From Nannobrachium achirus (taxonomy: Eukaryota > Chordata > Actinopteri > Myctophiformes > Myctophidae): a stretch of DNA of 64,000 bases. The translations under genes and the position numbers were made by a program. Below the pieces are notes generated by a model. It was not told the origin of the DNA. It was given only the letters and a program-made list of their open reading frames with translations, and searched no databases. Positions 1-64,000 of the stretch are shown here, piece after piece. Positions within the stretch are counted from its first letter, which is position 1; each line of letters begins with the position of its first letter. The stretch is from contig OY997661.1 of NCBI GenBank assembly GCA_963921795.1, positions 40,831,966 through 40,895,965 on the forward strand. The letters are read 5' to 3'.

Positions 1-28
1 CGAGGTTTAAAGAAGTGTCGTGCACCAA
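1..28 (+). CDS. End of linker exon of first fish NLR gene (partial)
   Basis: The bases before a GTAAGT donor at 29-34 read RGLKKCRAP plus one base. This is the end of the short exon that joins the last LRR to the PRY-SPRY exon in fish NLR-C genes. It aligns with the complete linker exon of the second gene at 62070-62125 (CCAGGTTTGAGCACGTGC against CGAGGTTTAAAGAAGTGT), and both exons end in the same phase with one base left over. The PRY-SPRY exon at 10445 begins with two bases that complete that codon, so the pieces are in frame. The start is off the window. That these are exons of one gene is inferred from phase and paralogy. Confidence 0.7.
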
Positions 29-176
29 GTAAGTGTGTATATTGATTTATTCATTAAATCAAAACAGCACAACATCCAGCTATCGCATCCTGTCAGAGGT
101 TTCAATTAATGGTAGGATAGTAGGAATTGTAAGATGTACGATAGGATATAGTATTATTTATACTTTGTAAACTGGT

Positions 177-184
177 GCTGTATT
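177..184. other. 8-bp target-site duplication (GCTGTATT), left
   Basis: GCTGTATT here is repeated at 1362-1369 on the other side of the inserted element. The paralogous intron has a single copy at 62288-62295. Confidence 0.93.
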
Positions 185-1361
185 CAGGGGCGGTTTTTAT
201 AAACTGGGGGCTCCCCACAAAGGTAGTAAAAGAGGCCCCCCCCCCATGAGCGCGCGTGAAAAATAGATATGCGTGAAAAAAACAGTATGCGTGCGTGCGG
301 AGTGCAGGAATTAAAAATGCCACCCTCCAACTCAATACCTATTCTGAAAAAGTGATGATTTAGCATGACAAGACGATGAACTTGACAAGACAATGAAGAG
401 CAGAGGCAGAGGAAGCCTATTTGTTGTCATTATGGTTGGTTTTAAATACCTAACCACAATCATTTTGGATCTATTTGATTAATTTAAGAAGAGTACAGTA
501 AGGTAGCCTATATAGAGTAGGCCTATATGTATATTTTTATACAGGACATATTTGATGCAGGACAATAATTATTTTAATAACAATAAGGGAATATCAGTGA
601 ATAATAATACTTTTATATATAATAATTATATTTTAATTATTAATTCTTTAATTTAATTATTATTTTTCAAAATTTTGATAAAATTAAAGCTGCAAGCAGC
701 AATGACCGGGCCCTCGCAGCTCTACCCACGTCACAAGGGGCAACAGCCAATCAGAAGAGGGGACAGGACTAAGTTAAACCAATTAAGGTGAAGGACTCTT
801 GATGAAGTCATATGACACCAGCAACAAGTCTGTACGACAAACGGTTCATGAGATATAGAGGCACTTCCTGTTTGGCGAAGGGCACTTCCTGTTTGGCAAA
901 GGAAGCGCCAATTAAGGTTAAGGACTCTTAATCAAGTCATATGACACCAGCCCCGAGTCTGTACGACAAACGGTTCATGAGATATAGAGGCACTTCCTGT
1001 TTGGCGAAGGGCACTTCCTGTTTGGCGAAGGAAGCGCCAATTAAGGTTAAGGACTCTTAATCAAGTCATATGACACCAGCCCCGAGTCTGTACGACAAAC
1101 GGTTCATGAGATATAGAGGCACTTCCTGTTTGGTGAAGGGCACTTCCTGTTTGGCGAAGGAAGTTTGATCTCTGTGTGAAACCTATTGACTCCAGTGAGC
1201 AGTTGGTCAATTCTTTAAACAATCATAACTTTTGACAGGAATGGGCTAGAGACTTACTTTTTTTTTCTAAATGCTCAGAATAATGAGCCCAGCAGGGGGC
1301 CCCCTCTGCCTTGGGGCTCTACGCAGTTGTGTAGTCTGCGTAGAGCAAATGCCCGCCCCTG
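185..1361. mobile_element. Non-autonomous hAT element, 1,177 bp
   Basis: The ends are CAGGGGCGG and CCGCCCCTG, a hAT-type terminal inverted repeat, and the element is bounded by perfect 8-bp duplications GCTGTATT. The tandemly paralogous intron at 62288 lacks the insertion and keeps one GCTGTATT, which proves the boundaries. No transposase reading frame is present. The interior holds a 129-bp tandem repeat. The insertion postdates the NLR tandem duplication. Confidence 0.93.
781..1161. repeat. Three tandem copies of a 129-bp unit inside the hAT element
   Basis: Units start at 781, 910 and 1039, each beginning AATTAAGGT. Each ends with a doubled CACTTCCTGTTTGGCGAAG. Copies 2 and 3 are nearly identical, and copy 1 differs at a few positions. 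Confidence 0.9.
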
Positions 1362-1369
1362 GCTGTATT

Positions 1370-1890
1370 GTATCTTGTTCGACCATCATTCATTGAACAT
1401 ATTCAATACTCTCGATTACTGAAAAATAACTGCCTACATTCAATACCAAATGTTGATATCTAAATATTAAATGTTATGAGCCAATGTGCATGCAGCAAAA
1501 AAAATATAGGCCTATATAAAATATTAATTAAAAAAAGCTTACAACACATTGTGCCGTCATACAACAAAGTAGGCTAAAGTAGGCTTGAGGGAGAAACACA
1601 GCTTCACAGTAAAATCCTCAGTTAAAAATGGGTTTGGTTCCATTTCTACACTCTTGGATCAGTAGTGGTGCACTGAATAGTGGTAGGCCTACATTTGCTT
1701 TTAAAAATACTAAATATTCAAAAATACAAATTACAAAGTGCATTTTCTTTTTAACATCATTGTGATGCTGTAGTGAATAAAACGTGATCCAGTCCTGACT
1801 GATATCCAGGCTGTGTATGATGAATCGCCATGCCTATGATAAGCATAGGCGGATATAAGAGTAGGGCTGTATTTTGATAGCTCTCACTGT
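1370..1890. other. Intron sequence paralogous to 62296-62740
   Basis: No gene is seen. Long collinear matches exist to 62296-62740, for example the runs around ATTGAACATATTCAATACT and CAATACCAAATGTTGATATC. This is the older backbone of the duplicated NLR intron. Confidence 0.8.
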
Positions 1891-2104
1891 ATGCCTTAAC
1901 TTAAAGGCCTGTCCATACTGTCTCCGACCACCAAACTTTTCGTCGGAGAGTTCTGACTTTCCAACGTGCAGCTTTCCGAACTCTAATTTGGGGTCATGCT
2001 TTTCAGAAGGTGCTAGTCACGTCATTTTTTGTTGAACCGAACGTTTCAGACAAAAAGTTTGGTGGTCGGGGACAGTATATGGACGGGTCTTTAAGTTAAG
2101 GCAT
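1891..2104. mobile_element. MITE with about 50-bp terminal inverted repeats (TTAA type)
   Basis: The left end ATGCCTTAACTTAAAGGCC and the right end read inward, ATGCCTTAACTTAAAGACCC, match for about 50 bp, including CCGACCACCAAACTTTT. TTAA lies near both ends, which would fit a TTAA-targeting element such as piggyBac or Kolobok. The paralogous intron lacks it. It is 214 bp long with no coding capacity. Confidence 0.75.
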
Positions 2105-2745
2105 AAGAGCTGGTACTTAAGACAATTAAAATAGAACCCAGTGTCTATGGTTATGGTGGTTCTAAGGGGCTGTTTTGTTTGATGTAATCAAGCTTGTCCA
2201 GTTACAGTATGTTATGTTAAAATTCATAAGCAGGTAGTTAATCAATGTCATATAGTGAATTAACCCATTTGGAACAGAGGCAGAGTTTAAAGGGATAAGA
2301 AACCCCGCCTCTTTATTTGTTTTATGGGATTTCAGAACATGAAAAGAAATCTGAAATGTAGGCGTGGTTATCTGCTGTTGTGGGGGAGGGGGCGGAGTAA
2401 TGCGTGCACCTCATTCAATGTGTTAGAACTATCAGAGAGACAGAGCGAACAGCGAAGCTGTCGCAGTGGGGCACTTGTTGCTGTTTCCATTTCGGGAACA
2501 AATTTTAAAACCAGCCATTGGAGGTGTAAAAAGTATAAAGATTCGGCAACTCCATGTTCTTTAACCAGTTAAAATGGGCAAGTATTTTACAAACAAGCTG
2601 TCTGAGCTTTTATCCATGGACAAACTTTCTCCAGCTCTGGACTGTTTACCTCGGAACCGAAGAAGGGACGCTAGGCTAGCGCTGATAGCTATTTTCTGTG
2701 TATTTTCCGTGACAGTGCGCGCACACACACAACGTCCACACACGA

Positions 2746-2799
2746 AAAATAGCAGATCTACAAGCTCACGACGCGTTGTGAGCTTGTATATCGGCTATG
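2746..2799. repeat. Recurrent hairpin core (left arm of giant palindrome)
   Basis: AAATAGCAGATCTACAAGCT pairs with AGCTTGTATATCGGCTAT across a CACGACGCGTTGTG centre. Confidence 0.85.
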
Positions 2800-2890
2800 T
2801 AGCTATGTATCCGAGCTAAATAGCCGTAGAGCCGAAACCAACGTGTTTACATGAGAAGCTGCTGCTGCTACGGCTATTAGCTCGGCTACG

Positions 2891-2945
2891 TAGCTGATAT
2901 ACAAGCTCACAACGCGTCGCGAAAGCTTGTAGATCTGCTATTTTT
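2891..2945. repeat. Recurrent hairpin core (right arm of giant palindrome)
   Basis: TAGCTGATATACAAGCTCAC pairs with AAAGCTTGTAGATCTGCTA. It is the mirror partner of the copy at 2746-2799. Confidence 0.85.
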
Positions 2946-3005
2946 CGTGTGTGGACGTTGTGTGTGTGTGCGCGCACTGTCACGACGCACACACACACAC
3001 ACACA

Positions 3006-3038
<33 letters not shown>

Positions 3039-3291
3039 CACAGAAAATAGCTATCGGCGATAGCTTAGCGTCCCTTCTTCTTCGGTTCCGAGGTAAACAG
3101 TCCAGAGCTGGAGAAAGTTTGTCCATGGATAAAAACTCAGACAGCTTGTTTGTAAAATACTTGCCCATTTTAACTGGTTATAGAACATGGAGTTGCCGAA
3201 TCTTTATACATTTGTTTTTACACCTCCAATGGCTGGTTTTAAAATGTGTTTCCGAAATACAAACAGCAACAAGTGCCCCACTGCGACAGCT

Positions 3292-3800
3292 CTACAGTCT
3301 ATCTATGCTCTGAACGACACAACGAGACGCCACAACGAGGGCAGAATGAAACCACGCCCCCCCTTGATACAACTCTATATTAAACAAACGTTAATATTAA
3401 TTAGATATCCTACGTCACATTGCACAATACAGTACAGTGTGAGCTAATATTTAATGAGTGGCGCGAAATATTTCTTTTCGACCTAGAAACTGGAAGTACA
3501 CAGAAATAAATACAGAGACAGCAGAAAGCTCTGAATCCCCAAGCCTATGGGCAAATTGAACCATATCACTGCTCCCTATCACAAGTGACTCATTGTCATT
3601 GATATAATATATATTTATAGAAAAAGTGATTTTTCTGTTTCATGGCCCTTTAAGGCTATGCCTTCTGTTCAGACGAGAACGTCATTTTCGAAAAAGAAAA
3701 TCTGTAAAACTCTCTGCCTCACGCCTCCGTTTGAACAGCAGGAACTGTAAAACCACAACACAGAGCAAAATGTGCAATGTCATGGCGGCTCAGCTCTGGA
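3292..3800. other. No gene seen
   Basis: This is a unique-looking AT-rich stretch beside the giant palindrome. I see short degenerate open frames only. GGCCCTTTAAGG at 3643 resembles a TTAA-type element end, but I found no clear partner. Confidence 0.5.
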
Positions 3801-3817
3801 GCTGTGTCGTGTAAAGT

Positions 3818-4330
3818 AAATAAGTACATTTACTCAAGTACTGTACTTAAGTACAGTTTTGAGGTATTCTTTTACTTTACTTGAGTATTTCCAATTTCCA
3901 ATTATTTTACTCCTGCTCCACTAAATCTCAGATCCAAATGTTGTACTTTTAATTCACTACATTTATTTGAAAACTTTAGTTTAGTTACTTTGCAGGTTTA
4001 AATTATAATATTATAAAACAGTAACCACTTTAGACCTATTTTATACCTGATAATTTTATACTGATAATTATACAATTTGAAAATAGCCGATCTACAAACT
4101 CACAACCCGTCGCATCGCTATCTACTATTTTCAAACATTTTGTACTTTTACTTTTGGTAAGCCTATATTTTAAGTAGTCTACATCTTTGATGCCAATACG
4201 TTCATATTTTTACTGAATACCTTTTGAATTCCTAACTTTTAATTGTAACAGAGTACATTTTCTTTATTGCATTATTGATACTTTTACTCAAGTAAAGAAT
4301 TTGAGTACTTTTTCCACTTGTACTGAAGAA
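3818..4330. repeat. Degenerate ACTCAAGTA-rich repeat
   Basis: It begins with TACATTTACTCAAGTACTG and ends with the inverted TTTTACTCAAGTAAAGAATT type of sequence. The same style of motif forms the ends of the hAT element at 44733-46193, so this is probably an old relative. A damaged hairpin core lies at 4080-4132. Confidence 0.55.
4080..4132. repeat. Recurrent hairpin core (degenerate)
   Basis: AAAATAGCCGATCTACAAAC and TATCTACTATTTTC flank CTCACAACCCGTCGCATCGC. The right arm has lost part of its pairing. Confidence 0.6.
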
Positions 4331-4594
4331 CATAAAAACTAATCTGGAGGGACCACTTGTCTCTGGTAGTGCGTCACCGCCACCTAGCGCCCTCTATGGA
4401 CAATGAACATGTCATGCAAACTACATTGTTTCATTCCCTGGTACTTGTTCCTATAAACGCTGGATAAAAAGTGACAACGCAACCGTGAGAGCCATTTTCT
4501 CTACAGACCATTGTCGTCTAAACATGGCCTAAAAATGCCTTCTAAATCTTAACCTAATTTATCAGAAAGTGTTCTATTTTTTTATTCAAAAAAA

Positions 4595-4755
4595 TAAAAA
4601 AATGACACAGATGCTTCTCGGTTTTATAGGCTTTCCGGGTTTTAATGGGGAACTGAGCACTGAGATAGAGTGGAATGCGCTCAATCTGCTTTGATTTTAG
4701 TAGTTGAATATGCCCGTTATAACCGGGAAAGCATCTGTGTTGTTTTAGATTTAAG

Positions 4756-4802
<47 letters not shown>

Positions 4803-5037
4803 GACCAACTAGGGGGTCCCCACTGGGGGTCCCCAGCAAGATAAGTGAAAATAGCTTCACAATCAAACCACTGCATAGCACGTTACTTCGTGTAGATCTA
4901 ATATTTCTGAAATGTGTTCAAATCTTTGAATATATATATATTTTTAAAGCAAACATTTCAAATTCAATTCTTTGCTTCTTGGTCCAAACTCGCAGTGCAA
5001 GGTCTTGTGAGCTTGTAGTTCGGCTATTTTCACAAGA
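4595..5037. repeat. Block paralogous to 63340-63720
   Basis: GATGCTTCTCGGTTT, TAGGCTTTCCGGG and ATCTGCTTTGATTT recur in the same order at 63352-63440. GGGGTCCCCA and AGATAAGTG recur near 63560-63585. This extends the tandem duplication of the NLR introns. A GT microsatellite interrupts this copy at 4759-4799, and a half hairpin (AGCTTGTAGTTCGGCTATTT) lies at about 5010-5032. Confidence 0.75.
4759..4799. repeat. (GT)n microsatellite
   Basis: About 20 uninterrupted GT dinucleotides. Confidence 0.97.
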
Positions 5038-5910
5038 TTTATCTGTGGAACCGAGTCAAACTAAACTAAACTACAACAAATCCAAGTTATCAGGGTGGGG
5101 GGTCCCTACAGTTCAAATATGATTATTGTGGGGGTTTACCTGAAAAGGTTGGAAACCCTTGATCTATCGGGCTTAAGTGAATGTGTGTTTTGTAGAGTAA
5201 AACTACTTGTGTAAGTTACTTTCCACTACTGCATATGGGATATGGTCCATTTAGTCTCGCGTAGCCAGACAACTATTCCATAATCTTCGAATGCTATATA
5301 GAGTCTGGAACTACAGCTCCTAAACTGCGAGTAATGGAAACTGGCATTTCTGTTCATGAAAATATATTTTAAAATGTCATTTCTGCTAAGCAGCAAGCTA
5401 AATATACTTAATGATTTTTGTTTATATTAGGATAAATGTGCTAGATGTTAAAAACGAAACGGAAGTGGGGAGGAGGCTTCACTTCTGCTTTAACCGGATA
5501 CTCACCGTTCTTTTTTCGTTATGCCAGACTGTATGACGGGAGCATTTCTAAATCGCGGCGTCAACAGTCTGGCCACACAACACTAGGGTCCATTTGGTTG
5601 CATTTGTACCCCCTTAAGGTCCTTACACACTGGGAGAGACGTAATAAACAAAACAAAAATGTGACACACTTATTTCTCATCTAACTATTAATGTGGTGAT
5701 GTGTCATTCATACAGGTTGATGATTTTATATATGGTGAAAACTAAAATGTGTTAAGAAGAAAATTGTGTTTATCACTGCGTTATGTTCATGTGTGGTGTG
5801 TGGATGAACTCATGACATAAACATCGGTTTTAATTAATGTGAATTAAATACCCCAAATCCACATGCAAACATTCAGAGTTATGAATGAGTTAGGGTCCAT
5901 TTGGTTCCAG

Positions 5911-6735
5911 GTAGTAGATCTGCTATTTTTGAAAATTTGTGCAAGTCTTTGAATGTTTCAATATCAGTGATGCTCAAACGTTTTCATGTGAAGTACCCCC
6001 AAAATGATACGTATTTGGCCACGGACCCCCCATCTCAAAATAATTATCTCAAGGACCCCCAAAAGCAAATTTGAGTTACAAATGTTCGCTTAAAAAACAC
6101 ATATATTCAAAGATTTACACACATTTTTCTACGACTTTCAACAAGCTCACAGCGCGGCACTCGGTGCCGCGCTGTGAGCTTGTATATCTGCTATTTTTCA
6201 ATAGCTAAAGTATAAAATAATTAAGTTCCCCTCCACCCTGGGCCCTAGTAACCCAGTCCCACTCCCCCCTGCCCCCCCTTGTGACACCACTGATAATATG
6301 GGTTACAGCCATAGAGTATAATAGAGAGCAGATAGCCCCACCCCCCAGCTATTAATTTCAATGCAAGTTGAATTGAAATGGATGTGCCAATCTGGATATG
6401 GATCTGGATGTGCCAAAATGTGTTACATCGAGACACGAACGTCACTCGACCTCATTGAACTCGTATGCTCATGCATGTAGTTTCCCCCGCCTGCTGTTCC
6501 AGCTTTGGCCAGTAGGGACCAGCTGCTTCAATATTTACAAGCCGTTCTGGGTGCTTGCGGCGCGAGTGACATAGTCTGAACCAATCAAATAAATAAATAA
6601 TAAAAAGTGTATGGGGGCAGGACATGGCCATTTACCTCTATGGACATCGCCACAAAACCTCGCTCAATAGAGAATCTGCGAGCGTAAAAGGAGGGGTGGA
6701 CAACGTCTCATTGAAACAAATGTGTATGCACCAAA
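5911..6735. repeat. Composite repeat block, copy 1
   Basis: In order it holds half a hairpin core, GATGCTCAAACGTTTTCATG, two ACGGACCCCC / AAGGACCCCC tracts, a hairpin, CCCTGGGCCCTAGTAACCCA, then a 430-bp segment through TCTCATTGAAACAAATGTG. The same order recurs at 6940-8735, where two further elements interrupt it. Comparing the two copies gives the empty sites of those insertions. Confidence 0.85.
6141..6198. repeat. Recurrent hairpin core, perfect 20-bp arms
   Basis: ACAAGCTCACAGCGCGGCAC and its exact reverse complement are separated by TCG (6141-6183). TATATCTGCTATTTTT follows on the right, with no left partner for that outer part. Confidence 0.95.
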
Positions 6736-6741
6736 TTCTGG

Positions 6742-6816
6742 GCAGATCTACAAGATCTACAAGATCACAGCGCGGCACCAAGTGCCGCGCTGCGAGCTTG
6801 TAGATCAGCTATTTTT
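6742..6816. repeat. Recurrent hairpin core
   Basis: CAGATCTACAAG, a local duplication of ATCTACAAG, then CACAGCGCGGCAC pair with GTGCCGCGCTG and CTTGTAGATCAGCTATTTTT. Confidence 0.85.
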
Positions 6817-6875
6817 GAAAAGTCTTGAAAATGTGTGCAAGTCTTTTCATATTATAATATGCACCAAATTCTGGT

Positions 6876-6940
6876 CAGATCTACAAGCTCACAGCGCGGC
6901 ACCAAGTGCCGCGCTGCGAGCTTGTAGATCTGCTATTTTT
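6876..6940. repeat. Recurrent hairpin core, long arms
   Basis: The 27-base arms start CAGATCTACAAGCTCACAGC and are complementary with a single mismatch around a CAA loop (6876-6932), followed by CTATTTTT. Confidence 0.95.
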
Positions 6941-7020
6941 GAAAATTTGTGCAAGTCTTTGAATGTTTCAATGTCAGTGATGCTCAAACGTTTTCATGTG
7001 AAGTACCCCCAAAATGATAC

Positions 7021-7699
7021 TTCTACCACTTTTTCGAGTCACGTGTTCAAATACTGGATTCTGATTGGCTAAATTCCGGAGGTTATGAGAGGACAACTGC
7101 CGCAAAGTTGTGTGCGGACTTGTCCGAGATCAATGCGCCTCAGTGTACATCCGGGGACTTCAGGAGGTAGTCGGAACACCTTTCCCCCAACCAACAAATG
7201 ACGGTGGCAACGGTCCTATGTTTACTAACGTGCATGCTATAGTCGCCGATTTATTTGGATCCAATGCAATCCGCCAACTTTAAAGCCCCTTTTCTCTGAA
7301 CCTATGCCTTTCTGGAAGCGAACAGCCTCTATTTACGGCCGGAACGGTACTTCTAACTGACGTTAGCTTAGCTGTAAGCTAGACGCATGGATTAGTATGG
7401 AGTTGGCGCCATCTGTTGGTGAGTAGAAGATGTTGTTTGTGGAACTATCTGCTGTCTCGCGGAAGTTTTATAGGCAATAATGATTGTAACTTAAGATCCT
7501 TGCAAGTTACAACTATGTGTTTTCTTTCATGTATACGGGAAAAAGTGGTAGAAAAGCTATTTACCACTCGGGGTCGGACATTATGCTCTCATAATGTCCT
7601 GAGTGAGGGTGTTATCGGACTCGGCTGCGCCTCGTCCGATAACACCCTCACTGCGGACATTATGAGAGCATAATGTCCTCTCACTCGGGGTAAATTGCT
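7021..7699. mobile_element. 679-bp insertion with terminal hairpin
   Basis: Copy 1 reads AATGATACGTATTTGG (6005-6020). Here AATGATAC and TACGTATTTGG are separated by 679 bases, implying a 3-bp TAC duplication. The left end TTCTACCACTTTTTC is repeated inverted at about 7541-7555. The right portion is the hairpin 7555-7698. A 3-bp duplication is typical of Harbinger-type elements, but the family is uncertain. Confidence 0.75.
7555..7698. repeat. Long hairpin with arms of about 65 bp
   Basis: GGACATTATGCTCTCATAAT and GTGAGGGTGTTATCGGAC pair with GTCCGATAACACCCTCAC and GGACATTATGAGAGCATAAT around TCGGCTGCGCCTC. Confidence 0.92.
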
Positions 7700-7830
7700 T
7701 ACGTATTTGGCCACGGACCCCCCATCTCAAAATAATTATCTCAAGGACCCCCAAAAGCAAATTTGAGTTACAAATGTTCGCTTAAAAAACACATATATTC
7801 AAAGATTTACACACATTTTTCTACGACTTT

Positions 7831-7890
7831 CTACAAGCTCGCAGCGCGGTACTCGGTGCCGCGCTGTGAGCTTGTATATCTGCTATTTTT
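7831..7890. repeat. Recurrent hairpin core
   Basis: CTACAAGCTCGCAGCGCGGT pairs with GCCGCGCTGTGAGCTTGTA. It corresponds to the copy at 6141, but the arms here have drifted. Confidence 0.9.
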
Positions 7891-7915
7891 CAATAGCTAA
7901 AGTATAAAATAATTA

Positions 7916-8231
7916 GCCCTATTCACGGCCCGCCCACCTACTTCCGTTTCTCAGTTTTCCCCGGGTGCTGACTTCAATTTAGAAGGGGAAACTATACTGG
8001 ACTTAAAGCCAGCAAATCGTTATTTCTAACGGTAAAGTAAATTATAATGCTTTGTGCCGTTTACTATCTTGTGTTCTTGATCATGCTAGCCGTATTTTAT
8101 ACTTTACTATTCGGAAATTGCATTAAATTTGCGATTTCTGTGCTAACTCTATAGGCTCTAGCAGGATTTACCCCTTCAAAACGGGACTTCAGCACCCGGG
8201 GGATGCTGAGTGGGCGGGTCGTGAATAAGGC
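7916..8231. mobile_element. MITE, 316 bp, with 22-bp inverted termini
   Basis: The left end GCCCTATTCACGGCCCGCCC matches the inverted right end GCCTTATTCACGACCCGCCC. TAATTA flanks both sides (7910-7915, 8232-8237), and copy 1 of the host repeat has one uninterrupted AATAATTAAG at 6213-6222. Confidence 0.85.
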
Positions 8232-8807
8232 TAATTAAGGCCCCCTCCACCCTGGGCCCTAGTAACCCAGTCCCACTCCCCCCCTGCCCCCCCTTGTGAC
8301 ACCCCTGATAATATGGGTTATAGCCATAGAGTATAATAGAGAGCAGATAGCCCCGCTAATTTCAATGCAAGTTGAATTGAAATGGATGTGCCAATCTGGA
8401 TGTGGATCTGAATGTGCCAAAATGTGTTACATCGAGACACGAACGTCACTCGACATCATTGAACTCGTATGCTCATGCATGTAGTTTCCCCCGCCTACTG
8501 TTCCAGCTTTGGCCAGTAGGGGTCGGCTGCTTCAATATTTACAAGCCGTTCTGGGTGCTTGCGGCGCGAGCGACATAGCCTGAACCAATCAAATACATGA
8601 ACAATAATAAAAAGTGTTTGGGGGCGGGACATGGCCATTTACCTCTATGGACATCGCCGCAAAACCTCGCTCAATAGAGACTCTGTGAGCAAAAAGGAGG
8701 GGTGGACGACGTCTCATTGAAACAAACGTGTTTTAATGAGATTTCGTTGTTCGAGTCGTGTTGTGCCGCTTGCGTCACGGGCAGTGCGGATGAGCTGTTC
8801 GGGTCCA

Positions 8808-9291
8808 TTTTGTTACATTTCCCACTCAGATTTATAAATGGGTTGGTCCATTTGGTTCCATTTGCACCCTCTTGGGGTCCATTTGGTTCAATTTTTACCC
8901 TCTTGTGGTTACAAACTGGTTAGGGTCCATTCGGCTAAATTTGTACCCTCTGGTAGTTACAAACTGGTTAAGGTCCATTCGGTTAAATTTGTACTATTGA
9001 GTCATGCATTGGTTAGGATAATTTCGGTCCCATTTGTACCCTCTGACAGTTACAAAAAGATTAGGGTCCATTTGGTTCAAATTGTACCCTCTGTCAGTTA
9101 CAAATGGGTGAGGGTCCATTTGGTTCAATTTGTACCTATTTAGAGTTACAAATGGGTTTGCATCATTTGGTTACTTTTGCACACTCTCAAGTACGGGTTA
9201 GTGTGCATTTGGTAAAATGTGTACCCTCTCAGTTATGGGTTAGGGCCCATTTGGTTCCATTTTACCCTCTCAGCGTTAAAAATGGCTTAGC
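8808..9291. repeat. Minisatellite (GGTCCATTTGGTT unit), about 11 degenerate copies
   Basis: The unit of about 45-50 bp is GGGTCCATTTGGTTC, then ATTTGTACCCTCTG, then ACAGTTACAAATGGGTTA. The same unit recurs downstream of the SPRY exon (11060-11566, 13742-14135), inverted at 18920-18986, and as single copies near 5589 and 62535. Confidence 0.9.
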
Positions 9292-9400
9292 ATAATTGCG
9301 ACCATAGGTCGCAGTTTAGTATCAAAACCTCCACCGGCCGTCCGTCGGTCGGTCACACGTCACACGTCACACCTTTGCCCTGCTCATATCTCCGCATCAG

Positions 9401-9446
9401 TATGACATCACACTGCTGACATCATTGTCAGCAGTGTGATGTCATA
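9401..9446. repeat. Perfect hairpin, 20-bp arms
   Basis: TATGACATCACACTGCTGAC and its exact reverse complement are separated by ATCATT. Confidence 0.97.
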
Positions 9447-9581
9447 CCTCACCAGCCCATACTTGGGCATGGACGACTTATATCTCCATATACGGAGATG
9501 GCCATATATGGAGATACGATGACATCACAGAGTCCACAGCTGATGATGTGGCGTGATGTCATACAATACACAAACAAGCCC

Positions 9582-9589
9582 TATATAAA
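9582..9589 (+). promoter_or_regulatory. TATA-like box inside palindromic element A
   Basis: TATATAAA is preceded by two GTGATGTCAT-like sites that resemble CRE/ATF sites. The same arrangement is kept in copy B (25139-25146). Activity as a promoter is inference only. Confidence 0.35.
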
Positions 9590-9898
9590 GGGGCAATTCT
9601 CACTAGGGAAGAGAGCTGGTGAGGTCAGACTTTGTGTGATGCGTAGGTTATCTCCATATATGGAGATTCAACATTCCAGGTGTAACTATGGCTGCCCGTA
9701 TGACGTGAGAGGTGGAGGTTGTGATATTTGTGGACGCTTATCTCCCGATTAGGGAGTCTTACTGGTATTCATAGGCTACTTTTTAGAGTTAAATTAACAC
9801 TGAGGATTATACGGTGTGACATGTACATATGGAAAATGTAGACAATTTACAGAAGGTAGTTCTACATTTTCAGGGTGAAAGAAATAAAACAAAATAAA

Positions 9899-9970
9899 AA
9901 TATAGCAGATCTACAAGCTAACAGAGCATCGCGGTATGACGATCTGTGAGCTTGTAGATCGGCTATTTTT
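9899..9970. repeat. Recurrent hairpin core
   Basis: TATAGCAGATCTACAAGCTA pairs with GAGCTTGTAGATCGGCTATT around CAGAGCATCGCGGTATGACGA-type sequence. It lies in the intron 475 bp before the SPRY exon. Confidence 0.88.
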
Positions 9971-10444
9971 GAACAGCTTAAAGGGAACGTTTGGTCACTT
10001 TATCATCTAATCAGGCTCTTTTATGAACACCCTGGACAGTTTTTAATTTACTATATTCAGTATTTACATATTTGATGTAAATGTTGCAGGCTCAGGGCCT
10101 CTCCACATACACACCCATTGTAACTTCAAACTCCATTTTAACCATGATAGATTCATTGAAACCCATTTTCTTTTCTGGTAACTCATACTACCCTCCTAAT
10201 ACGTGAGCAGACCGTGTTTTCTCAATAACCTTTTCATTTATTTTTTAATAATTTGTTGGGAAAAATTAAATACAAAACTAAATTATTACAGTACAGTCAG
10301 CTTTGTGTTATGTGTCTCATGTATCCTGTGGAGGACAGTCTTCCTGTTGTTTGTGAGAAAAAATAAATACAAAACAAAAAACAGAATTATTACGTTTTAT
10401 TTGTTTGTAAACTGTTGTTGTGTTGCATCTCGTTCTCTCATCAG

Positions 10445-11016
10445 GTGCGTGTGAACTCACACTGGATCCAAACACGGCATACAGCGAGCTCTCTCTGTCT
10501 GACAGCAACAGGAAGGTGACCAATGTGGGAGAGTATCAGAAGTATCCTGATCACCCAGACAGATTTACAGACTATTACCAGGTGATGTGTAGAGAAAGTC
10601 TGATTGGACGATCTTACTGGGAGGTGGAGTGGAGTGGTAGATATGTTTTGATAGCAGTGTCATACAGATCAATCAAAAGACAGGGTGCTGGTCATGACTG
10701 TTGGTTTGGACAGAATAACAAGTCCTGGGGTCTGCTTTGTAAGGGTGATGATAACAGTTACAGTGTGTGGCACAATAAGAAGTACACTGTCCTCCCTGTC
10801 AGGTCCTCTGGCTCCAACAGAGTAGGAGTGTATTTGGACTGTCCTGCCGGCACTCTGTCCTTCTACAGAGTGTTGTCTGACTCACTGACACACTTACACA
10901 CCTACCAGTCCAGGTTCACTGAACCACTCTATGCTGGGTTCTATTTTCTTTATGAAGACTCCTCAGTGTCTCTGTGTCAGAGAGAGGAGCAGCAGCAGCA
11001 GGAGGAGGAGGGTTAG
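10445..11016 (+). CDS. PRY-SPRY (B30.2) terminal exon of first fish NLR gene
   Basis: This exon encodes about 190 residues that begin SACELTLDPNTAYSELSLSD once the codon split with the linker exon is restored. The PRY half carries the family hallmark LDPNTA, and the SPRY half carries WEVEWSG, SWGLLCKGD, RVGVYLDCPAGTLSFYRV and PLYAGFYF. In fish NLR-C receptors such a B30.2 domain forms the C-terminus and is thought to act in ligand recognition. The same module ends fish TRIM proteins. The exon starts after TTCTCTCATCAG and stops at TAG (11014-11016) after a Glu/Gln-rich tail. No frameshift or stop interrupts it. The assignment to an NLR rather than a TRIM gene rests on the linker exon at 1-28 and the paralogous gene at 55-62 kb. 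Confidence 0.88.
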
Positions 11017-11059
11017 GTTAGGGTTGCCATGACAACGATGATGAGGTGGTTAGGAGTTA

Positions 11060-11566
11060 GGGTTACAAAACCCTCTGACAAAATGGTTAGGGTCAATTTG
11101 GTTTAATTTGCACCCTCTGACAAATGGGTTAGGATCAATTTGGTTTAATTTGTACCCTCTTACAAATGCGTTAGGGTCCATTTGGTTTAATTTGCACCCT
11201 CTGACATTTACAAATAGGTTAGGATGAATTTGGTTTAATTTATACCCTCTGACAAATGTGTTAGGGTCCATTTGGTTTCATTCGCAACCTCTGACAAATG
11301 GGTTCGGGTCAATTTGGTTTCATTTTTACCCTCTGACAGTTGCGATCCATTTGATTTGTACCCTCTTACAGTTACAAATAGGTTGCGATCCATTTGGTTT
11401 AATTTGCACCCTCTAAAAAAATGGCTCAGGATCAATTTGGTTTAATTTGCACCCTCTGTCAAGTGGTTTAGGGTCCATTTGTTTTAATGTGTACCCTCTG
11501 ACATTTACAAATCAATTTGGTTTAATTTGTACCCTTTGACAGTATGTTTTGTAATAATTTTATCTG
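11060..11566. repeat. Minisatellite directly after the SPRY exon
   Basis: About ten degenerate units of GGTCAATTTGGTTTAATTTG followed by CACCCTCTGACAAATGGGTT. Open frames on the minus strand here encode the repeat and are not genes. Confidence 0.9.
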
Positions 11567-11706
11567 TGAAGTAACTACCGTATATGGGCGTCGCACCAAA
11601 TTCTGGGCCCTGGGTACAAGGATTCACTGCGGGCCCCCCATGAATGTTCTTCATAGGGCGTTTAACCCATTTAGACTATGCGTTATTTTGTGCTTTAACT
11701 ATTGAA

Positions 11707-11777
11707 GAATAGCAGATATACAAGCTCACAGCGCGGCACCGAGTTCCGTGCTGCGAGTTTGTAGATCTGCTATTTTT
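11707..11777. repeat. Recurrent hairpin core
   Basis: AATAGCAGATATACAAGCTC pairs with GAGTTTGTAGATCTGCTATT around a GCGGCACCGAGTTCCGTGC centre. Confidence 0.9.
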
Positions 11778-11872
11778 TTTAAATCATGAAAGTTTGTGCA
11801 AGTATTTGAATATTTCAAATCCTTCTAAGGTTTTTTGAAAAAGCCTACGTTTCTATATCAGTGGTGCTCAAA

Positions 11873-13441
11873 CGGGGCCGGATCTAGGCATAGGCAAGGG
11901 GGGGCAATGCCCCCCTAAATGCCCTGTCTGCCCCACCAAACATGATGGCATGCAAAAATCAAAAATCGGCCGGTATGATATCAAACCGGCCGCATCGGTG
12001 ACCGGACGGTCACTGTGCACAGCATGATGCTCTGGACTAATTTAACATAGCAAATAGCAGCCAGTCTACTTAGTGGCAGCCTACAACATAATACAGATGA
12101 TGCTGATTACCTTTGCAATGTAAGGATATATTCCATAATCCTGTGTCAATGTAGTCTCAAAGAAGAAGGAAAAAAAAAAAAGCATCGCAAGGCTTTCCTG
12201 CCTCCAGTCCAGACGGTCCATTCAGAAGGAGTTTACTTTCACTTTCATTTAACAGAAAGCAACAGCATTGCAAAAGCTGTTGCAAGCGACAGAAAAAGCC
12301 ATCCTATAAATGTCCCTTTATTTTAGCCAGTTTCAAAGGAAAACCACCTCCCGTTTCTCTGTTGTTGGAAAAAAAAAAGTCAGTTCACTTTGCGTGGTGT
12401 CATGTGTGTCTGTCCACACGCTGGATTAATTAATGCATGTCCAGGTGAAGCCTGTTAAAGGTCGTTATAGTATCCTCCGATAGTTTCACAAAGTACATTA
12501 AGCAACAGAAATGTATTATGTAACATTTTAAGTCCCTTACAGAGGTTTTACAACCCAAAACAACAGGAACAGCCAGGGTCATGAGGTAATATTTTGCCCT
12601 TAAATATTTGAAAGGAAGGAATAGACTATAGAGTCAGACTACTGTGACACAAGGTAAATTTCTCACCTTGAAGACAATGAATGCAACCTTATTTATTTTA
12701 GCTTTTAAGACAATCGTTTTGCTTGTTAAAAAATATTTATTCAATAATAATATTATTAATAATATTTGAAATAAATTATCTCAATATGTATACCAATACT
12801 TTTAAAATAAAGGTTTTGCCTTAATCATGCAGCTCTAACAGTGACACAGACAGAAGCAATGGCACAGCAATTTACAATATATACAGTAGTATGTATTTTT
12901 AACTTTAGGCCTTACAGTGAATGATCAGCTGGCATCAATATTATATCCATATCATATTAGACTGGATATTGTCTGTGATTTTGGATATTGTACTTTTGTG
13001 ATTGATTTGGCATTAGTGTTCTAGCTTATTGGTACTCAAATTGAAGTATGTCTTGTAGGCCTACTTGGCCTGAAAAAAGGGTATTGGAGCAACCCTATTT
13101 TCTAGTTCATAGCTAAAGAAATCGGTATCGGAAAATCGGTTTTGGCAGGTCAGACCTTCATAAAACCGGTGGATCGGTACCGGCCAAGAATTTTGCAATC
13201 AGTCCATCTCTACTAGAATATATAGAGACAGAGAGAGATAGGTGTAAGACCTGTTTTGTGTGTAATGCGTGTTATAGGTATAAGTGTGGCAAAATGCGTT
13301 GTTTTTTATGCATTTCGGGTGTTTTAGGAGGTTTGATCCCCCCATTTTTTTCCGCCCACGCCTCACGGCGTGGGCTGGAGGTGACCCCCCCCTATCATTT
13401 CTTGCTGCCCCACCTACTACTAAAGGCTAGATCCGGCCCTG
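11873..13441. mobile_element. Non-autonomous hAT element, 1,569 bp, nested in the composite array
   Basis: The left end CGGGGCCGGATCTAGGC matches the right end read inward, CAGGGCCGGATCTAGCC. Perfect 8-bp duplications TGCTCAAA occur at 11865-11872 and 13442-13449. The uninterrupted GTGGTGCTCAAAC host sequence is seen in the neighbouring units (14409, 14976). No transposase frame was found. Confidence 0.92.
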
Positions 13442-13616
13442 TGCTCAAACCTTTTCATGTGAAGGACCCCCAAAATGATATGTATTTATTTGGCCACGGA
13501 CCCCCGTCTCAAAATATTTAGTTCCAGGGACCCCCCAGAATCAAACTTTGAGTTAAAAATGTCCGTTTAAAAAAGACATATATTCAAAGATTTGCACACA
13601 TTTTCACAGTGTTTAA

Positions 13617-13689
13617 AAAAATAGCAGATCTACAAGCTCGCAGCGCAGCATTTGGTGCCGCACTGTGAGCTTGTAGATCTGCTATTTTT
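13617..13689. repeat. Recurrent hairpin core
   Basis: AAATAGCAGATCTACAAGCT pairs with AGCTTGTAGATCTGCTATTT around CGCAGCGCAGCATTTGGTGC-type sequence. Confidence 0.92.
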
Positions 13690-13741
13690 CAATAGCTAAG
13701 GTTTAAAATAATTGCAGGCCCCTTCACCTTGGGCCCTAGTA

Positions 13742-14135
13742 ACTCAGTTAGGTTAAGGTCAATTTGGTTTAATGTGTACCCTCTGACAGTTACAAATATA
13801 GGAATAGGGTAAATTTGGTTTAATTTGCACCCTCTTACAAATGGGTTTGGTTTAATTTGCACCCTCTGATAAAAGGGTTAGGGTCCATTTGGTTTAATGT
13901 GTACACTCTGACATTAACAAATCGGTTAGGATCAATTTGGTTTAATTGGCACCCTCTGACAAATGTGTTAGTAAATTTGGTTTCATTTGTACCCCCTGAC
14001 ATTTACAATTAGGTTATAATCAATTTGGTTTAATTTGCACCCTCTGACAAATGGGTTTGGTTTAATTTGCGCCCTCTGACAAATGGGTTAGGGTCATTTT
14101 GGTTTAATTTGTACCCTTTGACAGTATGTTTGGTA
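13742..14135. repeat. Minisatellite (GGTTTAATTTGCACCCTCTG unit)
   Basis: About eight degenerate units of the minisatellite found after the SPRY exon. The following GTGAAGTAACTACCGT is the same as at 11569, so minisatellite and hAT unit were duplicated together. Confidence 0.88.
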
Positions 14136-14252
14136 ATAATTTTATCTGTGAAGTAACTACCGTCCAAGGATTCACTGCAGGCCCCCATGAATGTTCTTCA
14201 TAGGGGGTTTAACCCACGCATTATTACACATTATTTTGTGCTTTAACTATTG

Positions 14253-14322
14253 AAAAATAGCAGATATACAAGCTCACAGTGCGGCACCGAGTTCCGCGCT
14301 GCGAGTTTGTAGATCTGCTAAT
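14253..14322. repeat. Recurrent hairpin core
   Basis: AAATAGCAGATATACAAGCT pairs with AGTTTGTAGATCTGCTAATT. Confidence 0.9.
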
Positions 14323-14587
14323 TTCTTTTTAATCATGAAAGTTAGTGCTAGTATTTGAATATTTCAAATCCTTCTAAGGTTTTTTGAAAAACCCTACGTT
14401 TCTATGTCAGTGGTGCTCAAACTTTTTCATGTGAAGGACCCCCAAAATGATATGTATTTATTTGGCCACGGACCCCCGTCTCAAAATATTTAGTTCCAGG
14501 GACCCCCCAGAATCAAACTTTGAGTTAAAAATGTTCGTTTAAAAAATACATATATTCAAAGATTTGCTCACATTTCACAATGTTTAA

Positions 14588-14660
14588 AAAAATAGCAGAT
14601 CTACAAGCTTGCAGCGCAGCATTTGGTGCCGCGCTGTGAGCTTGTAGATCTGCTATTTTT
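14588..14660. repeat. Recurrent hairpin core
   Basis: AAATAGCAGATCTACAAGCT pairs with AGCTTGTAGATCTGCTATTT around TGCAGCGCAGCATTTGGTGC-type sequence. Confidence 0.92.
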
Positions 14661-14816
14661 CAAAAGCTAAAGTATAAAATAATTAAGGCTCCTCCACCTT
14701 GGGCCCTAGAAAGAGTTAGGTTAGGGTCAATTTGGTTTGCAGGCCCCCCATTAATGTTCTTCATAGGGGGTTTAACCCACGCATTATTACACATTATTTT
14801 GTGCTTTAACTATTGA

Positions 14817-14884
14817 AAAATTGCAGATATACAAGCTCACAGCACGGCACCGAGTTTCGCGCTGTGAGTTTGTATATCTGCTAA
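14817..14884. repeat. Recurrent hairpin core
   Basis: TTGCAGATATACAAGCTCAC pairs with GTGAGTTTGTATATCTGCTA. Both arms share the variant ATATAC / GTATAT instead of ATCTAC / GTAGAT. Confidence 0.9.
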
Positions 14885-15141
14885 TTCTTTTTTAAATCAT
14901 GAAGATTTGTCCATGTATTTAAATATTTCAAATTCTTCTAAGGTTTTTTGAAAAACCCTACATTTCTATGTCAGTGGTGCTCAAACTTTTTCATGTGAAG
15001 GACCCCCAAAATGATTTGGCCACGGACCCCCATCTCAAAATATTTAGTTCCAGGCACCCCCAGAAGCAAAATTTTAGTTACAAATGTTCGCTTAAAAAAT
15101 ACATATATTCAAAGATTTGCACACATTTTCACGACGTTTCA

Positions 15142-15214
15142 AAAAATAGCAGATCTACAAGCTTGCAGCACGGCACTCGGTACCACGCTGTGAGCTTGTA
15201 TATCTGCTATTTTT
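15142..15214. repeat. Recurrent hairpin core
   Basis: AAATAGCAGATCTACAAGCT pairs with AGCTTGTATATCTGCTATTT around TGCAGCACGGCACTCGGTAC-type sequence. Confidence 0.9.
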
Positions 15215-15583
15215 CAATAGCTAAAGTATAAAATAATTACAGGCTCCTCCACCTTGGGCCCCCCATGAATGTTCTTCATAGGGGGTTTAAACCATTTAGA
15301 TTGGGAACGCATTATTAAGCATTATTTAATGCTTTGAATATTGAAAAATAGCAGATAAGCTCTTTGAGTATTTTTGACCCGATTCTATAAATGTTTTCTA
15401 AATCCTTCTAATTTTTGTTTCTGTCAGTGGTTCTCAAACTTTTGAAGGACCCCTAAAATGATTGGCCACGGACCCCCATGTCAAAATATTTCGTTCCAGG
15501 GACACCCCAGAGGCAAAATTTGAGTTACAAATGTTCCCTTAATGCATATATTCAAAGACTTGCACACATTTTCACAACGTTTC

Positions 15584-15657
15584 AAAAAATGCAGGTCTAC
15601 AAGCTCAGAGCGCGGCATTCGGTGCCGCGCTGTGAGCTTGTAGATCTGCTATTTTTT
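15584..15657. repeat. Recurrent hairpin core
   Basis: ATGCAGGTCTACAAGCTCAG pairs with TGAGCTTGTAGATCTGCTAT around GAGCGCGGCATTCGGTGCCG-type sequence. Confidence 0.9.
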
Positions 15658-15746
15658 CAAGAGCTAAAGTATAAAATAATTAAGGCCCCTCCACCTTGGG
15701 CCCTAGTAACTCAGTCCCACTCCCCCCCTTGTGACGCCCCTGGGCT

Positions 15747-16270
15747 GGAGCCAGACTATATGAGCCAGACTGTATAGAGCTTGTAAATGATGGTTGATAT
15801 GTTGTTCAGAGCTACAACTATGTGATGTTTGCTGTTTGTTTCACATGTTCACATAAGAATCAAGCATGCATAGAGTCAATAAGACATGTATTATGCCATG
15901 CTGTTGCTTTTTAAACTCTATCATATATAAACTACATGATGTTCTATAGAAAGATGCTCTGATTTTCTTCATTCATGTATGAGTCTTGGTTTTGGACGTA
16001 TTTTTCCTTGAAGTGTGAAGGACAGTAGAAAATGTCATGAGTAATTATTGTCTATATTTGTATGGTTGAGTTGGACAAGAATATCATGACTGCTAAAGAT
16101 GTATGTACATTGTTATCAACTTTAATGACAATAAACGTCCAACTTTCATTCTCTTTGAAAAGCGCATCTGTTTGTTATTCATATTTTTTTATTATAATTA
16201 TATAATCAATATCCTTCGTCTAGAATTAATTGCAGAGTTTGTGCTGATTATGTCTGTTGATTTAAAAACT
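15747..16270 (+). other. Possible 3' untranslated end of first NLR gene
   Basis: This is unique-looking AT-rich sequence after the repeat array, with an AATAAA at 16130-16135 preceded by TTTAATGAC. If the repeat array sits in the 3' UTR, this could be its end. No coding sequence is seen. Confidence 0.3.
16130..16135 (+). terminator. Candidate polyadenylation signal AATAAA
   Basis: AATAAA is followed within 30 bases by T-rich sequence. It may serve the NLR gene that ends at 11016, but 5.1 kb of repeats lie between them. Confidence 0.25.
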
Positions 16271-16450
16271 GAAAGCATTTGGTTCTCAAAGTGGGGTCTG
16301 GGGACCCCCAGGTGTCCTTTTAATTATTAGTTAACATAGTGTCACAATCATTTTAACCACTTTAAGCAAATTTTATATTTGGCTATTCAAAATGGCAGAT
16401 ATACAAGCTCATAGTGTCACTTTGTGCTGTGCCTATAGATCTATGTTTTG
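16270..16450. mobile_element. hAT-like fragment (TGGTTCTCAAAGTGGGGTCT end)
   Basis: The left end TTGGTTCTCAAAGTGGGGTC resembles the terminus of the complete element at 43078-43373, followed by TTTAACCACTTTAA and the left half of the hairpin core (GGCAGATATACAAGCTC). The right half is lost. Confidence 0.65.
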
Positions 16451-17451
16451 CTTAGGAACGTCTCTTAGACATGCCAGCTATGAAAATAATTATAGTATTA
16501 TGTTTAACTATTATACATTTAAAGGTACTGCAGGGTAAGTGATATTTTTTGGTGAAAACAAAACCACATTTTACAGTATTTTGTTAGAAGGTTAAAGCAC
16601 TATACAGTATGTTCTGATATTAATCAGCATTATACAGGGTTTGCTAAATAACAGGGTTCTCCCGATTTCTCCAATGCTTTAGCAAACACAAACAGAAAAA
16701 TATTTTCCAATCATAAAAGAGTTCATGCGACTTCAACCTTCTACTCTTCCCGTTTCAATTTTCCATTTCTAGGTGTCATCACTTCCAATTTCACCAGTTC
16801 TCTATCCTGATTGGATGAAATTGGTTTACCAACCTGAAAATCAGCATAATTGGTTATCATTTCAACCACTTTAACCATATTTTATGCTTTGGCTAATGAA
16901 TAATATAGAGCTACAAGATATGAAAATAGATCTTTAACTAAAACATAAAAATAAAACGTTTATAGCACGTTTTAATGATTAACCACTCCTATTAGTTGTA
17001 TTATTCTAATTATCAGCCTACAATAAGACAGAAGGTTTCCACTGTTTGGCCCTGCAGGTCAGATCCAGTGTGAATGATCACACCAGCCTCTGTGATCATG
17101 TGGCCTGTTATTGCGTTTTGTTATCACTAGAGGGCAATATAACATTGAGTAAATAGTTACAGTCAATCAAAACAGAACAGAACATCACTAGCTTCATTTT
17201 AAACGTCTTGGTCTCATCATATATTTTAGGACGACTTGGGATTTTTGCAAGTCGACTCGAGTCAGTAAAAAGTTGAGTTGAAGTCGACTTGTTTGATGAC
17301 GTCATCACATCACACAAGACCCCCCAATTATTTTATAATAAAGTTTAAGTGTATAGAGGGTATCTTCACATTTCTAAAGTGCCTATTTAAGGACTTTTTA
17401 ATACCTCTAAAATGACATTGTACAAATTGTCAAATATTTATAGGCAGAAAT

Positions 17452-17524
17452 TGTGAAAATAGCCGATCTACATGCTCACAACGCCTCGCATTGTTGTGAG
17501 CATGTAGATCTGCTATTTTCACAA
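17452..17524. repeat. Recurrent hairpin core with matched arm changes
   Basis: AAATAGCCGATCTACATGCT pairs with AGCATGTAGATCTGCTATTT around CACAACGCCTCGCATTGTTGTG. The change AAGC to ATGC occurs on both arms, so pairing is kept. Confidence 0.93.
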
Positions 17525-18059
17525 TAGAACCATGTTATACCAAATTTAATGTAGCACTGTAATATTGGATCATAACGTCCTTGACAATAAGCAATCCTAC
17601 TGTTTGAATTCTGTACAGACACACACACGGAGCAAAAACAATGATAGAAAAAAATACAAAAGATTTTTTTTTCAACCCCCGACTTTCTCTGGTGGGAGTC
17701 GACTTGTGTAATGAACTCGACTTGTCGACTTTTTCGTTAAATCCCTACTACATATCATATCACAACTCATATTCTGCTGTTAGAGCAGATACCTGTGATA
17801 TCATCATTATTTGGGTCAATAATTTAAAAGAGTATTCATTCAGGGCATGAAGGGGCAATGTATGACCTAGGCTAGGCCTAAGGCTTAGCAACATGCTGGA
17901 TCTGTGGCTTAAAGGGATATTTCACTTTCTAAAGGAACTGACCTCCCTCTACATTTTAAACTGTTCCACTTCCAGTTTGGTCTGCTCATGTCTATTAGGT
18001 GTCATCACTTTCAATTTCACCTGTTAAATCTGACTGAGTTCTCTATCCTGATTGATTGG

Positions 18060-18385
18060 ATAAAGTTGGTATCCCGACCTGAAAATGAGGGGGTCCCCAG
18101 TATAATTGGCTAATATAGCATCGTAATCATTTTAACCACTTTAACCATATTTCATGCTTTGGCTATTCAAAAATAGCAGATCTACAAGATATGCTATTTT
18201 TGAAAAATCTTTTTTGAAGATTTCTTTTATATAAAAAAAAATAAACAAAACATTTTTAACAAAAGTCTTCTCATCTTGGTGGTCCCTGGCCCAAAATACT
18301 TTGAGATGGGGGTCCTCAACCAAATCCATATAATTCTGGGGGTCCTTGCCATAAAGAGTGTGAAAGCCCTTGGCCTCAGAGGAAC
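18060..18385. mobile_element. Degenerate hAT-like element with shortened hairpin
   Basis: GGGGGTCCCCAGTATAATTGG at its left and GGGGGTCCTTGCCATAAAG at its right have the arrangement of the 43078-43373 element. The internal hairpin is reduced to 18168-18203 (AAAATAGCAGATCTACAAGA, then TATGCTATTTTTG). Confidence 0.6.
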
Positions 18386-18550
18386 ACTATCTGCTGAACA
18401 TCACTGCTGTCAGGTGGAAACCTTGTATGTCCAAAACTGTTACTTTTTCATGTCAAGGACCCCCACATTGTACAGTGTTTGGCCGCAGACCCCCATCTGA
18501 AAAATGTGTAGCGCCAGGGACCCCGAGAAAACAGGAAGGAAAAAAAATAA

Positions 18551-18613
18551 AGTAGCAAGCTCACAGTTCGGCACGAAGTGACACGCCGTGAGCTTGTACA
18601 TCTGCTATTTTTG
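18551..18613. repeat. Recurrent hairpin core
   Basis: AGTAGCAAGCTCACAGTTCG pairs with GTGAGCTTGTACATCTGCTA. The GATCTAC segment is deleted from the left arm. It lies inside a hAT-like block with CAAGGACCCCC and CGCAGACCCCC tracts (18450-18530). Confidence 0.8.
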
Positions 18614-18919
18614 AATAGCCAACGTATAAATGGATAGAAGTGGTTCAAATGATTTTGATGCTGTATTTACTCTACTTTTACAGGGGACCCCCAGCAACCA
18701 CTTTCACGTTAACTTTAAAAAGTGTTTTAAAACTATTCAAAATATCCAAAGCTCATATACAAAGATACACAGTTTCTCCTCAAACAGCAGGTTGGCCTAG
18801 CGATATTATGTTCTCAACTAGTGGTCTGGGGACCACCATTTACTTGAGGGGGTTCCTGGTGGTCTCCAGCTAAATGAAGGAGAGTTGGTAACCAAATGGA
18901 CCCTTACAGATCTTTAACC

Positions 18920-18986
18920 CTTGAGAGGGTAAAATGAAACCAAATGGACCTTACAGGTCCATTTGGTTTCATTTTACGCTCTCAAG
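18920..18986. repeat. Inverted pair of minisatellite units forming a hairpin
   Basis: CTTGAGAGGGTAAAATGAAA with CCAAATGGACC pairs with GGTCCATTTGG and TTTCATTTTACGCTCTCAAG around a short TTACA centre. The sequence is the GGTCCATTTGGTT minisatellite unit in head-to-head form. Confidence 0.92.
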
Positions 18987-19383
18987 AGTTATATTATTCT
19001 TAAACATTATGCAAGACTTGATGTACAAAGAAGTCTACACAATGAGATATTATAGATTTTTCTTTTTCTTCTTTTAATGATCAACATCTGCCTGTTATCT
19101 CTCCTATGGAACCACATCAATACAGCATGGAATTGTGGACAAAATCGTATCCAACGACAACACAATGAATATTTTGGGTCTGAGAGGCTAAATGTAATCA
19201 AATGGTGGTCCGTGGCTCTAATGCTGAATAAATAATGGACCTTGACATGAAACAGGTTGAAAACCAGTGTTCTGGGGTGTTGGACCAGTAGGCCTGGGGG
19301 TCCCTCTGTCTCTTCAGCTTTTCAGTAAACAGAATGCATTTTAAATCAGGAGCCAAAACCGTATAGGATACAGGATAAACAAA

Positions 19384-20004
19384 TTAACCCTTAAGTGCTG
19401 TTCGGGTCATTTTGACCCGTTTTACATTTTCATTTGGAAAAAAAAGGTAGAAGTTAAAAATGTTTCCACCTGAAACTCACTGGCCTTAAAGATTCTTCTG
19501 AGATGAACATGTAAAAAAAATATTTTTGCACTACACCCATGCTACACCCCCCTCATATTTTTTGAACCTTAAGTGCTGTTCGGGTCATTTTGACCCGGAA
19601 GCACAGAAATACACAGTATTATGCCAAAACACAGACACACAGTCACCCCCACTTCTAACACCACCCTTCCGAAGCCCCATTCCGAACCCTCCCCCCCTTC
19701 CTATAAGCATGAGCAATATTGCCCAGTATTAAATGAAGTAGTTTTTTTTACATGGATTTCAGCTAAATCAGTAAAAACGCCTAGCTCTTTCAGTGTTTAA
19801 TGTGATATAGCAAAGCAGAAATGCAAACATTTACCAAATATATCATATGAATTGTTTGGTATTGAGTCAAAGTCAATGTGTCATGATGATTTGTTAAGTT
19901 AAAATTTATATTAGTGTTGTTTTTTTTAAACCAAATATCCACCGGGTCAAAATGACCCGAACAGAACGAAGGTGTAGTGAATCTGAACAGAACTTAAGGG
20001 TTAA
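19384..20004. mobile_element. TTAA-flanked element with CGGGTCATTTTGACCCG ends
   Basis: The left end TTAACCCTTAAGTGCTGTTC continues with GGGTCATTTTGACCC. The right end has GGGTCAAAATGACCCGAAC and closes with CTTAAGGGTTAA. A second internal copy of the left end lies at 19566-19600. TTAA at both ends suggests a TTAA-specific family such as piggyBac or Kolobok. It is 621 bp with no transposase. Confidence 0.75.
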
Positions 20005-20507
20005 ATTAAAGTGATGACACGAAAAATAAGCTGACACATTTTAGATTGATAAATGGACTCTCTGAGTCCTGATTGGATGAAAAAGGTGAACCACCTGGAA
20101 ACGTATTTTATTGTTTTATTCTGTTTCTTTGTTTACTAAAGAGCAAGAGAGTCTGGGACCCCTGTTACTGAACACACGCAATGTCTGATTAGGTTTCTAT
20201 CTGAAAATAGAACTTGAACTAATAAATTAAACAAACTTATACAACACTTTTAATTATTAACCACTTCTATGTTTGTATTATTCTAATTAGCAGCCTACAA
20301 TAAGACATAAAGTCATGGAGGTTTCCACTGTTTGGCACTGCAGGTCAGATCCAGTGTGGATGATCACACCAGCATGTGGCCCTTCATTGCGTTTTTCTAC
20401 CACTAGAGGGCAATATTACGTTGAGTAAATACAGTAGTTGTACTCGACCAAAGCGAAACAGCACAGCACTGTCTTTGGTCATATTAAATGTCTTTGGTCT
20501 CATAGGC

Positions 20508-20672
20508 CAGTGGTTCTCAAACAATTTCATGTAAAGGACCACCAACTTGATATTTATTAGCCAGCGGACCCCCATTTAAAAACGTATGCCACGGACCCCC
20601 ATGACTGAGATAACATCGTTCAACTCCCTGGGGGTCCCTCCCCTCCTGGAGGACCCCACTTTGAGAACCAAC
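20508..20672. mobile_element. Short hAT-like element without hairpin
   Basis: CAGTGGTTCTCAAACAATTT at the left, and CCCCACTTTGAGAACCA at the right, are inverted. ACGGACCCCC-type tracts lie between. The duplication could not be recovered. Half a hairpin core (GTGAGCTTGTAGATCAGCTA) follows at about 20708-20727. Confidence 0.65.
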
Positions 20673-20947
20673 TTCATACTACAAGTTACCAATAGGTACC
20701 CTTCAATGTGAGCTTGTAGATCAGCTACTTTCACCAGTTTTTCCTCTTTCTTATATTATTTGACAATTTGGCCAATGTTTGACCAGATGTTATAGTTTCT
20801 CAAAATGTCACTTTTCTTCATCTAGTATAGACCAGTGTTCTAAACCAAGCACAATCTCACCTGGCACAGTTCCACTGAGCCACTACAAACGTCTTCTTAG
20901 TGATTATAAAATAAAACAGAACAACAGTCATACACATTAGCCTACAG

Positions 20948-21257
20948 CAGGGGTTTTCAAAGTGGGTGACGGTGACGGCAGTCCAGGGGTGCCGCGAGAT
21001 AATTTGATAATATTTGGAATTCATTCGGACACTTAAAACAATATTTGGTATAATTTTAAACAAAGTACAACACTATTTCTCAGTCAGTTCTAATCAAAAT
21101 GACTATTATCTCAACGTTTTCCTTGCAACATAACCCCTAAAATATGGCATAAATATACAGTGTTGGGAGTGGAAATTATGAATATAATGTAGGGGTGCCT
21201 CGGATGAAAATAATATTTCCAGGGGTGCCCTGACCCTAAAATGTTTGGGAATCCCTG
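20948..21257. mobile_element. Non-autonomous hAT element, 310 bp
   Basis: The left end CAGGGGTTTTCAAAGTGGG matches the inverted right end CAGGGATTCCCAAACATTT in form. Flanking 8-mers GCCTACAG (20940-20947) and TCCTACAG (21258-21265) agree at 7 of 8 positions. Confidence 0.82.
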
Positions 21258-21265
21258 TCCTACAG

Positions 21266-22160
21266 TATATCTATGTAGAGTAAAATCTCAGTCATAATGA
21301 ATCAAGGATCATTATATAAACAAGTCAATTAAGTTTTTATTTGTAATGCTGTAGGCCTAACACATCAAATAATACTCAGAGTTCAATGTGTTTCATATCA
21401 AAGTAATTATCAGTTATCACTCCTGCTCCAGAGGTCAGAATGAGACTGAACAAAGTAGAGCCACACAGAATCAGAATGACAAAAAACCTGAAAACTGAAT
21501 ACCTTAATTTAATGAATGACAATGTTTAGATAGCCTTAAATAATTGTTCAGGAGTTCATTCAGCGTGTCTTCTGTGCAGAGAGTGTATTCTGAGCATTCT
21601 TTAGCTGTCAGAGGAGGCTTCTGTGTGTGATCTTTGACCTCTAGTGAGAATCTGGCCAGGACAGACATGTTGGAGACAGATTACAACTGATGTCTTTTAG
21701 GCAACAGTTCTTATAACAACGTTTATAATGTTTTATAAGCGCTGGTCTTACTGTCAGTGAAACAGCACATTATAACAACCTTAACTTATAGTCAATAATA
21801 AAGTTTATACGAATGTTGTGAAGCATTATAAGTGTTTCAGTTTATTTTCAGTTTATGTTTTATTTATAGTCAACATCACCCCAAGGGGTCTCTGTGCACT
21901 TCACAACAAGGCAAACAGCAGACACAATAGCCACAAAAAAAAAGAATAACAAAATAAAAACATTAAAAAGTGCCAGCACACATGGTCAAACAATTTCCAT
22001 GTAATAGTACAAAACTACATGGAAGAAACAAAATAAAAATAAATAAATAAAGGATAAAATAAAACAACCCAATGTAAAAGACATTGCGCAGGCCAGGGTT
22101 ATGTCATATAAGTGAAGTTCAGAGATTAAGGCAGACTGTAGTGTAGGCAAAAGAGATACG
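21266..22160. other. No gene seen
   Basis: AT-rich sequence without recognised domains. The stretch 21860-22080, with GGGGTCTCTGTGCACTTCACA followed by A-rich sequence, looks like the degraded 3' end of a retroelement. Confidence 0.45.
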
Positions 22161-22174
22161 TTTTTAATCTAGAT

Positions 22175-22357
22175 TTAAAAATGTCTAAGGAGTCTCTGCA
22201 TCCCTGACAGCTTGAGGGAGTGCATTCCAAAGAGGAAGCTCAATGTGTGAATGCTCTTCCCGCATCCTAATGGTCTCGCAGGGATGTATGGTTCTATTAA
22301 ATCTGACATGTAGGTTGGAGCAAGACCATTTAGAGCTTTAAAGGTCAGGAGCAGCAC
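22175..22357 (-). pseudogene. LINE reverse-transcriptase C-terminal fragment
   Basis: The minus strand reads LLLTFKALNGLAPTYMSDLI, which strongly resembles the conserved stretch near the C-terminus of L2/Rex-type fish LINE polyproteins (FKALNGLAP-Y-SDL). The similarity stops after about 30 residues. There is no catalytic domain here, so this is a truncated relic. Confidence 0.7.
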
Positions 22358-22741
22358 CTTGAAGTCAGCTCTGGCCTGTATATCAGCAGCCAGTGTAGTG
22401 CAATGAGTGTTGGTGTTATTATAATGGATTATAGACCCGAACTTTAAATTAAGTAAAGTGTTACCTGGTAGTTATAATGAGCTGTTCTGTTGAGTTTATA
22501 ATGCATTATGACCAGCAGTAAATTATATTATATCTCTGTAACCCGGTTGGATACTTATAAGTGTGGGATTCATGTTTGTTGTTTAAAAAGTGCATATTCA
22601 CCCCTTTATTTTATTTTTTGCAAAGTTTTATTTTCCTGTTACTGTAAAGGGTTTTATTTTGACTTATCTGAGGGAAGGGAAGGTGTGTGTGCGTGTATTT
22701 GTGTGTGTGCGTGTATTTGCGTGCATGCGTGCGTGTGTGAG

Positions 22742-23307
22742 ATAGAGCATCGCAGCGGAAGTGGTTTACTGGTGCCACTTAAAAATCGTCATTCATTTTC
22801 CCCATATTAAAAAATATTGATAACAATTATGTTAAGCCTAGAACCAAGCCATCCAGGATGGCAGTGAAATATAACCTTTGTTTCTATGAAAAGAACATTT
22901 TGAAAAATCGCTAAACAAAGGCTGGTTATTAAATGCAGTATATCAAATAATTTAATAGGGTGTGCCAAATTTAGTTCTAAGAGCGGCCATTTCTTGCGTA
23001 AACACAGCCTTACACAGGTGTTCTGATTGGAGTAAAGCATTAGTTCTATGCAATCAAACAATTGAAACACCTGTGTTTTGTCCCAAAAGATGGCCGATAA
23101 GGACTACAATAGCCGCTGGCACACACTATATTAAAATATATTTTCACATAGGATCAAAGGTTTTATGGTCATGATTCATTGCAATCCTGGATGGCTTGGT
23201 TCTAGGCTTAACATAATTGTTATACATATTTTTGTAAAAGTATATGGGGAAAATTAATGACGATTTTTAAGTGGCACCAGTAAACCACTTCCGCTGCGAT
23301 GCTCTAT
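22742..23307. mobile_element. Element with about 125-bp terminal inverted repeats, 566 bp
   Basis: The left arm GAGCATCGCAGCGGAAGTGG continues with TTTACTGGTGCCACTTAAAA and AACCAAGCCATCCAGGAT. The right arm at 23180-23307 is its inverse. TA stands next to both outer ends (GATAGAGC, GCTCTATTG), as expected for a Tc1/mariner-type target duplication. No transposase is present. Confidence 0.8.
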
Positions 23308-24845
23308 TGGGCACAGGTGCGAGCATGAGGATAATGAAGGAATGGAGAGAGGAGTTGAAACAGAGCAGAGGCAGTGTGAAGGAGAGAAATGTTTGATGAG
23401 GAAATTAACGTAACACACGTTATTTCATGAACAGTATTTAACAGATTAGTGACAAAGCAGTCTGTAGACTGAGTTACAAGTGTTGGACTGGTGAATTTGT
23501 TAGCTGGACAGTATATCATAGTAGTAGGAGGAGACCTGCTGTGGCGCCCCTCATCTCTAACAGACTTTGCTTCCTAAAAGTACCGTGCGCACGGACCACC
23601 AGCACGTAAGACCACCCGTGCACAAAAGACACTCACACAGAGCCCTCACGCCATCTCCTGGACTGTAAGTGCTGCCCTTTTTTGCTTGCAGAGAGTGAAG
23701 CTTTATATTTTGTGGACTATATCAATCAGTCCTTTTGGGGGGGGGGGGGGGGCTGTCAATAAGGTGATTTCATTGAAGTACATTTTCCTTGAATGTGAAG
23801 CATTGAATTGCATTGAACCTGAACCCAGTACCCGATTGATCAAATTTTATTTTATTTCCTGTTCATTTTTTTTATTTGAATTAATATTTTGACATACAAT
23901 TACAAAAGTCATCTGGTTGTTTTGTGTACTTGCTTACATATGGATTTCATAATAAGGTGTACATTTATTAAGGTTTAAAGTGGTTTAATACAAATAGTTA
24001 AAAGGGTAAAGCTAACAACTAGTGATTTGATTTCATGGTGGGGGGGGTTATAAAGGCATTTTAAAGTCCAACACATTCATTTTGGCTTTGTTTGCTGTAA
24101 CAGTTATCTGAGTGCACTGAAATAGTGCTTAAACAAGTAATGTAATCAGACTTGTTTTTGTCATGTATTGTGATTGTCAGTGTTTGTATGAATCTTGTAT
24201 TTAGTGACACCCAGAAGAATGGGGCATAATAATCCCCAGGGTCATGTCAGGGTCTGAATAGTCTACCTCAGCCCATTGGTTTTGGCTTACTCTGGACATG
24301 ATTGTTGTACTGGCCTGTTTTGACAGTTCTGTTCTGTTGTCCTCTTGGTATTTCAGAAAAGTATTGTTATACTTACATTTTCAGTGCTTGATGTGTTTTG
24401 TTTTTCTTGGGCTACTTTTCTTGTGTGGGTGCACATGTTCATTTAGTGGGGAGGGGTATGTCATATTGTGATTGTAGTTGCTGACACCTGTTGGTGCTTG
24501 TATAAATCACTAGAGGGCGACACAAGCCAGGCAGGGTTCCCCATCCAAAGGATAATCACTGTCTCTTTATTGTTTCATACTAAATGTTGGACGTACAGTA
24601 ACCAACCTAACTAAGAAGCTACAACAGTTTTCAGTCCAGGATTGGTAATGTCACTGTATGTGTTTGAAAACCCATCTTCCCAACAGAGTAAATATTTCAG
24701 GATACATTCTATAGGAGATTTATATTACACAATGAAGCTCTGAATTCTGCAACTGGACAGACTAAACAATTCACTATATTCATTATTCTACTGCAGCTGT
24801 TTTGAGTTACTTGGTCAACTTCTCTCCATTCCACCAACTATTTTA
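23308..24845. other. No gene seen
   Basis: It holds a G-run of 15 at about 23738-23752, one weak acceptor-like CTTTTTTGCTTGCAG at 23676-23690 without a convincing exon after it, and AT-rich sequence. The block 24460-24610 (CACTAGAGGGCGACACAAGC) looks like repeat material but was not classified. Confidence 0.45.
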
Positions 24846-25572
24846 CCAGTAAGACTCCCTAATCGGGAGATAAGCGACCGTTGGTCGCTTATCTCCACAA
24901 ATATCACAACCTCCACCTCTCACGTCATACGGGTAGCCATAATTACACCTGGAATGTTGAATCTCCATATATGGAGATAACCTACGCATCACACAAAGTC
25001 TGACCTCACCAGCCCATACTTGGGCATGGACGACTTATATCTCCATATACGGAGATGGCCATATATGGAGATACGATGACATCACAGAGTCCACAGCTGA
25101 TGATGTGGCGTGATGTCATACAATACACAAACAAGCCCTATATAAAGGGGCAATTCTCACCAGGGAAGAGAGCATTGCCTGGAATGTTGAATCTCCATAT
25201 ATGGAGATAACCTACGCATCACACAAAGTCTGACCTCACCAGCCCATACTTGGGCATGGACGACTTATATCTCCATATACGGAGATGGCCATATATGGAG
25301 ATACGATGACATCACAGAGTCCACAGCTGATGATGTGGCGTGATGTCATACAATAAACAAACAAGCCCTATATACTGATGCGATACGATGACATCACAGA
25401 GTCCACAGCTGATGATGTGGCGTGATGTCATACAATAAACAAACAAGCCCTATATACTGATGCGGAGATATGAGCAGGGCAAAGGTGTGACGTGTGACGT
25501 GTGACCGACCGACCGACCGACGGACGGACGGCCGGTGGAGGTTTTCATAGTAAGCTGCTCCCTGACGGTCGC
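24846..25572 (-). mobile_element. Palindrome-rich element, copy B (inverted, internally duplicated)
   Basis: Read on the minus strand it has the same ends as copy A: an AATTGCGACC start and CTCCCGATTAGGGAGTCTTA plus CTGG at the end. Next to the latter is an extra hairpin, GATAAGCGACCGTTGGTCGC plus TTATC. A segment of about 230 bp starting GGAATGTTGAATCTCC occurs twice (24951, 25181), and a shorter piece starting GATACGATGACATCAC occurs again at 25382. A TATATAAA box is kept at 25139-25146. Confidence 0.78.
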
Positions 25573-25583
25573 AATTACAACTA

Positions 25584-26896
25584 CACCACACCCCATTCTC
25601 CTTGGCCCAAGTGTTTTTATCTCTGCACCATGAAGACCTGAAAGCACCATGTGACCAGTGTTTTAATTACAAAATGCACCTCATGTGACACATGCAGTTC
25701 CAACCCTGCCAATCTGCACTGAGCCACTGCAAAATGGTAAATGTTTCATTTATAAACTATAATATGGACTGATCAGCATATCAGCAGAGAGAGAAGAAAA
25801 GTGTCAATGTGTCTTCCTTATTTGTTTTCTAAAGAGTGTTTGTTGAAATTTGTAACTTTGAGGAAATGTGGCAACATTCACAGATGTGTAACCACTACTT
25901 CTTGCTGTCTGTCCTCAAGCAAAGAGCATAATAAGGTTCCTCTTTGCTTGACCACTGGAGATGAGCACAAAGCCTTTATTAGCCAATCTGCATTGGTACA
26001 GACAGAAACATAGTTGGAAAAAAGTGATGTGCACTTTCAACCCCCATGCCTTCAGGTGCAGGGTAAAAACATAACCACAACATTAAGAATGATTAGAAGC
26101 TCAAAATGTTGCATTAATCAGGATGCCTAATGCAGGATGTATTGATCTATTGGACCAAAAACATACTGTAATGGCATCTGGAAGAACCATAGATTAACTC
26201 AAGTGTAGGGTTAATGATAACACACTTTATTTACATCACACCTTTCTTAACAAAGTTACAAAGTGCTTGCATGCTCAGATAAAAAGCAAAGCAAAATACA
26301 CATAGTGAGAGAGCGCGCACTGTAGAGACGGTGCCATGGCATTGGTCAGAAATCTCATTCCTACATCCCATTAGTCAGAATCTGGTGATGTTAACCTGGT
26401 GAAATATACTATGCCTAAACCTAAACATAACCTCAGTAAAACTATATGCCTAAACCTAATCCTAACCCTAACTAAATTCGGACTAATGAGATGTAGGACT
26501 AATACAATTCTGACTCATGGGCAGTCCCCGTAGAGACACATTTTTCTGTGTACGGACATGTTGGCGACCCCTGGTTTCTGCTAATATTATTGGCCACTTG
26601 TGTGGATGTGTGTGGCAAAAATAAATGATGAAAAATGTCTGACATGGTGATGAGCCCTGAACTAAAGTGACTATGTAAAGTAGTACCTCTCATGTGGAAA
26701 CAGCTGCTCTTCTCTTCTTTGAAATGGCTTATTCCAGGAAAACCCAGATGATGAAATTAGACATTGATGTAACAATTGTCTCACTTCTGTTTTCATTCCT
26801 TCCTCATGTCAGCAGCCTCAGCACATGAGCTGAATGAGCACTTTGGAGTGGAACGCCACACACGTCACATGTCTCCTGGTTGTAACTTGGACTATA
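25584..26896. other. No gene seen; contains a hAT right-end fragment
   Basis: Mostly unrecognised. At 26549-26571 the sequence GTACGGACATGTTGGCGACC plus CCTG matches the right terminus of the hAT element at 49484-50193. The CCTAAACCTAAACATAACC stretch (26412-26475) is a degenerate CCTAA-rich tract. Confidence 0.5.
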
Positions 26897-27190
26897 CCAG
26901 TAAGACTCCCTAATCGGGAGATAAGCGACTGCCATGTCGCATACACAACCTTTAGAAGGCAATGGTAGCCAATCAGGAGGGAATATGGGAAATGGCGCTA
27001 GAAGAGGGCCATGTGAGAAATGAGGAGGTTGTGGTTTGGCAGCCAAGGAGTGTGTGCAAAGTTTGGCATGGATAGGGGCAACAGTGGCAGAGATATGAGT
27101 AGGGCAAAAGTGTGTCATGACGTAACGGACAGACTGACAGACTGACTGACAGCCGGTGAAGGTTTAGTAACTGCGTCTGCGACCTGACGC
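26897..27190 (-). mobile_element. Palindrome-rich element, copy C (different interior)
   Basis: It shares both ends with copies A and B: CCAGTAAGACTCCCTAATCG at its left, and GAGATATGAGTAGGGCAAAA through GACAGCCGGTGAAGGTTTAG and GACGC at its right. The interior lacks the TATCTCCATATA palindromes. Confidence 0.7.
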
Positions 27191-27199
27191 AACTACACA

Positions 27200-27565
27200 A
27201 TAGCTTATTTATGCCAAACCAATTCACTGATCCAATGATGTTTTAAAAACATTGATTAATCTAGTTTGTTTTATTTGATTTAACATGTTATGGGGGGATT
27301 AAATGTCATCTTACAGTTGGTGGGGACATGTCGTCCCCCCTGAGACTGGGATAGGAGGTCAAGGTTTGATCCCCGTCCGGGTCATACCAACTGAAATGGG
27401 ACCCAAGGCCCCCATGCTTGGCACTCAGCATCAAGGGTTGGATTGGGAGTAATTAAGTCCCTGCGACATACTGGTACCATGTCCAGGGCCATACTGGTAC
27501 CATGTCCAGGGCCATACTGGTACCATGTACTTGTATATAGCTGCCTCATGTTACAGCAACAGGAA
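27200..27565 (+). mobile_element. SINE-like repeat, copy 1
   Basis: The sequence from ATGCCAAACCAATTCACTGA to GCCTCATGTTACAGCAACAG includes a B-box-like GGTTTGATCCC at 27363-27373. A 25-bp piece (CATACTGGTACCATGTCCAG plus GGC) is tandemly repeated. The first part recurs at 44492-44650 and the tail at 46910-47030. Confidence 0.6.
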
Positions 27566-27582
27566 ATGATTCAATGAATGTT

Positions 27583-27618
<36 letters not shown>

Positions 27619-27684
27619 CTGGCTGGCTGGCTGGCTGACTGGCTGACTGACTGACTGACTGACTGACTGACTGACTGACTGACT
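27583..27684. repeat. (AGGC)n-(TGGC)n-(TGAC)n compound microsatellite
   Basis: Three adjacent tetranucleotide tracts that differ by single steps. Confidence 0.97.
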
Positions 27685-29191
27685 ATAGAGCAGGGCTTCT
27701 TTTTGTTGGTGAAAGATTTAAATATTTACACTGTTAATAACACAAAAGGTGCTATAAAGTAACAATGAAAAGATTATATTTACAGGGGTGACCTGAGCCC
27801 AAATTCATTGAGAACCACTGATCTGACCCCAGTCATCTGAACTTGGTCTGACCACCGTAACAGCATTTTGGGTAGTTTTTCTCGCTGAGATTGTGAGTTT
27901 AAGTGAGCCAAAATGAATGATGATAATGTTTTTGTAGCGCTTTTCCAAGTTACAGGGTACTTTACAGGACAAGGAAAAAGAGCAACATGATAAATATTAG
28001 AGACAAGAACAAAAGATCAGTGAATAAAATAGTACAATAACCACAATGCACTTATACAACCATGTTAGTTAATTTGTCTCTGCTGAGTGTGTCTGAAACT
28101 TTGCTTCTGCTATTATTTATACTTTTATAGATTGTATATGGGTGGGTGACGTGACGTAACGTTTTCGCTGTCCTCGGTGTCAAACATGTATAAATAAAAA
28201 ATATATTTGTCAAAAACCTTCTGAATATTGTGCAGGACATTAAGCTTTATGTGAACTTACTCAAGATTAAAACATTTCATTCCTCATTTCTTCAGAATCT
28301 TCAACCAAACATGGCAAAACTCATATGGTGTGACTGTCCTGACCTTGTTTCTCAAAGTGGGAACTTGAATAAAACTAAGAAAAAGAATTGCTAAAAATCA
28401 TTTGAAAATGAATTTAGGCTCAAAAAAATGTCTATTTTGAGCCTATATCTTTTCAAAGTCAAAGCATAATGTTTTCAGTCATTTCTGATCAAAAACATTT
28501 TGTCCCCCAACCCAAAATCATTTGGTGTGACACTAGTTTGGAAAAATTAAACAGGCAATTATTTGGACACCTATTGGCTAGAGAGGTCCTTCTTCTGTAA
28601 GGCTATTCAGCACTCCCAGCACAACTGCAAGACAGGTGTCTGAGGTGAGTTATGATTTTAACATTTTCATGAAATGCCATCTTGTTGAAACGTTGACAAA
28701 CTCACCATTCTGGATGTCTTTTGGTGTGACACCTTTTCTTTAAAAAAAGCTTAAGTTATTTGAAGTTTTGGTCATATTTCCATGTAGATCTAGGCTGCTT
28801 TGTTATAGCTAGCATGCTGTTAGCATGCTAATGTGTACATAGTAGCCTCAAGGTAAACCTAAATGGAGAAAACAGTAATATGGTGTGACACTTAATCATA
28901 TGGTGTGACATGTCTGCTTGTCACGCCATATGACTTGATTGTCACACCATATGATTTATACTGTATTTAACTACAGATATAACAATAAATAACAAAGTTC
29001 CATGTTTCTTTTGTACATTTAAACATTTGTTTTAAACATTTTTACATAAAATGTAATTTAGCTTCATTCAGTGATACTTCAAATTCATCAGACAGAGCAG
29101 AAACCCCTTCACAGAAACCTTAACATATTGTTTCAATCTAAACAATATTTTCTCTTTGTCTTAAACTATACATTCCATTTTCTTTTGTCAG

Positions 29192-29294
29192 CTGGAAAAT
29201 GACAAGTGCTGAGAGAACGAGAAAGTACAGGGAGAAACTAAACAATGACCCAGCAAGGAGAGAGGAGCCAAACGGGCGAGACTGCATTTTCTAA
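29192..29294 (+). pseudogene. Short exon remnant, MTSAERTRKYREKLNNDPAR
   Basis: After a good acceptor (TCTTTTGTCAG) an ATG at 29199 opens 31 codons beginning MTSAERTRKYREKLNNDPAR, then a stop. The basic S-x2-ER-x-RxYREK-x3-DP pattern recalls multicopy proteins of fish and invertebrate genomes that look transposon-linked. I recall that similarity without being able to check it. The frame breaks soon after, so this is a relic. Confidence 0.45.
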
Positions 29295-29486
29295 GAAGAG
29301 CAGGAGGTTGTCTGTGGCATAGCAGAACCACAACAAGGCAGCCGGTTTGCTACCCTCACCAAATACGACTGGCTGATGTACAATACAGTCTAAATGTATA
29401 ATCTAATTTGATCTAATACTTTTGTACTTTCACTCACTGGACTGGACAGTGGACAGTGTTAAGGTAGGACCCGAGACAAAACTAGC

Positions 29487-29552
29487 GAAAATAGCTGATC
29501 TACAAGCTCTCAACACGTTGTGCTGCGAGAGCTTGTAGATCAGCTATTTTTG
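29487..29552. repeat. Recurrent hairpin core with matched arm changes
   Basis: AAATAGCTGATCTACAAGCT pairs with AGCTTGTAGATCAGCTATTT. CTCTCAAC inside pairs with GCGAGAG. The TGATC/GATCA and CTCTC/GAGAG variants occur on both arms of this copy only. Confidence 0.93.
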
Positions 29553-30570
29553 GAGTTGTGGAGATGTGGTGTAATGTCATGATTCCTAATTACATTTGTT
29601 CAACACAAAATGCTGTGTTCAAGTTCAGGAGACTTCGGAAAAAAGCAATTTACCTGAATGCTGAGTTCTGTTTCCACTAATTGGTGTTAATAAAATGTTG
29701 CCTTGGCTCCAAGTGTGGCTATGCGCCTTATTGTCTCTTTAGGATCCTTCTGCCGTGGGCCGGCAGAAGACTTAGGTGTGTGTAGCATTCCTGTGCACAT
29801 CCTCATCATCCATCTACTACTACAATTCTTTCTTATCCCATGTTAAAGCCCTACAATAATATCCTGTTCAGAAATATTAAGGCCATGTTATCCTGGCTAA
29901 TTGTTTAATCAATCAGTAAAGTTCAGTACTCACTAATAGGTAGGTTAAACACAGTTTGCTTTGACACATGAAGATATGATCATACGGTGTGACACTAAAT
30001 CATTTGGTGTGACATTCCAAATAGTGAAAAATCATACCTTTATTAATGATTAAACCAAAAAAATGTTTATGCATTACATAGAGAATATTATCAGGAAGAG
30101 TCACAAATATTTGTGTAATTTTAGAGAAAGTTTTGACAGAATACATTTAAAATATGTTGTAAGATCATGAACATGGGCCTCACACAGAGTGTCGATTATG
30201 AAAAAAACATACAGATATAATTAATTTTCAAAAAACTATAGTGGATCACTGGTTAGTTATGATAAAGGACTTTGATAAAGTGAGTAACTTAAGAAAGATG
30301 TACTCCATTTTCATTTTATGAACAATTATTTTCATGTCACACCATATGACGATTTTAGGCACAAGTACAACAAACTGCTGAATAAAGTCTGATTCCAATA
30401 AAATATCTAAAAACAAAATGTATTTCCATAAGGTTGAGAGTGAGTAGAACAAAAGTAAATAACTTTTATGCCTGCAATTTAAAGTTTTTTTAAAAACAAT
30501 TTTTTTGGGGCGTCACGTCACTGACCCATATGCTCTGCTCTAGTTTCACCCCTCACCATTGATTAGCATA

Positions 30571-30599
30571 CTCTGTGTGTGTGTGTCTGTGTGTCTGTG

Positions 30600-30659
<60 letters not shown>
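30571..30659. repeat. (TG)n-(TCTG)n microsatellite
   Basis: GTGTGTGTCTG grading into about 13 TCTG units. Confidence 0.97.
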
Positions 30660-31142
30660 GTACTGTATCTAATTTACGTACAATGTTCTTGTGTTCATTT
30701 CTTTTTTTACAATTTAAAGTTGCAATCTTAACTGCTCTGACTACACATTACTGCACATTACTGCATTCTCTGCTGAGTGTGATGAACTTCCTCTTACAAT
30801 GTTTGCTTCTGCTATAGTGTGCGTGCGTGCGTGCGTGCGTCTATCTGTCTACAGTACTGCGTCTATCTTATGCACAATGGGCATAAGATAGATTCTCCAA
30901 GATATTTCTTCTTCTTAGAGGAAGTGTTTAAGAAGATTTTGGCATAGTAAGAACAGAATCTACACACACTGAAGAGCACTCTTAGGGGCCATTCACACTG
31001 AGCACTAACTATTAATTTACCGAATGTCTGTCGGTCCGTCCTCCGTCTGACCGTCTGTCATGCTGACATCACTGATAGATACTAAACAGTGCCACCGCCA
31101 TGTAGACAAGGCAGAATTTCTGAAAATGTGCTTGTATAAAGT

Positions 31143-31280
31143 CCCGAAGGCATTTTGCGAATATTTATTTTATACAACTGTTCTAGGGGTATTAAGGGAT
31201 GCTGAATCCAAATTTGCCGTATAAAATGCAAAAAAAAGTTCCTAAATGGCTCAAAATTGAGAAATCCAACATGGCCGCCA
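31143..31280. repeat. Inverted repeat, left copy (138 bp)
   Basis: It begins CCCGAAGGCATTTTGCGAAT and ends AATCCAACATGGCCGCCA. It is the reverse complement, at roughly 88-90 percent by eye, of 37613-37751, which lies on the other side of the 1,539-aa gene. Homology stops sharply at CCCGAAGG on both outer sides. Short direct duplications outside were not evident. Confidence 0.9.
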
Positions 31281-31543
31281 CTGCAAGGCTGAAATCTATT
31301 TAAGTGCAAATCTTTTTGACTAAACAAGGTAGAAATTTAACTAAATGTGTTTTTCTAGGTTAGCCTACATGGGGAATTTGAAATTCTATCCTGATTTTAG
31401 ATCAGACGTGAATAAATGGCTTGAAACTCAAACATGTATAGCAGAAAAGGTTTGTTATTGTTGCATAATTCGTCAAACAGAAACAAAAGCAGGATGAACC
31501 ATAGTTTTATTCATCAAAACTCTTTGATTTAGATTTTGCTATC

Positions 31544-31583
31544 ATCCATCCATCCATCCATCCATCCATCCATCCATCCATCT
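31544..31583. repeat. (CATC)n microsatellite
   Basis: About nine CATC units. Confidence 0.95.
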
Positions 31584-31767
31584 TCAACCGCTTATCCGGA
31601 ATCGGGTTGCAGGGGTAACAGTTCCAACTGAGACTTCCAGATTTCCTTATCCGGAGCAACTTCCCAGGCCAGTTTGGAGATATAATCCTTCCATCTGGGC
31701 GCTCGGGGGGCATCTATCAACAATGCAAATTATATATAGTCAATCAATCAATATTTCGAGCAGATGT

Positions 31768-31808
31768 CATAGGTATCTTGCAGCTGCATGCATCCAATTC
31801 CACTTTTC
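31768..31808 (-). pseudogene. Degenerate duplicate of the terminal CXC exon
   Basis: On the minus strand CCATTCTATTCAG precedes a frame that with the donor phase reads RKSGIGCMQLQDTYD. The real terminal exon reads RKSHMACMEACNCN after TTCTATTCTATCCAG. Acceptor region and first codons are shared, but the Cys pattern is lost. Confidence 0.5.
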
Positions 31809-31910
31809 CTGAATAGAATGGATTATAATATAATATAATAGTATTTTACCATATCAATAAAAGTAAATGTACATGGGAATACTTCTTACTGTAATCCTTA
31901 CTGTGGCAGC

Positions 31911-31992
31911 TTATTCACAGTCTTCCTCAGTGTTCCGGCAAGTGTTGAATTTGTTGCAGTTGCATGCTTCCATACATGCCATATGACTCTTT
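31911..31992 (-). CDS. Terminal exon of FEN1-like/CXC protein gene
   Basis: The long exon ends within a Cys-rich motif at a CAG/GTATGT donor (exon edge 32166). The minus strand offers a TTCTATTCTATCCAG acceptor 173 bp on, and the joined frame reads CSCRKSHMACMEACNCNKFN then TCRNTEEDCE and a stop at 31911-31913. This restores a complete CXC-type array (CGC..C....C.C.....C...C.C....C) as in tesmin/TSO1-like domains. Reading through the donor instead would end after CRYVCMYNRLY and truncate the motif. I infer this exon from splice signals, phase and motif completion. Confidence 0.8.
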
Positions 31993-32165
31993 CTGGATAG
32001 AATAGAAGAGAAGGGGATACAACGTTTATAGCCAGCACAAGTACATCAGGGTAGGGTTCATCAATCTGTCATCATCTAAGAGTCTAGAATATGCAGTCTA
32101 GTAGGCTGATATTCTCTAAAATTACCAAATCCCATTAGTACAATCTATTATACATACATACATAC

Positions 32166-35100
32166 CTGCAGCTGCAGCGTTGGCTGAGGCACTCCTTTTT
32201 ACACCCACACGAAGTGAACTCCCTGCAGGCTTTGGGCATAGGTGGCAGAGAGAGTAGCTGTGGCACTAACTGGCCTTCCTTTATTAACCATCCCATTTCC
32301 TTCACTGGAGGAAGATCGGGGTGTGGCAGGTGAGCTTGATTCCATATAGCTGCTTGATGGTGTGCACGCATGATATGGAACCTCACAGCATCTGTGGTTG
32401 GTGGCAGAGTCTCTTGGGGACGACCTTTGCAGAATAACTTCACTCGTGCTTTGTTGCATGAGTCAACATCAGGCACACCATAGAGCTTACAAATGAATCT
32501 TTCTGATGCTGTCATGATAGTTTCTGTGAAAGGGCCCTTCCCAAGGCCAGCAAGATCACTGTGATGTTGTTCGAACACCTGCCAGGCTGTCTTCTTTCCG
32601 TGGCCGCTGAACTGAGACACACTGTCACATCCAGTAAGGGCATGGAAGGCAAGGAGTGTGTCCAGTTGATCCTTAGACAGTATCCTGTGAATTTCATGCA
32701 CTGGGAAAAACTTTGGGTCCTTTGATGTCCCAGCTTTCATGTAGACATAGGTACATCTGATTTTGTCAAAGTGAGCAAGCAGTAGTAGAAGCACGTCTGT
32801 GTCACGTGCTGACACGACTACTGTTTCCATCGGTGCATGGATACAGTGAAGGATCAGTCGTGTATCAGCTTCCTCGTGGTCAGCACTCAGGGAGGAGACT
32901 TCAAGATCCGGATCTGTTGACTTGACAGTCGTCGCTTCGGCAAACCCACCTGATACTACCACCACAGGTTCACTTTCCAGACTGTGTTCTATCAGATGGT
33001 TTGAGAGTAATCGAGCAAGATCTGCCTTGTTCTCCTCCAGTGCCATGAAGCTTGACCAGTCTGCTGGAATTGGAACGGACTCATTGGCTATTTCACGGCG
33101 TACTGGTCTGTGTCGCTGTTTGCGCTTTGTCCTTGTACCTGTTTTGATGGATTCTTTATGGTACCTGTCGAAGACCACGTCAACCCTCTGGTACTTCTCT
33201 CCCATCTTCAACACTGTGTCAGTGAACTTGTTGGCATAGTCACCGAATGTTGCACTGTCAGGTGGCTTTCCAAGGGCCATTACCAGAGCTTGGCCATCAA
33301 TGACTAGGCAACTGGGTCCCTGAAGGGTAATATCTGCAGGGGTTTGCACTTGTTTGGTTAGAATATTTGCTAACACAGACTTATTGGTGGAATGTAGAGT
33401 TCCGTTAGTTGCAGCCAGAGATGGTGGGATGGGCATGAGTTCATGCTGGAGGATATGGTCCAGGTCTACCTTACGACCTGCTCTGTAAGCTGTGATGAGC
33501 CTTTGCAGAATCTGCCTGTCCACTTTGATGGTGTTTTGCTTGTTCTTGGCAAGTTGCACAACTTCATACAAAGAAGAAAATGTCTTGGCTTTGTTCTTTC
33601 GAATGGGTGATTTTAGGTTCAGGTGCTGGTCACTCTCTGGAGGTTCACACAGACGTTTGTCCACAAACGTTTTCAGTTGTGCCTGTCCAAGGTGTTCTGC
33701 ACCAAGCAGAGATTCTTGAATCTCAGGTGTGACTACATCCTTGTTGATTATGTTTCTTAGCGTGTCACCACCATCTTGAAACACTCCATGCTCTTTCATA
33801 GACACACATAGTCTACTTTCATCAACGTTGTCTCTCTCCATTCTACTCGTTGTGCACTCAGGGTGTGTGTACACATCGTCTTCTTCGTCAGTTGTCAGTC
33901 TCAGCATTGCTTTTGTCCGAGTAGCTATCTCTGTTCTCATATTATATGACAGTGTCCACCTACTGAGGGATGTTTCTATCCTGGTGATTCCTACTAGGCC
34001 TCCACTCTTTTTTCCTGTAGCATTGAGCCACTCTGTACTTTGATCCGCTGAAACCTGATTGAAGAGGCGATCACTGCGTTTTACAACAAAGTTGCCTTTC
34101 TGAAATTCAAGGAGGACTTCTGGTGGGAGAGCAGACATCTCAGCCAGGTACACAGTACCCCATCTGGCGTAGTTGATATGGTCATACCTAAAGAAGAAGG
34201 GCACCATACGTTTGAAAGCAAACAGGTGGAGATCCCACAGACCATCCCGTTGAGCTCTTGTGAAGTCGAGTAGGATGCTGACCATAGTCATGTAGTCCCA
34301 CCAGAATGCAGCATTCGGGTCATCAACTGCAAGTGATGAAGCAAACTCTTTCATTGGCTGCTGGAATCTCTCTGTAGACAGTTTGTTGATCATCTGTGCG
34401 ATGTTGTCAGCATCTAAGGACTGGCAGAGATCTGTGAGTTCTGCTCTCAGGGTAACATCAACTCCATCCAGATAGGTGTAAAGCCGTGGGAGTAGTAATT
34501 GCCAAAGAGCCTGCAGGGTAAGTTTGTGGGTCCTTATGGCACGTGCATACCCCTTTCCTGCCATGACATGCTGAGCAGCATTTGCTCCGAGAAGATCGCA
34601 CTTGACCCATAGTTCGCTCAGGCCAGAATCAGCCATGTGTTGTCCGATCACACCCAGGAAGTTCATGGCAATGTGAAGGCCTCCAAGGCAAGGGATAAGA
34701 ACATCCTTGTACTCTTCCACTGACCACTTCAGTTCGAGCAACTTTGGATAAAGTGCCTCGTCCACTGTCAGAATGACATGTTGTTGTTCCATTGATTTGG
34801 CAACATGGAGAACTCGCTTGACAACTGTGTTCAGTGTATCAAGTTCAGATGCAGGAGCCTGGATGATTGGTAGATACCCTACTGTAGTTTTCTCTGGGCT
34901 GACTGTACTTGCCTTTTGATTGTACATTGTCCAGGAAGGCATTGGTTTTTGAGATGTCCTGGACACAAAGAATGCCATGTCAGTAGCGTGTGCTTTCTTT
35001 GCTGCGGGACATTGCTCAGATGACTGTATGAAACAGTCTGCTCCTATTACACCACTGAATGGGCGCTCTGTGATTCCTCTCTTTGGTGCAGGTATGATAT

Positions 35101-36703
35101 CAGTCATAGCCTTTGGGATGTTTAGGGTTTCTGACTTGGAATAAAGATTGATCCCTTCAAGGAGATCACCTTCAGGAGGACCACGTTGCCAGGCAGCCAG
35201 CTGAGTGGCATGGAAAGTCCCTTTTCCATCCAGAGTGTATTCGTTGATGTCGACATTGTCAGTTGAGAAATGAACAAAGCGATCCTTTACTAGATTTGGT
35301 GGAACAACAGCACCACATTCATCCATGGTCTCCAAGGTCTTCTTAGCCAATGCAGTATCAAGTTTGAGTACCTCACGGTAACTCATAACATGACCTGCCT
35401 GGTGAAACATGTTTACCAACTCCTTCGATCGTGTTGCTTGATGAAGGGTACTGGCCAGTCCTATGTGCTTCGGAGTGAGGAACTTGTCTCCACTAGCTGT
35501 GTACATGAGATCCTGTGCAATACTGAGGATTCTAAGCTGTTGTCTGTCTGTGGTCTTATCATCATCATTATTGTCATCCTCCAGCAAGCGCTGACCGCCT
35601 AGTAACAAGTTGAGGAACATGTACAGGCTGTTGGGTATGCTGTCTATTGCTCTGTCTTCACTGATGTCTATCCCTTCTTGTCTTGGATGTGAGAGCATGG
35701 CACTTCGGATCTGCAATGCCACGTGGACCATGTTCAGGAACATATCTTGATTCTGATGTTTGAATGTAGGAATGACTCTATGAATATCTGAGGTGTCGTC
35801 TTCCACCATTGCTGATACTGGAACATGCCGGTATTTGGATGGAACCAAGACAGTACGAGGTTCATTTTGAGGCTGATCATGCAGAACAACAAAGTCATAT
35901 ATTCCCTCCAGACGATCAGCTATTTGTTCCTTGAAGGTGTTCCTTCTGCTTAGAAATCTAGATGGTATATCTAGTTGAGCGTCATTAGCTAGAGTACAGT
36001 ACCGGTCCCACACATGTACAAGATCTAGAATATCCGCTTGCTTTGCTGATTGTTCAAGTTCTTGACAGATCCACTCAAACGGCATATCCGTGCTTGGAAG
36101 TGACATATTTTCCATGCGTTCGGTCCTACGTTCAAACCTGTTCTTGCAAGTTGTGTGATATTGTCCTTCTGCAGCTACAAGATCATTAACACAAGCTAAT
36201 CGCACTCTTAAGAACGAGTCATACATTGCTGTTTGTAGTATTCTTTTGCTGACTCTCAATTCTTGTATGGAATGTAATCTTTCTTTCGTCGCATGCTGGC
36301 AAAAGATACACTGTTTCCAATCTATTGGAGGTATGTTGCTCCGCAGACTAACATTTCGCGTAGTTGTTGTGGATGCAGATGAACCTTGTTTCGTATTTTT
36401 TTTCGATTCTGCCATCAATTTCCTTTCAATTTCACTTTTAGACATGTATTTTGCTCGGCAGTCCCTATGCCATGAGAATAGCTGAGGTGAGTCTCCTTGA
36501 AGTACCTTAGTAAGTCGATTGGTTGCAATCCGAAGATTGTCAGCATGTAATTTCAACCGGAGTTGTCTTATAGTGTCAACTGACTGGAGGCCACCTTCAC
36601 TAACTCTCATGAGCTGTTGCCAATTGTCTTCCTGGCATATGATGCATAACTCTGGTTCAGATGACATTACGCTTTCTTGGGTATAGTCTATTGCTTCAGC
36701 CAT
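32166..36703 (-). CDS. FEN1/XPG-like nuclease fused to Cys/His clusters and CXC tail; main exon
   Basis: One uninterrupted exon from ATG (36703, MAEAIDYTQ) to a CAG/GTATGT donor; with the terminal exon the product has about 1,539 residues. The N-terminal part has two Cys/His clusters of similar plan: CIICQ..WHRDC (about 20-90) and CIFCQ..YHTTC (about 135-205). A long middle region holds LTVDEALYPKLLEL (near 650), CLGGLHIAMNFLGVIG (near 680) and SADQSTEWLNATGKK (near 890), which could be an RNase-H-like transposase core, but that is a guess. Residues about 1130-1370 match the FEN1/XPG nuclease plan: LVIDGQALV, VVFDRY, HEEADTRLILH, ARDTDVLLLLLAHF and TGCDSVSQFSGHGKKTAW, in the order and spacing of the metal-binding acids plus helix-hairpin-helix region. 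A CXC tail ends it. Flanking inverted repeats suggest a mobile element. I know of no named family for it. Confidence 0.85.
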
Positions 36704-36733
36704 GATTTCGGTCACCAATTGACTAATCCAGAC
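36704..36733 (-). other. 5' UTR just before the start codon, after a predicted acceptor
   Basis: TTTCCTCTAG on the minus strand is a good acceptor ending at 36734. In-frame TTG/GTG codons upstream of the ATG are possible, but the ATG at 36703 is the natural start. Confidence 0.5.
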
Positions 36734-36924
36734 CTAGAGGAAAGTGTGAATTTTCATACAAAATACAAAACCGTTACAATGCGGCACAACGTACTGTATA
36801 CAGTCATCAAAAAGCATTCAAGTATTTGTAACCAAAGAATCTAAATACATTCACAATATTGCTGTTTACATCGAAATAATGTCATACAGTATTCTCATAA
36901 AGTTGAAATAAACATAACACTTAC

Positions 36925-37000
36925 GATCAATGCCTCCTCTCTCTGTCACAGCAAACATTACACTGCCAGTCTGCCACTCTACCTCTCACAGGTTCAGACT
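36925..37000 (-). other. Candidate 5' UTR exon of the nuclease gene
   Basis: The minus strand has GGAGGCATTGATC followed by GTAAGTGTT, a strong donor at 36924. Paired with the acceptor at 36734 this gives a 191-bp intron, of similar size to the 173-bp intron at the other end of the gene. The upstream limit is not determined. Confidence 0.4.
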
Positions 37001-37126
37001 AATTGGAACTCAATTACAACTTCAAAGTAAAGATGTCAGAGTGACATCACACAGGTGATTGTAATGAAGCAGGGTAGAGACACACAAATTACAAATAAAA
37101 TACAATATAGCCTGGAAGGCAACATA

Positions 37127-37205
37127 CACACCATATACCATATACCATATACCATATGCCATACCATACCATACCATACCATACCATACCATACCATACC
37201 ACACC
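37127..37205. repeat. (ATACC)n / (CATATAC)n microsatellite
   Basis: ACCATATACCATATACC grades into about eight CCATA units. Confidence 0.93.
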
Positions 37206-37612
37206 ACATCACATATTATAAGTATTTAAACAACATAAAACATATCACATTATCACATACTGGCGAAAGCCGAAATGCGCGTGCGCGGGGGATTGGGAGG
37301 GGTTCGTAATTCGTATAGGTGAGGGGTGGGGGGCTCACAGTGGGGATGACAGGGGTTCCATCACAGCATGTGACAAATTTGACTTGATTAATTGACTTGA
37401 AATTTGACTGATTATAATAACACTAGCTATTCATATTTAGAATGAAAAGGTATGCAATATATGTGAGATCTAAGCAGTTTCTTCACAATACATATCAAAT
37501 CTGAATGTGGCATCAGATTGCCCATGTAAAAAAACATACAAAAGCATATTTGATCCAAGTTTGTACCTGTTTACACATAGTTATACTTATAAATTGAGTT
37601 TAGCCTGGCGTC

Positions 37613-37751
37613 CTGGCCGCCATGTTGGATTTCTCCATTTTGAGGCATTTAGGAACATTTTTTTGCATTTTATACGGCAGATTTGGATTCAGCACCCCTT
37701 AATACTCCTAAAAATGTTGTGTATAATAAATATTCGCAAAATGCCTTCGGG
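37613..37751. repeat. Inverted repeat, right copy (139 bp)
   Basis: It begins TGGCCGCCATGTTGGATTTC and ends CGCAAAATGCCTTCGGG. It pairs with 31143-31280. The ATGGCGGC/GCCGCCAT segment resembles a YY1-type binding site, which is suggestive only. Confidence 0.9.
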
Positions 37752-37759
37752 GTTCTGAT

Positions 37760-38515
37760 TATCTGAAGATTGATCCTGTCTAATGGTAACAATTCTACAT
37801 TAATATATGATTCATTTTACAATAAAGTTTTTATCATATCTTTAAGAGCAGTGGTTCTCTAGAGCCCCTTTTCCACTGGCCCAACTCCACACCACTCCAC
37901 ACCACACTGCCCACTTGTGTGAGGTTTTCCACTACAAGGACCTGGGTAGAGTGGTGTGAAAGTGATACTAAACAGGGTACTAAAAGGTATCCACTCTAGA
38001 GTAGGTCTGAGCTAGGCCACACAGGGCCAAACACATCATAATGACTGATCACTCACTGGCTTTTCATTTAGACCACCAGGATATAGTTATAATACATGAT
38101 AATAGATTCTATTGTGTTATAACCACTATTATATTCTATTATAATTATCATAGTAATACATTAATACTTTATAATGTATTATAATCACAGTTATAATCCA
38201 TTATAGTGCATTATAATTAGGATAGTTGTAATAAAAATGTATTGTGTATTATATATAATGGGGTACATATGGGATTTGGGATTGAACTCAACCGGCTCTT
38301 TTTGGGTTGGGTTGTAATTTAGATTTATTTTGTAATTTTATTTATTTCACATCCTTCACATCTGTTTATCGCTTACTCATGATCAGAGCTGTATGACGGA
38401 AGTGTTTGCAAATTGTGTGAGGCAACAGTCTGGTCACACAAGACTCTTTGTTGTCAATAGCATGTATGTAGGCTACTATATCCTGTTGAGGTACAGAATC
38501 TGTACTAGATTACAT
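37760..38515. other. No gene seen
   Basis: The stretch at 37807-37862 (TTTATCATATCTTTAAGAGC then AGTGGTTCTC) matches the left flank and first bases of the hAT element at 43078, so the two places share ancestry. The remainder is AT-rich with TTATAAT-type repeats at 38090-38260. Confidence 0.5.
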
Positions 38516-38654
<139 letters not shown>

Positions 38655-38946
38655 GGAGGGAGTACACATCCGTGCCTAGGGGCTCATGACTCATATGCAC
38701 GTACTCCTGAAAATAGTCATCAACCAAAGAAATCTGTTTCTTGCGTTCTATACCCAGTAAACTAAAACACATATTTATTTAGAAAAGGCAAAGCATTGAT
38801 ATCAACAATAAAATGTACTTTGTACTTTTGAACACTTCACTCTTTTCAAAAGTACAGAAGACTAGAGTGGCTGCAGAGACTCAAGTGTTCTTTGCAGGGC
38901 ACAGGGAAGTGGTTAAGTTGAAGGTTTCACTTCTGTTATTTCCCAT

Positions 38947-39275
38947 CACATGATCTACATTACAAACCGGGTAACCAAGGGCGACAAGGCCTTTGCGGTC
39001 AGGGCCCCCACGCTCTGGAACAGCCAGTGGCCCTCAGATTTGCTAGTAAATGTTTTTAAATCTCAACTTAATACCTATTTTTATAGAAAGGCCTTTTTAA
39101 CCCCCTAACTGCAAAGTGCATCTTTTCTCACTGTTACCATTGCTGTATGTTGTTTTTATATTTATTTTATTGTTACTGAAATTGTTATGATTATGATTCA
39201 CTGTTGATGTTATTTTGATGTTGTTAAGCACTGTTTTAAAAGGTGCTATATAAATAACGTTTTATTATTATTATT
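38947..39275 (+). pseudogene. L2-type LINE 3' end (RT C-terminus plus 3' UTR)
   Basis: In one frame it reads VTKGDKAFAVRAPTLWNSQW and FKSQLNTYFYRKAFLTP, the characteristic end of L2/Rex-like fish LINE polyproteins (GD-AF-V-APTLWN). It then runs through a 3' UTR ending GTGCTATATAAATAACGTTT and an (ATT)n tail. It is 5'-truncated, as is typical of LINE insertions. Confidence 0.85.
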
Positions 39276-39279
39276 GTTA

Positions 39280-40150
39280 CAGCCTGCTCTGTGACCACAT
39301 CCTCTCCTCTCATGCTTGTCTCTACACCACACCATACAGATCATTTAGCTGCAGTTTCGTTTTGTCTGTTGCACAATCATCAGATCACAGAATTTGTTGA
39401 ATACTCACACATTTCCCTGTGCCAGTTTAGTTTTATTATCAGCCAATGATTAAATTCTATCTTTGACTTGAAATATAGCCTAAACTCTCTCTCGCTCTCT
39501 CTCTCAAAGCCGTGGGGAGAGAGAGAAATCTTTGCCTGTCACAAAAGGTCTCATCTCTCAAGAACTGTAGCCTGCCAGTCATTAAGTGGTTAAAACTTGG
39601 TGGATGTGCGTGTGACTTGTTGTTGAGTACCCAGCCAACACAAATCAGCATCCAAGACTGCAGATATGGTGCAGAGAGGCAGGTGTAGTTTGGTTTCAAC
39701 ATCTGTCAATTCTCAGTGCTAAACGTGATCTACAGCAGGGCTATTCAGCTAAATTGTGAGCAGCATTACCAGAAACCCAAGGGACCGTGTGCCAACTAAC
39801 CACAGCAGTGGACATTTTAAATAAGAACATGTTTAAATAGCTCTACCACCTATCCCTACAGCCCATGATCATTGCTGCTGTGTTATGGGAATGCATTTTA
39901 GTTGCATATTTTTTTTAATGCATTTTGTGTGTAGGCTATTCTATGTAAACTGTTGTTTTTTGTTGTATACTGACTGCCTGATCTGTGTCAAAGGCAACTT
40001 TTAATTGTATGTTATATTTAATGGACAATAAAGTAGCTTTATCTTTATCTCATGTACAGATTATAGATTTTTGGGGCGTTCTATTGTTATACTGATGATG
40101 GGTTCTTGGTTTACCTATGATCCTATTACTAGACTATTTATCTAGTGTTG
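39280..40150. other. No gene seen
   Basis: Unclassified sequence. AATAAAG at 40027-40033 within TGGACAATAAAGTAGC has the look of a retroelement or transcript 3' end. Confidence 0.4.
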
Positions 40151-40157
40151 TCCTTGC

Positions 40158-40206
40158 TTATTGTAAATCGCTCTTGGTTAAGAGCATCTGCTAATGCCTA
40201 AATTGT
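40158..40206. mobile_element. LINE/SINE tail fragment
   Basis: AAATCGCTCTTGGTTAAGAG then CATCTGCTAATGCCTAAAT matches the common fish L2/SINE tail of the type CGCTTTGGATAAAAGCGTCT. Confidence 0.75.
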
Positions 40207-40384
40207 AGCCTATGGTTTAAATGTGTAAAATTGTCAGTAGCCTTCTTTTCAGGCGGGTGTTTTTTTCACAGTAGGAGTTTGAGGATGTTACTGACAACAG
40301 TTGAAGTCAGACGCTCTGTATTGTTGAAGGAGGATCAGCTCAGCAGCATCATTTCTTTGAACGTCTCTGCAGATGAAGGTAAAA

Positions 40385-40770
40385 AAGAAGAAAAAAGCTG
40401 CTTTGCTTTGTCTGGATTTGAATGAATCACAATCCAAATGTTTGATGATGATGACGACGATGAGTAATTTTAGTGGTAGAATTGACATGACTAAAATGAA
40501 ATGACTGGCTCCGATGTGTTTTGCCTAACGGGACAATGTGATTGTGAAGTGGGTCATGGGTTATGATCATTCACACACCAACACCGTGGTGGTTTTGGTC
40601 TATAGCTGCGCTAAACTGGGGCCATATGGAGCGTTGTGTTGTGTTGTGTTCTGTCAGCATCCGCCTCAGGGAAGTGAGGCAACGTTTCCTTTAAGGTGCT
40701 GCCAGTATTGCTGCATTATGGGTTTGATGGCTCTGTCCATTGTGTCCAATGTAGCTACAAAATCGGCTAG
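40385..40770. repeat. Duplicated segment, copy 1 (partner 52545-53215)
   Basis: Shared runs include CTTTGCTTTGTCTGGATTTG, GGACAATGTGATTGTGAAGT, TGGGGCCATATGGAGC and CCGCCTCAGGGAAGTGAGGC, in the same order. Confidence 0.85.
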
Positions 40771-40774
40771 ATTA

Positions 40775-41970
40775 AATGTTTGATCAGAACGCTTTCCCCT
40801 CACATCTAGCGCATTAAAAATAGTTATATAATTTTTTAAGGACTACAGTAGTTTTATTTTTTTCTCTGTAGCTATTCATTCATGTCATGAGGTTGACTGT
40901 GTGGATTGTCTTAAAGTTATAGTCGTTCTGTGCTGTCTTAATTGGTTATTATTCTCCTATTCCACACCTTAACCCATTTACCGGTAGTTAACCTATAGTT
41001 AGGCCCAAATCAGAAATTAGCCTACAAAAACAAATATGTTGATACATACTGTACATGTACTGTAAGCCCCTCCCATACACTAAAATGTGTACCCGGCCTG
41101 AATGGGTTAAAGGACAACTTCACCACTTTTCGACCTATCTTCATATAATATGTCCTCACCAATGTTCATGATAATATGTCAAAAAGAAATACTAATATGT
41201 CAAAAAAGAAATAGGCCTACAGTGTCTCATAGGAGGGCTGTGGGCAGTTCAGAAATCAGTCTACCATAGAGACATCATCGATGGGGAATCCAAGCTAATA
41301 GAAACTGTAGGCTTTCTATTCCTGAAAAGTTACGTTATAATGGAAGCCATGTGTGTAACAGGTCTTTGTGTGAGAGTTGTTACTACTCGGACACCTCTCT
41401 GCACCAATGCAGAGTGAACTCAATGAATTGTATACAAATATATTCCTTTCATTACAATATCTAAATACAAACAATTATGCATGTACAGTAAGAGTACCCT
41501 TTTCAATTCATCAATACATCAATAAAATAGCAAGCATCCTTTTGAAATCATCAATGCAACAATGTAAAAACAAGCAACATTCGATATAAAACTGGGAGTA
41601 AGGGAGCAAAACAAGGTTAGAAATACCGACAGTTCAGTCCAGTCCTGTGGTGACTCCGACCCGGGATTTTTGTGTCACCACAGCAGTGAGGAGGCGCCCA
41701 GTCCAGTTCAGACCGCGGAATCCATTGCGAATCCAGTGCCAGGCCGCTCCGCTCTTGGAGGAGGAGAACGGTATGAATGACAACCGGCACTTTCAAACTG
41801 CACAACACACGCACGCTGGCGTGATAACTTTCCTTTATGCTGCGTTCAAACCTGGATAGTTCGAGCGGCACGATTACATACAAAGTGAATGCAAAGACGA
41901 GACGATGCGCGACCGGACACGGCGTGAATGGTCGCGGCGCTTAGTCGCGAACCATAGGAATGGGGCGGGG
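40775..41970. other. No gene seen
   Basis: Half of a TTAAAGGA-type MITE end (GGGTTAAAGGACAACTTCAC, 41104-41123) and unclassified, partly GC-rich sequence at 41640-41970. Open frames here show no recognisable domain. Confidence 0.45.
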
Positions 41971-41979
41971 TGAACGGCG

Positions 41980-42011
41980 TGACAGGTCGCCTCGGTGTCG
42001 AGGCGACCTGT
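41980..42011. repeat. Hairpin, CAGGTCGCCTCG arms
   Basis: CAGGTCGCCTCG and CGAGGCGACCTG are separated by GTGT. Confidence 0.93.
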
Positions 42012-42049
42012 TGGAAAAAAAAAAGTTGGAAAAATCCAAGGTGTTTCGC

Positions 42050-42600
42050 CTTGATTCTGACCAGGGGGCCAGTTCTCCAGATTTAACATGAAGCAAACAC
42101 GGTACTAAGTGTTCCAAGGATTGGCCGCTATTTGCGCTGTTCTGGTACCAAAAGCAGCATGGGACTCCATTCATTTTCACCCGAACTTTACATTAGATTT
42201 TATTGCCTTAATAAACGCATAAATACTGTATGGTTCCTGTCACTATAGTTTAAAGTCTCGTTTCAATCACTATGATACTGTATGCGTTTTGTGAAAATAT
42301 GTTCCCATTAATTTTATAATTGATGTTAAAGCAGAGTGTGCTTTAGGAGGGGCGTGAGCTATCTTGTGGTGATTCTGATCCAATGCTTCTTCTCTGTGTG
42401 CTTTATTTTCGGCAAGCTCAAGTCATTCTCCCAAGTATCCCTGCGGTTGCACGTGATTGTTGGCAGCCATAGCCCTGGAAACCATTAATACAATGATGGC
42501 GGACACCCATACTAGGGCAAAAACAGCTTCATTTTCGCTTTGATAGAAACCAGTGCACGTGGCGGTTCCCATGTCCATATTTTTTACGGTCTATTTGATT
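42050..42600. repeat. Dispersed repeat, partner of 60140-60705
   Basis: GATTGGCCGCTA, TCTCCCAAGTATCCCTGCG, GTTGCACGTGATTGTTGGCA and the tail TTTACGGTCTATTTGAT recur in order at 60211, 60265, 60285 and 60690 with moderate divergence. Confidence 0.75.
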
Positions 42601-43077
42601 CTGATGTTTTTTTCTAAAGCTGACCAGCGCGACCAAAGTGAAGCGATTGAAGCGTCTAGAAACAAAGAAATAGCTTCAGGTTTGAATGCAGCATGTAGAA
42701 AGAGTAGTGTGAGCCCATCAATACATCTCTGCCACTGCTGCTCTGCCCGTCTGCCGTCAGCACATCACTCGCCTGGCCCCAGCACCTTGACACACAACAG
42801 GAGGACGAATTACTCTCCACAATAATGCTCGTAAAGAGACTTTTAAACTTATGCCAGAGGGGGAAAATAGCACACCCCCGGGCACAGGATTAGTAACTAT
42901 AACTATGAAAAATATATTGTTTTGAGAATCGTTCTGAGGCAAGTGAATGGCAGTGTTCAACTATTCTACAATGATGAACGATATTAGTTAGTTATCTTTA
43001 TAGTTGTCGTGCCCAGTGGGAATGGCGCTTCTTAGTTTGATTAATTTTACAATACAATCTTTATCATATCTTTAGAG

Positions 43078-43373
43078 CAGTGGTTCTCAAAGTGTGGTCT
43101 GGGGACCCCAGGGGTTCTTTAGGAAGTTCAAGGGGGTCCACAGAAAAATGAGGAACAGTTTTACCACTTTAACCCAATTTTATAATTTGTTTGAAAATGG
43201 CCGATCTTCAAGTTCACAATGCATACCATTACTACCCAGTTTGAGCTTGTAGGTGGGCTATTTTCATTTTGATTAATCTTGAAAACTTCCCTGGCAGAAA
43301 ATATTTCAGATGGGGGTCTGCAGATACATGTCATTTTGGGGGTCCTTGATATGAAAATGTTTGAGAACCACTG
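43078..43373. mobile_element. Complete non-autonomous hAT element carrying the hairpin core
   Basis: The left end CAGTGGTTCTCAAAGTGTGG and inverted right end CAGTGGTTCTCAAACATTTT share 14 bases. Flanking 8-mers CTTTAGAG and ATTTGGAG agree at 6 of 8. The termini resemble hAT-Charlie elements. Inside are two GGGGTCC tracts and one hairpin core at 43192-43265. It serves as the reference for the many fragments in this window. Confidence 0.85.
43192..43265. repeat. Recurrent hairpin core
   Basis: GAAAATGGCCGATCTTCAAG pairs with GAGCTTGTAGGTGGGCTATT around TTCACAATGCATACCATTAC-type sequence. Confidence 0.85.
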
Positions 43374-43884
43374 ATTTGGAGTTTTCCAACAGGCCTGAAC
43401 TATATTACAATCGAAACCCAAACAGAATCCCAAGCCCCATACCTTCCCCATATCCTAATTTGCATATTACCATAGGGAGCCACCTACCAATCCCTATATA
43501 AGGCACAACTGTGTGCATTTAAAGAATGAATGTATTCTCTGGCAAAACATAATTTGCTGAAATTAGCATGTTATCCATATTTCATGTTCAGGAGGAGTAG
43601 CGTTAGTAGTGGATATAAAACATTTTGTTACTGAAAGCTGGTGGGTGGGTATAGAGAGTCAGTCAGTGAGTAAACGCCACGTGGTATTTCACAACGATGA
43701 ACACAATCTATCTCTCACCGCCTGCATGCGCATACACGAACAAGCATGCTCGTGGGGATTTTCACGGGACTGCGCCCGCTTGCCTCGCCGCCTCTAAACT
43801 TCGCTGCGCGGCCGAAATAGCCGCCCGCCTCTCATTGAAAATGAATTACTAGGAGGTGGTGACCGCGTATCGTCTGAAGGGCAC

Positions 43885-44148
43885 TTAAAGGAGTAGTTCA
43901 CCCCCAAAATGACTTTTTTTCTATTGATTAGTCATGCCATGGAGAGTAGAGTTCAAAAATATTTTTAGGTTTTTGTCACATTCCTAAGACACAAATTTGA
44001 TTTGAGTAAATTTACCCCCATTGATTCCGGATCCGGAACGAATGGGGGTTGTCTTAGGAATGCGATAAAAATATTATTGAACTCTACTCTCCATGGCATG
44101 ACTAATCAATAGAAAACAATTCATTTTGGGGGTGAACTACTCCTTTAA
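43885..44148. mobile_element. Palindromic TTAA-flanked MITE (Angel-like)
   Basis: TTAAAGGAGTAGTTCACCCC continues for about 90 bp as an inverted repeat of the right arm ending GTGAACTACTCCTTTAA, with further pairing through GCCATGGAGAGTAGAGTT. The ends match the Angel-type hairpin elements known from zebrafish. TTAA flanks both sides. Confidence 0.88.
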
Positions 44149-44208
44149 ATGTGATGATAAAGCATTATTATAGACCCGACCTCAATATAAAGTATTGCTT
44201 GCTAGAGA

Positions 44209-44297
<89 letters not shown>
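44209..44297. repeat. (GT)n microsatellite
   Basis: About 44 GT units. Confidence 0.98.
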
Positions 44298-44301
<4 letters not shown>

Positions 44302-44378
44302 TGTTGCTGGGATTTGTGCTTCTCAGGGTGCTTTGAGAGAGAGGGGGACAGGTCTTATCTTGTTCAAAATGTTAAATG

Positions 44379-44381
<3 letters not shown>

Positions 44382-44451
<70 letters not shown>
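44382..44451. repeat. (CA)n microsatellite
   Basis: About 35 CA units, 85 bp from the GT tract at 44209-44297, so the two could pair as a large hairpin. Confidence 0.98.
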
Positions 44452-44452
<1 letters not shown>

Positions 44453-44489
44453 CCCATGTCTCCTGGTTGTATCTTACACAGTATGATAT

Positions 44490-44660
44490 TTATGCCAAAC
44501 CAATTCACTGATGCAATGATGTCAAACATTGATTAATCTAGTTTGTTTTATTTGATTTAAAATGGGGTAAATAAATGTCATCCCCCCGTTGGTGGGTGCA
44601 TGTCGTCCCCCTTTGGACTGGGAGGTCAGGGTTCGATCCCTGTCTGCGTCATACCATTGA
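44490..44660 (+). mobile_element. SINE-like repeat, copy 2
   Basis: TTATGCCAAACCAATTCACT and GATTAATCTAGTTTGTTTTA match 27207-27280. A B-box-like GGGTTCGATCC lies at 44629-44639. Confidence 0.65.
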
Positions 44661-44732
44661 TTGATTGATTGAAGACTTTATTAGAAGTTTGCATAGGAAA
44701 AGGTACAGTTTCATGACGGTACATTTCACTGG

Positions 44733-46193
44733 CAGTGTTGTATAAAGTACTGGAAACCCATACTTAAGTAAAAGTACCGATATTCCACTTGAAAGTTAAT
44801 CAAGTAAAAGTAAAAGTCACCGATAATATTATTACTTAAGTAAAAGTATGAAAGTAGCTCTCATTAAATGTACTTAAGTATCAAAAGTACATAGTGTTAA
44901 AATGTACTTAAGTATAAAAGTAAAAGTAAAAAGTACAAGTAAAAGTACAAAAAATATGCCAAAAAATGCCTACAAAAAATTAAGACCAAAAATTGACAAT
45001 TCTCAAAGTGTTTTATTATTAATAGGTTCAGGTTGGAACATTCAGTGACCCCTTGATACCAGGGGCACAAGCACACACACCTACAGTAAGAACAAAACAT
45101 TATAGCACTGGGGCACCAAGTTCCCCAAAGCTATTTGAGATGTTTATAGATTAGACTCTTTACACACCTGCTTCCGAATAATTAATTATATAATTCCAGT
45201 TCACTGCGCATATTATGTAGGTGACAGGTCATTTCAATTAAGATTTCACTCCAGTCTGCGCTTTTTCTGAAAAGAGTCAAGCAGCTCCCTATAGTTTAAA
45301 CTAGGCTATAAAATGACACAATAGGCTATAGAATGGATCTTCAGACAAGAAGTTAATTGTGAATGAAAACGTAGGCCTGTGCTTTCTTATTGTCACCTCA
45401 AAGTAAACGCTGGATTATTATTTCTTCAAATTGACTGGATTCAACCTGGATCACACAAGTAATGAGGTAACATCCAGCATACTTTATGCATTGGCGCATG
45501 CTTAAAAAGAACAGATCTAACTAACAGGATGCTATAGCTTGCAGATCTGTTCTTTTTTAGATCTTTTTTCATCTGTTATCTTTTTTAACCATGAGTTCTG
45601 CACCGCACACGATGACATCTTACTGCCGTCCCAAAAACAACGTGAAGAGTTTGACTCATGCACGCACGCCTGACAGCAAGAGAGCGAAAAGAGAGAGAGA
45701 AAAAAATCCTAATCCTTGAAAGAAAAGCCAAGACATTTCTGTGTTGTGGTCGTTTGGATGGAAGATGTGCGCGCAGTTCTCTCATCCCCCTCCCGACCCG
45801 TGTTATACACAAGACGGTGACCTTACTTTTATTTGTGACAGTATTTGTGTCAAAACAAACAATGATCACCGTGTTCGGAGAGCGACCCCTGGAGTCACCG
45901 CACAAGATGGGTCACCAGTTTCCATGTAGCGCCGCACCGCAGCGCCGGCTCAGGGAGAAGAGATGATACAGTATGAGACAGACTGCTATGATATTAAGAT
46001 TTTCGATTTGTAGCGAGTAACGAGGTGTCCAATTTTAATGTAGCAGAGTAAAAGTACGATTTTTTCCTTTTAAATGTAACTAAGTAAAAGTAAAAGTTCA
46101 GGGTTGAAAAAATATAAATAAGAGTACAAATTCTCAAAATGTGTACTTAAGTACAGTAACGAAGTACTTGTACTTCGTTACTTTACAACACTG
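44733..46193. mobile_element. Non-autonomous hAT element, 1,461 bp, with perfect 8-bp duplications
   Basis: The left end CAGTGTTGTATAAAGTACTG and inverted right end CAGTGTTGTAAAGTAACGAA define the termini. TTCACTGG flanks both sides (44725-44732 and 46194-46201). Both ends carry many ACTTAAGTA / AAGTAAAAGTA subterminal motifs. The interior (45000-46000) has only short unconvincing frames. Confidence 0.93.
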
Positions 46194-46440
46194 TTCACTG
46201 GTACAAGGTCTACTAAAAGGAGATCCATGAAAAGACTAAGCTTATTTCCACAGGAAACCATTTACGTATCTCATATAACATTGAATGACAGACGAATAGA
46301 ACACAGTACTATACAGTAGATATGTAAATAAAAAATAAAATGAAAGATAAAAAGAAGAAAACAGTGAGTCTGAACAAACAGTAAGTATATACAAAGAAGG
46401 GGCAGGGGGGGGGGGTAGGGCTGAAAACCAATGACTAAAT

Positions 46441-46640
46441 GAGACCCAATGTCCCAATGCTTGTTTAGTGATGCGCTGAAGCGGGGATTGAACCCGGGAC
46501 TCCCACTCGCCAGTCCAACGCACAACCAGTCGTGCTAATAGGGCTGAGCCCGATTAGCAGGGCTGTTGTTGCTGACGCCTGGTTGTTAATAACTGTGAGA
46601 GTCACGGGTTCAATCCCCGCTTCTGCGCATCACTACAATC
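46441..46640. mobile_element. Two tRNA-derived SINE heads, head to head
   Basis: The minus strand shows TATTAGCACGACTGGTTGTG and GGGTTCAATCC (B box, 46485-46495). The plus strand 100 bp on shows a second B box, GGGTTCAATCC at 46606-46616, followed by CCCGCTTCTGCGCATCACTA. Confidence 0.65.
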
Positions 46641-46814
46641 TGGCGTTGTCTGCAGGATGAGGGGCGTGGTATCCTCGCGTGAGGGACAGGTCCACATTGT
46701 GTGCGGCGGTCCGCGGCGTGAAGTGTGAAGCGCGAGGGCGTCCTCTAAAGATCCGGGGGTGATTGTAGCCCCCACAGTTAGTACCAGCCATGAACCACCA
46801 GCGACAACAGCCCT

Positions 46815-47035
46815 GGTAATCGGGCTGAGCCCTATTAGCACGACTGTTTGTGCATTGGACTGGCAAGTGGGAATACCGGGTTCAATCCCCGCTTCCGCGC
46901 ATCACTACAATCGGCACTGAGCATCCTGGGTTGGATTGGGGGTAAGTCCCTGCAACATACTGGTGCCATGTCCACGGCATGTACAGTACTTGAATATCAA
47001 GCTGCTTCATGTTACAGAAACAGGAATTTCAGCTA
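46815..47035 (+). mobile_element. tRNA-derived SINE
   Basis: TATTAGCACGACTGTTTGTG (A-box region) and GGGTTCAATCC (46878-46888) are followed by a tail, GGTTGGATTGGGGGTAAGTC to CTTCATGTTACAGAAACAGG. This tail is shared with the repeat at 27430-27560. Confidence 0.75.
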
Positions 47036-47164
47036 TCGCAGGGGTCAAAGTTCTCTGTCCTGGGGACTGATTTGAGTCTTGAGGATTCCATAGGGGCTAT
47101 TTATGAGATCAGTGCAGATCCGTGCCTGCAGCTCGCTAAGTGTGTGCAACCTTGTGTAGTGGTT

Positions 47165-47590
47165 GGTGTTAGCATTAACATTTTCAGCATTAACATTAAC
47201 ATCAGCATTAGTATTTTTAACATTAGCATTTTAAGCATTAGCTTTAACATTTTAGCATTAGCATTTGCATTTTTTACATTAGCATTAGCATTTTTTACAT
47301 TAGCTGTAACATTTTTAGCATTAGCTAGCATTTTAGCATTAGCATTTCTAACATTAGCATTTTTAGCATTAGCTAGCATTTGAATTTTTACCATTAGCAT
47401 TTTTACCATTAACCTTTTTGCATTAGCTTATTAGCATTAGCATTTTTAACATTAGCATGTGTTAGCATTAGCATGGGTTAGCATTGGCATTTTTAGCATT
47501 AGCATTTGTTAGCATTAGCATGTGTTAGCATTAGCATCTTCAGCTTGGCATTCGCAAAAGTAGCGGTTAGCATTAGCAGTTAGCCGTTGG
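47165..47590. repeat. TAGCATTAGCATTTT minisatellite
   Basis: Dense irregular repetition of TAGCATT and AACATT units of 6-12 bp for over 400 bp. The open frames on both strands (Ile/Leu/Ala- or Asn/Ala/Lys-rich) are produced by the repeat. Confidence 0.92.
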
Positions 47591-47599
47591 GACTGTGGG

Positions 47600-48250
47600 A
47601 CCACCCACCGAGTTTGAGACCATTAACATGTTGGGAAGTGGAGTTATGGATGTTTAAAGCCCAGCCAATAGGAAGACAGGGTGGCGGGGCTTTAATCTGG
47701 GTTCCCAGAAGTTTTTCTCTTTTTCGCCACAGCGGGGCTTAAACAATTACAGATCATTCCTATTGGCCATCTAAGTACTCACGTCAAGTTTCAAGACCCT
47801 ACCATGCTGCAAACTGGAGTTATACCTTTTTAATGCTCAGTCAATAGGAAGATAGGAGTGGGGCTTAAAGGGGGCTTAATTAATTACAGCTCCTCCCTAT
47901 TGGCCGTTTAAATCATGTTGCTAGGCAAAATTATGCCAGAGTAATGTAGCGCCAAAGTATTTTTTTTTTCGTAGTCCCCCGTTAAAGTCAATGGGGTTTT
48001 TGGGCATCGTTTTTTGAGAATTACGTCGCCATGGTAACGCGGATCGGAAAAGAAAAGTAATAGCACCCCATTCCAGGCTGAGCTGCACATTTTGATGTAT
48101 ATATTGCGGGGGTGGCATAAATTGTGCGGCAGTTATTACGTGCCGAAATTTCCCCCATTCAAAGTCAATGGGGTTTTTGGGCGTCGTTTTTTGCGATGGC
48201 GTAAATTGTGAGGCAGTTATTACGTGCCGAAATTTGCAAGAACATTACCG
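47600..48250. repeat. Dispersed repeat with two TCAATGGGGTTTTTGGGC units
   Basis: AAAGTCAATGGGGTTTTTGG followed by GC(A/G)TCGTTTTTTG occurs at 47985 and 48163. AGCCAATAGGAAGACAGG at 47664 and the related GTCAATAGGAAGATAGGAGT at 47840 show an earlier repeated part. The family was not identified. Confidence 0.6.
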
Positions 48251-48254
48251 ACTT

Positions 48255-49480
48255 ACTGACTTAAGTATGGCGGATTACAATAAGTGTTTTGCCATTGCAT
48301 GGCAGGCACACTTAATAAGGGGGAGGTGTAGCGATGGCCGCGGCGTGAATGACAAAGTCGTCACAACGCGATCTCCAAACTAAAAAGCAGATCATTTCAA
48401 GATATGAGTAGGCTATTTGAATTGGCCAATTGTTAAAAGTTAACAGTACCTTGACTGACAAGTAAAAAAAAAGTATTTAATAAAGACATTGGTTTAAGAA
48501 AGCAGCTGTCTGGATCTGTAGTATGACTGTCACTGTACCTTTTCATAATCATATTGGTTCAAAACCTTTACACAATCCACATATTGAGTAAAAGGCCTAT
48601 TTATTTTATATATTATATATTTTTTTGTATATCTGTATCGGTGATGGGCCCCCCTCTCTTCTATCGGATCGTATCGGTTCACCAAAAATCGGTCGGACAC
48701 TACACGATGGGTGCAGCAGGTGTAGCAGGTATATTAAATATACTGAATGCATTCCACCAAATTCCCTTACATTGTTATTTGTCACTTTTATTTTGATTTG
48801 ATAGATCATTTTTGGAGCCTACATATTTTATTTTGAAGTCCTCACTTCTACCTGTGTGTGCTCTCCGCCTCCCTCCTTCCTCAGTTTGTTTCGTTTTGTG
48901 CTCTCTGGAGATTTCGCTTCTAAAGTTGTTTTAAGAGAATATAACCGATGTAAACTGTTAAAAACGAGATCATAATGTATATCTATGTGTTGATGTGTAA
49001 TCACTTTGCAAGAGTTTGGGTGTTTTGGCGAACTTTTTGTCTGTTTAACTGTTAACTGTTTTGCAGTACTTGTGAGGACTCACAGCAGCAGCATGCAGCA
49101 TGTTTAATGGTCGTCTTTCCTTCATCACAGACTGGGGTGCTGCAGACGACATGTAGGTCTATTAATGCTGGTTTTAGGCCTAGAATTTCGTCTTTTTAGG
49201 GGCAAGGCCACTTGGCCTTTGGTGTTGTCCATTCTTTGAGGGCACAAAGGCCAAATGCTAGGGCAGGAAGGCCATCAAATAAAACAAGATTTTAGTCCAT
49301 TGAAATAATGAATTTAATTTAATTGAATTTAAGGGTTAAACTTACTGCATTGAAAAAGTCTTAAAAATGTATATATCAGTTTAGTTTAGTTCAAGATCAC
49401 TAAACCTTTCTTTCCTTTTTTTTACCATTTTGAAAAACATTTTTGAATATTTCAAATAGCTGATCTCACAACATGCTGAT
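48255..49480. other. No gene seen
   Basis: Unclassified. TCGGATCGTATCGGTTCACC (48664-48683) and the GGCCACTTGGCC / AAAGGCCAAATGC pair (49207-49260) look like repeat ends. Confidence 0.4.
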
Positions 49481-49483
49481 GTA

Positions 49484-50193
49484 CAGGGGTCATCACCATG
49501 TCAGCTTGTGATGGACATTTTAATAAATATTTTATTTTTGTCACGGACATACAAAATAACTGTCCAATAATTTTACAAAAGAACATATATACTGTATCAT
49601 ATTTGGCTAAATGGTTGAAATTTCAGTTCCTTAGTTTATTTATTTTTCTCAGTTCTCTGTCTGCTGGAAATGTCTCGTCAAATGATGTGTGGTTTGTCCG
49701 CAAGTTCTCTTCCTTCACCATCTTGCTGATGAGACAAATACTTGACAGAGCTCCGTCCAGTTCCATGTATGGTACACAAATACGTAAGGCTTCACTTCCT
49801 TCTAGCAGTCAAATGATTTGTGGTTGGTCAGAAAGAGTCTTTCCAAGTTCCCTTTCTTCACTATCACGGCATAGTTTTTGCAATTCATTGACCCATCAAC
49901 AAATATTGTTTTATTCTTTTGTCTTTTGCCAAACTCATGTCTTGTCTTGTCTTGTCTTGCATTGCATCCTCACCTGATGCAATCATGTAGCCAACACGAC
50001 TTATTAATCATCCTGACACTTTACCAGTCCCCAAAATAATTCAAACAAATGCTTTATTATTATTATTATTATTATTGAATGTTTAGGATAGATTATGTAC
50101 ACATGATAACCAAAATACTAAATGTGCCACGGACTTGTCCATGTCCGTGCCACAGAAACGTTTGTCCGTGTACAGACATGTTGATGACCCCTG
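49484..50193. mobile_element. Non-autonomous hAT element inserted in the loop of a hairpin core
   Basis: The left end CAGGGGTCATCACCATGTC and inverted right end CAGGGGTCATCAACATGTC differ at one base. Flanking 8-mers CTGATGTA and CCGATGTA agree at 7 of 8. The flanks join to AAATAGCTGATCTCACAACA and GATGTAGATCGGCTATTTGA, a hairpin core whose uninterrupted form is at 63013-63085. Confidence 0.92.
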
Positions 50194-50585
50194 CCGATGT
50201 AGATCGGCTATTTGAAGTATTTTAAAATGTTTTCCAAAATATAAAAAAAAAGGCAAAGACGTTTATAGGGATAGGGGTACAGTCAGCTGGAGTAAGGCCA
50301 CTGTGGCCTCAGGTCATGCCATTGGTTTGAGGGGCACAAGGCCAAACTGAGGGGAAACGACAGCCATGGCCTTCATGGCCTCCCTGAAATTCCTGCCCTG
50401 GCTGGTGCATTATTTATTTGTTTGTTTATTACGTTCATTTATTATGTTCCTGTTGCTCCCCTTATTTTGGTCAATTGTGTTTTGTACTGTATTATTTTAT
50501 TGTTTTATTTACTTGTCTATTAATATGTTCTTTTCCAGCCAATGGTAGGCTACACCTATAGTCTCTAAAATAACTGATCTGACCC

Positions 50586-51349
50586 CCCGGCTCCACCGGG
50601 CGCGTCGAGCGTCGCGTCAACGTCAACGTTGGGAACGCTCCCGTTTTAATCAATGAAGGGTGGCTCCACTGCCGACGTCGACGTCCGCGTCGGACGCTCC
50701 CTTGACGGCGTCCAAACTCAAAAATTGCCCCGGTTCAATTTTTGACGGCGTCCACAACGTCCAGTCATGTATAAATTATGATTAAATGTAATTGCATTGC
50801 ATATTAAATGTATATACCGTACGTGCCTTTCTGCTGTTGGATAGGCCTATCCATTCACGTCATTCACAAGGGTGACTAGATGTCCCAAAGTTCCTCGCAT
50901 ATTTTTTTTATGTAATTACAGTGGTCTTCCCACATGATATAGGCTAATCACAAGTTCACAACAGGCAACAACTTTCTCAATTCTTCCTCCTAAAAACAGG
51001 CCAGTAGTGAGTGACTGAGTCTGAACACAGATTTTTAGGCTATACATTATCGTGGCTGCGCTGGACTGGTGTACCGAAAATAGCCAATCTACAAGCTCAG
51101 ACACAGTCACACAACAGCATGATGACAGATTCATGCACTCGACATGTTGTGAGCTTGTATATCTGCTATTTTTTCCGGTACTTTACACAGCATAAATTAT
51201 TACACTACAGTTGATAATGCGAATATCCTATGATCTTTGATTGAAATATCAACACATTCACGTTCAGTGGAGCCAGTCGGACGGCAACGTGTCTGCGTCA
51301 ATGACGCCGTCAAGACGCAGAGCAACGCGACGCAGCCAGTGGAGCCCTG
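50586..51349. mobile_element. Putative hAT-like element with GC-rich ends
   Basis: The left end CCCGGCTCCACCGGGCGCGT and inverted right end CAGGGCTCCACTGGCTGCGT are related, each followed by GTCGCGT and ACGGCGTC motifs. No flanking duplication was found. The palindromic element 51071-51181 is nested inside it. Confidence 0.5.
51071..51181. repeat. Recurrent hairpin core with extended GTACCG ends
   Basis: GTACCGAAAATAGCCAATCT and TATCTGCTATTTTTTCCGGT plus AC pair at the ends, and CTACAAGCTCA pairs with TGAGCTTGTA. The loop is unusually long, about 50 bp. Confidence 0.85.
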
Positions 51350-51353
51350 GGGT

Positions 51354-51409
51354 AACAAGCTCACAATGCGTCACAGCGTGACGTGTTGTGAGCTTGTAGA
51401 TCTGCTATG
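51354..51409. repeat. Recurrent hairpin core (left outer arm missing)
   Basis: AACAAGCTCACAATGCGTCA pairs with TGACGTGTTGTGAGCTTGT, followed by AGATCTGCTATG. Confidence 0.85.
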
Positions 51410-51673
51410 TTTGCTGAATTTTACCCCCTGAAAATGAATGCTTTCGTTCAAGGGGTTAAAGGAGGCATCCAGACCAAAACACATACAGGGTTAAATCTGC
51501 CTTTTATCATACCCCCTCATACCTGCTTTAGTCGATTCATAGCTGCCCCTGTTGCTAGATTTCGGCTGCACCTGTTGCTAGATTTCGTGGGCCCTCTCAT
51601 AACTAACACAGTGGATTGTCCTCAGGCAAGTGCGGTTATTTCTTTAGCTTCAAAGTTAGTATTTTTTTATTGG

Positions 51674-51838
51674 ATTGTGTTTACACAACGTCCTGAGGCC
51701 AACCAAACCGCTGTTTTGACCTCACAGGCACCCTTACTTGTCAAACAGCTTCTGTTCTGCACCAGAGCAGAGAGAGGAGAGCGGAGAGGAGAGACCAACC
51801 AAACAGCGGTTTGGTTGGTCTCAGAACGTTGTCTAAAC
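51674..51838. repeat. Inverted repeat, 39-bp arms, with inner hairpin
   Basis: TTTACACAACGTCCTGAGGC and CAACCAAACCGCTGT pair with ACAGCGGTTTGGTTG and GTCTCAGAACGTTGTCTAAA. Within it, AGACCAACCAAAC and GTTTGGTTGGTCT form a second hairpin at 51790-51822. Confidence 0.85.
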
Positions 51839-51849
51839 ACAAGTGAGAC

Positions 51850-52540
51850 TTCGGTTAAGGGACAACAGTGTTCTGCAGATGTCAATGCGATCCTTATGAG
51901 AGGCATTGTAAAATACCGTAATTTCACTGGTTGAATACTGAGGTTGTAGGGATTTTATTTGTGTTCTAAATAATGTGTCACAGTTGTTTGATGTGTCAGT
52001 TTTTAAGTGATATAACTCATCACAATATACAACCCACAACAACTATAACTAGCATTGGAAATCTTAAATTTAAGTGGTCGCATGGTAAAAACATCACAGA
52101 CAAATCCCTTGATTTTTGAATACGCAGATACGCTTCTCTCTCATGTATATTAGGCTATTTATTTTGGGAAATCATCGCATCTTGCTTCTTCCATCTGGCG
52201 TTTTGCTAGACTTCTTGATTAATACTAACCTGGAGAATTCACTCTAGTAGTTGAAAATGTTGGGATCTTCAAAGTCGGCCCTCATAAACGCACAGCAGTA
52301 AAGACAGTGATGTCACTGAAAAGCGACAGGTTCTTTGTCTGCTGTCTCCCCTCTGCTCTGTTAACATTATGGGTAACCCATTCAAGTGTCAAATTAAATG
52401 TGACATTTATCTAGGAAACAAGAGGAAATGTTGGCAGAGTCAGTACATAAATTTGGAAACATATTTGAATTTAAATCAATATTGTCTTCATTAATTTCAT
52501 GTAGGATAATTTTAAAAGTAGGCTAACTGTGAAGGTTAAA
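51850..52540. other. No gene seen
   Basis: Unclassified AT-rich sequence with only short degenerate frames. Confidence 0.45.
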
Positions 52541-52544
52541 AAAC

Positions 52545-53215
52545 AAAGCGTCTTTGCTTTGTCTGGATTTGAATAAATCACGGTCCACATGTAATGTTTG
52601 ATGATCACTATGATGACAATGATAATGAGTAGCCTATTTAAGTGGTAGAATGGTGACTGAAATGAAATGACTGCCTCCGATGTGTTTTGTACATGTGTTA
52701 GATAATAGGCCTAACAGGACAATGTGATTGTGAAGTGGCTCATGTGTTATGATCATTCATACACCTACACTGTGGCAGGTCCGGTGCCAGGAGACAGTAG
52801 GCTATTTAAGCTTAGTACGGCGACGGCAGATGACAACGCCAACCGGAAATGATCAGCGCTCGATAGATCAACCTGCCGCCGTAGCAGCCGGCTGTACTAC
52901 GCCAGAAGGTCCCTTTCCACGTTGCGCCTACAACGCCTGCTGTATAGTCGCCTTTGTTTTCGACTATTTGCAACTCGGTATAACCGTTTTCACTGATACG
53001 TGGGGGAGTGGCAAGGTGGTCCATGTGAGCTGGCGACTCCCCTCTTGCCCCCCTGCACCGTGGTAGTTTTGTTCTTGTAGCAGGGCTCCACTGGGGCCAT
53101 ATGGAGCATTGTGTTGTGTTCTGTCAGCGTCCGCCTCAGGGAAGTGAGGCATTGTTCCCTTTAAATGTAAAAATAGCCTACTGCCAGTATTGCTGGGTTT
53201 GATCATGGCTGTGTC
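52545..53215. repeat. Duplicated segment, copy 2 (partner 40385-40770)
   Basis: Collinear with copy 1, except that about 290 bp from GGCAGGTCCGGTGCCAGGAG (52783) to GTTCTTGTAGCAGGGCTCCA have been inserted or replaced. Confidence 0.82.
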
Positions 53216-53329
53216 CAGGGGTGTCCCACCAAATTCTGGGCCCTGGGTACAAGGATTCACTGCAGGCCCCCCATGAATGTTCTTCATGGGGGGAGGGGGT
53301 TTAACCCATTTAGACTGGAAACGCATTAT

Positions 53330-53600
53330 GGGAGAGTGTTTTCTGCTGGTGTTTCAGTCAGAGTGTATCAAAGGGTGCGTTCGGAAATGCGCACCGGTTC
53401 TGGTTAGGGTTAGGGTTAGTTTTAGGCATAGTTTTACTGAGGTTAGGCCCCGGGGTTAGGGTTGGGATTAGTTTTACTGAGGTTAGGGTTAGGATTAGGG
53501 TTAGGTTTAGGCACTCTACACTGAGCACACACCCGGTGCGCATTTCCAAACGCACCCTTTGATACACTCGGACTGAAACACCAGCAGAAAACACTCTCCC
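53330..53600. mobile_element. Mutator-like MITE with 10-bp duplications and telomere-like interior
   Basis: GGGAGAGTGTTTTCTGCTGG at the left pairs with CCAGCAGAAAACACTCTCCC at the right, and the inverted repeat continues for about 70 bp through GTATCAAAGGGTGCGTT. AACGCATTAT is duplicated exactly on both sides (53320-53329, 53601-53610). Duplications of 9-10 bp are typical of Mutator-type elements. The uninterrupted target is seen in the related repeat at 15306 (GGGAACGCATTATTAAGC). The centre is GGTTAGGGTTAGGGTTA-rich. Confidence 0.92.
53403..53510. repeat. TTAGGG-rich tract inside the MITE
   Basis: GGTTAGGGTTAGGGTTAG and further GTTAGGGTTAGGATTAGGGT, interrupted by TTTTACTGAGGTTAGG. It is the vertebrate telomere unit, degenerate. 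Confidence 0.85.
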
Positions 53601-53637
53601 AACGCATTATTTCGCATTATTTTGTGCTTTAATTATT

Positions 53638-53708
53638 GAAAAATAGCAGACATACAAGCTCTCAAGCACTCGGTGCCGCGCTGCGAGCTTGTAGATCTGC
53701 TATTTTTT
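53638..53708. repeat. Recurrent hairpin core
   Basis: AAATAGCAGACATACAAGCT pairs with AGCTTGTAGATCTGCTATTT around CTCAAGCACTCGGTGCCGCG-type sequence. Part of the left GC arm is deleted. Confidence 0.85.
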
Positions 53709-53975
53709 TTAAATGGTGAAAATTTGTACAAGTCTTTGAATATTTCAAATACTTCTGTGTTTCTAATTCTATGTCAGTGGTGCTCAAACCTTTTCACGTG
53801 AAGGACCCCCCAAATGATATGTATTTGGCCACAGACCCCCATCTCAAAAAGTTCCAGGGACGTCCCAGAAGCAAAATCTTAGTTGCAATTGTTCGCTTAA
53901 AAAATACATATATTCAAAGATTTGCACACATTTTCACAACTTTTCAAAAATAGCAGATCTACAAGTTTGCAGCGC

Positions 53976-55440
53976 TTTAAAATGTAGTGAATGATGCATG
54001 AGCTGATGAGTGTGTACTTGCATTAAGTCCAAGCACACACTGGGGCCAGAAAGTGTCCTTGTAATGTGGAAGTACCAAAGTTAAAATAATCACATTTGTC
54101 AAAGATATAGGCCACCAAAGTTGCAAACCTTCTCAAAAATAGCAGATCTACAAGCCCAGGACACATTGCACTGGAGATTGTCTATTCTCAAATGGCCAAC
54201 ATTTAAAACAGGATTTAAATGTTTAATGGATGTTTTTGTATGCTATTAATGATCAAATACGCATAAACTAAAGGTGTCAAATAATTGTATTGGAGTAAAA
54301 CGTTGTTGGCTAGCATAGGTTAACTGCGCAAAAAATAAGGTTTACGGTTGTGTAGACTAAATTAAATCTCTCCATAAACTCCATCTCCTGCTCAGCAGCC
54401 CAAAATGTACCAACATTAGTATTTGTGAGCCCCCTGCTGGGGCTGCTGTCAGAAATCACACCTCAGAGATCCCAGAATGTCTTCCCTGTGGGAGGGAATA
54501 GATCCCCCTCTCTATTACTGAATAGTTTTAGCTCAGTAGCAAGTCAGTAATTGAGAGGGGGATTATTTTCGGTGGCTCCCCCACTGAAAATGTTTGTGTT
54601 TTTGTTTTTTGTTTTCTCTTTGTTTCTTCTTTTTGGATACGGCCAGATACGGGCATCTTTGAATGACACCTTCTCCCTGTGATGTGGCTGCCCTTAGTGG
54701 TTGTGGCCCTTGCTTATGCCAGGAACCGGCCCTGGGTTTCAGAACTGTCCACATCCTTCCTCAGAGACAGAGTGAAAAGACAAAAAGGGTGCCATGCCAT
54801 CTTACAATGAGCATTAGGACAAATAACAGTATATGAGGATAGTTTGGAAATGGTTGAACTGGTCCTTTAAGTACAGCATATAAAGTAGAGATACATTTAT
54901 TAAAACGACTAGCACCACTCAATGTGGCCACATTAAGCTGTAGCTGCATGAATCCATAAATATTGTGCCTTCTCTGAAAAAAAGTGCAGGAGCAGGTGGA
55001 ACATCAAGTTAAAGGAAGCGATGGTGGTAACACAATGCAACGCTCCTGGTGGAATTTAGCAAAATGTTTTCCAAAAATGTTCAACAAGCAGTCAATCAGT
55101 AATAGTGAAAATAGCAGATCTGCAAGCTCGCAACGCCTCACATTGTGAGTTGTGATCTGTTATTTTCTTTAAAGGCTTTTATTTAATGACTGAACGGTTT
55201 TGAAATATAAATATGAAGTGCTTCAGGAACAAAGAGGCACCATGTTACACAACCCCCTTCAACAACAATCCATATTTCTACTTTAAAAAATAACTTTGTT
55301 TGATCTTTCACTATTTGTATCTTTCTTATTCAATGTAGACAATGTGCACCATCTAGTGGAAATATTGTAGAACTACACCACCTGACCTACTACAATAAAC
55401 ATCATGCCAATGGAAACAGTGAGTGACTGTTTATGGCTTT
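53976..55440. other. No gene seen; two decayed hairpin cores
   Basis: AAATAGCAGATCTACAAGCC at 54138-54157 has lost its partner. A better copy lies at 55107-55167. GGTTGAACTGGTCCTTTAAG (54852-54871) is half of a TTAA-type MITE. Nothing else was recognised. Confidence 0.5.
55107..55167. repeat. Recurrent hairpin core
   Basis: GAAAATAGCAGATCTGCAAG pairs imperfectly with GAGTTGTGATCTGTTATTTTC. Part of the right arm is deleted. Confidence 0.75.
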
Positions 55441-55448
55441 TTATCCTG

Positions 55449-55460
55449 TATATATTATAT
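55449..55460 (+). promoter_or_regulatory. TATA-like sequence upstream of second NLR gene
   Basis: TATATATTATAT lies 100 bp before the proposed start codon at 55560. The position is plausible for a core promoter, but the region is AT-rich and other starts cannot be excluded. Confidence 0.2.
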
Positions 55461-55559
55461 CTATTTATTTCCCCTTTATATTATGTCTAAGAGATCAATT
55501 GAGTAAATGTAAATGTGTATCAATGGGTGACAGAGTGAAGACACGTGATCCTGAACACA

Positions 55560-55605
55560 ATGGAGCAACTTCAACTTCCTGTTAAGTCAGATGAGGACTG
55601 TCCAG
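55560..55605 (+). CDS. NLR gene 2, exon 1 (start)
   Basis: ATG at 55560 opens MEQLQLPVKSDEDCP and one extra base before a GTAACA donor. No acceptor precedes it and the next exon continues in phase, so this is probably the first coding exon. The sequence is short and acidic, with no domain. Additional upstream coding exons (for instance a PYD) were looked for and not seen. Confidence 0.65.
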
Positions 55606-56005
55606 GTAACAATGGCATTTGAAAAGAAAGAATACATTACCCTATCTTATGTTTAAAAGAAAATAAGCCTAGTGACACTACTGACTGCTGTGACACATTA
55701 TTATAAGAAAGAGTTTGATTTTCTTTCAGGAACAGTTAAATGAATTATTCAAAAATGCTGTATAGCTACATAAGTTACATGGATTCATATGAATGTGTGT
55801 GTCCCTTGTTCAATGTCTGTATGTGTATTTTATCAGCCCAGAAGTTGTTTTAAATCCTCTGATTTTACAAAGTGCATTAATTTGTGTTAGTCATGTAAAA
55901 CTGAAGTTATTGCATTTACTTGTTGTCTCTGAAAGTTTGTAACATTTGATGGGATAATTTTTACACTCAGCAAATGTTATTAACACTGATGATTGTATTG
56001 TGCAG

Positions 56006-56149
56006 GTCCTTCAGTGTTACCTGCAGTTCCTCCAGCTCAAGTCAACGCCCAGAGTGGAGGCATAGTGATGTCTCCTAACATCTCTGGTCACATTGGTGGT
56101 TCTGTCAACATCAACATCAATGTCAGCTCCTCATCAGACGGAGACAGAG
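56006..56149 (+). CDS. NLR gene 2, exon 2
   Basis: Between a TTGTGCAG acceptor and GAGGTACAT donor it reads PSVLPAVPPAQVNAQSGGIV, then a Ser/Asn/Ile-rich repeat GGSVNININVSSSSDGDR. The AQSGG-I--P-ISG pattern is typical of the spacer between the N-terminus and the FISNA domain in fish NLR-C proteins. Phase 1 at both ends matches exons 1 and 3. Confidence 0.82.
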
Positions 56150-56294
56150 GTACATATTTTAGTCTGCTCCACAAGAGGAACAATGTAGGCTATTGTGATA
56201 TTTTCTACTGTAAAGATATGAATGTCATATTGGCATAATGCCATAATGTCCACTCACTGAGTTTCATTATCATTATCGTCTTCTCCATATGCAG

Positions 56295-56336
56295 GATCTG
56301 CACAGCCATCCGAAGCTAACAAGCCTGCCGAGAGCA
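56295..56336 (+). CDS. NLR gene 2, exon 3 (42 bp)
   Basis: SAQPSEANKPAES, flanked by CATATGCAG and GTAAGAAC. It joins exon 2 and the NACHT exon in frame. Confidence 0.75.
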
Positions 56337-56573
56337 GTAAGAACGTTTTAATTTACAGCATTTCATCACAATATCACAAAGTGATGGCAGCACATGATAA
56401 CATTTGAAAAACTGTACAATAAACACTGGGAGTGTAGTAGATTGTCACTTGTTATTGCTTAGGGATATTTTCCTATAGTCTTCTTGATGATTGGGGGGGT
56501 GGGGGGTGAAAGCAATCTAAATTTGATCAGTTCTGATATGTCTAGCACTACCCTTATGAGTTGAACATTCAGC

Positions 56574-56651
56574 AAAAAATAACCAATCTAGAAGCTCACA
56601 CCGCACAGCATCACCACTGTGATGCGTTGTGAGTTTCCATCTATTTTCAGC
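56574..56651. repeat. Recurrent hairpin core (degenerate) in NLR intron
   Basis: AAAATAACCAATCTAGAAGC and GTGAGTTTCCATCTATTTTC surround a CACCGCACAGCATCACCACT-type centre. It lies 175 bp before the NACHT exon. Confidence 0.75.
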
Positions 56652-56827
56652 AAAGCTATATTTAGTTTAGCCCTCTGGAATCAGGTCAAATAAATTGCAA
56701 GGCCATGTGGAAATGTTCAACTATAGAGTTTAAGTGGTTAACTTGAGAATCACCAACCCTTCTCATTTGTGTTCTATAATTACCATAACATGCCCTCAAT
56801 GATGTATTTTGCTCTTTTGTCCTTTAG

Positions 56828-58598
56828 CAACTCCTCCTGCTGTGTATCAACAACGATTCAAGTCTAGACTGAGGAAGAAGTTTCAGGTTTTGTCTACAAA
56901 ACAAGGGAAAAAAACATTTCTGAATGACATTTTCTCAGACATCTACATCACAAAGGGTGGGAGTGGCGAGGTCAATAAAGAACATGAAGTCAGACAGATT
57001 GCACCAGGATCCATGCAACCAGCAGAACCAGACAAGATCATCAGCATGGAGGACATGTTCAAAACCTTACCTGGAGAAAAGGGCCCAATAAGAACAGTGA
57101 TGACGAAAGGAGTGGCTGGCATTGGTAAAACAGTCTTAGCAAATAAGCGTGCTCTGGACTGGGCAGAAGACAAAGCCGACCAGGATGTCCTCTTCATGAT
57201 TCCATTCACTTTCCGAGAGCTGAATAAGAAGAAGGACAAGGTTTTCAGCTTGATGGAGCTCCTTCATCAGTACTTTGGTGAAACCAAGATGGAAGAAATC
57301 TGTGGCCCCGACGGGTCCGGAGTTATGATCACCCTTGATGGACTGGATGAAAGTCGGATTCCTTTAAAATTCGAGGACAATGAGATCTTGACCGATGTCA
57401 CAAAGCCGGCCCCCTTGGACGTGTTGCTGACAAATCTCATAAGGGGGGACCTGCTACCCTCTGCTAAACTCTGGATAACCACTCGACCTGCTGCAGCCGA
57501 TCAGATACCGACTGATTATGTTGACAGGACGACAGAGGTCAAAGGCTTCTCTGATGCTCAAAAGGAAGCGTATTTCATGAAGAGATTCAGTGATAAGGAT
57601 GTGGCCAAAACAATCTTCTCACAAATCAAGAAATCACTAAGCCTCTACATCTTGTGTCACATCCCAGTCTTCTGTTCCATTATTGCTTCCGTTCTGGAGA
57701 ATGCGCTAAGAGAAGGAGAACAGGATGAGAAAGGACCTAACACCCTGGCTGCGATGTTCATCCACTTCACAGTGGATCAATCCAAAAAGAAAGATGAAAA
57801 GTATACCAGCAGTAAACAGAACAGCAATGTCATTCTGTCTCTTGGAAAAATGGCCTTTGACCAGCTGGAAAATGGCAACCTGATCTTCAGTGAAGAAGAC
57901 CTGAAAAAGTATGGCATTGATATCAGAGATGCCGCTGTGTGCTCAGGAGTTTTCACACAGATCGTGAAAGAGGAGTATGGGCTATACGAGGACCAGGTGT
58001 TCTGCTTTGTCCATCTGAGTGTTCAAGAGTTTCTGGCCGCTCTTTATGCCTATGTGTCATTCATCAACAATGGTGACAACGTACTGAGAAAACCAAAAGC
58101 AACCTCCAAGTTGCCAAATCCATTCAGAGACAAGGAATTTGACTTCTACCAGTGTGCTGTAGACAAGTCCTTAGAGAGTCGCAATGGACACTTGGATTTG
58201 TTCCTCCGTTTTCTGCTGGGCCTCTCATTGGAGTCCAATCAGACTCTCTTACGACGACTGCTTGATGTGAAGACCGGAAATAGGTCCAAGGCCAATAAGA
58301 AGACCATTGAGTACATCAAGAAGATGATCAGGAAGAATCCCTCTCAAGAGAAGAGCATCAATCTAATCCACTGTCTAAACGAGCTGAATGACCATTCTCT
58401 AGTGGAGGAGATCCAACAGTCCATGAGTTCAGGAAGTCTCTCCACAGACAAGCTCTCTCCTGCTCAGTGGTCAGCTCTGGTCTACATCTTGCTGTCATCA
58501 GAAAAGGAACTGGACGTGTTTGACCTGAAGAAATACTCTGCTACAGAGGAGTGTCTTCTGAGGCTGTTGCCAGTGGTCAAAGCCTCCAAGACAGCTCT
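56828..58598 (+). CDS. NLR gene 2, FISNA-NACHT exon
   Basis: A 1,771-bp exon between TCCTTTAG and GTAAGTGC, intact. It opens with a FISNA domain (YQQRFKSRLRKKFQVLSTKQ; YITKGGSGEVNKEHEVRQI), the fish-specific NACHT-associated module. The NACHT ATPase follows: Walker A GVAGIGKT at about residues 172-179 of the assembled protein, Walker B MITLDGLDE at about 244-252, WITTRPAA near 293, and the winged-helix-region motif FVHLSVQEFLAAL near 471. The expected catalytic residues of a nucleotide-binding oligomerisation switch are therefore present. The exon ends in the helical linker before the LRRs (LRLLPVVKASKTAL). Fish NLR-C proteins act as cytosolic immune sensors or regulators. The exact ligand is unknown. 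Confidence 0.95.
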
Positions 58599-58709
58599 GT
58601 AAGTGCATTGACAATGAGTGGTTAGATTCAAGATTATGTTGTTTTATTTTAATAGAAAATAAAATACAATACAATAATGTTTTTTTTATTTCTGTTATTT
58701 TTTCTTCAG

Positions 58710-58880
58710 GCTGAGTGGCTGTAACCTTTCAGAGAGATGCTGTAAGGAGTTATCGTCAGTTCTCAGCTCCAGCTTCAGTTTGAGAGAAATTGACCTCACT
58801 AACAACGATCTACAAGATAGTGGCGTGGATCTGCTTTATGGTGGACTGGCGAGTAAGCACTGTATACTGGAAACTCTCAG
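58710..58880 (+). CDS. NLR gene 2, LRR exon 1
   Basis: A 171-bp exon (57 codons, phase 2 to phase 2) reading [20 protein letters not shown] and [20 protein letters not shown], two ribonuclease-inhibitor-type LRRs of the NLRC3 kind. Acceptor TTTTTCTTCAG, donor GTCAGTAAG. It is nearly identical to the next two LRR exons. Confidence 0.93.
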
Positions 58881-59303
58881 GTCAGTAAGTAGGTGCACTG
58901 ATAATAAATAGTTAGATTCAATGCGTGATTATAGGATGTCATTTAATCTGTGTCAACTTGACTCAGAGGCTTTCAGCTTTCAGGAAGTAAACACAAATAC
59001 ACAAGGAAAACAAATCTGCACATTAACCCCACCTGGTGGCCCATTAGAATAATGTTAACTTCATAGACACATACAAAACAGAAAAAGTACAAAACTATGG
59101 CACCACCTCTTTAACACTGGTGCACTGCACTGCAATATGTGTATATGAGCGTATATGCATGTATTTTATGTGTGCGTGTGTTTGTGCGTGTGTTTGTGCA
59201 CTGATATGAACTGTTAGTTTCAACTAGTTAGTTTCAATATCACGTGATCATATTTTATCATCACACAGATGTTTGTGCTGAGGTATGCATGTGCTTGTGC
59301 GTG

Positions 59304-59337
<34 letters not shown>

Positions 59338-59423
59338 CACTGATATTAACTGGTTAGATTCAAGATTATGTTATTTCATTTCAATAGAAAATAAAATACA
59401 ATTATCATTCTTTTTTTCTCCAG

Positions 59424-59594
59424 GCTGAGTGGCTGTAACCTTTCAGAGAGATGTTGTAAGGAGTTATCGTCAGTTCTCAGCTCCAGCTTGAGTTTGAGAG
59501 AGATTGACCTCAGTAACAACGATCTACAGGATAGTGGCGTGGATCTGCTCTCTGCTGGACTGGCGAGTAGGCACTGTATACTGGAAACTCTCAG
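59424..59594 (+). CDS. NLR gene 2, LRR exon 2
   Basis: 171 bp, same phase, reading [20 protein letters not shown] and [20 protein letters not shown]. Acceptor TTTTTTTCTCCAG, donor GTTAGTAAC. The 40 bp before the acceptor (AATACAATTATCATTCTTTT) are the same as before LRR exon 3. Confidence 0.93.
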
Positions 59595-60073
59595 GTTAGT
59601 AACTAGGTGCACTGATAATAACTAATTCGATTCTTTATCACATGATCGAATTTTATGATCACATATGTGTGCTGAGATTCATCGATCATAACATACTCTG
59701 AGGTAATTACCATTGTTTTGGGTTGAGATTGGCACATTTCCTGGGGCAATCAGCCCAGATCATGCGTCACATGTGTCTTCACATTGGTATGGATTCCGTG
59801 TGCATGGGTCTTACTTTTCAATGACTAAAACTAAGATGAAAAATGTTTGTCGACTACAGTACTTGTTGTCACTTGTCACTGACCAAAAACAAAATTAAAG
59901 CAAAGTTAAAACTAAGCTATGATGACTAAATCTAAGACTAAACATATCGACAATTTCCTCAACAAATAAAAACTATATTAAAATGATAGGGAGGGACTAG
60001 TGCAGGATAGATCCAGTGGAACTAAAAGACAAGTCATCTTAAGTTTGGTCGCGCTCTGGTGTTGCACTCTGAA

Positions 60074-60103
60074 CTACAAGCTCACAACGTTGTGAGCTTG
60101 TAG
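60074..60103. repeat. Perfect 30-bp palindrome of the hairpin core
   Basis: CTACAAGCTCACAAC is followed directly by its reverse complement, with no loop, then ATCGGCTATTTTC. It lies in the intron between LRR exons 2 and 3. Confidence 0.97.
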
Positions 60104-60139
60104 ATCGGCTATTTTCAGCATGCAACCAAGAGTAAAATC

Positions 60140-60705
60140 TGGCATTACGACCAGGGGCATAGTTCCGCCGATTTAAAATGAGCCCAATACGGAACTAAAA
60201 CTTCCTATGATTGGCCGCTAGTTCTACTTCGTGTGCTGTATTTCGGGAGGCTTCGACCACATTCTCCCATGTATCCCTGCGCTTGCACGTGACCGTTGGC
60301 AGCCAATAGCACAGACATAAAAAGGTAGACGCCTCTTCCGGCTCTCTGGTACCCGTCTCGCCTTGGTGGGCATTTTTGATTGACAGGCTTGGAATTCTTC
60401 TGTGTGTGTAAGGTCGGTAGGCAGGTTTGAATGGAAAAGTCCCGGAAAAGACGCATTGTGATTGGCCAGTAGTGTTTTTGAGTGGCAGCCTGCCCTTGAC
60501 ACTTCCTCTTTTGTGCCCACCAAGTTGGACGGGTCGCTCCAATCAACTGCAGCGGGTGGACAAGGTATCCAGCTTTTTATATCTGTGGCCAATAGCCTCC
60601 TCTGATCGCATTTCAATCTATGATGGCGACACCCATGCCAAGGACCCATATTGTTTCATTTGCGCTATGGCGTCGCTTTGTCCATATCTTTTATACAGTC
60701 TATGA
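60140..60705. repeat. Dispersed repeat in LRR intron, partner of 42050-42600
   Basis: ATGATTGGCCGCTAGTTCTA, CATGTATCCCTGCGCTTGCA and TTTTATACAGTCTATGATA match the other copy in order. The reading frames here are not conserved between copies, so they are not genes. Confidence 0.75.
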
Positions 60706-60835
60706 TAATGTTAAGAATAATGTTAACTTCATAGACACATACATACAGTATATGTGTGCATAATTATGTTTGTGTGTACAGCCATACATGTGTGTATAAA
60801 ACATAAAATACAATTATCATTCTTTTTTTCTCCAG

Positions 60836-61006
60836 GCTGAGTGGCTGTAACCTTTCAGAGAGATGCTGTAAGGAGTTATCGTCAGTTCTCAGCTCCAGTT
60901 TGAGTTTGAGAGAGATCGACCTCAGTAACAACGATCTACAGGATAGCGGAGTGGATCTGCTCTCTGCTGGACTGGCGTGTAAGCACTGTATACTGGAAAC
61001 TCTCAG
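60836..61006 (+). CDS. NLR gene 2, LRR exon 3
   Basis: 171 bp, with the encoded repeat almost identical to LRR exon 2 ([31 protein letters not shown]). Exon and flanking intron were duplicated together: the TTCTTTTTTTCTCCAG acceptor and the GTTAGTAACTAGGTGCACTG donor region are shared with exon 2. Confidence 0.93.
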
Positions 61007-61612
61007 GTTAGTAACTAGGTGCACTGATAATAACTAGTTAGATTCAATATCGTGTGATAACATTTTATGATTGAATGTTGGTAGTATTAGACTGCAGGGC
61101 ACAGACACAATTTGCACAATACACAACACACTGCAATACACACAAAACACAACACAGTACAATATACCACACCACACAACAGGAAATAGGTCTAATGTAA
61201 AAAAGAAGACCATTGAGTGCTACACTACAAGCAAATACACAGCCATCATAGTGAACATGTCAGTGTAGAGAAGGCAGTGTTTATGTACTCAAGGTGAAAT
61301 CAATTAAAGATTAAAGGTGTATATTGTTATATTTCATAATAGTGGTTTTGGTTCCTGCCAATTCCTCATTATTTCAGCAGCAATAATAACACTAAAAGAA
61401 GATAATTAAGACGTATAACTGTAGTAAAGACAAAGGCAAATAAAATGAAATAAATAACATGTACATTCATCATGACACACTGAGGTACTTCTTCTGTGTG
61501 CATGGGTCTTACTTTAAATATTATATGCATATTTGTACAGTATGTGTGCACTGCACCTTACAGTATGTACATGTATGTATGTGTGCATAATTATGTTTGT
61601 CATACATTAGGT

Positions 61613-61616
<4 letters not shown>

Positions 61617-61690
<74 letters not shown>

Positions 61691-61708
61691 ACGCGCGCGC
61701 GCGCGTGC
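61617..61708. repeat. (GT)n-(GC)n tract up to a splice acceptor
   Basis: About 36 GT units grade into CACGCGCGCGCGCGTGCGCG. The tract ends 8 bp before the splice junction of the next exon, taking the place of a normal pyrimidine tract. Confidence 0.97.
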
Positions 61709-61716
61709 GCGTGTAG

Positions 61717-61890
61717 TTTGTCAGGCTGTGGGGTCACAGAAAAAGGCTGTTCTTCCCTCGACTCAGCTCTGACCTCCAACCCCTCCCATTTGAAAGCTTT
61801 GAACATCAGCTACAACCATCCAGGAGAGCCAGGAGTGGCGCTACTGTCTGCTAGACAGAAGGATCCTCACTGCAGCCTTGAGACGCTTAG
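61717..61890 (+). CDS. NLR gene 2, LRR exon 4 (divergent)
   Basis: 174 bp encoding LSGCGVTEKGCSSLDSALTS, LKALNISYNHPGEPGVALLS and RQKDPHCSLETL, the typical last LRR pair of fish NLR-C genes, clearly diverged from the three repeats before it. The donor is GTATGG. The acceptor GCGCGTGTAG is weak, lying directly after a GT/GC microsatellite. The frame and the family pattern support the exon even so. Confidence 0.88.
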
Positions 61891-62069
61891 GTATGGAGGC
61901 ACTTGATTCCACTCAGTGTCAATATGCTCTAGTAGGTTTACAGTACACTATAACTGTGATTGTGTACAGTATAGTATTGTTTAATGTTTAATGGAGTGAA
62001 ATCCTTATCATATTGTTTTATTGTCAAAGTGAAAATACAGGCCTGACTATATTTCTCCCTCTCCCACAG

Positions 62070-62125
62070 TGTTCACCATGCTGGAGAGTGTTGGCTGACA
62101 CCAGGTTTGAGCACGTGCACATTAA
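62070..62125 (+). CDS. NLR gene 2, linker exon to PRY-SPRY
   Basis: 56 bp after TCTCCCTCTCCCACAG reading VHHAGECWLTPGLSTCTL plus one base, before GTAAGTGTG. The V-H-GECWL-PGL pattern is the standard connector between the LRRs and the B30.2 domain in fish NLR-C proteins. The partner exon (PRY-SPRY) must lie beyond the window. The coding part seen here totals about 915 residues. Confidence 0.88.
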
Positions 62126-62959
62126 GTAAGTGTGTATTCTGTTTTATTCATTGAATCGAAACAGCACATATCCAGCGATTACACCCAGTCAGAGGTTTCA
62201 GTTAATTGTAGGAAAGTAGTAGGAATGGTAGCATAGGGTTGTAGGACGTAGGTTAGGATATCATATTATTTATACTTTGTAAACTGGTGCTGTATTGTAT
62301 CTTGTTCTCCCACCAGATGACAGTCATTCATTGAACAGATTCAATATCTCGATTACTGAAAAATCCCCCATCATTCAATACCAAATGTTGATATCTAAAG
62401 ATTGAATGTTATGAGCCAATGAGCATGCAGTAAGAAATTGAGAAGCAACACATTCTGCCGTCATACAACACAGTAGCCTAATAGGCTTGAGGGTGAAACA
62501 CAGCTTCACAGTAAAAGTAAAAATGGGTTATAGGTTCCAAGTGGTTCCATTTGTACACTCTCAGATCAGTAGTATTACACTGAATTGTGGTATTTTACAA
62601 AAGTACAAATTACAAAGTACAATTTCTTTTTAACATCAACACATTTCTGTAGAGAATGAAACGTAAACCAGTCCAGACTGATATCCAGGCAGCGTATGAT
62701 GAATCTCCATGATTAAGTATATAGGCGGTAACAAGTCTGTTCCCCTGCCTGGCCGTTCGCCGATCATTATGTGTTGTCCGTTCGTCTGGAAGGTGTCCGT
62801 TCGCCTGGAGTTTTACTGTACATCACTCAATAAGAATACGAATGGGTAATTCCTGGGCAAAAGTCGGGCGAAAGTTGTGCGAGCACCTGGCGAAATATCT
62901 GCCTTTTTTTGGCGAGCGGCTTGTATTCTATGAGAGTAGAGACCCTATTGTTGTCCATG

Positions 62960-63137
62960 CCTTACCCCTTATCCGTAAACTCTTTTGCCATTTTTTACTA
63001 ATTTGAGAAAAAATATTTCAAATAGTTGATCTACAAGCTCACAATGTGTTGGTGTAGATCGGCTATTTGAAGTATTTTGAAATATTTTTCAAACATAGTA
63101 AAAAAAAGGCAAAGACGTTTAGGGATAAGGGGTAAGG
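62960..63137. mobile_element. Complete palindromic MITE with hairpin core at its centre
   Basis: CCTTACCCCTTATCCGTAAA and TTTAGGGATAAGGGGTAAGG are the ends. Pairing continues through CTTTTGCCATTTTTTACTA and AATATTTCAAATAG to the hairpin core. Unlike the hAT-like carriers it is palindromic throughout. A copy interrupted by a hAT element lies around 49425-50270. Confidence 0.85.
63013..63085. repeat. Recurrent hairpin core (uninterrupted form of 49455-50217)
   Basis: CAAATAGTTGATCTACAAGC and GGTGTAGATCGGCTATTTGA flank TCACAATGTGTT. Confidence 0.88.
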
Positions 63138-63505
63138 CAAGGACGAAAATATATCTGTAAGTGTCTATGGTTATATTGGTTCTAAGGGGCTGGTTTGTTT
63201 GATGTAATCAAGCTTATCCAATTAAAATTCATAAACAATGTCATAGTGAATTAACCCACTTGGACCAGAGGCCTAGTTTGAATCCTAACCTAACTTGACT
63301 GAAAATCGTCAAATATGTATAAAATGTAAAAGATTTCACAGATGCTTCTCGGTTTCATAGGCTTTCCGGGCCTTAATGGGTAAATGGGCAACTGAGCACT
63401 GAGTTAAAATGGAATGTGCTCAATCTGCTTTGATTTGTATTAGTTGAATGTGCCCATTAAAACCAGGAAAGCATCTGTGTCATTTTATTTTTAAGCCGTA
63501 TAATA

Positions 63506-63760
63506 GCACATTGGTACTCAAAGTGGGTTCCAGGGACCCCCAGGGGTCCTTGGGGGAGTACCAGGGGGTCCCCAGAAAGATAAGTGAATGTAGCATCACA
63601 CTCAATTCAACCACGTTTTATACTTTGGCTATTAAAAAATAGCAGATATACAAGCTCACAGCGTGGCACCAAGTGACACACTAGGAGCTTGTAGATCTGC
63701 TATTTCTGAAATCTGTTCAAATATTTGAATATATAATATTCATACATTTAAGCAATAAAC
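63506..63760. mobile_element. hAT-like element fragment with hairpin core
   Basis: TTGGTACTCAAAGTGGGTTC, GGGACCCCCAGGGGTCCTTG and GGGGGTCCCCAGAAAGATAA have the order of the 43078 family's left half. The hairpin at 63636-63707 follows. Confidence 0.7.
63636..63707. repeat. Recurrent hairpin core
   Basis: AAATAGCAGATATACAAGCT pairs with AGCTTGTAGATCTGCTATTT around a CACAGCGTGGCACCAAGTGA-type centre. Confidence 0.9.
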
Positions 63761-64000
63761 TAAATTCTTTGCTATTGGAATCCGTGGACACATTCATAAT
63801 GCCACTGCTATGCTCATAGCATTGCTTCCCAAACTGGAGGAGGAGGAGGGGGGGGGATGTGTGTTTCTTCTATAAAATTCTACAAAGTAACTTGTAGGCC
63901 TAACTAAAGTTTTGAAATAATTGCAATGCAGTAAATTACAATATTTTACCCTGAGACATAGTGGAGTAAAAGCAAAACAAATAACATTATATTTATTTAT

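Follow-up and report, generated by a model that had tools for sequence, protein, structure and literature searches.

The window analysed here, a stretch of 64,000 nucleotides from the genome of the fish Nannobrachium achirus (contig OY997661.1), contains a DNA transposon with short terminal inverted repeats, a longer subterminal inverted-repeat pair and a minus-strand gene whose predicted product joins a transposase core to a FEN1/XPG-like nuclease domain. The element and its parts are listed below.

Anatomy of the element and its gene

31103..37782, gene on minus strand: whole element, 6,680 bp; limits from the sequence common to other genomic copies, the ends and the flanks
31100..31102, no strand: target duplication ATG, left; from ends and flanks
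37783..37785, no strand: target duplication ATG, right; from ends and flanks
31103..31108, plus strand: short terminal inverted repeat TAGACA, left end
37777..37782, minus strand: short terminal inverted repeat TGTCTA, right end
31143..31280, plus strand: left arm of the 138-bp subterminal inverted repeat, set 40 bp in from the end of the element
37614..37751, minus strand: right arm of the 138-bp subterminal inverted repeat, set 31 bp in from the end of the element
32166..36703, minus strand: first exon of the transposase gene, starting with the ATG at 36703; open frame and splice prediction
31911..31992, minus strand: predicted exon 2, completing the CXC tail and ending at the stop codon; splice prediction
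36458..36646, minus strand: first Cys/His cluster (CIIC ... HRDC); alignment and motif location
36146..36310, minus strand: second Cys/His cluster (CIFC ... YHTTC); alignment and motif location
34010..35272, minus strand: RNase-H-like D-D-E core carrying a long helical insertion; residues D482, D648, H677 and E891, numbered from the ATG
32324..33385, minus strand: FEN1/XPG-like nuclease domain; D1136, D1179, E1277, E1278, D1280, D1301, D1303 and D1360
31911..32209, minus strand: CXC (tesmin/TSO1-like) cysteine-rich tail, split by the predicted intron

The two subterminal arms form a pair of 138 nt that is 91% complementary, with 27 identical outer bases, and a scan of the window for these outer bases, allowing up to three mismatches, found exactly two copies against 0.00 expected in shuffled sequence. 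The preliminary description, which saw these repeats as bracketing the gene, was right about the pair but not about the bounds of the element, as conserved sequence runs on outside at least one arm in 20/20 fetched genomic copies. In alignment to the window, the left limit falls exactly at 31103 in 12 of the 19 rows reaching beyond the left arm and the right limit exactly at 37782 in 11 of the 18 reaching beyond the right arm, the remaining rows ending within 7 bp of these positions with the exception of L023 on the left. Because copies share flanks outward to 31103 and 37782, the 138-bp repeats are subterminal rather than terminal and were rejected as element ends; a GT beside them, considered as a 2-bp target duplication, was also rejected and is superseded by these ends. 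The repeats are a probable binding site for the transposase.

The gene occupies an open frame on the minus strand (32135–36733), which a predicted intron at 31993–32165, taken from splice prediction rather than RNA, connects to the second exon to give a product of 1,539 residues; this splice is supported because relatives carry the same CXC tail in a single frame. No further open frame of at least 130 residues lies inside the window element. The two Cys/His clusters, five FEN1/XPG motifs and CXC tail named in the preliminary description could all be located, and its protein length was recovered by way of the predicted intron. The CXC family (PF03638) is matched by 5 of 11 aligned members at E ≤1, with a best value of 8.5e-6, and not by the window's unspliced frame. 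An RNase-H-like core, earlier suspected in the middle of the protein, is assigned as a D-D-E core from the secondary structure of the model together with column conservation. Sequence searches of Pfam, NCBIfam and the PDB for the window protein, as well as a PDB search with the 11-row profile, returned nothing useful; scans of viral contigs and genome contigs gave no confirmed relative, and tblastn against L001–L007 reached a best E of 0.57.

In FEN1, acidic active-site motifs follow a characteristic order. The same order is found here, and the structural model matches EXO1, FEN1 and XPG with a predicted FEN1-type fold, in agreement with the nuclease assignment first made from motifs. A single-sequence structure prediction gave a mean pLDDT of 35.7 and was of no use. 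The rows aligned with the model cover the nuclease part only, at 7–14% identity in the 50 listed; Foldseek against the PDB gave no row at E 0.001 or better among the matches listed, and a nuclease profile retrieved EXO1 from the PDB only at E 0.26. A likeness to RAG was considered and rejected, the six RAG chains among the 50 listed Foldseek rows being too weak (E 1.4 to 4.8, probability 0.04–0.13). The acidic residues of the nuclease are invariant in 10/10 alignment rows, and because this holds across families 26–48% identical to the window, it suggests residues under selection rather than an idle domain. FEN1, EXO1 and XPG nucleases are separate host enzymes, whereas here the nuclease forms part of a transposase.

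Fish NLR-type immune genes lie in the neighbourhood of the element: the window also contains a FISNA-NACHT-NOD2_WH-NLRC4_HD2 gene fragment with the fish-specific FISNA-NACHT domains (56803–58602, plus strand) and a PRY/SPRY exon (10411–11016, plus strand). Outside the element, perfectly matching inverted arms of 24 bp enclose a 15-nt loop at 29488–29550.

Genomic copies and target duplications

Searching the 1.66-Gb genome with one repeat arm gave 40 scored matches among 343 first-look candidates, and 20 places around repeat-arm matches were fetched, making 21 copies with the window. Alignment of copies with their flanks, as the preliminary description had proposed, yielded the ends TAGACA...TGTCTA. 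Identical 3-bp duplications flank 15 of the 17 two-ended copies, window included, compared with agreement in 10 of 272 mismatched left/right flank pairs, and an in-register duplication of at least 4 bp was seen in 0/17. This count leaves out three copies with one end in the fetched stretch (L022, L030 and L033) and one whose left end is lost (L023), while the two exceptions, L024 and L018 (left end altered), were kept as failures. In three copies (L021, L025 and L028) the right flank reads ATATGCC and the duplication is ATA, which may mean that they inserted into one and the same repeat or that target choice is locally biased.

Two fetched copies are complete. Over about 6.67 kb, L019 (C9) differs from the window by 6 substitutions and 12 gap columns and carries the duplication CAA, and L020 (C3) differs by 4 substitutions and 2 gap columns and carries TTA; their full-frame proteins are 99.87% and 99.93% identical to that of the window copy, respectively, with no internal stop. 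A fourth near-identical copy, incomplete in the available sequence, was left out of the comparison. Because the three intact copies, each on a different chromosome, are only 4–6 substitutions apart, the element has moved recently, and together with the ends and 3-bp duplications these near-identical copies bear out the original view of the locus as a DNA transposon. The alternative of a domesticated single-copy host gene lying between repeats by chance, for which the long intact open frame might speak, can be dismissed in light of these three copies with their different target duplications and the many relatives in the genome.

The other 14 two-ended copies are 2.2–6.5 kb long, with 12 of them below 3.6 kb. 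Among the 18 non-complete fetched copies, 14 contain nuclease-gene fragments in both orientations, three in one orientation and one none. All nine of these 18 that were examined for self-complementarity (L016, L017, L018, L026, L027, L028, L029, L031 and L035) have internal inverted arms of 687–1,070 bp and outer arms of 390–445 bp, and the shorter copies are on this account nearly palindromic, fold-back derivatives. The refuting conditions set in the preliminary description do not count against it: complete gene-bearing copies exist elsewhere, although in most fetched copies the repeats are accompanied by gene fragments only.

Related elements and the Academ superfamily

A second family in the same genome, at 46% identity, has copies on C16 and C6 (L036 and L038, with flanks L053–L056). 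Its ends are TAGTCTGG...CCTGACTA, with duplications ATA and TAG in 2/2 copies and an inverted repeat of the GAGGCATTTTGGGG type lying some 40 bp in from the ends, and by eye the string GGCATTTTG is common to its repeat and to that of the window.

As background, the nuclease of the AcademX lineage of the Academ superfamily is XPG-like, and elements of the hAT superfamily generate an 8-bp target site duplication. For the Academ superfamily, the papers cited are Kapitonov and Jurka 2010 and Kojima 2020. According to excerpts of PMC10045372, AcademX is the Academ lineage that encodes a nuclease and has 3–4-bp target duplications, AcademH has 9–10-bp duplications, and duplication length is tied to the encoded nuclease or helicase; a portion of PMC4746887 names zebrafish, medaka and stickleback as hosts of Academ elements. 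Set beside AcademX by description only, the window element likewise has an element-encoded nuclease, a D-D-E transposase and a 3-bp duplication (3 or 4 bp in AcademX), the duplications measuring 3 bp in 15/17 two-ended copies and 4 bp in 0/17, and the nuclease model matching EXO1/FEN1/XPG with invariant motifs. Duplications of 4 bp or more, among them the 8 bp of hAT and the 9–10 bp of AcademH, occur in 0/17 copies, and the protein has no helicase match.

The preliminary description had proposed a new type of transposon and knew of no named superfamily relying on a FEN1-type nuclease. Because a nuclease combined with 3–4-bp duplications is how AcademX is described in the excerpts of PMC10045372, the claim of a new type is unsupported, and the idea of a new superfamily set apart by its nuclease was rejected. 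The window element is best read as a new family within an already described lineage, AcademX, as judged from descriptions of Academ rather than from a named Academ sequence.

Additionally, the same genome contains AcademH-like elements. The Pfam family DUF6589, which may correspond to the AcademH transposase, has 69 matches in the 1.66-Gb genome and none in 14 control genomes; a literature search for the name DUF6589 found no paper. Elements combining DUF6589 with an opposite-strand helicase gene are represented by L045, L046 and L047 (with L048–L051). The helicase gene adjoins two fetched DUF6589 genes, with DEAD and Helicase_C matches in L045 and a Helicase_C match in L046, where the scan left out the upstream piece; RecQ zinc-binding matches beside DUF6589 genes were below the cut-off. 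Two copies of the L045 element have 9-bp duplications, or 8-bp ones if a common terminal C is assigned to the element, close to the 9–10 bp described for AcademH. These elements thus have a separate helicase gene and 8–9-bp duplications, whereas the window element has a fused nuclease and 3 bp.

Similarity to AcademH lies in the order of motifs around D, D, H and E and in a weak resemblance to DUF6589. By eye, DN[LVI]D, a D-Q/E motif, an H with M/C-N two residues on, and D-x3-E follow one another in the same order here and in DUF6589 proteins. DUF6589 is matched by 4 of 11 aligned members at E ≤1, the best at 4.8e-6 and 26.0 bits against a curated cut-off of 27, with no aligned member above that cut-off and no match for the window's own protein; in hhalign, the profile aligned to helicase-linked transposases with a probability of 0.3%, which is not significant. 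Sequence homology to Academ, being below cut-off, is only suggestive.

Proposed mechanism and role of the nuclease

We regard the element, with considerable confidence, as a cut-and-paste DNA transposon that is autonomous, has moved recently and most likely belongs to the X (nuclease) lineage of the Academ superfamily. Its cut-and-paste chemistry, binding sites and nuclease role are inferred from anatomy. A single fused protein would drive transposition, with the Cys/His fingers and CXC tail recognising the ends through DNA binding, for which the 138-bp subterminal repeats are the most likely sites. The D-D-E core would cleave at the TAG...CTA ends and join them to target DNA whose strands are cut 3 bp apart, and the FEN1-like nuclease would probably act on the excised ends by processing a second strand, flap or hairpin there. 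More tentatively, transposition might depend on this processing as a second catalytic step, with the D-D-E core responsible for cutting one strand and the nuclease for clearing away the 5' strand, flap or hairpin. If true, two nucleases would divide the labour inside a single eukaryotic transposase, which would account for the 3–4-bp duplications of the X lineage and the 9–10-bp ones of the helicase lineage.

The nuclease could instead serve repair, replication or the resolution of palindromic copies rather than transposition chemistry, a role to which the prevalence of inverted duplications among non-complete copies, seen in 9/9 examined, lends some weight; we consider it rather unlikely, as nuclease and transposase form one protein, the acidic residues of the nuclease do not vary among the 10 rows, and excerpts of PMC10045372 tie the encoded enzyme to duplication length. 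Improbable in our assessment is a separate superfamily that arose by independent fusion of a D-D-E transposase with a FEN1-like nuclease and merely resembles AcademX. It would accord with the below-cut-off homology to helicase-linked, AcademH-like transposases, with the failed profile comparison, and with a placement beside Academ made by description instead of by named sequence; against it stand the nuclease and 3-bp duplication, which both fit AcademX as described in those excerpts, and the ordered D, D-Q/E, H and D-x3-E motifs common, by eye, to the alignment and DUF6589 proteins.

A literature search covering titles, abstract beginnings and some passages found no experimental study of the mechanism of this transposon group. 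The AcademX-like element described here thus adds, from a little-studied group, an intact and recently mobile member with defined ends and 3-bp duplications, and given its three near-identical copies, assaying transposition in cells becomes practical, allowing a direct test of why the transposase carries a FEN1-like nuclease.
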